Source of the DNA: Desulfobaccales bacterium
GTDB taxonomy: Bacteria > Desulfobacterota > Desulfobaccia > Desulfobaccales > 0-14-0-80-60-11
Assembly (NCBI GenBank): GCA_030694005.1
Contig: JAUXZG010000143.1
Span: 1-36,801, forward strand
Reading direction: 5' to 3'
Length of the DNA: 36,801 nucleotides
Part shown: positions 1 through 36,801 of the stretch, piece after piece
Position numbering within the stretch: the stretch's first letter is position 1
Layout of the letters: each line of letters starts with the position of its first letter
The notes under the pieces: model-generated
What the model was told of the DNA's origin: nothing
The model's database searches: none
The model's input: the letters and a program-made list of their open reading frames with translations, nothing else
Made by a program: the position numbers and the translations under genes

Positions 1-629
1 AAGGGATTGTCGGCTTTTTCCTGGCCCAGGGTGGAGGAGGGAGCCTCGCCGTAATCATGGCCGGGCCAGATGCGGGTTTCATCCGGCAGAGGCATGATCT
101 TTTCTTGAAGGGAGTGGATGAGTTGGTCCAGGGACGCCCCGGGCAGGTCGGTGCGCCCGGCCGCGCCCACGAACAGGGTGTCGCCGGTGAACAGATGGCC
201 CGGCAAGTAAAGGCAGATGGAGCCGGGGGTGTGGCCCGGGGTGTGGATGACGGTGGCTTGCCAGCGGCCCAGGGGGAGGTGTTGTCCATCCTCCACCGCC
301 AGGTCCACCCGGGTGAGGGGGGGAAAGCCCCCGGCCCGGGCCTCGTCCTGCATCTCGAGGCGGCTAAAGAACTCCCAGTCCAGGCGATGCATGACGATCT
401 GGGCGCCGGTCTGGGCGGCCCAGAGGTCATTGCCGGCGGTGTGATCCGCATGCCCGTGGGTGTTGACGATCCAACGCAGGCGCCAGCCTTCCTGCTGCAG
501 TTGGGCTGACAGCTGGGGCGAGGGGCCGGCCGGGTCGATGAGGAGAGCCTCCCGGGTTTCAGGGCAGCCCACCAGATAGGCCATCACCTGAAGAACGCCA
601 ACTTCGGCGGCGGTGATGCTCAGAGACAA
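1..629 (-). CDS. MBL-fold metallo-hydrolase (glyoxalase II-like), partial
   Basis: The reading frame on the minus strand is open from about 660 to the left edge, so the C-terminus is missing; about 209 codons are visible. It carries the zinc-binding motif THGHADHTAGND, then HTPGHTPGS and FTGDTLF, which supply the second His and bridging Asp of the metallo-beta-lactamase fold. GRTDLPG and PGHDYGEAPSSTLGQE near the visible end are typical of hydroxyacylglutathione hydrolase/YcbL-like thioester hydrolases. The substrate cannot be told from sequence; a persulfide dioxygenase is less likely because the GRTD segment continues LPG. The start is uncertain: no ATG is in frame near the beginning, and a TTG at 629 preceded by GGGAAGAG is my choice. 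It follows the 664-1227 gene closely and may be co-transcribed with it. Confidence 0.85.
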   Translation of the reverse strand, partial: MSLSITAAEVGVLQVMAYLVGCPETREALLIDPAGPSPQLSAQLQQEGWRLRWIVNTHGHADHTAGNDLWAAQTGAQIVMHRLDWEFFSRLEMQDEARAGGFPPLTRVDLAVEDGQHLPLGRWQATVIHTPGHTPGSICLYLPGHLFTGDTLFVGAAGRTDLPGASLDQLIHSLQEKIMPLPDETRIWPGHDYGEAPSSTLGQEKADNP

Positions 630-663
630 CGTGGGGTCTCTTCCCAAAGGGATGAAGACGCCA

Positions 664-1227
664 TCATTTCCCGAGCCACTGGAAGATCATCTGCTGGTTG
701 CGCAAGGCATAAATCATGGCCTTGATATGGCGCTTGTGAGCCTGTTCAGCTTCTTCTTTGGATTCCCGCCATAATTTTCTGCCCAGTTCCGGCTGGTTGG
801 CTTCCAGTTGCTGGGCCTTCTTAAATTTTTCCTCGGCCGATTTCTCCAGACGCTCGGCCTGGGTCTGTTCGTCTGTGGCCAGCCTCTTGTTGATGGCTTC
901 CTGCTGGGCCTCTTTGTCGGTTAAGAGCCGTTCCCGCTGTTCCTGGCCACATTCTTTTTGAATGATGGCGAACAGGTTTTTGGCCTCCTTGGCCATGGCC
1001 TTGGCTTCCGCGGTGTATCTGGCGGTCAATTTCTTTTCGGCCTTATCGAGAAGCGCCACCGCCCGTTTATAAATAATTACATGATCGGGACCGCACTTGA
1101 CGCTGGGGGCCGGGGTCGGAGTTTGGGCCGGTGGGGTCTGGGCCGGGGTTTGGGCCAGGCCCGACCCCAAAAGACCGGGGATCAAGAGAACTCCAAGCAA
1201 CATTGGCAAATAGCGAAGTATTGGCAT
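664..1227 (-). CDS. Exported coiled-coil protein of unknown function
   Basis: I do not recognise a named family. The chosen ATG at 1227 has AAGG about 9 bases upstream; longer versions up to 1305 overlap the preceding gene. The protein (187 residues) begins with a signal-peptide-like segment (MPILRYLPMLLGVLLIPGLL, ending GSGLAQ), then a short Pro/Thr/Gln-rich linker and one KCGPD cysteine. The rest is a highly charged helical region rich in Lys, Glu, Ala and Gln (for example AEAKAMAKEAKNLF and SAEEKFKKAQQLEAN), which should form a long coiled coil in the periplasm. The C-terminus KAMIYALRNQQMIFQWLGK is more hydrophobic. It lies between the 86-residue gene upstream (17 bases apart) and the hydrolase downstream, so one transcript is likely. 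Confidence 0.7.
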   Translation of the reverse strand: MPILRYLPMLLGVLLIPGLLGSGLAQTPAQTPPAQTPTPAPSVKCGPDHVIIYKRAVALLDKAEKKLTARYTAEAKAMAKEAKNLFAIIQKECGQEQRERLLTDKEAQQEAINKRLATDEQTQAERLEKSAEEKFKKAQQLEANQPELGRKLWRESKEEAEQAHKRHIKAMIYALRNQQMIFQWLGK

Positions 1228-1243
1228 AGGGGGCATCCTTTTG

Positions 1244-1504
1244 TCAGCGAAGCTTAAAGGTTTCGGTAATGGCCCGCTGCAGGCGGGGCCGGTAGATGAG
1301 GTCAAAGGCGGTTTCTTTGCCAGGGAAAAGCTTTAAAGCCTGGCTGCGGAGATTCTCCACCACTTCTCTTGCCTGGGCCTGGGTAAAGCGCCCGGCCCAG
1401 ATCTCGTTTAACGCCAGGTCCACCAGAAAGCGCAAGTACCTGATATGGCGGTTCTCTTCCCGAAGGGCCTGGCGGTCCTGGGAGGCGGCGTCGTCCTGAG
1501 GCAA
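1244..1504 (-). CDS. Small conserved-looking protein of unknown function
   Basis: An 86-residue soluble protein starting at a TTG (1502-1504) with an excellent AGGAG seven bases upstream, which decides the start. It is charged and helical (QALREENRHIRYLRFLVDLA, then FTQAQAREVVENLRSQALKLFPGKETAFDLIYRPRLQRAITETF). There are no signal peptide, cysteines or catalytic motif. The ordered mix of hydrophobic and charged positions and the strong ribosome-binding site argue that it is real. It is the first gene of the run leading to the coiled-coil protein and the hydrolase, and it lies directly downstream of a MITE-like repeat (1525-1667). No function is proposed. Confidence 0.65.
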   Translation of the reverse strand: MPQDDAASQDRQALREENRHIRYLRFLVDLALNEIWAGRFTQAQAREVVENLRSQALKLFPGKETAFDLIYRPRLQRAITETFKLR

Positions 1505-1524
1505 TGATCTTCTCCTGATAATTT

Positions 1525-1667
1525 AAGACCTCTGAAAAAATGCCTGGGTTAGTAACCTCCCTAGTGGGCGGCCAGAGATGGCCGCCCCACCGCCTTGATG
1601 TTCCTGGTGGGGTGGGCCTCCGTGCCCGCCAGCATTACTCTCTCCTGTCATTTTGCAGAGGTCTCAA
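1525..1667. repeat. MITE-like element with GAGACCTCTG terminal inverted repeats
   Basis: The left end reads AAGACCTCTGAAAAAATG. The reverse complement of the right end reads TTGAGACCTCTGCAAAATG, giving imperfect terminal inverted repeats of about 18 bases about 140 bp apart. There is no coding capacity. The inside holds two GC-rich palindromes (GGGCGGCCAGAGATGGCCGCCC, and a GGTGGGCCTCCGTGCCCGCC unit that recurs inverted near 32766-32790). This is the size and layout of a non-autonomous transposable element. Confidence 0.5.
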
Positions 1668-1676
1668 TTTGGCTAA

Positions 1677-1699
1677 GGGGGCCGGAGCTTAGGGCCCCC
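1677..1699 (-). terminator. Hairpin after the L,D-transpeptidase gene
   Basis: GGGGGCC and GGCCCCC form a 7-bp stem just past the stop codon of the minus-strand transpeptidase gene. No clear U-run follows, so it may only protect or pause the transcript. Confidence 0.3.
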
Positions 1700-1720
1700 G
1701 GGCGCTCCCGCCAACGGCAG

Positions 1721-2728
1721 CTATTCTAACTTGGGTTCACTCCCCTGTAAAGGGGAAAGGCCGATCTCCTTAGGCTTGGGTCTTACAGATGCTGCCTCGG
1801 TGGTGTCGGGTTTTAGGGAGGCCGGCCCTTTGGTGATGTCCTGGGCGATCCCTTCCCGGGCCTTGAGGATTTTCGGCACCTTTTCCCAATCAATCAAACC
1901 CTCCAGTTGAAATAGGCGGGCCAGTTCCTCCACGTATGCCTGGTAATCCAACTTTTGGCGATAGATATTGGGCAGGGCCTCGAGATAAATGCGCCCCTCA
2001 GGCGTGAGGGCCAGCTTCACCGGCCGGTAGATGATCTTCACCGGCACACCCACCTCCAGCTGGGGGAAGAGTTGGGCGATCTCCTCCGGCAGCATGCGGA
2101 TGCAGCCGTGGGACACCGAGGAGCCCACGCTCCAGGGGCGGTTGGTGGCGTGGATGCCCACCCCCGGGGCGGAGGTGCCCATCCAGTAAGCTCCCAGGGG
2201 ATTTTTGGGGCCTGGGGGCACCTTTTCCAGCACTTCCAGGCCGGCGTTGGCCATCTCCTCCTGAATGGAGGGAGGCACCGTCCAGGTGGGGTTTATGGTC
2301 TTGTTGAGGAGGCGATAGTTGCCGGTGGGGGTGGGCCAACTGCGGCGGCCCACCGCCAGGGAATAGCGCCGCTGGTAAGCTCCCCCCTGAAAATGGTAGA
2401 GCATCAACTCCGGCAGGTTGATGACCAGGCCCTGGCCCAGCTCGGTGGGCACGATGTGGGTGGTGTTGACCTTAATCACCATGCCGGGTTTGAGCTTATA
2501 AGGTTTTTTCATATCATTGTGCCGGGCCACCACCTGCCATTGCAGCCCTTTTTCCAGGGCCAGACGGTTTAAAGTGGTTTTGGGGGGGACCTCCACCTCT
2601 TCTTCCCCCCCGGCCACCTGTTGATAGAGGACCGGGGGGGCCAAGGCCGGGGGGACCGCCAGGGGAGGCGCCGCGGTAACCACCCCCGCCCAGAAGAGCA
2701 GGAAAATCAGCCAGAGTAAACGCCTCAT
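1721..2728 (-). CDS. L,D-transpeptidase (YkuD domain) with N-terminal LysM-like domain
   Basis: This 335-residue exported protein should form 3-3 peptidoglycan cross-links or attach proteins to peptidoglycan in the periplasm. Residues 1-20 are a signal peptide (MRRLLWLIFLLFWAGVVTAA). Residues about 46-90 resemble a LysM repeat (KTTLNRLALEKGLQWQVVARH, then YKLKPGMVI). The YkuD catalytic domain spans about 98-235, with the diagnostic GIHATN (His193) and SHGCIRM (Ser206, His207, Cys209 nucleophile, Arg211). The C-terminal 100 residues are a basic/proline-rich extension without a known domain. The ATG at 2728 lies one base after the stop of the EEP-family gene, so the two are translationally coupled. 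Confidence 0.93.
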   Translation of the reverse strand: MRRLLWLIFLLFWAGVVTAAPPLAVPPALAPPVLYQQVAGGEEEVEVPPKTTLNRLALEKGLQWQVVARHNDMKKPYKLKPGMVIKVNTTHIVPTELGQGLVINLPELMLYHFQGGAYQRRYSLAVGRRSWPTPTGNYRLLNKTINPTWTVPPSIQEEMANAGLEVLEKVPPGPKNPLGAYWMGTSAPGVGIHATNRPWSVGSSVSHGCIRMLPEEIAQLFPQLEVGVPVKIIYRPVKLALTPEGRIYLEALPNIYRQKLDYQAYVEELARLFQLEGLIDWEKVPKILKAREGIAQDITKGPASLKPDTTEAASVRPKPKEIGLSPLQGSEPKLE

Positions 2729-2729
2729 G

Positions 2730-3494
2730 TCAATATTCTACCTCTACGGCATAAGGAAAATGATCGGAAGGATAGCGTCCATTTTGATTATCGGTAACAA
2801 TCAGAGCGTTGAGAACCCGAAAGGGCGGGGTGAGCAAAATCCAGTCGATGCGGCTGCCTCGGGGCCGACCGTCGAAGCCGTGCTGGGTGGGGGCCTCCTG
2901 CCCCGGAGGGTGCAGGGTCCGCCAGGTGTCCATCAGGGGACTGCCGGCCCCGAAGAGTTGTCCGTAGACCGGGCCCTCCGGCGGCTCATTAAAATCCCCC
3001 AACAGGATCAGCGGCTTTTTTAAGGGGAAAAAATAATCTTGAATCATTTTCGCCCCCTGCAGGCGGGCCTCCGAAGAGATATGATCCAGGTGGGTATTAA
3101 TGAAATAAAAGGTCTCGTTACGGTGCGCTTCCTTAACCAGGCCGTAGGTGACCATGCGGGGGAAGGCGCTGCCCCAGCTCATACTGCGGTGCATTAGGGG
3201 AGTCTCGGAGAGCCAGAATTCCCCGCTCTCCTTAACCTGAACCTGCGGGGCCCGGTAAAAGATGGTGGGATACTGGCAGGTTACATCCACCTGACGATGG
3301 GCCGTAAGGGGCAGATAGCCGGGCAGGTGGGCGGCCAGAAAGTCCAGTTGCGGCACGGTGCCTTCCTGGGTGCCCAAAAGATCCGGCCGGTGGTCTTCGA
3401 TGATCTGCACCACCAAATCCTTGCGATGCTGCCATTCATTGGGGCCGTCCGCCGGGTTGGCAAACCGAAGATTAAAGGTCATCACACGCATCAC
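2730..3494 (-). CDS. Endonuclease/exonuclease/phosphatase family protein
   Basis: A 254-residue soluble enzyme of the EEP (DNase I-like) fold. The metal and catalytic motifs are in order: TFNLRF (Asn) at the N-terminus, LLGTQEG (Glu), FINTHLDHIS (His/Asp), LILLGDFNEPP (Asp and Asn), SRIDWILLT and the terminal SDHFPY (catalytic Asp-His). There is no signal peptide. Family members cleave phosphodiesters or phosphomonoesters of DNA, phospholipids or inositol phosphates, and the substrate cannot be assigned here. The stop codon is one base from the L,D-transpeptidase start; the start lies 7 bases after the dGTPase-like gene. The three genes form one minus-strand operon. Confidence 0.9.
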   Translation of the reverse strand: MMRVMTFNLRFANPADGPNEWQHRKDLVVQIIEDHRPDLLGTQEGTVPQLDFLAAHLPGYLPLTAHRQVDVTCQYPTIFYRAPQVQVKESGEFWLSETPLMHRSMSWGSAFPRMVTYGLVKEAHRNETFYFINTHLDHISSEARLQGAKMIQDYFFPLKKPLILLGDFNEPPEGPVYGQLFGAGSPLMDTWRTLHPPGQEAPTQHGFDGRPRGSRIDWILLTPPFRVLNALIVTDNQNGRYPSDHFPYAVEVEY

Positions 3495-3501
3495 TAAAGC
3501 C

Positions 3502-4665
3502 TTAAGCGAACCTGGCGGGCAGGGGTTGGGGGAAAAAGCTCTCCTGGGACTGCCGCAAGAAATGGGCGTCCGTCATGGAGGCCAGAAAGTCCCGCACCAT
3601 CTCCGCGGGCTTGGAGCTTTCCAGGTAGGCCGGTTCCATCTCCGCCAGAAAATTCACCCAGATGGGGGAGTCAAGGCGTTTTTGCTTAACATCGGCCAGA
3701 AAGCGGTTGAACATCCCGATAAACAGCCCCTCGATCTTGGGGGTCTGTTCTTTGATGCGGGGATTGTTGTAAATGCGCTCATAATTGAAGGCCCTTAAGC
3801 TCGCCAGGGCCTGGCCCACCTCGGGACTGTAACCCACATAATTCTTGTCGAAACTGTGGCACAGGAGGTCGGACACCAAGCTGTAGACAATGGCGCCGTT
3901 GGTGCGGCCCAGGCGCTGGACCACCTCAAGGGGCAGGTCCTCTCGCCGCACTAAATTGAGGGTGACGGCATCCTCCAGGTCCCGGCCGATGTAACTGATG
4001 GTGTCGGCCAGGCGGACGACGCAGCCTTCCAAGGTCATGGGCTTGAGGGATACCCCGGGGTCGGCCAGTTTAAGGCGGGTTTCTTCTTCCAGATGGGCGA
4101 AGGTCTTTTCTCGGTCAGGGGAGAGGCGCTCCAGATGGGTCTCCCCATCATGGCTCAAGATCCCATCCAGCACCTGGAGAGTCAGATTGAGGCCCCGGCC
4201 GTTTTTTTCCACCCGATCCAGAAACCGCACCCCCTGGACGCTGTGGAGGAAGGGGCCGATACCTTGAGATACGCAAATGTCGGACAGAATGCGCTCGCCG
4301 TCATGGCCAAAAGGCGGATGGCCGATATCGTGGCCCAGGGCGATGGCCTCCAGCAAGTCCTCGTTTAAGCGCAGAAACCGGCCGATGGTCCGGGCGATCT
4401 TGGACAAAAGCTGCACATGCAGCACCCGGTGGCTGATATGTTCGTGTTCTATGAGATAAAAGACCTGGGTCTTGTCGATGTAACGGGTGTAAGCCCGGGA
4501 GTGAAGGATGCGGTCGGTGTCCACCGCGAAGTTCTGGCGGTGGCCCTGGGTGATGCGCTCTTCATAACGCCGGCGGACGGCCTGGACGCTTTTGGTGGCA
4601 TAGCCCGAAAGCCAGGTATCCTCCTGCTTGTCCAGAATATCCCGCAGTTCCGCCAAGTTAACCAT
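3502..4665 (-). CDS. dGTPase-like HD-domain triphosphohydrolase
   Basis: A 387-residue cytoplasmic protein of the deoxyguanosinetriphosphate triphosphohydrolase family, expected to hydrolyse dNTPs to deoxynucleoside and triphosphate. The N-terminal DTDRILHSRAYTRYIDKTQVF matches the family's conserved entry region. HISHRVLHVQLLSKIAR supplies the first metal His. GHDIGHPPFGHDGE (His112-Asp113) is the HD motif, and VVRLADTISYIGRDLEDA supplies the last Asp. Length fits the shorter class of dGTPase-like proteins. It starts with ATG at 4665 and heads the operon with the EEP and L,D-transpeptidase genes. The preferred nucleotide is not predictable, and such enzymes can also act in antiviral dNTP depletion, for which nothing here gives evidence. 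Confidence 0.9.
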   Translation of the reverse strand: MVNLAELRDILDKQEDTWLSGYATKSVQAVRRRYEERITQGHRQNFAVDTDRILHSRAYTRYIDKTQVFYLIEHEHISHRVLHVQLLSKIARTIGRFLRLNEDLLEAIALGHDIGHPPFGHDGERILSDICVSQGIGPFLHSVQGVRFLDRVEKNGRGLNLTLQVLDGILSHDGETHLERLSPDREKTFAHLEEETRLKLADPGVSLKPMTLEGCVVRLADTISYIGRDLEDAVTLNLVRREDLPLEVVQRLGRTNGAIVYSLVSDLLCHSFDKNYVGYSPEVGQALASLRAFNYERIYNNPRIKEQTPKIEGLFIGMFNRFLADVKQKRLDSPIWVNFLAEMEPAYLESSKPAEMVRDFLASMTDAHFLRQSQESFFPQPLPARFA

Positions 4666-4785
4666 ATTAACGACTCGCTTTGCCAGCCGTTATCATATCA
4701 TAGAGAAAAACGCCCCTCAAGAGGCTGAGACATTAATCATCCTTCTTGGAATTTCCCCATAACCTGTTATATTGAAGGTAGGGCC

Positions 4786-4802
4786 GGGGGAAATTTTCCC
4801 CC
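4786..4802. promoter_or_regulatory. Perfect 17-bp palindrome upstream of the ABM gene
   Basis: GGGGGAAATTTTCCCCC is perfectly symmetric about its central T. It lies about 45 bases upstream of the ABM-family start and about 120 bases upstream of the divergent dGTPase start, the right place for an operator. No regulator gene is adjacent, so its role is a guess. Confidence 0.25.
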
Positions 4803-4847
4803 GCTTCCCCCTCCCTCAAGTTTCCATTTTCTGATCAGGAGGGCGTT

Positions 4848-5129
4848 ATGGTCAAGGTGGTGCTGGAGCGCAGTATCCGCGGCAAGCATGTGGGTGAGAT
4901 CGTGCGCCTGCTGCGCCAACTTCGGGTGCGGGCCATGCAACAGCCCGGCTATATTTCCGGGGAGACCCTGCATGCGGCGGATGACCCCAACTTTTACCTG
5001 GTGATCAGCACCTGGGAGTCCCTGGACCATTGGCAGACCTGGTTAAAAAACCCGGAACGGCAGAAACTGAGCGCGGAGATCGATTCTTACCTGGAATCGC
5101 CTACCCGGCTCAGGGTGTTCACGAATTAA
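4848..5129 (+). CDS. ABM-fold (antibiotic biosynthesis monooxygenase-like) small protein
   Basis: A 93-residue single-domain protein with the dimeric alpha/beta barrel pattern of the ABM family: an N-terminal strand (KVVLERSIRG), a helix (GEIVRLLRQLRVRAMQQPGY), a central ISGETLHAADDPNFYLVIS, then WESLDHWQTWLKNPERQKL and a C-terminal SPTRLRVF. YLVISTWESLDHWQTWL is the typical family signature. Members act as heme-degrading enzymes, quinol monooxygenases or small ligand binders; the specific role is unknown. The ATG at 4848 has AGGAGG five bases upstream. It stands alone, divergent from the dGTPase-like gene. Confidence 0.82.
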   Translation: MVKVVLERSIRGKHVGEIVRLLRQLRVRAMQQPGYISGETLHAADDPNFYLVISTWESLDHWQTWLKNPERQKLSAEIDSYLESPTRLRVFTN

Positions 5130-5382
5130 GCGGAATAAGCAAAGCGGCAGTTCTTCTATAACTCTTTAATTTTAAAAGTTAGAATAGTCCCCCGCCAGTA
5201 GGGAAAAACCCAAGCTGCCCGGACTTGTGGCCGCCCACCGCCAGGGAGCGGCTGGTCCCGCCAGTCTGGTAGGATTTCGCCCCACCCTCCAAATTTTCTG
5301 TCCCCTGCCTTTAGAAGTTCCTCAAAGAAAAAGGGAGCCTACCGGGCTGTTTTGGCCTCGGCACTAAAGGTAATTTCCCTTT

Positions 5383-6402
5383 ATGTCGATAAACCTAGGT
5401 ATGAAAAACCAAAGGGGCCAATTTGTGGTCTTATCCCTGGGTCTGGGATTTTTCCTGGTGGGCGCCTATCTGAGCTGTCAGTTCCTGACCCCGGCCTTGC
5501 CCCGGTTGGGAGTGATTCAGTGGACTGACGAGATAAAGACGTTCGAGGAGAGCCGCCAGGGGGTGATGGAAGGGTTGCGGGAAGAAGGCTACCAAGACGG
5601 CCTCAATATTCGCCTCCAGGTGATAAATGCCCAGGCAGACCGGGCCCTGGCCGCGGACGCGGCCCGGGAGTTCCAGCGGCAAGGGGCCCGGATAATAATC
5701 ACCCTGGGCACCATCCCTTCCTTGATAGCCCTGGATGTTACCCAAATTCCGGTGGTCTATTGCACGGTGGGGGCTCCGGACGCCACCGGTCTGGAGCGGC
5801 CGGCTGATCCGGCGGCCAGCCGTTTCACCGGCACCAGTATGGAAGTGCCGGCGGCGGAGCAGTTGCATTTTTTGCTTTTAGCCCTGCCGGGCTTAAAACG
5901 CCTGGGGATCCTTAATTGCGTGGTCACCCCCCAGGGGGTGGCCACTGCCCAGAGTGCCCAGGTTGCGGCCCAGGCCCGGGGCCTCATAGTGATTCGGGAG
6001 GAGATCACCGATGACCGGCCCGAACTGCTGAAGCAGGCCCTGGCTGATTTGGTCCAGGAGCAGATCCAGGCCCTGTTCATTCCCACCGACCCGGTGCTGA
6101 ACGTACCCAAGAACCTTAAGCTCATCTGTCAAACCGCCCACCGGTCTGGGATTCCGGTTATGGTATCCAGCCATGGCTTGGTAGAACTCGGAGCCCTTAT
6201 GGCTTATCATTGCGACTTTGCTGAAATCGGCCGCCAGGCCGGGCGCCAGGCGGCTCGCCTGTTGGCCGGGGCAAGGGTGCAAGCAGTGGCGCCGGAGGCC
6301 CCCCTGATTAAAAGGCTGAGCTTGAACCTGAGAGTGGCTCAGGAGCTTAACCTGAAGCTGTCCAGGCAACTTCTGAGCCAGGTAGACAATCTTTACCAGT
6401 AA
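5383..6402 (+). CDS. ABC transporter substrate-binding protein, ABC_sub_bind family
   Basis: A 339-residue exported protein of the TrpX/ABC_sub_bind (PF04392) type, a periplasmic-binding-protein fold. An N-terminal hydrophobic segment (FVVLSLGLGFFLVGAYL) is a signal peptide or anchor; a cysteine follows, but YLSC is a poor lipobox. The mature part has lobe motifs RLGVIQWTDEIKTFEESRQG, GYQDGLNIRLQVINAQAD, ARIIITLGTIPSLIAL and GIPVMVSSHGLVELGALMAY, which are usual in this family. No ABC permease or ATPase follows. Instead the next gene, 89 bases on, is a hybrid histidine kinase, so this protein probably senses a ligand for that kinase. The start is ATG at 5383 or, equally plausible, ATG at 5401. 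Confidence 0.85.
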   Translation: MSINLGMKNQRGQFVVLSLGLGFFLVGAYLSCQFLTPALPRLGVIQWTDEIKTFEESRQGVMEGLREEGYQDGLNIRLQVINAQADRALAADAAREFQRQGARIIITLGTIPSLIALDVTQIPVVYCTVGAPDATGLERPADPAASRFTGTSMEVPAAEQLHFLLLALPGLKRLGILNCVVTPQGVATAQSAQVAAQARGLIVIREEITDDRPELLKQALADLVQEQIQALFIPTDPVLNVPKNLKLICQTAHRSGIPVMVSSHGLVELGALMAYHCDFAEIGRQAGRQAARLLAGARVQAVAPEAPLIKRLSLNLRVAQELNLKLSRQLLSQVDNLYQ

Positions 6403-6491
6403 GGTAACTGGTGACCGAGTAACCGCCTTGCAGATGGTGGGGAAAGCAAGTCAATCAACCGGGCACCGGCCCCCTTGAGAAATTTCCGACC

Positions 6492-9275
6492 ATGAAGATA
6501 CCCCTGATCAAGACTTTCAAATTCAAGATTTTGCTCCTGGCCGTGATGGCGGGGTTCGTGCCGCTAATCGTCATCATCCTGGCAGCCGGGCTCTTTTCCC
6601 ACCATCTTAAGAGAGATTTTTCCCGGTCCCTGGAAGAAATCAAAATCCGGGAAGGGCAACGCCTGGAGGAACAAAATAAAGCCTTGATAAACAGCCACTT
6701 GCGCCAGAAGGCCCTGGATGTTTCCCAAGAGATTGCCGACTACCTGGAGCGCCACCCCCTCCACTCTACGGAAAAGTTGCTTAGAGACCCGAAGTTTCGG
6801 GAGATTGCCGTGCAGCCGGTAGGGCTGATCGGGCAAACCTTTCTCTTGACTCCTGAGCGCAAAAGGATTCTGCTTCACTCCCAGACTTCCCTTGAGGGTG
6901 AGGCTCTGGCCAAGGTTTTTCCATGTCCCCGGGTGGACGAGTTTTTGGACCGATTTGGGGAGAAAAAATGTTGGAGCAGCAGCCTCTGTGAAAGCGAATC
7001 AGGCGTTAATGCCGGTAATGCGCCTCGCTATCAGGTCTGTTTGGCGCCGGTCTCGGTGCGCCCCCCCGGGGGACCGGATCTGCTAGTGGGGGCTTGGGCC
7101 GACCTCAGCAGGTTGGAACAGAGCTTCGCCCCGGCCCGCGTTTTAAGAACCGCCATGAATCTGACCGGCGCCCTGATGGATGCGCGAGTGCTTCAGTTCC
7201 AGCAGGGCATCTTTGTCTTCCTGGGAGGCGTGGGGCTCGCGGGACTTTTAACCGGCCTGTACCTGACCCGGCGCCAGGCGCGGGAAATGGCCGCCCTGAC
7301 CCAGGCGGCCGAGGCTTACAATGCCGGGGACCTGGATTATCGCATATGCCAGCCGGCTGAGGATGAGCTGGGGGAACTGGCCCACACCCTACACCGCATG
7401 GCTGCCAGCCTGAAAGAGAACACGGTGTCCCGTCTTGAATGGGAAAACACATTTAACATCATCCCGGATCAGATCATGGTCTTGGATGGGGAGCAGCGGA
7501 TTACCCGTCTCAACCGGGCCGCGGCGGCCTATATGGGGGTCTCCCCCCAGGAGGCCTTGGGCCGCCCCTGTTATGAACTGATGCACCAGACCCCGGGGCC
7601 GCCGGATTTTTGTCCCTGTGGCCGGGCCATAAAAGAGGGGTTCCGGTCCCACTTGGAATATTCTTTTGAAGACAAGGGGCGCACCTTATTAGTGACCCTG
7701 GACCCCCGGCGCAACGCTGCGGGAGAGATTATCGGCTCGGTCCACGTGGCCCGGGATATCACCTCCCTCAAACAGATGCAGCAGGAACTGGCCCAGGCCT
7801 CGCATTTTTTGAAGCAGATCATCGAATCCGCGCCGGTGGGGGTGACCATAGTAAACCGGGAAGGTTTCCTGACGCATCTCAACCCCCAATTTATCAGTGA
7901 GTATGGCTATACCCCGGAGGAATTCTTAAACCGGCACTATTCGCTAATATATGCCAATGAAGCGGAAAGGCTGGCAGTGTTGGACGAACTGCGGGATCGG
8001 GGGGAGGTCTTGAGCCGGCGGGTCCTGCTGAAGCACCAGGATGGCCGCACCGTGCCCACCCGCATCTCCATCCGCAAACTTTGGGGAGCCGACGGCGAAC
8101 TTTTGGGGTCCGTGGCCATGGGCCGGAACATCTCCGAGGAGGTCAGCCTGCAGCGCCAGCTGGAGCAGGCCCATAAGCTGGAGGCCATCGCCAACCTGGC
8201 CGGTGGCCTGGCACACAATATCAATAACCTGTTGATGACCATCATGGGCCTTACCATTCTCATGCTCTCCCAAATCGAGCCCGGCCACCCCTTTTATCCG
8301 GACCTGAAGGATATCGAAAGGCAGGTGCAGGCCGGACGGGAGATAACCCAAAATCTCCTCACCTTCGCCCGGGGCACTTCCTTTAAAATTCAACCCCTGG
8401 ATCTGAACGAGCTCGTCAGGGCCAGCGCGGATATGTTAGCCCGCACCCGCCGGGACCTGGTAGTCCTGGTGGACCTGCCTCCGGACCTGCCGCCGGTGGC
8501 AGCCGACCCGGGCCAGATCCAGCAGGTGTTGCTGAACCTCTTGATCAATGCCTGGCAGGCCATGCCTTACGGGGGGAAGATCGTCATCAGAGGTCGGGCG
8601 GTAAATCTGACCGAGTGGCAGGACCTGGCCTGGGAGGTCAAGCCCGGCCATTTTGTCCGCCTGGCGGTGGGCGACCAGGGGGTGGGCATGGACGAAGAAA
8701 CCATGAGCCACCTCTTCGAACCTTTCTTCACCACCAAGGGACCGGACCAGGGAACCGGGTTGGGATTGGCCTCCGCCTACCGCATCATTAAAGACCACGG
8801 GGGGGCTATTCAAGTAAAGAGCAAAGAAGGGAAAGGCTCCACTTTCACTATCTTCTTGCCCGTTTCCCAGTCTCAGCCCCAGGGCTTGTACTTGGAAGAA
8901 AGCCATCTCGTTGAAGGGGAAGGGACCGTTCTGGTGGTGGATGATGAACCTACGTTGCTGCGGGTGACCGCCAGGCTTCTGGAGAAACTGGGCTACCAGG
9001 TGCTTCAGGCCCCCAGCGGGGAAAAGGCCCTGGGGATCTTTAAGGAACGGGGCCCCCAAATCGATCTGGTGCTCCTGGACCTGATCATGCCCGGCCTGAA
9101 CGGCCTTAAAACCCTGGAACACCTGCGGGCCTTAGACCCTCAGGTGCGGGTCCTCCTCTTAAGCGGCTACGAGGATCGGCTGGGAGAAAGACTGCCCCCG
9201 GAGGTGCACTTCCTCTCCAAGCCTTACAGCCTGGAACTTTTGTCCCAAAAAGTGGCGTCGGCTTTGAGACGATAA
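6492..9275 (+). CDS. Hybrid sensor histidine kinase with receiver domain
   Basis: This 927-residue inner-membrane kinase has a transmembrane helix at about 12-33, a periplasmic sensor region at about 34-237, a second transmembrane helix at about 238-258 (IFVFLGGVGLAGLLTGLYLT), HAMP at about 258-310, and two PAS domains at about 315-425 and 435-550. Its dimerisation domain has the phosphoacceptor His575 in LAGGLAHNINN, where AHDFNN is usual. The ATPase domain shows LLNLLINAWQAM (N box), GDQGVGM and GTGLGLAS. The C-terminal receiver (811-927) has acidic Asp817-Asp818, the phospho-accepting Asp863 in LLDLIMP and Lys910. The first PAS has a FCPCG dicysteine that might bind a cofactor. No separate response regulator is nearby. 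It is probably co-transcribed with the preceding substrate-binding protein. Confidence 0.93.
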   Translation: MKIPLIKTFKFKILLLAVMAGFVPLIVIILAAGLFSHHLKRDFSRSLEEIKIREGQRLEEQNKALINSHLRQKALDVSQEIADYLERHPLHSTEKLLRDPKFREIAVQPVGLIGQTFLLTPERKRILLHSQTSLEGEALAKVFPCPRVDEFLDRFGEKKCWSSSLCESESGVNAGNAPRYQVCLAPVSVRPPGGPDLLVGAWADLSRLEQSFAPARVLRTAMNLTGALMDARVLQFQQGIFVFLGGVGLAGLLTGLYLTRRQAREMAALTQAAEAYNAGDLDYRICQPAEDELGELAHTLHRMAASLKENTVSRLEWENTFNIIPDQIMVLDGEQRITRLNRAAAAYMGVSPQEALGRPCYELMHQTPGPPDFCPCGRAIKEGFRSHLEYSFEDKGRTLLVTLDPRRNAAGEIIGSVHVARDITSLKQMQQELAQASHFLKQIIESAPVGVTIVNREGFLTHLNPQFISEYGYTPEEFLNRHYSLIYANEAERLAVLDELRDRGEVLSRRVLLKHQDGRTVPTRISIRKLWGADGELLGSVAMGRNISEEVSLQRQLEQAHKLEAIANLAGGLAHNINNLLMTIMGLTILMLSQIEPGHPFYPDLKDIERQVQAGREITQNLLTFARGTSFKIQPLDLNELVRASADMLARTRRDLVVLVDLPPDLPPVAADPGQIQQVLLNLLINAWQAMPYGGKIVIRGRAVNLTEWQDLAWEVKPGHFVRLAVGDQGVGMDEETMSHLFEPFFTTKGPDQGTGLGLASAYRIIKDHGGAIQVKSKEGKGSTFTIFLPVSQSQPQGLYLEESHLVEGEGTVLVVDDEPTLLRVTARLLEKLGYQVLQAPSGEKALGIFKERGPQIDLVLLDLIMPGLNGLKTLEHLRALDPQVRVLLLSGYEDRLGERLPPEVHFLSKPYSLELLSQKVASALRR

Positions 9276-9305
9276 AGAGAAATTTACAGGTGGGGGTAAG
9301 GTTTT

Positions 9306-9460
9306 CTAGTCCTGTGTCCCATAATTAATATGATCTTATTCTCCAACTCCCCCTCCCTTGGCGGGAGGGGGCCGGAGGGAGGGGGATTATCAGGTTCCTC
9401 AAGGAAATCAGAGAGTTGATCATCCCCGCCCTAACCCTCACCCATCAAGGGGGAGGGGAA
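9306..9460. repeat. Degenerate copy of the CTAGTG/TCATAATTA repeat
   Basis: CTAGTCCTGTGTCCCATAAT at 9306 resembles the terminal repeat of the elements at 27068 and 32559. The G/C-rich inside (CCCCTCCCTTGGCGGGAGGGG, and later CCTAACCCTCACCC with GGGGGAGGGG) resembles the inside of the 32559 element. No convincing right end can be found, so this is at most an eroded copy in the 420-base gap before xerC. Confidence 0.3.
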
Positions 9461-9615
9461 AAGCCGGCTCAGGCACTTAAAACGCTATTTATTAGTCGCC
9501 TTATTTAACGGACGGGACCCCAGGTTTTTACTCCCTTCCTTAAAAACCCGTTTGCTTATCCTTTGGGTGAGGAGACCGGGGGCCTGTACCCCCTGACCCC
9601 TCACCCAATATTTTT

Positions 9616-9650
9616 TTGCATTGTCTTAAATTGATGATATTATGTATAAA
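9616..9650 (+). promoter_or_regulatory. Candidate xerC promoter
   Basis: The AT-rich stretch before xerC holds TTGTCT (9621-9626) and TATAAA (9645-9650), 18 bases apart, and alternatively TTGCAT at 9616-9621 with ATTATG 17 bases on. Either would start a transcript about 40 bases before xerC. The surrounding DNA is otherwise G/C-rich. Confidence 0.35.
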
Positions 9651-9695
9651 TTTTAAAGAAGTCATTTATTCGGACTTTTCTAAGGCAAGGGTTTT

Positions 9696-10607
9696 TTGAT
9701 TTTTATGAGCGACTGGGGTCATCTGAAAGGTTTTTTAGAGTACCTGAGGGTGGAAAGGCAGATGTCGCCCCATACCTTGAGGAACTATCGTTTGGATTTG
9801 ACCCAGTTCCTGGGATTTTTGTTGGAAAACCAGGAGAGCCGCTCTCTCAAGGAAGTGACTTACCAGGACCTGCGGTCCTTTCTGGCGCACAGCCTTAAGG
9901 GGCGCCGCAAGGCCACGGTGGCCCGCAAACTTTCGGCTTTGCGCACCTTTTTTAAATATTTGCAGCGCCAGGGGGTGGCGGCCAAAAACCCGGCCCGGCT
10001 GGCCCCCAGCCCCAAGCTGGAGAAGCATCTCCCCCATTTCTTAACGGTGGATGAGGTTTTTCATCTCCTGGGGCAGCCCGGCGAGGACACCTGGGGGGCG
10101 GCCCGGGACCGGGCCATCCTGGAAGTGTTCTATGCCGGGGGCCTGCGCCTGGCCGAACTGGCCCGGCTGAGCCTTAAGGACCTGGACCTTCAGACGGGAG
10201 TGGTGCGGGTCTGGGGTAAAGGGGCCAAGGAGCGACTGGCCTTCTTGGGGAGCGCGGCCCGGCAGGCCGTGGCCGCCTATCTCCCTCACCGGGAGCGGCT
10301 CTTAAAGGAACGTGAGCTTTCAGGTGAAGTCGCCCTTTTTATCAACCCCCGGGGGGGCCGGCTGAGTACCCGGGGGGTGGCCCGGGTGGTGGCCAGGTGG
10401 GCCAGACAGGCGGGCCTGTCCCAGGCCCTCACCCCCCACGGGCTGCGCCACACCTTCGCCACCCATATGCTGGAGGGGCAGGCGGATTTGCGGGCGGTCC
10501 AGGAACTGCTGGGCCACGCCTCCATCTCCACCACCGGCCGTTATTTGCACCTCAACCTGGATTATCTCATGGAGGAGTATGATCGCACCCATCCCCGGAG
10601 CAGCTAG
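9696..10607 (+). CDS. xerC: Tyrosine recombinase XerC
   Basis: A 303-residue site-specific recombinase that should resolve chromosome dimers with XerD at dif under FtsK control. The N-terminal SAM-like core-binding domain spans about 5-95 (HLKGFLEYLRVERQMSPHTL). The catalytic domain has Arg151 (AGGLRLAEL), Lys175 (GKGAKER), His248 and Arg251 (TPHGLRHTFATH), His274 (LLGHASISTT) and the nucleophile Tyr283 (GRYLHL), so it is complete. The TTG at 9696 has AAGG five bases upstream; the ATG at 9705 (MSDWGHLKG) has poorer spacing, so both starts remain possible. hslV follows after 137 bases, the familiar xerC-hslV-hslU order. Confidence 0.92.
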   Translation: MIFMSDWGHLKGFLEYLRVERQMSPHTLRNYRLDLTQFLGFLLENQESRSLKEVTYQDLRSFLAHSLKGRRKATVARKLSALRTFFKYLQRQGVAAKNPARLAPSPKLEKHLPHFLTVDEVFHLLGQPGEDTWGAARDRAILEVFYAGGLRLAELARLSLKDLDLQTGVVRVWGKGAKERLAFLGSAARQAVAAYLPHRERLLKERELSGEVALFINPRGGRLSTRGVARVVARWARQAGLSQALTPHGLRHTFATHMLEGQADLRAVQELLGHASISTTGRYLHLNLDYLMEEYDRTHPRSS

Positions 10608-10639
10608 GGTGAGGGCGCGGGATTAACTTCAATTTTAAC

Positions 10640-10740
10640 GAGAGAATTTCCCTCCCCCTGGATGGGGGAGGGTCAGGGTGGGGGTGATTATTTTCTTCCT
10701 CCCCCCACCTTCTCCCATTAGGGGAGGGGGAATTTGGGGA
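10640..10740. repeat. G/C-rich inverted repeat between xerC and hslV
   Basis: CCCTCCCCCTGGATGGGGGAGGG is followed by a second C/G-rich pair ending CCCATTAGGGGAGGGGG. Each can fold as a hairpin and the two can pair with one another. It resembles the inside of the element at 32559 but has no terminal repeats. The hslV ribosome-binding region directly abuts it. Confidence 0.45.
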
Positions 10741-10750
10741 ATACTTGATC

Positions 10751-11296
10751 ATGTGGCAAAATTCTAAAGAATGGCGCGGCACCACCATCCTCATGGTGCG
10801 CCGGGGGGCCCAGGTGGCCGTGGCCGGCGACGGCCAGGTCACCATAGGGGATATGGTGATGAAGCACCGGGCCAAAAAGGTGCGCAAACTCTACCACGGC
10901 CGCATCATCGTGGGGTTTGCCGGGGCCAGCGCCGACGCCCTGACCCTGTTTGAACGCCTGGAGGCCAAGCTGGAGAAGCACCAGGGCAATCTCACCCGGG
11001 CCGTGGTGGAGCTGGCCAAAGACTGGCGCACGGATCGCATCCTGAGGCGCCTGGAGGCCCTGCTCCTGGCGGTGGACGGCGCCGACGCGTTTCTTATCTC
11101 CGGCACCGGAGATGTGATTGAGCCGGATGAAGGGGTGATGGCCATCGGCTCCGGGGCGCCTTATGCCCTGGCCGCGGCCCGGGCCCTCATGGCCCATACG
11201 GAGCTTGCCCCCAAGGCGATTTGCCGGGAGGCCATGAGCATCGCCGCGTCTTTGTGCGTCTATACCAACAAAGAGATAGTGATAGAGGAATTGTGA
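10751..11296 (+). CDS. hslV: ATP-dependent protease subunit HslV
   Basis: The proteolytic subunit of the HslUV (ClpQY) protease: a threonine peptidase that forms a double hexamer and degrades substrates unfolded by HslU in the cytoplasm. The conserved [12 protein letters not shown] places the catalytic threonine a few residues from the start, to be exposed by processing of a short propeptide. [26 protein letters not shown], then [20 protein letters not shown] and [20 protein letters not shown] are family signatures. I chose ATG at 10751 (MWQNSKEW), with GGGGA ten bases upstream; a TTG at 10745 has tighter spacing. The pairing with hslU downstream confirms the call. Confidence 0.95.
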
Positions 11297-11299
11297 TAT

Positions 11300-11504
11300 T
11301 TGAGGGGAGGGCTGGGGGAGTTTTTTGTAAGTGCTCCCCCACCCTCCCCTCAAACTCCCCTCCCCACCCCCTTTATGGGGGCCGGGGAAGGCGGGGCCTC
11401 TGGCCCCGCCTTCCCCGGCCCAATAAAAACCCATAAGGGATTGGGGGAGGGGGATCGGGGAGGGGGTAAGGGGCTGTGCCCCTTAGCCCCCTCCCCCAAA
11501 AAAA
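11300..11504 (+). repeat. Triple-hairpin repeat, copy A (hslV-hslU gap)
   Basis: The gap is filled by three consecutive G/C hairpins. The first spans 11302-11351 (GAGGGGAGGG against CCCTCCCCTC). The second spans 11377-11421 (arms GGGCCGGGGAAGGCGGGGCC around TCT). The third spans about 11452-11497 (AGGGGGTAAGGGGC around TGT). The same three hairpins in the same order fill 14535-14731 and 16414-16617. Confidence 0.75.
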
Positions 11505-11528
11505 CATCAACTCAAAGGAACAGCAACC

Positions 11529-12875
<1,347 letters not shown>

Positions 12876-12878
<3 letters not shown>

Positions 12879-12912
12879 CTATCAGCTATCAGCATTCAGC
12901 CATCAGCTCTTA
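12876..12912. repeat. AGCTATCAGC-type repeat, left flank of the AT-rich gene
   Basis: Tandem units AGCTATCAGCTATCAGC followed by ATTCAGCCATCAGCTC start on the hslU stop codon. The reverse complement of the repeat at 13607-13642 (AGCTTTCAGCTTTCAGC) is closely similar, so the two flank the intervening gene as imperfect inverted repeats. Confidence 0.6.
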
Positions 12913-12955
12913 ATGGTATTCAGTAGGGGTCAGGGGCCAGGGGTCAGGAAATAAT

Positions 12956-12979
12956 GTAGGGTGGGCATTGCCCACCATT
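12956..12979. repeat. GTAGGGTGGGCA palindrome
   Basis: TAGGGTGGGCATTGCCCACC holds the perfect 14-base palindrome GGTGGGCATTGCCCACC core. It is one of several hairpin types scattered through the intergenic DNA. Confidence 0.35.
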
Positions 12980-13033
12980 ATTTAGATACAGGGTCGTCGT
13001 GCGCACCCTAGCTTTGCTGAAGAGGATAAGGCT

Positions 13034-13564
13034 GTGTTGAAAATAACAAAAGAAGACATATTAGAATGGTCTAAAAAGTATGATTCTAGATATAGAGGAA
13101 CAAATGATGAAATAACGGAGATCAAATTAAAACAGCTTTTGGAAAAACAGCGTTATTTGAATAAGCCTGAATTTATTGAATTATGTAAATGGAAAACACC
13201 CAGACCGAGGAAGCACTATGAACGTAATGATGAAAAACTTGTTAGGGAAAATACTAGAGATAGTTTTTCTACTAATGATGAAAAAAAGCGCATAAAATTA
13301 TTGGATGATTTAAAAGGGGTATCTTTACCTATAGCATCAGCTATCTTACATTTTGCTTTCCTGAACAGATACCCAATATTAGACTTTAGGGCAATTTGGT
13401 CATTAGGATGGGGAAAGCCCAAAATTAGTTACCGTTTTTGGCAAAGTTATTGTAATAGAATATCGGAGATTTCTCGGCAGGTTAACTTACCTATAAGGAT
13501 AATTGACAAAGCATTGTGGGAATATTCTAAACAAAAACAACCCACTCCATGTAAAAGATTATAG
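13034..13564 (+). CDS. AT-rich gene, possible HhH-type (DNA glycosylase-like) protein
   Basis: A 176-residue protein with no firm family. The stretch RIKLLDDLKGVSLPIASAIL followed by HFAFLNRYPILDFRAIWSLGW resembles the helix-hairpin-helix part of HhH-GPD DNA glycosylase-fold proteins (L.GVG...AS.IL, then RYPI.D.RA). I see no obvious catalytic Lys/Asp pair that would make it a glycosylase, so nucleic-acid binding is only an inference. The N-terminal half is basic and charged (TPRPRKHYERND). Base use is strikingly AT-rich with A/T-ending codons, unlike every neighbour. Imperfect inverted AGCTxTCAGC repeats flank it and it interrupts the hslU-argB gap, all suggesting recent transfer. The start is GTG 13034 or TTG 13037, behind AGAGGATAAGG. 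Confidence 0.7.
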   Translation: MLKITKEDILEWSKKYDSRYRGTNDEITEIKLKQLLEKQRYLNKPEFIELCKWKTPRPRKHYERNDEKLVRENTRDSFSTNDEKKRIKLLDDLKGVSLPIASAILHFAFLNRYPILDFRAIWSLGWGKPKISYRFWQSYCNRISEISRQVNLPIRIIDKALWEYSKQKQPTPCKRL

Positions 13565-13606
13565 TAGAGGTAATATCCCAGTGGGCACCTTACGGGTGCT
13601 TGCTTT

Positions 13607-14528
<922 letters not shown>

Positions 14529-14534
14529 ATGGGT

Positions 14535-14731
14535 TTTTGAGGGGAGGGTGGGGGAACGCGGTTCCCCCACCCTCCCCTCAAACTCCCCTCCCAACCCCCT
14601 GTAAGGGGGCCGGAGAAGGCGGGGCCAATGGCCCCACCTTCTCCGGCCCAAATCTTAGCTTAAGGGATTGGGGGTGGGGGATTGGGGGAGGGGGTAAGGG
14701 GCCACTGCCCCTTAGCCCCCTCCCCCAAAAA
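14535..14731 (+). repeat. Triple-hairpin repeat, copy B (argB-rsmE gap)
   Basis: This copy has the same three hairpins as copy A: GAGGGGAGGGTGGGGGAAC with its mirror, GGGGGCCGGAGAAGGCGGGG with its mirror, and AGGGGGTAAGGGGC around CACT. It ends six bases before the rsmE ATG, so rsmE has no visible ribosome-binding site outside the repeat. Confidence 0.75.
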
Positions 14732-14736
14732 CCACT

Positions 14737-15489
14737 ATGACCAAATCAGTCCCTATAGCACTGCGGCGGTTTTATGTGACGCCCGGGCGGGTGGCGGGAG
14801 GGGTGTTGCGGTTGGACCTCCAGGAGACGCATCATCTGGTTCGGGTTTTGCGTCTCAAGGTGGGTGCCCGGGTGGCGATAGGGGACGGCCAGGGTCGGGT
14901 CTGGGAAGCTCAGGTGGAAGGTCTGGAACCGGGCGGGGCCCGGCTCAAGGTGGTGCGGGAGTTGGCCTCCTGGGGCGAATCGCCTTTAGCGCTGGTGTTG
15001 GGAATCGGCCTGGCCAAAGGTGAGGCCATGGACACCGTGATCCGCCAGGCCACGGAGATGGGGGTGAAGCGGATTCTGCCTCTGGTGACGGAGCGCTGCG
15101 AAAGGGTGACGGCGGCGCGGGCCGCCCGGCGCCAGGCCCGTTGGCAGCGCCTGGCCCAGGAAAGCTTGAAGTCCTGCCAGAGGTCAAATCTGCCTGAGAT
15201 AGATTTTCCCGAAGAGTTTGCCGCGGCCCTGGCCGGGCCGGAGGAGGCCAAGCTTATCTTTTGGGAAGAGGAGCGGGGCGGGGGGCTAAAGTCTTGCCTT
15301 GACCAGCCTCCACCCAAATCCGCCCGCCTCCTCATCGGCCCGGAAGGCGGTTTTTCCGCCGGAGAAGTGGACCAGGCTCGGGAAGCGGGTTATGAGGTGG
15401 TGAGCCTGGGCCCCCGGCGCCTCAAGGTGGAGACCGCGGCCCTGGCGGCGCTGACCCTGGTCCAATACGCCTGGGGGGACTTGGCCTGA
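14737..15489 (+). CDS. rsmE: 16S rRNA (uracil1498-N3)-methyltransferase RsmE
   Basis: A SPOUT-class methyltransferase of 250 residues that modifies U1498 of 16S rRNA. The N-terminal PUA-like domain (about 10-80) includes RRFYVTPGRV and HHLVRVLRLKVG. The SPOUT domain has IRQATEMGVKRILPLVTERC, LLIGPEGGFSAGEVDQA and the knot sequence LGPRRLKVETAALAAL, all diagnostic. Its TGA overlaps the ATG of the radical SAM gene (ATGA-type overlap at 15489), so the two are translationally coupled. The start is the ATG at 14737, immediately after repeat copy B. Confidence 0.94.
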   Translation: MTKSVPIALRRFYVTPGRVAGGVLRLDLQETHHLVRVLRLKVGARVAIGDGQGRVWEAQVEGLEPGGARLKVVRELASWGESPLALVLGIGLAKGEAMDTVIRQATEMGVKRILPLVTERCERVTAARAARRQARWQRLAQESLKSCQRSNLPEIDFPEEFAAALAGPEEAKLIFWEEERGGGLKSCLDQPPPKSARLLIGPEGGFSAGEVDQAREAGYEVVSLGPRRLKVETAALAALTLVQYAWGDLA

Positions 15490-16424
15490 TGGGGGCCTTG
15501 CCTTATCTGGACCTAAATTCTTACCTGCGCCGGCGCTTTGGGGAGAGGGTCCAGAAAATCACCCTGGACGCCGGACTCACCTGCCCCAACCGGGACGGCC
15601 GGGTGGGGCTGGGAGGCTGCCTTTACTGCAACATCAGGGGCTCCGGCACCGGGGCTTGGGCCCTGGGCTTGGGGATCACCGCGCAGTGCCAAGAGGGCCT
15701 GTCCCGTCTTAAGCAGCGCTATGGGGCCCGCAAATTTATCGGCTATTTCCAGAGTTTTTCCAATACCTATGCCCCCCTGGAGTTGCTTAAAGACCTTTAT
15801 CAAGAGGCCCTGGCCTTTCCTGAAGTGGTGGGTTTGAGCATCGGCACCCGGCCCGACTGCCTGGCCGATGAGGTGCTGGACCTCCTGGCCGGCTACGCCC
15901 GGCGCTATCTGGTGTGGCTGGAGCTGGGCCTGCAGTCAGCCCACGACGACACGCTCAAGAGACTCAATCGTGGCCACGATGTGGCCTGCTTCGGCGAGGC
16001 GGCGGGGCGGGCCGCGGCCCGGGGTCTGGAGGTTATCGCGCATGTAATTTTGGGTTTGCCAGGGGAGGGGCCGGAAGAGATGGCAGCCACTGCCACTTAT
16101 TTAGCGGGGCTGCCCTTGCAGGGCGTAAAAATTCATCTATTGTATGTCATCCGCGGCTCGGGGCTGGCCGTCCTTTATCAAGACGGGGAATATCAATGCC
16201 TCCAGGAAGCTGACTATGTTAGACAGGTGGTGGACTTTATCGAACTTCTACCTCCCCGGATGGTAATCCACCGCCTCACCGGCGACCCCCATCCTCAGGA
16301 ACTGCTGGCGCCGGACTGGTGCCTGAACAAATCCCGGGTGCTGCGCCTGATCAAGGAGGAATTTGCCCGCCGGGGGACAAGGCAGGGGAGCCGGTGGGAA
16401 GGGGGAGAGAAAGTTGTGGGGTGA
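15489..16424 (+). CDS. Radical SAM protein of the YhcC/TIGR01212 family
   Basis: A 311-residue cytoplasmic protein with the atypical cluster motif of this family: TCPNRDGRVGLGGCLYC places cysteines at 32, 44 and 47 for the SAM-bound 4Fe-4S cluster. YFQSFSNTYAPLELLKDLY, VGLSIGTRPDCLADEVLDLL, VWLELGLQSAHDDTLKRLNRGH, HVILGLPGEG and VKIHLLYVIRGSGLA are further family blocks. The reaction is not established, although rRNA/tRNA modification has been suggested for related proteins; coupling to rsmE agrees with an RNA role but does not prove it. The last codons and stop lie in repeat copy C, which appears to supply the TGA. Confidence 0.9.
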   Translation: MGALPYLDLNSYLRRRFGERVQKITLDAGLTCPNRDGRVGLGGCLYCNIRGSGTGAWALGLGITAQCQEGLSRLKQRYGARKFIGYFQSFSNTYAPLELLKDLYQEALAFPEVVGLSIGTRPDCLADEVLDLLAGYARRYLVWLELGLQSAHDDTLKRLNRGHDVACFGEAAGRAAARGLEVIAHVILGLPGEGPEEMAATATYLAGLPLQGVKIHLLYVIRGSGLAVLYQDGEYQCLQEADYVRQVVDFIELLPPRMVIHRLTGDPHPQELLAPDWCLNKSRVLRLIKEEFARRGTRQGSRWEGGEKVVG

Positions 16425-16617
16425 GGGCCAGGGAGTTTTTTGTAAGTGCTCCCTGCCCTCCCCCCACACCCCTCTCCCAACCCGCATATGGGGGCCGGGG
16501 AAGGCGGGGCCATCGGCCCCGCCTTCCCCGGCCCAAATCTTAGCTTAAGGGGTTGGGGGTAGGGGTTTGGGGGAGGATTGTAAGGGGGTCTGCGACCCCT
16601 GGCCCTCTCCCCCAAAA
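16414..16617 (+). repeat. Triple-hairpin repeat, copy C (after the radical SAM gene)
   Basis: The third and most diverged copy has a first hairpin with the same GAGTTTTTTGTAAGTGCTC loop region as copy A. The second hairpin is GGGGCCGGGGAAGGCGGGGC with its mirror, and the third (TAAGGGGGTCTGCGACCCC) is more altered. Its left end overlaps the final codons and stop of the radical SAM gene. Confidence 0.7.
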
Positions 16618-16698
16618 ACTGCGCCGGCGGCCAGGCATCTTAAAGATTATCATTTTTAGGTGGCAAATAAAGGGGAAATGGACTAATTAATCCAGCTT

Positions 16699-17520
16699 AT
16701 GAGCAACATCAAAAATGCTGAGTTAAAAAGTATTAAGGAAGCAGGGCCGCTGCCAAAGGGGACGGATAGGTCTCCGGTTAAACGCCGCTGGCTGATATGG
16801 GGGCTATTGGTCCTGGCCCTTTTAATCATATCAGGATCTCTGCTCTGGGGCTTTAGCTGCCGCTACCTCTTATGGGGTCAAGCCTGTTACTTTTGGGACT
16901 TTTTTACCGATGAGAGATTCAAGGATTGGCTCAAGAACCTGGTGGCGGCCGCCGGACCTCTGGGGCCAGTGGTCTTTATCTCCGTCCAGGTTCTGCAGGT
17001 AGTATTTGCGCCTATACCCGGGGAGGCCACCGGTTTTTTAGGTGGGCTCCTGTTCGGCGTGCCTTTGGGCATGCTTTACTCCACCATTGGCCTCACCCTC
17101 GGGTCGGTGGCGGCCTTCCTGCTGGGCCGCTGGCTGGAGGTGCACTTTGTCGTTCGGGTTGTGAACCCCGAGACCCTGAAGCGCTTTGATTTCCTCATGG
17201 AACGCCAGGGTACGCTGGTGGCCTTTCTGCTCTTTTTGACCCCGGGATTTCCCAAGGACTCCCTCTGCTTTATCCTGGGCCTGAGCCACATATCCCTGAA
17301 ACTCTTCACGGTGATGGTTACCGTGGGCCGCCTGCCCGGCACCCTGATGCTTACCCTGACGGGAGCCAAGGTCTATGAGGGGGATTACTACTTTACCCTT
17401 GTCATTCTGGGCTTGTGCATGATCTTGGGGGGAGTCATGTACTATTATCGGGAACCCCTTTACGAGTGGCTGAGACGCTGGGACGATCATCGAAATAGCA
17501 ACGGGCCGGCAAAAAAATGA
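16699..17520 (+). CDS. TVP38/TMEM64 (VTT-domain) membrane protein
   Basis: A 273-residue inner-membrane protein of the DedA-related VTT superfamily. A charged cytoplasmic N-terminus (1-30) precedes a transmembrane helix (WLIWGLLVLALLIISGSLLW). The VTT domain spans about 85-225, with the re-entrant motif FAPIPGEATGFLGGLLFG and the second half FLTPGFPKDSLCFILGLSHI, both typical. A last helix (FTLVILGLCMILGGVMYYY) and a charged tail follow. Family members are implicated in lipid scrambling or flipping across the membrane; the substrate here is unknown. The start ATG at 16699 lacks a strong ribosome-binding site. The O-methyltransferase-like gene follows 90 bases later. Confidence 0.88.
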   Translation: MSNIKNAELKSIKEAGPLPKGTDRSPVKRRWLIWGLLVLALLIISGSLLWGFSCRYLLWGQACYFWDFFTDERFKDWLKNLVAAAGPLGPVVFISVQVLQVVFAPIPGEATGFLGGLLFGVPLGMLYSTIGLTLGSVAAFLLGRWLEVHFVVRVVNPETLKRFDFLMERQGTLVAFLLFLTPGFPKDSLCFILGLSHISLKLFTVMVTVGRLPGTLMLTLTGAKVYEGDYYFTLVILGLCMILGGVMYYYREPLYEWLRRWDDHRNSNGPAKK

Positions 17521-17610
17521 GTCTACGAAAGGAGGGGGGCGTGGGATCCTTGCCCCCTTCACCTTAGCTCCATTCAATAATTTAGCTCGCCAGGGGAGGG
17601 GATCTGAACC

Positions 17611-18624
17611 ATGGCATCTCAAACACAAGGCAATTTTGGTCAATTAATGTCTATAGCCCGGGGGTTTCAGGCCGCCAAGATGCTGATGGTGGCCGTGGAC
17701 CTGGGAGTGTTTGATTTCCTGGAGGAGCCTCAGAGCGCGGTGGAGGTGGCGGCCCACATCAAGGCGGACCCCCGGGCCACGGGCATCTTCTTAAATGGTC
17801 TGGCGGCCCTGGGGCTGGTGGTAAAAGGGGTGGACTACTTCCACAACAGCGAGGCCGTGTCCCGCTACCTGGTGCATGGCAAAGAAGAATACCGGGGGGC
17901 CATCCTCCGGCACATCCACCACACCATGAAGGGCTGGGCAAGCCTGGGGGACACCGTCATTGCGGGCCATCCCCCGGACCTGGAGCCGGAGAGGTGGCTG
18001 GACCGAAACAAGGAGCGCTCCGAGCAAGAGATGCGGGACTTTATCTGGGGCATGCACGCCCTGGCCCGGGACCTGGCCCCCCAGGTGGCGGCCAGGCTAG
18101 ACTTGAGCGGGGTGCGGCACCTTCTGGACCTGGGCGGCGGCCCGGGCACCTATGCCATTAACTTTTGCCAGGTCCATCCAGAACTTAGGGCGACAGTTTT
18201 TGACCTGCCCGGCCCGGTGAAGATCGCCCAGGAAAACATCGCCCGCCACGGCTTGAGCCACCGCCTCGACACCCTGGCGGGCAATTTCTTAAAAGATGAC
18301 ATCGGCGCCGGCTATGATGCCATCTGGATCTCCCACATCCTTCACAGCCACACCGAGGAGCAATGCCACCTGATCTTAACCAAGGCCATCCAGGCCTTGA
18401 TGCCAGGGGGCGTTTTGGCCGTTCAGGACTTTTATCTAAATGACGACGGCTACAGCCCCCCGGGGGCGGCCATGTTCTCGGTGCACATGCTGGCCGTCAC
18501 CCCAGGCGGCCGGTCCTATAAACACCAGGAAGTGGCCCAATGGCTGGTGGAAGCCGGCCTGACCATCCCCCAATACCAGCAGACCACCCCGGAAGCCGGC
18601 TTTTTGGCGGCGAGGAAACGGTAA
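17611..18624 (+). CDS. Class I SAM-dependent methyltransferase, O-methyltransferase type
   Basis: A 337-residue protein with an N-terminal winged-helix dimerisation domain (about 10-95; AAKMLMVAVDLGVFDFL, then ATGIFLNGLAALGLVVK) and a Rossmann methyltransferase domain. Motif I is LLDLGGGPGTYAINF (171-185), then ATVFDLPGPVKIA for SAM ribose binding, YDAIWISHILHSHTEEQC as the catalytic region with candidate base histidines, and LMPGGVLAVQDFYLNDDG as the post-motif. This layout is that of plant-like O-methyltransferases, also used in bacteriochlorophyll, quinone and natural-product pathways. No pathway neighbours are present, so the substrate is unknown. GGAGG precedes the ATG by about 11 bases. 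Confidence 0.88.
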   Translation: MASQTQGNFGQLMSIARGFQAAKMLMVAVDLGVFDFLEEPQSAVEVAAHIKADPRATGIFLNGLAALGLVVKGVDYFHNSEAVSRYLVHGKEEYRGAILRHIHHTMKGWASLGDTVIAGHPPDLEPERWLDRNKERSEQEMRDFIWGMHALARDLAPQVAARLDLSGVRHLLDLGGGPGTYAINFCQVHPELRATVFDLPGPVKIAQENIARHGLSHRLDTLAGNFLKDDIGAGYDAIWISHILHSHTEEQCHLILTKAIQALMPGGVLAVQDFYLNDDGYSPPGAAMFSVHMLAVTPGGRSYKHQEVAQWLVEAGLTIPQYQQTTPEAGFLAARKR

Positions 18625-18625
18625 A

Positions 18626-18698
18626 GTAGGGTGGGGAAGGGGGCTAAGGGCCAGTGGCCCCCCTTACAATCCTTCCCCACGCCCCCTCCCCCCACCTC
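18626..18698 (-). repeat. Truncated triple-hairpin repeat on the opposite strand / convergent hairpin
   Basis: Between the convergent methyltransferase and SDR genes, GCTAAGGGCCAGTGGCCCCC sits inside an outer GTGGGGAAG/CTTCCCCAC stem. It resembles the third hairpin of copies A-C read from the minus strand. It may act as a bidirectional terminator. Confidence 0.5.
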
Positions 18699-19610
18699 TC
18701 ACCCTTCCTCTCCTAACAAGTGGCTCAAAGCCTGGTCAATGGTGGGGTAGAGGAAGGTAAAGCCCGCGGTCAGCAGTTTTTGGGGCAGGACTTTTTGGCC
18801 TTCTAAGACCACCTGGCCGAATTCCCCTAAAAGCAGGCGCACCATGAACGCCGGCGCGGGCAGGAAGTTGGGGCGGTGCAGGGCCTTTCCCAGGGCCCTG
18901 GCCAGTTCCCGGTTGCGCACCGGGTTGGGGGCGGTGAGGTTCACCGGGCCAGTGATCTCAGGGTGGTCTTTGAGGAACAGGAAGGCCCGGGCGTGGTCTT
19001 CTTGATGGATCCAGGAGAACCACTGTTTACCGGAGCCTACGGGTCCGCCCAGGAATTTTTTAAACAAGGGCACCAGCTGGTCCAGGACGCCGCCATTTTT
19101 GCCCAACACCAGGCCGAAGCGGGTGATCACCACCCGCACCCCCAGGTCCTGAGCCTTCAGGGCCTCGGCTTCCCAATCCTGAGCTAACTTGGCCAGAAAG
19201 TCGGTGCCCGGCGCAGATTCCTCGGTCAGGGTCTCCTCCCCCCGCAGGCCGTAGTAGCCCACCGCGGAGGTACTGCAAAAGAGTTGGTGGCGATCCCCGC
19301 CGGCGAGGGCCTTTATCAAGTTGCGGGTGGTGAGGATGCGGCTGTCGTAGATATTCTGCTTGGTCCGGGCGTCCCAACGGCCGAAGACCGAGGCTCCCGC
19401 CAGGTTGATGATCCAGTCGTGTTCCGACACCGCGGCCATCCAGGGGCCTTCCTGAGCGGGATTGCCGGTCAAGAAGCTGATCCCGGTTGGGGTGGGCGCC
19501 GGAGCGCGTTCGCTGCGGGAAAGGATAGTGACCTCATGGCCCTTTTGGGCCAGTTGACGGGAAAGAAAAGTGCCCACGAATCCCGAGCCGCCGGTCATGA
19601 AGATTTTCAT
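18699..19610 (-). CDS. TIGR01777-family NAD(P)-dependent SDR/epimerase
   Basis: A 303-residue extended SDR-type protein. The start is ATG at 19610 (MKIFMTGGSGFVGTFLSRQL) with AGAGAGG nine bases upstream, not the longer frame from 19688. The N-terminal TGGSGFVG is the dinucleotide-binding motif. VSEHDWIINLAGASVFG, FCSTSAVGYYG (active-site Ser and YxxxK-like Tyr), VRVVITRFGLVLGKNGG, GSGKQWFSWIHQEDHARA and PVNLTAPNPVRNRELARAL are TIGR01777 hallmarks. A C-terminal DUF1731-like part (LLGEFGQVVLEGQKVLPQKL) completes the family architecture. Members are related to cell-division inhibitor SulA-like annotations, but the substrate is unknown. It is a single gene. Confidence 0.92.
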   Translation of the reverse strand: MKIFMTGGSGFVGTFLSRQLAQKGHEVTILSRSERAPAPTPTGISFLTGNPAQEGPWMAAVSEHDWIINLAGASVFGRWDARTKQNIYDSRILTTRNLIKALAGGDRHQLFCSTSAVGYYGLRGEETLTEESAPGTDFLAKLAQDWEAEALKAQDLGVRVVITRFGLVLGKNGGVLDQLVPLFKKFLGGPVGSGKQWFSWIHQEDHARAFLFLKDHPEITGPVNLTAPNPVRNRELARALGKALHRPNFLPAPAFMVRLLLGEFGQVVLEGQKVLPQKLLTAGFTFLYPTIDQALSHLLGEEG

Positions 19611-19710
19611 GGTTATTGGCCTCTCTCTTCCGGGGGGATGCAGGCTATTAGTCAGAAAGGATAAGGACCTGTAGCCCTTATCTCCCAAACCTTTCCACTC
19701 CCTTATTTAA

Positions 19711-19738
19711 GTAGGGGCACAGCGCGCTGTGCCCCTAC
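19711..19738. repeat. Perfect 28-bp palindrome
   Basis: GTAGGGGCACAGCG is followed directly by its exact reverse complement. It lies between the Nramp stop and the SDR start and could fold as a hairpin at the end of the Nramp transcript. The GTAGGGGC ends also occur in the hairpins of the element at 31622-31740. Confidence 0.6.
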
Positions 19739-19863
19739 CGGGTTTAATGCAAGGTAACCATTCAAGGGTATGGTGGCAAGGGTGAAAGGGGGGAAGGATA
19801 GCTGGCGGGTGGGCTTAGCCGGCCTATCTCAAAAATGTCGCCCGCCGGTTTAGGAAACCGCTC

Positions 19864-21099
19864 TTATTTTTGGAAAAATGAGGTCAGGACCATCAGGATA
19901 GTCAAGACGATCATAACCACCACGGTGACCCAGGAGATGACATTATAAGTCCGGCTATTGACGTACTTGCCCATGAGGTCCGTATTGTTGATCAACAGCA
20001 GCATAAAGATCAGCACAAAAGGCAGCAAGACGCCGTTGGCCACCTGAGACCAGAACATCACTAGAATTAAGGGTATATCGGGAATGAGGATGACGCCGGC
20101 CCCGATGACGATGATCAGGGTGTAAAGCCAATAGAAAACCGGCGCCTCTCGCCAGGATTTATCGACTCCCGCCTCAATGCCAAAGCCTTCGCAGATGATG
20201 TAGGCCGTGGCCAGGGGCAGGATAGACGCGGAAAACAGGGAGGCATTAAGCAAACCCAGGGCAAAGAGCCAGGACGCCCATTGGCCCGCCAGGGGGGCCA
20301 GGGCCAGGGCGGCATCCTTGGCGGACTCGATCTTGATGCCCTGGAGATGAAGGGTGGCGGCGCAGGAGACGATGATGAACAGGGCCACGATGTTGGTCAT
20401 AAAGCAGCCCGCAATGACGTCCACTTTGGAGTAGCCATAGTCTTTAACGGTAATGCCTTTTTCCACCACCGCGGACTGGATGTAAAACTGCATCCAGGGG
20501 GCGATGGTGGTACCGATGACTCCTACCAGGATGGTCAGGTAATTGCGGTCAAAGCTGAAGTTGGGAATAAGCAGTTCCCGGGTCACCTGTCCCCAGGGGG
20601 GATTGGCCATAAAACCAGAGGCTAAATAGCTCAGGTAGAGGAGGCAGGCCACTAAAAAGACCCGCTCCACGGACTTGTAGGACCCCCTGAGCACCAGGCC
20701 CCAGACAAACAAGGCCCCCAGAGGCACGGAGATATATTTGCTCACACCGAACAACTCCATGCTGGCGGCCACCCCGGCAAACTCACAGATGGTGTTTCCC
20801 AAATCCGCCAGCAGTAGGCCCAGCATGGCGTAAAAGGTGATCTTCACCCCAAAGCGCTCCCTAATCAGGTCCGCCAGGCCTTTGCCGGTGACCGCGCCCA
20901 TGCGGACGCACATCTCCTGGACGACGATGAGGGCCACCGTTAAGGGGATGAGGGTCCACAGGAGTTTGTAACCCAGAGCGGCCCCGGCCACGGAGTAGGT
21001 GGTGATGCCGCCGGCGTCATTGTCCACGTTGGCCGTGATGATGCCCGGCCCCACCACCGCGAAAAAGATAAAGAGCCGACGAAAACTGGGAACCTTCAC
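19864..21099 (-). CDS. Divergent Nramp-family divalent metal transporter, possibly Mg2+-type
   Basis: A 411-residue, about 11-helix inner-membrane transporter of the Nramp/SLC11 fold. The first helix reads GPGIITANVDNDAGGITTYS: where Mn/Fe transporters have DPGN, this has Asp26-Asn-Asp-Ala-Gly. Helix 6 reads IGTTIAPWMQFYIQSAVV: the canonical MPH, whose Met is a soft-metal ligand, is Ala200-Pro-Trp. Loss of the sulphur ligand favours a hard ion such as Mg2+, as described for the NRAMP-related magnesium transporters; this is inference. The GTG start at 21099 has AAGGGG nine bases upstream, only 5 bases after the stop of a MgtE_N/CBS protein. The two form an operon, and the partner carries Mg2+-sensor-type domains. 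Confidence 0.88.
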   Translation of the reverse strand: MKVPSFRRLFIFFAVVGPGIITANVDNDAGGITTYSVAGAALGYKLLWTLIPLTVALIVVQEMCVRMGAVTGKGLADLIRERFGVKITFYAMLGLLLADLGNTICEFAGVAASMELFGVSKYISVPLGALFVWGLVLRGSYKSVERVFLVACLLYLSYLASGFMANPPWGQVTRELLIPNFSFDRNYLTILVGVIGTTIAPWMQFYIQSAVVEKGITVKDYGYSKVDVIAGCFMTNIVALFIIVSCAATLHLQGIKIESAKDAALALAPLAGQWASWLFALGLLNASLFSASILPLATAYIICEGFGIEAGVDKSWREAPVFYWLYTLIIVIGAGVILIPDIPLILVMFWSQVANGVLLPFVLIFMLLLINNTDLMGKYVNSRTYNVISWVTVVVMIVLTILMVLTSFFQK

Positions 21100-21104
21100 C
21101 GTCG

Positions 21105-22391
21105 CTAACCCCTTCCTGACCGTTTGCTCACGAAGAAGTTGGCGAAGGTCTCCAGGCTGCTGCGGTCCGGGATTAAGATCTCCAGGACATCATCCACCGT
21201 GATGATTCCCAGCATTTTCTCCTCTTCGCCCAACACGGGAATGGCCAGAAGGCTGTATTTATTAAATAATTCCGCCACCTTTTCATGATCATCCAGGGGA
21301 TGGACATGAATGACCCGGGTCTGCATAAAATCCTGTAACTTGGCGTTCGGTTTGGCAATCAGGAGTTCTCGCAAGGAGATGACCCCTTTGATGGTTTCGT
21401 CTTCCTCAAGGATATAGAGGTAGTAAATGGTCTCCGCCTCGGAGGCGAGTTTTCTCAGTTGCGTGATAGCCTCTTCGGCGGTAATTGTCGGCGCCAAGGC
21501 GAGGTATTCGGTGGTCATCAGGGCCCCGGCAGTGTCCTCATCATAATCCATCAATTCCCGCACTTCCTGAGCTTCCTCAGGTTCCATCAGTTTCAGGAGC
21601 TCAGCAGCCTTCTCTTCCGGCAGTTCTCCCAGAAGGTCCGCGGCTTCGTCCGGGGGCATCTCTTCTAAGAGGTCGGAGGCTTGGCGGCTGTCCAGGTGCT
21701 CGATGATTTCAATCTGGGTGTCCACGTCCATTTCCGCAAAGGCCTCGGCCGCGGTCTCGACATCCAGTTCTTCAATGAAGTCGGTTCTCTTCTTATAGTC
21801 CAAGTCTTCAATGAGGTCCGCCAGGTCTGCCGGATGGAGTTGATCCAGTTGGTGTCGTTCCCTCATAAGCTGCAGGTTCGCAGTCTTTTCCTCCATATGC
21901 TGGATAAATTGCCACCAGACAAGGTGGTTCTCTTTCCGTTTAAACAGGAACTCCAGCCCTAGGCGTCGGGCCAGACCTCGCAAGCCGATATCCACCGCGG
22001 CCGGGACCATGTATCTGCGACCTTCGGTTTGCAGCCAGAAGAGCTTGATGTCGTTCACCCTAACGACTTTGGTGCCTTTCAAGTCGATAATCTGTTTATC
22101 CATGAGCCATTTGCCCATGTAGATTTCGTCGGCTTGCAAAGGGATTAACTCCTCCTCTTGGAGCTTGCCTTTGAGCCTGAGACCCCCAAGGGTAATCTGG
22201 TCCACTTGCTCTACGGGGATATGCTTCTGAACACGTTTGGCATATTTGATGCCGGTTACTTTCGGGGTCTCTCTTTCCCAATGAATGGCTAGATCTCTCA
22301 GCCGGCCCACCAGGCGCCCTTCATGGTCATAGATGGGCTTTCCCTGGATTTGACTGAAGAAGAATTCCCCCAATATCCGGACTTTCTCCAT
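21105..22391 (-). CDS. PRC-barrel, MgtE N-terminal and CBS-pair protein (likely Mg2+-sensing partner)
   Basis: A 428-residue soluble protein with no transmembrane segments. Two PRC-barrel-like regions come first (about 10-75, KPIYDHEGRLVGRLRDLAI; about 92-165, KQIIDLKGTKVVRVNDIKLF). The MgtE_N helical-repeat domain follows (about 178-280; LHPADLADLIEDLDYKKR, LLEEMPPDEAADLLGELPEE). A CBS pair completes it (about 283-405; DYDEDTAGALMTTEYLALAP and LAIPVLGEEEKMLGIITVDD). In true MgtE the N and CBS domains gate the channel in response to Mg2+; here the channel domain is absent and the next gene is a divergent Nramp transporter, so this protein probably regulates that transporter. The start ATG at 22391 has GAGAGG eight bases upstream. 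A long structured leader precedes it. Confidence 0.88.
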   Translation of the reverse strand: MEKVRILGEFFFSQIQGKPIYDHEGRLVGRLRDLAIHWERETPKVTGIKYAKRVQKHIPVEQVDQITLGGLRLKGKLQEEELIPLQADEIYMGKWLMDKQIIDLKGTKVVRVNDIKLFWLQTEGRRYMVPAAVDIGLRGLARRLGLEFLFKRKENHLVWWQFIQHMEEKTANLQLMRERHQLDQLHPADLADLIEDLDYKKRTDFIEELDVETAAEAFAEMDVDTQIEIIEHLDSRQASDLLEEMPPDEAADLLGELPEEKAAELLKLMEPEEAQEVRELMDYDEDTAGALMTTEYLALAPTITAEEAITQLRKLASEAETIYYLYILEEDETIKGVISLRELLIAKPNAKLQDFMQTRVIHVHPLDDHEKVAELFNKYSLLAIPVLGEEEKMLGIITVDDVLEILIPDRSSLETFANFFVSKRSGRG

Positions 22392-22543
22392 AATTAAAAC
22401 CTCTCTTGGCAGAACCCCAGGCCAAACAGCTCTCTAAATATTGAACCATTGAATTTGCAGGAAACCAAGCTGATAGTGAGGGGTCTGTTAAAAAAAATAT
22501 CAATCTAAGGCTACTAGCGAAGAAGACAGGCTTAGTCTTGGAA

Positions 22544-22602
22544 GGGGAATGGCCTGGGGTAGGCCTCCTCAGTTACCTGGGGCTTACCCCCGGCAAGTCC
22601 CC
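22544..22602 (-). promoter_or_regulatory. Long hairpin in the leader of the MgtE_N/CBS-Nramp operon
   Basis: The arms 22544-22561 and 22585-22602 pair at 15 of 18 positions by my alignment and enclose a 23-base loop that can itself pair partly. It lies about 150 bases upstream of the start of the operon's first gene, so it would be in the 5' leader RNA. It does not match the M-box, yybP-ykoY or NiCo consensus features that I know. Confidence 0.4.
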
Positions 22603-22689
22603 GCCTCCATAAGAAGTCAGAAAAAGGTGCTCCCGGCTTTTTCTCTTAGACTCTCTCAACTTGCCGCCGGAGGCCGGCGGACTCTCTCA

Positions 22690-22718
22690 TTGACAAGGTC
22701 TGCGCCAGTCCCTAGTAT
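22690..22718 (+). promoter_or_regulatory. Sigma70-type promoter pointing away from the Nramp operon
   Basis: TTGACA (22690-22695), a 17-base spacer and TAGTAT (22713-22718) make a near-consensus plus-strand promoter. An ACTCTCTCA repeat at 22650-22658 and 22681-22689, with a GCCGCCGG/CCGGCGG hairpin between, lies directly upstream. No plus-strand gene follows until 24608, so the product may be a small RNA. Confidence 0.5.
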
Positions 22719-22725
22719 TTAATGA

Positions 22726-23141
22726 ATCCGTGCCAGGAACTAGAGTCGGGCGCAGATTGGGTCGGGCGGGCCAAGGGACTGACTGACGGTTGACCAGAGG
22801 CGACCTAAAGGGGGAGGGAAGGGTAGGAAAGGGGTCTTGAGGACCCTTCCCCGCCACAGCCTTCCCCCAACAAGACCTCCATATCAAGAACTGGCCAAAG
22901 GGTTTGGTGAAGGAAGGGGAGAGTTAAGGTCCGGCTGGAAATCCTTTATTTACCAGCAGTTATGGGGGGACGGCGTGCCGTGCCCTTAACCTGGGCAAGT
23001 CCAATTATCGCAGGCTTTAGCCTGCGGCGGCTACAGTAAGAGGATTTCCGGTGGGACACTGGCTGGGGGGGGTGGCAGCCGAGCTGCAAGAACGAATGAG
23101 GCGCCCCAAGGTCTTGGCGCCCACCCTCAAATTTCGGCAAG
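22726..23141. other. Gene-free stretch with hairpins and a dispersed repeat
   Basis: I find no convincing gene here. A nested G/C hairpin at about 22811-22867 (GGGTCTTGAGGACCC at its core, GGGGGAGG and CCTTCCCCC outside) could end a transcript from the 22690 promoter, although no U-run follows. CGCAGGCTTTAGCCTGCGGCGG at 23009-23031 belongs to the scattered AGGCTxxAGCCT hairpin type also seen near 31775. Confidence 0.4.
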
Positions 23142-23993
23142 TCACTCCGAACTTGACTGGCGCTGGGGTTCGGCCCTTTTAAAAGAGCGGACCTCGATGA
23201 TCTTGGGCCGGGGGCGGCGGACCTCGTTGGCGGCCTGTTCTTGATTGGCTGCCTGCGTGGCCTTTTTAAAGGCCTGACTGGAGCCTTTGCCGGCAGGAGC
23301 CGGGGGGGTGCCGGGGGCCGCAAAAAGCTTTCCCTTCTGGTATGGTCCGTTATAAGTCCCCATCACATTCTGGACAAAGAGCTGAGTTTCGGTGTAAGGG
23401 GGGATGCCGGCGCACCGGGCCACACTCTCCGGGCCGGCATTATAGGCGGCCACGGCCAGGGGGACGTTGTGTCCGAACCGGTCCAGGCAGCGCCTGAGAT
23501 AGCCCACCCCGCCGGCGATGTTCTGCTCCGGATCGAAAGGATTGTTGACGCCCATGAGGGCCGCGGTGCCGGGCATGAGCTGCATCAAGCCCTGGGCCCC
23601 TTTGGGGGAAACCGCCCCGGGGTTAAAGGCGGACTCGTGGCGCATCACCGCCCGCACCAGGGAGGGGTCCACCCCATAAAGACGGGCATATTTGAAGATC
23701 AGGGCCTCCAGTTGGGGGTTGGCCAGGGGCCTGGAGTAACCCGAAGCGGGTCTCAGAGTATATGCCCGGGGCCACCAGACTCGGGCCTTGTTATTGAAGA
23801 TAAAGACCTGGACCTCCTTACCCAGGAGGTCGTATAAGGTGTCCCCGGAGATAGCTTTTCCCCAAGAATCGTTACCTTCCAGGACCAGGGAGGTGCCGTC
23901 GGAACCCACCGGAAGGGCAGGCTCCGCAAGCGCGGCCGGAATGAAAAAGGCACAGGAAAAGATGAATATCAGGATAAATAACCTTATCATCAT
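23142..23993 (-). CDS. Lytic transglycosylase with SLT domain
   Basis: A 283-residue exported murein lyase that should cleave the MurNAc-GlcNAc bond, leaving 1,6-anhydroMurNAc. Residues 1-23 are a signal peptide (IRLFILIFIFSCAFFIPAALA). An N-terminal 70-residue part (YDLLGKEVQVFIFNNKARVW) resembles the small domain of similar exported proteins. The SLT domain spans about 95-215, with catalytic Glu120 in VMRHESAFNPGAVSPKGAQG, GLMQLMPGTA (135-144), NIAGGVGYLRRCL and VAAYNAGPESV. The C-terminal 65 residues are low-complexity, Ala/Gln/Lys/Arg-rich. A near-consensus minus-strand promoter ends just upstream of the start, so the mRNA would have almost no leader. Confidence 0.93.
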   Translation of the reverse strand: MMIRLFILIFIFSCAFFIPAALAEPALPVGSDGTSLVLEGNDSWGKAISGDTLYDLLGKEVQVFIFNNKARVWWPRAYTLRPASGYSRPLANPQLEALIFKYARLYGVDPSLVRAVMRHESAFNPGAVSPKGAQGLMQLMPGTAALMGVNNPFDPEQNIAGGVGYLRRCLDRFGHNVPLAVAAYNAGPESVARCAGIPPYTETQLFVQNVMGTYNGPYQKGKLFAAPGTPPAPAGKGSSQAFKKATQAANQEQAANEVRRPRPKIIEVRSFKRAEPQRQSSSE

Positions 23994-24002
23994 AACTTAT
24001 TT

Positions 24003-24031
24003 TATTAAAGGTATTTATGATTTTTTGTCAA
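24003..24031 (-). promoter_or_regulatory. Promoter of the lytic transglycosylase gene
   Basis: Read on the minus strand, TTGACA (24031-24026), a 17-base AT-rich spacer and TTAATA (24008-24003) form a strong sigma70-type promoter. Transcription would begin near 23996, three or so bases before the ATG at 23993. Confidence 0.6.
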
Positions 24032-24039
24032 GAAATAAG

Positions 24040-24600
24040 TTTTTTGCAACTTAACCTTGTTGTTGTCGGCAAATCTAATCGAAAAAATTTCTGAATAACT
24101 TTAAAGAGACAGGCGTTAAATCCACAGATGCCTAAGTAATAGTCATTCCGGCCCCTTTTCCTTAGGTAGGGTCAGGACCCCTATCCAGAATCGGCCGCCC
24201 CCCTGAATCCTGGGGGGGCCTCCCTCCCGGCCACGGCGATTTTAAGTTTTCCTTAGACAGGGCATTAATTCATTATACCTCGGCACCAGGGAGCCCTAAG
24301 GTACCAAACCCAGGAACGGTAGGAAAACCATAAATACCATTTTTTCAGCTCTCGTAAACCGCCGCGACACGGCTCTATAATTAAATGAAAAAGTTGCTTA
24401 AGTTTCTTAAATAAACTATTCTCAAATAAATTTGCATTTGGTCAACGGTATTGTAGGGTTAGGCCTTTTTTCAAGGGATGGAAGATGGTGTCCGCCCAAC
24501 GGTGCCGGTTTGAAAGAATTTAGTTGCCCTTGGGGGGAGAAGACCAGGGATCAGGGCCCCTCCCTCCCGCAGCCAAAACCCCCACCCCCTGACGAGGGAG
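24040..24600. other. Gene-free stretch before comEC
   Basis: No gene is convincing here. The DNA mixes AT-rich runs with G/C hairpins (for example CCCCCCTGAATCCTGGGGGGG at about 24198-24218). A few AT-rich positions near 24370-24440 could serve as the comEC promoter, but no pair of boxes stands out. Confidence 0.3.
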
Positions 24601-24634
24601 AGCGGGTTTGCTTCCGGCAGGCCGGGGAGACCTC

Positions 24635-27040
24635 TTGACAGAAACTCTTCCGGCCCGAAGCCCAAGCTCACTTCTCCCGTCCCGCCCTCTGGCCCGGCCG
24701 CTGATCCCGGTAACCCTGGCCCTGATGGGGGGGATAGCCTCTGGAGCCTGGGGGGTGCGCCCGCCGGGAGCCTGGCTCATTGGCGGTCTGCTTTTTCTCT
24801 GGGCCGCCCTAATTTATGTCTGGTGGACCCATCGCCGGGTAAGACTCCTAGCTCTGGGCTTCTTCTATCTCTTGGGGGTGGCGTTTTATCAGCAAGCCTC
24901 GCAGCCCTCTTTTCCCCCGCACCATGTAGTCCATCTCTCCCAAGATGAAGATCTTACCATCCTCGGGCATCTGGACCGTCCCAGCAAGATAGGGCCGGAG
25001 CGGGTCCAGATGTTTCTTAGGGTGGAGGCCTGGCGCAGCCCTCAAGGCTGGAGCGCGGTTACTGGGAAACTACTGGTGTCCGCGCCTTTTCTGGAGCCGC
25101 CGCCGGTGGGCACCGGGGTGGTGCTTAAGGGACGTCTTAGAACCCCCATGGTGCTGAAAAACCCCGGCGCCTTTGACAGGGGCCGTTATTTGGCGGCGGA
25201 CGGCATTTTTCGGGAGGTCAGGCTTAGAGACCGAAACGACCTGGTATTTTTGGCCTCCACCGAGGCCTACCCCCTGGGAGAGAAGCTCAGGGGGGGCATC
25301 CGGCAACTACTTAAAAGTATGCCTCAGGCAGAGCGGGCTATTTATCTGGCCATGCTTTTGGGGGACCAGGGAGAGATCACGCCGGAAATGCGCCAGGCCT
25401 TTGCCCGCACCGGCACCAGCCATCTCCTGGTGATCAACGGCCTGCATCTGAGCATGGCGGCGGCCGTGACCTATTTCCTCAGTTTCTGGGCCTTGCGGCG
25501 CTTTCCCTGGCTGCTCCTCAGGATCAATGTGATCAAGGTGGCCACCCTGTTGGCAGCCGCCACGGTGGTGGCCTATGCCTGGGTGGCCGGGGGGTCCCCT
25601 TCCACCCAACGGGCCGAGATCATGGTCCTGGCCTATCTTTTGCTGGTCTTTTTAGGAAGGCCCCGGGAGGTGTGGAGCGCCCTGGCCCTGGCGGGCCTGG
25701 TCATCCTGACCCTCACTCCTTTGCGCCTGTTTGCCATTTCCTTTCAACTGTCTTTTGTGTCGGTGGCCGCGATCCTCTATTTAGTGCCCCGCTGGGTCAA
25801 GGGGGTGGGTGAGACGCACTCTAAGGGGGAGCCCTCCCCCGGCCTGGGGCTTCGGCTCTGGTCCTGGAACAAGGGGGCCGCGGCGGTCTCTGCGGTAGCC
25901 ACTCTGGCCACCGCGCCCCTGGTGGCCGCCTATTTCCAGGTGGTGTCGCTGATGGGGGTGGTGGTCAACCTGGTGGCCATTCCCCTGGTCCTGGGGTTGG
26001 CCCTGCCCTTGGGAGAAGCTGCGGTTTTGGCCCAGGCCCTGTCCCTCGCTCCCCTGGCCCAGGTGCTCCTGACCCTGGGCAAGTTCCCCTTGTGGTTGGG
26101 TTTTAGTGCCATTGAGTACGCGGCCCGGCTGCCGGGCAGCGCCCTGATCGTGCCTATCCCCACCTGGCTGCAGATCGCCGCCTATTATGTGATCTTGACT
26201 CTCCTGTTTGCGCCCCGGCGCACTTATGTGACCTGGGCCGGGGTCGTCCTGGCCGGGGGGGTGCTGCTGGGGTCGGTGGCCCTGCCCTGGGCTTACCCCC
26301 CCAGGGTCCTGGAGATTACCTGCCTGGATACCTACGGCTCTCTGGACGGGGTGGTGGTTACCCCGGACGGTCGGCGCCTGGCGCTCATGGCGGCGAGGCC
26401 TTCCTGGCCGGGGCGCCAGGCCGGGGGCTTCGGCCCCCTGCCGGCTTATGGTCACTGGCGGCAGTGGCGCCGCCTGGACCAGGTGGCGGCCCTTTCCCTG
26501 AGCGAGGCTAACGCTCCGGAATTGCTGACCTTAAGCCGGCAATTTGTCGTGGGGCAGATCTGGTATGGCCGGCGGGGGCCGGAAGGACCGGCTTACTGGG
26601 ACCTGTGGAACTTCCTGGGGGACCGGGGCCGGGCTCCCCGCTCCCTGGAAAGGGGCCGGCCCCCACCTAACTTAGGGGATGTAGGCTTGAAGTATATCAC
26701 CCTGGGCCAGGGAAAGGGGGTGGCCCTGGAGCTTACTTATCAAGGCGGCCGGGCCTTGATCATCCCGCCGCTGAGGGAGCTTTCCGGGGAAGAGTTGGCG
26801 GTGGCTGACGGGCCTGACTGGGAGGTTTTGGTAATTCCTGGGGACCTCACCGGCCCCCGGGGCCGGGACGGCCTCTTTAGTCTACTTAAGCCCAAAAGAT
26901 TGGTGATTTACGGTGCTTTCCGCCCCAGCGCCTCCCCTGGCGACCTGCCGGTCGGGATTTCCTGCCATCTCACCCGGGACGGGGCGGTGAGCGTCTATCT
27001 TTCCCCTACCGGGGTAACCGTCAAACAATGGCGTCGCTGA
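24635..27040 (+). CDS. comEC: ComEC/Rec2-family DNA uptake channel protein
   Basis: An inner-membrane protein of about 800 residues, expected to pass single-stranded DNA into the cytoplasm during transformation. An N-terminal transmembrane pair and DUF4131-type OB-like region (about 20-190; TILGHLDRPSKIGPERVQ, PVGTGVVLKGRLRTP) precede the Competence domain. That domain has AMLLGDQGEITPEMRQAFAR, GTSHLLVINGLHLSM and GGSPSTQRAEIMVL, with about ten helices. The C-terminal metallo-beta-lactamase-like domain is present in outline (LEITCLDTYGSLDGVVVTPDG), but the segment matching LSHxDxDH reads LSLSEANAPELL, so the metal ligands are lost. The TTG at 24635 has GGGGAG six bases upstream; a TTG at 24608 is the alternative. 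Confidence 0.9.
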   Translation: MTETLPARSPSSLLPSRPLARPLIPVTLALMGGIASGAWGVRPPGAWLIGGLLFLWAALIYVWWTHRRVRLLALGFFYLLGVAFYQQASQPSFPPHHVVHLSQDEDLTILGHLDRPSKIGPERVQMFLRVEAWRSPQGWSAVTGKLLVSAPFLEPPPVGTGVVLKGRLRTPMVLKNPGAFDRGRYLAADGIFREVRLRDRNDLVFLASTEAYPLGEKLRGGIRQLLKSMPQAERAIYLAMLLGDQGEITPEMRQAFARTGTSHLLVINGLHLSMAAAVTYFLSFWALRRFPWLLLRINVIKVATLLAAATVVAYAWVAGGSPSTQRAEIMVLAYLLLVFLGRPREVWSALALAGLVILTLTPLRLFAISFQLSFVSVAAILYLVPRWVKGVGETHSKGEPSPGLGLRLWSWNKGAAAVSAVATLATAPLVAAYFQVVSLMGVVVNLVAIPLVLGLALPLGEAAVLAQALSLAPLAQVLLTLGKFPLWLGFSAIEYAARLPGSALIVPIPTWLQIAAYYVILTLLFAPRRTYVTWAGVVLAGGVLLGSVALPWAYPPRVLEITCLDTYGSLDGVVVTPDGRRLALMAARPSWPGRQAGGFGPLPAYGHWRQWRRLDQVAALSLSEANAPELLTLSRQFVVGQIWYGRRGPEGPAYWDLWNFLGDRGRAPRSLERGRPPPNLGDVGLKYITLGQGKGVALELTYQGGRALIIPPLRELSGEELAVADGPDWEVLVIPGDLTGPRGRDGLFSLLKPKRLVIYGAFRPSASPGDLPVGISCHLTRDGAVSVYLSPTGVTVKQWRR

Positions 27041-27067
27041 GAGGGTGTGGGTAGGAAGGCCGGGCCT

Positions 27068-27267
27068 CTAGTGTTGTGCTTCATAAATAGTATGATATCA
27101 AAATCGAACGAAAACCTAGGCTAAGGATCTTAAAGTCCACCTTTGAAAAAGGGAGATTTAGGGGGATTTTCCGGTAGTTATTATAAAATCCCCCCTACCC
27201 CCCTTTGAAAAAGGGGGGGGAAAAGGCGCAGTTTAAATGTCATAGTAATTATGAAGCGCCACACTAG
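27068..27267. repeat. MITE-like element with CTAGTG/TTCATAA terminal inverted repeats
   Basis: The left end CTAGTGTTGTGCTTCATAAA (continuing TAGTATGATAT) and the reverse complement of the right end CTAGTGTGGCGCTTCATAAT (continuing TACTATGACAT) match at about 26 of 31 positions. Inside, two CCTTTGAAAAAGGG-type palindromes flank GGGGGATTTT/AAAATCCCCC arms, so the whole 200 bp folds into one long hairpin. There is no coding capacity. Confidence 0.65.
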
Positions 27268-27317
27268 ACCACTGGCCCTCCCACTCAAGGAACTTTTAAC
27301 CCTCTGTCAAAGGTGGG

Positions 27318-27482
27318 TCAGCTTTTCCGGGAGGTCTTGGTCATGAAGTGGGTCAATTGCTGCTTAGTTTCTCCGGACTTGCATTTAGGGCAGGTGACCT
27401 TGGCGGTTTCGTATTCCTTAATGCTCAAAATGAGGGTGAATTCCTCCCCGCATTGACCGCACAGGTAAACATAAGTCGGCAT
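27318..27482 (-). CDS. FmdB-type zinc-ribbon protein (54 residues)
   Basis: A very short gene that begins MPTYVYLCGQCGEEFTLIL and continues IKEYETAKVTCPKCKSGETK. Two CxxC pairs (Cys8/Cys11 and Cys31/Cys34) form the single zinc ribbon of FmdB-family putative regulatory proteins, and the MPTYxYxCxxCG start is the family signature. The tail QQLTHFMTKTSRKS is basic and flexible. The ATG at 27482 is preceded by AAGGAGG at six bases, an excellent ribosome-binding site that supports a real gene. The function of the family is not settled. It stands alone on the minus strand between comEC and the Lpt permease; the MITE-like element lies about 50 bases past its stop. Confidence 0.85.
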   Translation of the reverse strand: MPTYVYLCGQCGEEFTLILSIKEYETAKVTCPKCKSGETKQQLTHFMTKTSRKS

Positions 27483-27750
27483 CGTCTCCCTCCTTAGATG
27501 TCGGGTGAAACGTGATCAACTTTTATTATAACAGCGCCCCTAATTTCTTGCAAGGGTGGAGGCAGGACGGGTAGGGGGGTGATAAATCGAGTCTCTGTGG
27601 CCTTGGCTCTACCGCAGCCGCTCGGTTAACCGGAGAGCCGGGGAAACCTTTACGAAAATTGCCCCGGCTCCCTTATAAAAATCTCCGGAGTCTTCTTAAG
27701 AAGAGAGATGGCCCTTTACCTTTGGGGCAATTTTCTGATATATGGCTTAA

Positions 27751-28854
27751 ATGATGGACCCTCCTCAGATATTGCGGGCCCGCATCCTGGAAGGCTATGT
27801 GGCCCGGGAATTTATCAAGCTTCTCAGTCTGAGCCTGGCCGCTTTTGTCTCTCTGTTCATCATTGTCGACTTCTTCGAGAAAATCGACCGTCTCGTCCGG
27901 GCCCAGCTAGGTCTTTGGGACCTGATGCGCTATTTTGTCTTAAAGGTGCCGTTTGCGGTGGGGCAGGTGTTCCCGGCGGCGGTAATGTTGGGGATCATGC
28001 TGACCTTCGGTCTGATGGCCCGGCGTCAGGAAACCATTGCCATCAGAACCTCGGGCTTGGATATTTTGCAATTGACCAGGCCGGCGTTCATCATTGCCGG
28101 GAGCGTGGCCCTAATGCTGCTGGCCCTGAACTTCTACTTAATCCCCTGGAGCCAGGGGAACCTGACGCTTTTCTGGCAGACCCGGGTGGAGAATAAGCCC
28201 CCGCCCAGCCTGCACAATCTGGAGCACTTCTGGTACAAAGGAGACCAGGCCATCTACAACATCGTGCTGTTCAGGAAAGATGTCCAGACCCTGGAAGGAG
28301 TCAGGATTTATCTTTTCGATGGGCAGTTCCGCCTGGTGCAGATCATTGCCGCGGCCCGGGCCCAGTGGCAGGGAAGCCACTGGCGTTTTTATGAAGGCAC
28401 GATTCAAATTTTCGACGCGGCCGGAGCGGTGTCCGGAGAAAAATTTGCGGAGCGGGACATTGTCCTTACTGAACGGCCGGAAAACTTCAAAGACCTGGAA
28501 AAGAAGGTCACGGAGATGGATCAGACCGAACTCTACCGTTATGTCCAGCGTTTGGAACGGGATGGCTATAAATCCACCCCGTATCGGGTGGACCTCTATA
28601 GCCGTTTTTCCCTGTCGCTGACTCCCCTGATTCTGATTATGTTGGGCCTGGCCCTGGCCTTACGGCATGAGCGCATCCATATCGCCGCCATGGTGGCGGC
28701 GGGGCTGGGGCTGATGTTCGCTTACTGGCTCTTTTTCGGTTTTTGCGTATCTTTCGGCCAGGCAGGCCGCTTACCAGTGCTTTTGGCCATCTCTTTCCCC
28801 CACCTGGCCTTTGGGGCAGTGGGCCTCGTGCTGCTGCGCCAGGTTACCAGATAG
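27751..28854 (+). CDS. LptF/LptG-family lipopolysaccharide export permease
   Basis: A 367-residue inner-membrane permease of the YjgP/YjgQ family. With its partner and the LptB ATPase, it extracts lipopolysaccharide from the inner membrane. The N-terminal ILEGYVAREFIKLLSLSLAAFVSLFIIVDFF and FPAAVMLGIMLTFGLMARRQETIAIRTSG (with the family's LMARRQE region) are followed by a periplasmic beta-jellyroll domain (about 140-270; FWYKGDQAIYNI, VRIYLFDGQFRLVQII). Three C-terminal helices come after it (LTPLILIMLGLALALRHERI). The MARRQEx and periplasmic sequence do not clearly separate LptF from LptG. It is alone here; a second family member would be expected elsewhere. No clear ribosome-binding site precedes ATG 27751. 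Confidence 0.9.
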   Translation: MMDPPQILRARILEGYVAREFIKLLSLSLAAFVSLFIIVDFFEKIDRLVRAQLGLWDLMRYFVLKVPFAVGQVFPAAVMLGIMLTFGLMARRQETIAIRTSGLDILQLTRPAFIIAGSVALMLLALNFYLIPWSQGNLTLFWQTRVENKPPPSLHNLEHFWYKGDQAIYNIVLFRKDVQTLEGVRIYLFDGQFRLVQIIAAARAQWQGSHWRFYEGTIQIFDAAGAVSGEKFAERDIVLTERPENFKDLEKKVTEMDQTELYRYVQRLERDGYKSTPYRVDLYSRFSLSLTPLILIMLGLALALRHERIHIAAMVAAGLGLMFAYWLFFGFCVSFGQAGRLPVLLAISFPHLAFGAVGLVLLRQVTR

Positions 28855-28872
28855 CTTAACTTTAAGATTTTT

Positions 28873-28911
28873 GGGGGAGGGCAGGAGCCTTGGGTCCCTG
28901 ATCCTCCCCCC
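28873..28911 (+). terminator. Hairpin after the Lpt permease gene
   Basis: GGGGGAGG and CCTCCCCC pair around a 20-base loop that can partly fold, 18 bases past the stop. There is only a weak T stretch (CTTTAT) after it. Confidence 0.45.
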
Positions 28912-29272
28912 TTTATCCCCCTCCCGGCAGAAGGGTAAAGGTGGTTGACAAAGGCTGTGGGAAATTAGGGGGTTACAAAGTATGCGGCCATCGCCTCAGA
29001 AGACGGGGAAATTTTTTCAGAAAAAGTGAAGCTGAGGATATGAAATATGCAATATTTTTTATTGTCATCCCCAGGGATTTTATGCTATCAAGGGGAAACC
29101 GCAACCCCAGAAAGGTTCACGCCCAGGGATTGACCCTGGCGGCGGGATCGTGGGGGTGGAAATATATCCTTAAAAGGGGGGATGGGCCAAGGGGTACCCA
29201 TTTTCCGGATTTTGGCCATGGCTGTAAGGGACTAATAGTTAACCGCAAAACAGGAGAGAGGGAGAGAAGGTT
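28912..29272. other. Upstream region of the HU gene
   Basis: There is no gene in this stretch. Candidate promoter boxes are TTGACA at 28945-28950 without a well-placed partner, and TTGTCA at 29062-29067 with an extended TGCTATCAA 18 bases on, which would give a leader of about 180 bases before the HU start. Confidence 0.3.
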
Positions 29273-29545
29273 ATGACAAAGGCAGAACTCATTGCAAAAG
29301 TGGCGGGAGAGGCCCAGGTAAAGAAAGTTGATGCGGAAAAAGCCATTAACAGCCTAATTCGAATTGTTTCCAAGACCCTGAAGTCCTCGGGTCGTCTGGC
29401 ACTGGCCGGCTTCGGCACCTTCGTGGTGGCGCAGCGGAAGGCCAGGGAAGGTCGGAACCCCCAGACCGGCAAGCCCATTAAAATCCCAGCCACCAAGGTG
29501 GTGAAGTTTAAGCCGGGCAAACAGTTAAAAGAGTCAGTAAAATAA
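29273..29545 (+). CDS. HU-family DNA-binding protein
   Basis: A 90-residue histone-like protein that bends and compacts DNA as a dimer. MTKAELIAKVAGEAQVKKVDAEKAI is the helical dimerisation part. LALAGFGTFVVAQRKAREGRNPQTGKPI covers the beta-arm with GFGTF and the minor-groove-intercalating RNPQTG, and IPATKVVKFKPGKQLKE is the C-terminal helix region. Length and motifs are canonical; nothing suggests IHF subunit specialisation. AGAAGG lies two to three bases before the ATG, a tight spacing. A strong terminator lies about 245 bases beyond the stop, so the mRNA has a long 3' untranslated region. Confidence 0.95.
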   Translation: MTKAELIAKVAGEAQVKKVDAEKAINSLIRIVSKTLKSSGRLALAGFGTFVVAQRKAREGRNPQTGKPIKIPATKVVKFKPGKQLKESVK

Positions 29546-29790
29546 TCATTTAACGAAAAACACCCAACTCCCTTACTAATAGCGGCTGAAACCCTCAGAA
29601 AAGGAGTTCAAGGGGGAGCCGGAGACCACGGGGCCCCAGCCGGGCCACCTGTTTAATAGGGCCTTGGCCAGCAAAGGCGAAAGGGGAATACTGCTCCCAA
29701 ACAGCCCCTGGAAACCAACAGGGTTTATCGAGAACCGGCAAAAGCTGCCGGTAGGACCGGTAGGAGAGGATTAGTCAGGACTTTAAAGAG
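29546..29790 (+). other. Long 3' region of the HU transcript, possible small RNA
   Basis: There is no reading frame worth calling. The stretch contains several self-complementary parts (GCCGGAGACCACGGGGCCCC with AGCCGGGCC; CCGGCAAAAGCTGCCGG at about 29735-29751) and ends in a strong terminator. No tRNA-Sec features are present, despite the neighbouring selA. Confidence 0.35.
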
Positions 29791-29836
29791 AGAGCCGGGG
29801 GCCTGGTTACCAACCAGCCCCCCCGGCTCTTTTTTT
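29791..29836 (+). terminator. Strong rho-independent terminator
   Basis: AGAGCCGGGGG and CCCCCCGGCTCT form an 11-12 bp stem, capped by an inner CTGGTTACCAACCAG hairpin and followed by seven T residues. It is the clearest intrinsic terminator in the window and ends plus-strand transcription before the convergent selA gene. Confidence 0.85.
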
Positions 29837-29910
29837 AAGCTTGTCTGGTGAGAGGATAGGCCCCGGCCTGTAAGGGCACGGCGGCCATCCCCTTTTAACC
29901 CACTAAAATC

Positions 29911-31335
29911 TTACCCTTCTTCAAATTGCCCCATCACCCCCTGAAGAGCCGTCAGCAAGACCTGCCGGTCTTCCGGCAAGATGGTGCGGAGATCCAGCAG
30001 CACCGCCTCCTGTTCCACCCGGGCGATGACCGGCGGGGTGGCCTGGCGCAGGCGGGCCTCCAGTTGCTGGGGGGCCAGAGGCGGCAGGGACAGGGCCAGG
30101 GCATAACCGGGCAGGGGCAAAAGGGGCAAGGCCCCGCCCCCCACCCGGCCCTCGCTCAAGCGAATTTTTACCTGAAGCCGCGGGCCCCAGCGCCTTTTTA
30201 TGACCCGGGCCAGGGCCCGGGCCTGGCGGGCCAATTCCGGCAGCGGCCGGGTGAGCATCCTCAGAGTGGGGAGGGCGGCCAAGGCCTGGGGCTCCTCCAG
30301 GTAGAGGCGCAGGGTGGCCTCCAGCGCGGCCAGGGTCAGCTTGTCCGGGCGCAAGGCCCGGGTGAGGGGGTTTAGCCTCAGGCGCGCCACCACCTCCCGG
30401 CTGCCTAAGGCCAGGCCGGCCTGGGGGCCGCCCAAAAGCTTGTCGCCGCTAAACAGCACCAAATCCGCGCCGGCCTTGAGCGTCTCCTGGACGGTGGGTT
30501 CTTTTTCCAGGCCGTAGCGGCTCAAGTCAATGAGGCAGCCGCTGCCCAGGTCTTCCACCACCAGCAGGCCGTAGCTGCGCCCCAAAGACACTAAGTCCGG
30601 CAGGGCAACCTCATGCGTGAAGCCCAGGATGCGGAAATTGCTGGGATGGACTTTTAAAAGGATGGCGGTCTCCGTGGTGATAGCCTTTTCGTAATCATGG
30701 AGATAGGTTTTATTGGTGGTGCCCACTTCTTTTAAAATGGCGCCGCTCACGGCCATGATCTCCGGCAGGCGAAAAGACCCCCCGATCTCCACTAACTGCC
30801 CCCGGGAAATGAGCACTTCCTTGCCCTGGGCCAGGGTGTTTAAGGCCAGCATCACCGCGGCGGCGTTGTTGTTTACCACCAGGGCGGCTTCGGCGCCGGT
30901 GAGTTCGGTAAGCAAGCCTTCCAAATGGTCCTGCCGGGAACCCCGCTCGCCCCGGGCCAGGTTGTATTCCAGGTTGTTATAATGGGCGGCTACTTCCCTG
31001 ACTTGCTCCAGGGCCGCCGCGGCCAACGGCGAGCGCCCCAGGTTGGTGTGGATGATGACCCCGGTGGCGTTGATCACCCGGCGCAAAGACGGCCGGGCCG
31101 CGGCCGCCAGGGCCTGCTCCAGTTCCCGCCACAGGGCCTCTTCGTTTAGTCGGGGGGGAAGTTCTTCCGCTGGACAGGCGCCAATCTTGTCCCGATGGGC
31201 CGCCAGGACGCGGCGCACTTGGGCCGCGGCCCAAGGGCGGGGCAGGGAGGCCGTCAAGGGGGCTAGGCGAGAATGCCGCAGCAGTTCATCCACCTGGGGT
31301 AGCTGCCGCAGAAGAGTAGCGCACTTCGGGTCCAT
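29911..31335 (-). CDS. selA: L-seryl-tRNA(Sec) selenium transferase
   Basis: A 474-residue PLP enzyme that converts seryl-tRNA(Sec) to selenocysteinyl-tRNA(Sec) with selenophosphate. The start is ATG at 31335 (MDPKCATLLRQLPQVDELL), chosen because AGGAG lies six bases upstream; the longer frame from 31365 lacks one. INATGVIIHTNLGRSPLA, NLEYNLARGERGSRQDHLE and VVNNNAAAVMLAL are family blocks. FSGDKLLGGPQAG holds the PLP lysine (Lys299 from this start). The N-terminal tRNA-binding region (about 1-90) is present. Its presence implies that the organism makes selenoproteins, but selB, selD and tRNA-Sec are not in this window. Confidence 0.95.
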   Translation of the reverse strand: MDPKCATLLRQLPQVDELLRHSRLAPLTASLPRPWAAAQVRRVLAAHRDKIGACPAEELPPRLNEEALWRELEQALAAAARPSLRRVINATGVIIHTNLGRSPLAAAALEQVREVAAHYNNLEYNLARGERGSRQDHLEGLLTELTGAEAALVVNNNAAAVMLALNTLAQGKEVLISRGQLVEIGGSFRLPEIMAVSGAILKEVGTTNKTYLHDYEKAITTETAILLKVHPSNFRILGFTHEVALPDLVSLGRSYGLLVVEDLGSGCLIDLSRYGLEKEPTVQETLKAGADLVLFSGDKLLGGPQAGLALGSREVVARLRLNPLTRALRPDKLTLAALEATLRLYLEEPQALAALPTLRMLTRPLPELARQARALARVIKRRWGPRLQVKIRLSEGRVGGGALPLLPLPGYALALSLPPLAPQQLEARLRQATPPVIARVEQEAVLLDLRTILPEDRQVLLTALQGVMGQFEEG

Positions 31336-31621
31336 AATCCGCTCCTTTGCCAAGGAATATGCCACCCCGGCGCGGGTCTGTCAAATGAAAGAACGCCGGC
31401 AAACCGGTGGGGAGCGGGACTTGTGCCGCCGGCGCGCCGCTTGAAACCGGTGGCGTTTAAAGGGCAAGCCCCTTGATTTCCGCTTAAAATCGCCAAAGGA
31501 CCACTCCTGAAGCGGAACAACCGAGAAAGCAGGGCAAACACCCAGGACCGCCCCGAAAAAAACACCACGATCCAGACAAGGAATACCTGAGACCTAACAC
31601 TAAAGCATAAGATTTCATAAC

Positions 31622-31740
31622 TAATACCAAGTCGCAATCAAAGGGCAACAATTGTAGGGGCGTGATTTATCACGCCCGCCTTGAGGGCGCAATAAATTGC
31701 GCCCCTACGAAAATACCTTATTGATTGCACCTTGGTATAA
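31622..31740. repeat. MITE-like element with TTATACCAAG terminal inverted repeats
   Basis: The left end TAATACCAAGTCGCAATCAA and the reverse complement of the right end TTATACCAAGGTGCAATCAA match at 17 of 20 positions. Inside are two hairpins, GGGCGTGATTTATCACGCCC and GGGCGCAATAAATTGCGCCC, whose outer GTAGGGGC/GCCCCTAC also pair. The 119-bp element has no coding capacity. Confidence 0.7.
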
Positions 31741-31774
31741 GGAGCCTCTGGCAAAATTACCCGGCCTTTAATTA

Positions 31775-31823
31775 GCCGCAGGCTTCAGCCTGCGCCAGCA
31801 CAGGCTGGAAAGCCTGTGCCACC
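31775..31823. repeat. Double hairpin of the AGGCTxxAGCCT / GGCTGGAAGCC type
   Basis: GCCGCAGGCTTCAGCCTGCG is followed by GCACAGGCTGGAAAGCCTGTG. The second unit, with its trailing GCCACC, recurs in variant form at 32508-32531, 32803-32825 and 35976-35999. Confidence 0.6.
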
Positions 31824-31894
31824 GGATATTTTCGGAGCCACTTGATAAAATCTCAGCCTCAAAGAAATTTGGGCAAAAGGCTATAAGGTAACGT

Positions 31895-32158
31895 TATTAA
31901 GCAGCCCCCCTCACCCCAACCCTCTCCCCCGGCCAGCGGGGAGAGGGGGATAATATATGGATTTCCCAGGGTTAACAACGTTTAAGGGTTAAAAACTTTA
32001 GCGAATTAATCATATGGAGAAATTGGCGAAAAGCGTTACCGAATTTATGAACCGCTTCACTCAGTTATTTTCATTACTTCCTCTCCCCCCGGGGGGGGAG
32101 AGGAGTGAGGTGAGGGGGGTTTTGAAATGGCTTGTAGTCATGGTTATAGAACCGTTCA
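31895..32158. other. Gene-free stretch with two opposed G/C hairpins
   Basis: CTCTCCCCCGGCCAGCGGGGAG at about 31921 and CTCTCCCCCCGGGGGGGGGAG at about 32082 are flanked by CCCCCCTCACC and GGTGAGGGGGG. The block is therefore inverted-repeat-like over about 200 bases. I see no gene in it. Confidence 0.35.
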
Positions 32159-32545
32159 CTAGGGCCGGCTTCCCAGGGCGTGGCGGACTTTTTCCCGGAG
32201 AGAGAGAAGGCGGATGGATTCCTGAAGACAACCCAGGGAGATGTGGAGGGAGTGGAAATCTTCGGCCTTGTGGAAGAGGCGGTCCAGGCGGACTTCCAGG
32301 AGGTCCAATCTGTCCAGAAGGGCCGACAGGTGGGACTGGTCGGCCTGGCGCTGCTCGAGGGCCAGTTGGCGGCGGAGATGTTTGGTGTGGCGGCAGAGGG
32401 CCGAAGGGCTGAGGCCATAGTCGGCGGCCAGGGTGCGCAGCGGCACGCCATTGAGGAGGCCGCGGTCGATCTCCGGGCGGGAGGCGTGGTTACAGACGGA
32501 ACAGCGCACCGGCTGGAAGCCTGTGCCACCAGGATTTTTTCCCAT
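32159..32545 (-). CDS. Small Cys/HTH-like protein with repeat-derived N-terminus
   Basis: A 128-residue protein with no assigned family. The start is ATG at 32545, with AGGAG seven bases upstream; the longer frame from 32602 would run through the terminal repeat of a MITE-like element. CSVCNHASRPEID is a two-cysteine knuckle, followed by LLNGVPLRTLAADYGLSPSA and LCRHTKHLRRQL, which looks like a helix-turn-helix with a recognition helix. The rest is a charged coiled coil (LSALLDRLDLLEVRLDRLF). DNA binding is therefore plausible. Residues 5-12, GGTGFQPV, are encoded by a copy of the dispersed GGCTGGAAGCCTGTGCCACC hairpin repeat, so a repeat has become part of the coding sequence. Confidence 0.65.
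   Translation of the reverse strand: MGKNPGGTGFQPVRCSVCNHASRPEIDRGLLNGVPLRTLAADYGLSPSALCRHTKHLRRQLALEQRQADQSHLSALLDRLDLLEVRLDRLFHKAEDFHSLHISLGCLQESIRLLSLREKVRHALGSRP
32508..32531. repeat. Dispersed GGCTGGAAGCCTGTGCCAC repeat inside a coding region
   Basis: CACCGGCTGGAAGCCTGTGC followed by CACC is the same unit as at 31801-31823 and 35976-35999. On the minus strand it encodes Gly-Gly-Thr-Gly-Phe-Gln-Pro-Val near the start of the small Cys/HTH gene. Confidence 0.6.
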
Positions 32546-32558
32546 AGCGGTACTCCTG

Positions 32559-32734
32559 CTAGTGGTCTGTTTCATAATTAGCTGGACATTGATAAAAGCC
32601 ATTTTTCCCCCCTCCCCTGGTGGGAGGGGGTTAGGGGGAGGGGGAATTGCCGCAGTTTTCCACCCCCACCCTAACCCTCCCCCCTCAAGGGGGAGGGAAT
32701 TATAAGGCTACCTAATTATGATACACCCCACTAG
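32559..32734. repeat. MITE-like element with CTAGTG/TCATAATTAG terminal inverted repeats
   Basis: The left end CTAGTGGTCTGTTTCATAAT (then TAG) and the reverse complement of the right end CTAGTGGGGTGTATCATAAT (then TAG) are closely matched. The inside is a mirror pair of G/C blocks (CCTCCCCTGGTGGGAGGGGG and CCTCCCCCCTCAAGGGGGAG). It shares its terminal consensus with the 27068-27267 element and sits immediately upstream of the Cys/HTH gene start. Confidence 0.65.
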
Positions 32735-32802
32735 ATTGCAGAACTTGTGGTTGGGCCGGCAAGAGGCGGGCACGGAGGCCCGCCCCACCAATGCCGGGAA
32801 AG

Positions 32803-32825
32803 CACAGGCGAGACGCCTGTGCCAC
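32803..32825. repeat. GCACAGGCGAGACGCCTGTGC hairpin
   Basis: An 8-bp stem variant of the dispersed GCxxGG hairpin, followed by the shared CAC. It lies next to GGCGGGCACGGAGGCCCGCC (32766-32785), the inverted partner of the unit in the 1525-1667 element. Confidence 0.45.
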
Positions 32826-32880
32826 TAAAGGAGGGTAGCAGGGGAGGGGGCGGGAGGCCAGAACAGGCGGGAAGAATGAC

Positions 32881-32936
32881 GGGGGAAAAGGGGAAAAGGG
32901 GAAAAGGGGAAAAGGGAAAAAGGGAAAGGAAAAAGG
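32881..32936. repeat. GGGGAAAA tandem repeat
   Basis: Seven or so imperfect 8-base units alternate runs of G and A, decaying to GGGAAAAA and GGAAAAA at the right. It is a simple-sequence tract in the gap after the TPR gene. Confidence 0.7.
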
Positions 32937-32987
32937 CTACATGAATTGCTCAGGCAGAGTTTGGGGGCGGGAATAAAGCCGGGGCGG

Positions 32988-34109
32988 TCAGGGGGTACGC
33001 CGCAGTTGCGATTTCAGGTCCATGACTTCCTGGTCGCGGCGGTGATAGCTTATGTCGGTGATGATCTGTCGGGCCGTGGTAAAATGGGAGCGGGCCTCCT
33101 CCGGTTGGCCCTGGGCTATATAGAGACGGGCATATTCTAAATGGGCGTCAGCCTGGCAGAGGGCCATGCCGCCACGTTTGGCACGGGCCATGGCCTCCTG
33201 CAAGTCCCGGTGGGCATGGGGACAGTCTTCCCGGACGCGATAAAGCCCGGCTCGGGCCAGGAGGCCGAGCACAACAAAATCTTCCCTACCAGCCTGGCGC
33301 AAGGCCATTACCGCCTGGTCCAGTTGGATCGTGGCCAGGGTGAAGTCGGGGCTGCCTTCCGTCAGGACCTGCATCAGACAGGCCTGGCCCAGGGAGAGGT
33401 GATCCAGAGCGATAAAAATAAGCCAATGTTCTTTTCTTACTATCTCTATTGTTTCGGCGGTCCGCTCCTGTACCTCCCGGTACTGTCCCAGGCTCAGGAG
33501 TAGCTGGCAATACCAAAAACCACCCAAGGAGTAAAGCAAAGGATATTCAGGCTGGATTTGGCGTTGTATCTTCTCGGCCTGTTGGAAAAATTTCCGCGCT
33601 TTGATCAAGTGCCCTTGGTGGAATAACACCAGGGCAAGGTATGATCGGCAGATTATTTGTTCCAATTCGCAAGCGTTGTGATCAGCAATGTCTATGCCCT
33701 GGCGGGCGTAATTGCGGGCATGGGCCAGCCGGCCAAGAGTCAGGGAGAGGTCGCAGAGATTGCTGGCAGCGAGTGCAGCATTGGGCCACGATTTCTGGGC
33801 AATGTAAGCCTCCAATCCCGCCTGCATGGGCTCCACTGCTTCGGCCAGGCGGCCCATCCCTTGGAGACACATGGCGGCCTGGATCAGGAGGAAAGCCTTA
33901 GAACTTTCCCGGAGTTCGGCCAAGGGCCGCGCCCAGGGCGGGGCGAAAAAGTTGGCCAAGGCTGCCAAGTCTGCCCCAAAAGCCCCCAGATTATGGATAC
34001 TGAATTCTTTACCTTTCCTACAGATACGACGATAGTAAACCTCGTCCAGGGCCTCCTGGTGGCGGCCGGCCTGGCAGCCATGGGCCACCGCGGCGTAGAG
34101 GGGCAGCAT
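32988..34109 (-). CDS. TPR-repeat part of a frameshifted TIR-STAND-TPR protein
   Basis: This frame carries the C-terminal half of the gene that starts at 35805. Its native sequence continues upstream of the ATG at 34109 as ARLQAENPEAWRQAHRRLYE and EYYKTQAPEFPDTLEAMLPL, up to the break at about 34211-34218, so MLPLYAAVAHGCQAG is an internal methionine, not a natural start. The region is a chain of TPR-like helix pairs (MGRLAEAVEPMQAGLEAYIA; LGRLAHARNYARQGIDIADH; QGHLIKARKFFQQAEKI; QGQPEEARSHFTTARQI). In STAND proteins such repeats bind the trigger that releases the switch domain. It has no signal peptide or membrane segment. Confidence 0.8.
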   Translation of the reverse strand: MLPLYAAVAHGCQAGRHQEALDEVYYRRICRKGKEFSIHNLGAFGADLAALANFFAPPWARPLAELRESSKAFLLIQAAMCLQGMGRLAEAVEPMQAGLEAYIAQKSWPNAALAASNLCDLSLTLGRLAHARNYARQGIDIADHNACELEQIICRSYLALVLFHQGHLIKARKFFQQAEKIQRQIQPEYPLLYSLGGFWYCQLLLSLGQYREVQERTAETIEIVRKEHWLIFIALDHLSLGQACLMQVLTEGSPDFTLATIQLDQAVMALRQAGREDFVVLGLLARAGLYRVREDCPHAHRDLQEAMARAKRGGMALCQADAHLEYARLYIAQGQPEEARSHFTTARQIITDISYHRRDQEVMDLKSQLRRTP

Positions 34110-35805
34110 GGCTTCCAGGGTGTCGGGGAACTCCGGGGCCTGGGTTTTGTAGTATTCGTAGAGGCGGCGGTGGGCCTGACGCCAGGCCTCGGGGTTTTCT
34201 GCTTGCAGCCGGGCCCAAATATGCCCGGATGAGGGGGTGGCAGTCCAGGGTGTCAGGGTGGTCGGGGTCCACCGGATCCAGGAGCAGGGCCCGCCGGAGA
34301 TCTGTTAGGGCGTAGTGCCAGTCATCGGCGGAGAGGCCCGGAAATTTCTCGGTGAGGCCGGGGATGGGGGGCGGGGCCTTGATGGCATTGATAGCCTCCC
34401 CGGCGGCGGGGCGGTCGAAGAGGCCCAAAAGGAAAAGTATATCTAAGGCCGGTTTCCCGGCAAACCACCGGGCATAGGTGGCCATCATTCTCTGGGCGTG
34501 ACCGCCGTGTCCCTTTTCCTGCAGGACCTCTATCTCCCTGCGTTTGCGGATATCGCCGTGTTTGGCCACCGTCAGGTAGCTCCCCAACAGGGACAGGGCC
34601 AGGGCATGGCCCCTAAATTCCGACGCCGCCTGCTCCAATTCGCCCGGCAAGCCCAGGACGCCCAGGTCGGCCAGCAGTTGGGCCCCGGCCTCCGGGGAGA
34701 GACGGCCCAGGTCATGGGAAAGAACCGGGCCCACCGGAACCTGGTCACGGTCGGACGGAGTGAAAAGCTCGAGGTCCTGCACCGGCACCCGGGTGGTGAT
34801 GATACATAAGCCCAGGTTGGCGTAAGCCAGGCCGGTGAGCAGGCCGGCCAGTCCATCGTCCCTCAGTTTTCCCCCTGGTTCCCCCGTAACCGGAGGAGAC
34901 TGGAGGGGTTCCAGGCCGTCCAGGACGAGGAGGGTGCGGTGCCTGTTGATGCGTTCGGCCAGGCGGGTGCCCCGGTCCCAAGGCGAGCCTTGGGTGGGGT
35001 CGGGATCGCCGAACCATTCGAGGGCGTGGGCGATGACGGGGTCGGCGGTGGCCTGGGCCGCCTCCCGGCTCCCCTGGCTATAGAAGGAGACGCCGTAGAA
35101 ACGCGCGGCGCCGCGAAACTGTTGGGCTTGCATACTCAGGAGCCATTGCTGCACCAGGGCGGTTTTGCCCACCCCGCCGGGGGCCACCAGGGAGACGATG
35201 TTGATGGAGGGATTCTCCCAGGCGGCATCCAGCAAGGCCAGTTCGGCGTCCCGACCGACGAGACGGCGGTGGATCATGGCAGGGAGCCGGGGCGGGTGGA
35301 TATGGCGCGGCGGCAGGGGGACAAAGGTGGGGGGCGACGGGGGCAGACCGGCGCGGCGGCAAAGGTCGTCAACCTCCCGGGCGATGGCGAGGAGATGGGT
35401 ATCGATCTCGAATGCCGTGCCTCCGGACAAAGGGCGGCCGTCTTTGGGCCGGACCTGGAAACGGGCCAACCAGTCAATATCCTGCCAGGCGCAGGGTGAC
35501 ACAATAACCGAAAAAAGCCTGACCCCTTCGGCAGCACTACGCTTAAGCAGACGGAAAACTTCTTCTTTGAGGATGAAGTCGGAAGTGAGGGAATGCCGGG
35601 AAATCAGCAGCAGGGCGATGCTGGCGGCGTTCAGGGCTGTCTCGATCTCCTGATACCAGTCCTGGCCGGCATTGATCTGGCGGTCGTCCCAGGTTTGCAG
35701 ACGATCCTGGTACTCAAGCACCTTAAGGTGGCTCACCAGGTGGTCTTTCCAGGCCTCGTCCTTATGGCTGTAACTAATAAAGATGAGGGGCTGGCCAGCG
35801 GTCAT
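34018..35805 (-). CDS. TIR-NTPase (STAND) part of a frameshifted TIR-STAND-TPR protein
   Basis: Residues 1-130 are a TIR domain (PLIFISYSHKDEAWKDHL; QTWDDRQINAGQDWYQEIE; ALLLISRHSLTSDFILKEEV, where Glu81 fits the NADase position). A STAND NTPase follows at about 180-530: GRDAELALLD at its entry, Walker A APGGVGKT (208-215), Walker B TLLVLDGLEP (Asp296), the sensor-like LCIITTR and the switch motif DCHPLIRAYLG (521-531). After Gly531 the frame is wrong: the remaining 64 residues (PAASRKPRGLASG onward) are out-of-frame translation, and the native sequence continues in the other frame as the TPR part. Intact, the protein would be about 939 residues, the layout of NLR-like antiphage sensors. ATG 35805 has GGAG about 6 bases upstream. 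Confidence 0.82.
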   Translation of the reverse strand: MTAGQPLIFISYSHKDEAWKDHLVSHLKVLEYQDRLQTWDDRQINAGQDWYQEIETALNAASIALLLISRHSLTSDFILKEEVFRLLKRSAAEGVRLFSVIVSPCAWQDIDWLARFQVRPKDGRPLSGGTAFEIDTHLLAIAREVDDLCRRAGLPPSPPTFVPLPPRHIHPPRLPAMIHRRLVGRDAELALLDAAWENPSINIVSLVAPGGVGKTALVQQWLLSMQAQQFRGAARFYGVSFYSQGSREAAQATADPVIAHALEWFGDPDPTQGSPWDRGTRLAERINRHRTLLVLDGLEPLQSPPVTGEPGGKLRDDGLAGLLTGLAYANLGLCIITTRVPVQDLELFTPSDRDQVPVGPVLSHDLGRLSPEAGAQLLADLGVLGLPGELEQAASEFRGHALALSLLGSYLTVAKHGDIRKRREIEVLQEKGHGGHAQRMMATYARWFAGKPALDILFLLGLFDRPAAGEAINAIKAPPPIPGLTEKFPGLSADDWHYALTDLRRALLLDPVDPDHPDTLDCHPLIRAYLGPAASRKPRGLASGPPPPLRILQNPGPGVPRHPGSHAAPLRRGGPWLPGRPPPGGPGRGLLSSYL

Positions 35806-36152
35806 GCGGGGCTCCGAGACAGGAATGGTTGCCTCTTATGCTTCTCTGGTCCCTAATATTCTATTTATTGCGCCAGGGGGAGGGTAGATGTCAAAAGATA
35901 TTTACAAAAGAACAGACGCATGGGCTATTGAAAATTAAGGAATAGCCGGGGGCGGCTGTTCCACATAATAATGGAACACCGGCTGGAAGCCGGTGCCACT
36001 GGGCACTTGACCGATGGGCCTTTTTTGTTTATATTAATAAATATTTCTCTATGACAAGGTATGCCTCACACCACATCTCGAAAAATCTATGATTTTCCTT
36101 TCCTTATCCTGGCAGCCCGTATTTGCGGCCTGAGATATTTTCTGTAAAACTA
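35806..36152. other. Gap between the TIR gene and the tRNA promoter
   Basis: No gene is seen. ACACCGGCTGGAAGCCGGTG followed by CCAC at 35976-35999 is another dispersed hairpin. The rest is AT-rich from about 36020 on, leading to the tRNA-tuf promoter. Confidence 0.4.
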
Positions 36153-36181
36153 TTGACAAAGAATGTGGGGACTTGTAATCT
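36153..36181 (+). promoter_or_regulatory. Promoter of the tRNA-tuf operon
   Basis: TTGACA (36153-36158), a 17-base spacer and TAATCT (36176-36181) form a strong sigma70-type promoter about 45 bases before the first tRNA. TATAAA just after it is too far from the -35 box. Confidence 0.7.
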
Positions 36182-36233
36182 TATAAAGTTTAGACTTGGG
36201 CAGTTCTGGCCTTAAGGCGTGGGGGGTTGAGAG

Positions 36234-36308
36234 GCTGGCGTAGCTCAATGGTAGAGCGGCTGATTTGTAATCAGCAGGTTGCGGGTTCGAGTCCCATCGC
36301 CAGCTCCA
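36234..36308 (+). tRNA. tRNA-Thr (anticodon TGT)
   Basis: A full cloverleaf: acceptor GCTGGCG pairs with CGCCAGC, the D arm is AGCTCAATGGTAGAGC, and the anticodon stem GCTGA/TCAGC surrounds loop TTTGTAA. The T arm is GCGGGTTCGAGTCCCATCGC. A discriminator T and encoded CCA follow. Confidence 0.95.
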
Positions 36309-36331
36309 GGGAGGATCATATTTTTCAGTCT

Positions 36332-36416
36332 GGAGAGGTTCCCGAGTGGCCAAAGGGGACGGGCTGTAAACCCGTTGGCGCAGCCTTCGGAGGTTCGAAT
36401 CCTCCCCTCTCCACCA
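36332..36416 (+). tRNA. tRNA-Tyr (anticodon GTA)
   Basis: Acceptor GGAGAGG pairs with CCTCTCC. The anticodon stem CGGGC/CCCGT-type arm surrounds the loop TGTAAA, with GTA as anticodon. The long variable arm (GGCGCAGCCTTCGG) marks a class II tRNA, and the T arm is GAGGTTCGAATCCTC. Encoded ACCA ends the gene. Confidence 0.93.
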
Positions 36417-36429
36417 TTTCCCAAAGACG

Positions 36430-36505
36430 GCGGGAATAGCTCAATGGCCAGAGCGTCAGCCTTCCAAGCTGAGGGTTGCGGGTTCGAGTCCCGTTTCCCG
36501 CTCCA
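36430..36505 (+). tRNA. tRNA-Gly (anticodon TCC)
   Basis: Acceptor GCGGGAA pairs with TTCCCGC. The anticodon stem TCAGC/GCTGA surrounds loop CTTCCAA, and the T arm is GCGGGTTCGAGTCCCGT. Encoded TCCA ends the gene. Confidence 0.95.
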
Positions 36506-36511
36506 CTTAGG

Positions 36512-36588
<77 letters not shown>

Positions 36589-36656
36589 CTGAGTCAGGGG
36601 CCTGCCACTCGCCTGGGGGCGCTTAGGGGTTAACCAAAGTTGCGGAGAACTTAAAG

Positions 36657-36801
36657 ATGGCCAAGAAGAAATTTGAGCGCAAGAAGCCGCATGTAAACGT
36701 GGGGACCATCGGCCACATCGACCATGGCAAGACCACCTTGACTTCGGCCATAACCAAGCATTTGGCGAAGAAGGGGCTGGCCCAGTATATTCCTTTTGAC
36801 C
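36657..36801 (+). CDS. tuf: Elongation factor Tu, N-terminal part
   Basis: The gene runs off the right edge; 48 codons are visible. [20 protein letters not shown] and [17 protein letters not shown] are the unmistakable EF-Tu start, including the P-loop GHIDHGKT that binds GTP. GGAG lies about nine bases before the ATG at 36657. It sits behind four tRNA genes under what appears to be one promoter, so EF-Tu and the tRNAs would be produced from a common transcript, as in the tufB locus of enteric bacteria. The final residues visible are [11 protein letters not shown]. Confidence 0.97.

Follow-up and report, generated by a model that had tools for sequence, protein, structure and literature searches.

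The analysed stretch of DNA (hereafter the window) comprises 36,801 nucleotides and represents an entire contig of a genome available as a draft of 260 contigs; the contig end lies inside a translation-factor gene, which we take to be tuf. On the minus strand, from position 35805 to 32988, it displayed one recognisable protein composed of a TIR domain, a STAND NTPase and a MalT-like TPR array, split over two reading frames. The first frame corresponded to an ORF of 595 aa (34018-35805, minus strand) and the second to an ORF of 373 aa (32988-34109, minus strand), whose first ATG was found at 34109. The TIR-STAND part itself covered 531 codons of the first frame (34213-35805), with an ATG start at 35805. 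Its TIR domain (residues 8-110, positions 35476-35784) was recognised through Pfam TIR_2 (5e-14), invariant columns and Foldseek, and the invariant E81/E82, within a region corresponding to the catalytic Glu, is the candidate for this residue according to the alignment. The central STAND module, of NB-ARC/NACHT-like type, extended over residues ~181-530 (34216-35265) and was matched by Pfam AAA_16 (7e-8), weakly by NACHT and NB-ARC, as well as by Foldseek. It contained a Walker A motif APGGVGKT (35161-35184; G210, G211, G213 and K214 invariant), a Walker B motif LLVLDGLE (34909-34932; D296, G297 and E299 invariant), a TTR motif and, at its end, the HPLIR motif (34225-34239; H523, P524 and R527 invariant), all of them located at family-invariant positions. 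The C-terminal TPR array (32988-34214, minus strand), detected with Pfam TPR_12 (4e-13) and TPR_MalT (9e-13), occupied the second frame. A first-pass annotation of this DNA had read the same domains and motifs in two frames, and ORFs, Pfam and motif positions agreed with it. The gene occurred as a single copy in the genome. PADLOC flagged the TIR part alone, as ThsB-like, and the NCBIfam search yielded no family above cut-off.

At the structural level, a single-sequence search of the first half against solved structures gave no match. When the first 531 residues were modelled with AlphaFold2, the mean pLDDT was 66 and the pTM 0.46, the TIR part being mostly between 75 and 88. Among the best PDB matches of this TIR-STAND model, Foldseek reported plant RPP1, NRC NB-ARC domains, Apaf-1 and the STAND-TPR protein 6mfv and, for the N-terminus, the TIR domains of AbTir, SARM1 and SPARTA (TM-scores, on target, of 0.71 for AbTir and 0.68 for SARM1). 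These matches of a predicted structure support domain identity only, overall superpositions being poor.

The conserved left flank of the gene is formed by selA (29911-31365, minus strand; Pfam SelA 1e-151 and synteny) and the right one by a cluster of tRNA-Thr, Tyr, Gly and Thr genes (36234-36588, plus strand; ARAGORN), which were 83-93% identical in relatives. There, lptG, selA and the tRNA-Thr/Tyr/Gly/Thr cluster neighbour each other, and in six relatives (L056, L058, L059, L060, L063 and L065) only 230-410 bp separated selA from the first tRNA gene. The corresponding interval of the window (31365-36234) reached 4.9 kb. Two further relatives displayed unrelated content at this place, namely small ORFs, antitoxin-like and other, over 2.6 kb (L057), and a DEAD-box helicase as well as a large unassigned ORF, as judged by eye, over 5.9 kb (L064). 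Since the interval was short in six relatives and filled with unrelated genes in two, the receptor gene sits in a variable accessory interval, as the first-pass annotation had proposed. None of the 21 same-family genomes carried it, and we regard it as a horizontally acquired accessory gene. No integrase adjoined it, and no ThsA partner was found beside the TIR protein, the neighbours being selA, a small HTH-like ORF and the tRNA genes, beyond which the contig ends. The N-terminal end of this small ORF (32159-32602) was read from a dispersed repeat. The zone had also been termed repeat-rich, which holds for its surroundings, with dispersed G+C-rich palindromes and a tandem array of GGGGAAAA at 32882-32936, but not for the frame break, where no array was present. 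A dispersed palindromic repeat (CACCGGCTGGAAGCCGGTGCCAC-like) flanked the gene on both sides (32507-32529, 32803-32825 and 35977-35999), one copy forming a terminator-like hairpin.

Eleven homologues were gathered, eight of them from a scan of 84,980 species genomes and three by searching 395 genomes from the phylum with a profile. The eight public-genome relatives displayed 41-53% identity and originated from candidate division LCP-89 (two copies), an uncultured archaeon, a Bacteroidetes MAG, Candidatus Anammoxibacter (three copies) and Candidatus Aquidulcis. Identities ranged from 40 to 47% for the TPR part and did not exceed about 54% among the homologues compared; no genome of the same genus was encountered among the relatives found. 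Two scans of viral contigs revealed no relatives. In plasmid records, the matches covered roughly a quarter of the window protein, namely its TIR, and two weak NB-ARC matches concerned the STAND-TPR part of homologue L003. The STAND-TPR core also occurred with other N-termini, which lacked any Pfam match in L009 (5425-8271) and consisted of DUF4365 in L031 (1021-3864). In a relative of the same order (L002), a TIR domain was located at the C-terminus of a GTPase protein (Roc-COR-like by eye), which is another TIR-switch fusion. The proteins of L007 and L005 contained in-frame inserts (SEAKNL...TLRSAQG; TPLHPSSPLHPSTPLRM) that resembled dispersed repeats and kept the frame.

The STAND-TPR junction was continuous in all eleven homologues (e.g. 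HPLIREHFGEKLKSDNAAAWKEAHRRLYEY). Those bearing a TIR domain encode a single continuous TIR-STAND-TPR polypeptide, whereas in the window copy the frame breaks off at ~34213. A codon scan based on log-odds, for which 15 confident genes of the same contig served as training set, placed the change of frame at 34213, in agreement with the earlier view that the first frame is left after its last glycine codon (34213-34215). Downstream of this point, the out-of-frame tail of the TIR-STAND frame (34018-34212, minus strand) scored -0.68 per codon, i.e. as non-coding, compared with +0.28 for the TIR-STAND part. The stop was located 196 nt past the switch, and no start was present near the switch. The TPR frame remained open upstream to ~34300, so that both open frames overlapped by about 285 nt. 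With regard to the size of the lesion, the HPLIR-to-RLYE spacing was 73 nt in the window and 75 nt in the five homologues for which it was computed (L003-L007); L009, L010 and L031 were of equal length at the peptide level, and L008 displayed a different motif. The first-pass annotation had left open whether the net +1 shift came from one base gained or two bases lost. The spacing is better explained by a two-base loss than by a one-base gain, and in its simplest form the event would be a net 2-nt deletion somewhere between about 34228 and 34206, as deduced from the sequence comparison.

The break region (34209-34228) lies inside a perfect 6-bp G+C hairpin with arms CCGGGC/GCCCGG and a loop of 8 nt. 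Only three hairpins of this kind (6 bp, all G+C) occur in the gene; the one at the break was spotted post hoc and was not counted toward any mechanism. No homopolymer longer than 3 nt occurred at the site, the longest ones of the gene (6 nt) being located elsewhere, and no simple repeat, tandem array or invertible element was found there. These observations bear on the earlier suggestion of phase variation, i.e. a gene switched ON and OFF by slippage. The small length change and the otherwise intact halves would suit such a switch. Yet it would need a simple repeat or long homopolymer of the kind that the site lacks, and the HPLIR-RLYE stretch of the homologues was equally devoid of repeat-like features at the protein level, which makes this mechanism very improbable.

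A programmed ribosomal frameshift, by which both frames would be fused under regulation, could account for the family-invariant residues kept in both halves and for the long overlap of the open frames. However, none of the 11 homologues displayed overlapping frames, the codons at the break (UUG GGC CCG) did not, by our own reading, correspond to any slippery site known for +1 or -1 shifts, and neither a stop nor an evident stimulatory element directly followed the site. We therefore give this possibility very little credit. The arrangement might also reflect two functional genes, encoding TIR-STAND and TPR proteins that act in trans, and the ATG at 34107-34109 in the TPR frame is what could be expected in that case. 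This codon corresponded, however, to an internal Met of the fused homologues in the alignment and does not appear as a natural start; with initiation there, the conserved region after HPLIR would lack its first ~35 residues, and the tail of the first frame is non-coding by codon usage. The first-pass annotation had considered that homologues might keep the two parts as separate genes with a natural start at 34109, which the continuity observed in 11 out of 11 homologues contradicts, and separate genes are, in our opinion, very improbable.

Residue conservation gave an indication of the age of the break. The window copy kept 131 of the 143 family-invariant residues in its first half and 56 of 60 in its second half (92-93%). 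In a leave-one-out comparison, intact homologues kept 88-98% of invariant residues in the first half, a range that omits the two homologues without TIR, and 81-95% in the second half. Since an old dead gene would show more loss, retention within the range of intact relatives indicates that the lesion is young, or an error. A damaged copy was also observed elsewhere: in the homologue L032 from the phylum, located on the reverse strand at a contig edge of a draft genome, the TPR part was interrupted by two TGA codons in frame. It is apparently an independently broken copy, and these codons suggest that loss of such genes recurs.

The error just mentioned would be one of assembly or consensus, the gene of the organism being intact and two bases having dropped out of the contig at a short hairpin rich in G+C. 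The draft state of the genome, the position of the break in one of the three hairpins and the undecayed conserved residues are all compatible with this explanation. Against it, homopolymers at the site did not exceed 3 nt, and across 261 kb of this assembly the frame was not clearly broken inside any other gene. The latter base rate was obtained from a Viterbi frame scan of 20 of the 260 contigs (about 261 kb, some contigs being covered only to 20 kb), in which the TIR-STAND/TPR break was the one clear in-gene frame switch, indicating that the assembly is not generally indel-prone. The scan further recorded many ordinary operon junctions, where the upstream stop was at most tens of bases away and a start was close by. 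Two other switches were less clean: one (L017, ~1878) displayed a short first stretch and a second frame that was open far upstream with starts, and the other (L013, ~10124) is explained by an overlapping start. Altogether, we consider an error possible but clearly the less probable explanation.

Our preferred reading, which we hold to be probable, is that this TIR-STAND-TPR ('TIR-NLR') gene was acquired horizontally, had two bases deleted where its STAND and TPR parts meet, and no longer works as a one-piece receptor. Most likely, the window thus carries a recently inactivated allele of an already known kind of NLR-like defence gene. An argument against this reading is that a single consensus error would look identical and also predicts undecayed residues. 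By analogy with the relatives and the tested TIR-NLR, the intact form would bind an invader signal through its C-terminal TPRs, upon which the STAND NTPase would exchange its nucleotide and oligomerise. The TIR domains brought together in this way would consume or convert NAD+ and thereby kill or arrest the infected cell. The broken copy could yield a TIR-STAND fragment ending in 64 aberrant residues, which would be sensor-less, and the TPR part has no evident start of its own. The fragments might nevertheless keep some activity, which would speak against complete inactivation. One could even imagine that the TIR-STAND fragment was selected as a sensor-less decoy or hair-trigger, the TPR part being made separately and receptor assembly being controlled in trans, but we see this as a highly speculative proposal with a very small chance of being correct.

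The break itself is unsurprising; breakage is expected once a costly suicide-type defence loses favour and is ordinary for defence genes. The analysis adds a modular NLR-like receptor family, in which the same STAND-TPR core is associated with a TIR domain, DUF4365 or another N-terminus and which is thinly spread over distant phyla. One of its alleles, in the variable selA-tRNA interval, seems to have been broken only a short time ago.

Several known systems resemble this gene in part. In fold, the TIR-STAND model was best matched by the TIR-NLR resistosome RPP1 of plants and by Apaf-1 of animals, but these possess an LRR or WD40 sensor instead of TPRs, and the likeness is to be read with a sequence identity of about 14% and a low-confidence model (pTM 0.46). 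Likewise, the TIR domain with its Glu region is shared with Thoeris ThsB, AbTir and SARM1, whose TIR domains occur in separate proteins or in other fusions, and the window gene lacks a paired ThsA. TIR-AP-ATPase-TPR proteins, reportedly the Leipe 2004 class, are composed of similar kinds of domains. Prokaryotic conflict systems include such proteins, as well as TIR-AP-ATPases encoded together with FxSxx-type systems (Kaur et al. 2020, PMC7159879; Kaur et al. 2021, PMC8195603); in contrast, the window gene stands alone, without adjoining vWA, MoxR or peptide-processing genes. The closest parallel in architecture is the TIR-STAND-TPR protein ('TIR-NLR') of P4-like satellites, which blocks phages in E. 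coli and for which TPR sensing, NTP-driven oligomerisation and NAD+ degradation were proposed (Rousset et al. 2022, PMC9122126). The earlier description of TIR-STAND proteins as antiphage NADase sensors is justified for this class (PMC9122126), and the window protein may be presumed to share the NADase activity. Effector swapping on an NTPase-sensor core was also described for STAND proteins of P4 hotspots (PMC9122126). Although the window gene has a broken frame, belongs to a host of another phylum and is not surrounded by satellite genes, it can be likened by architecture alone to the E. coli P4 TIR-NLR, with which it has in common the TIR/STAND/TPR order, a swapped N-terminal effector in relatives and a location in a variable hotspot.
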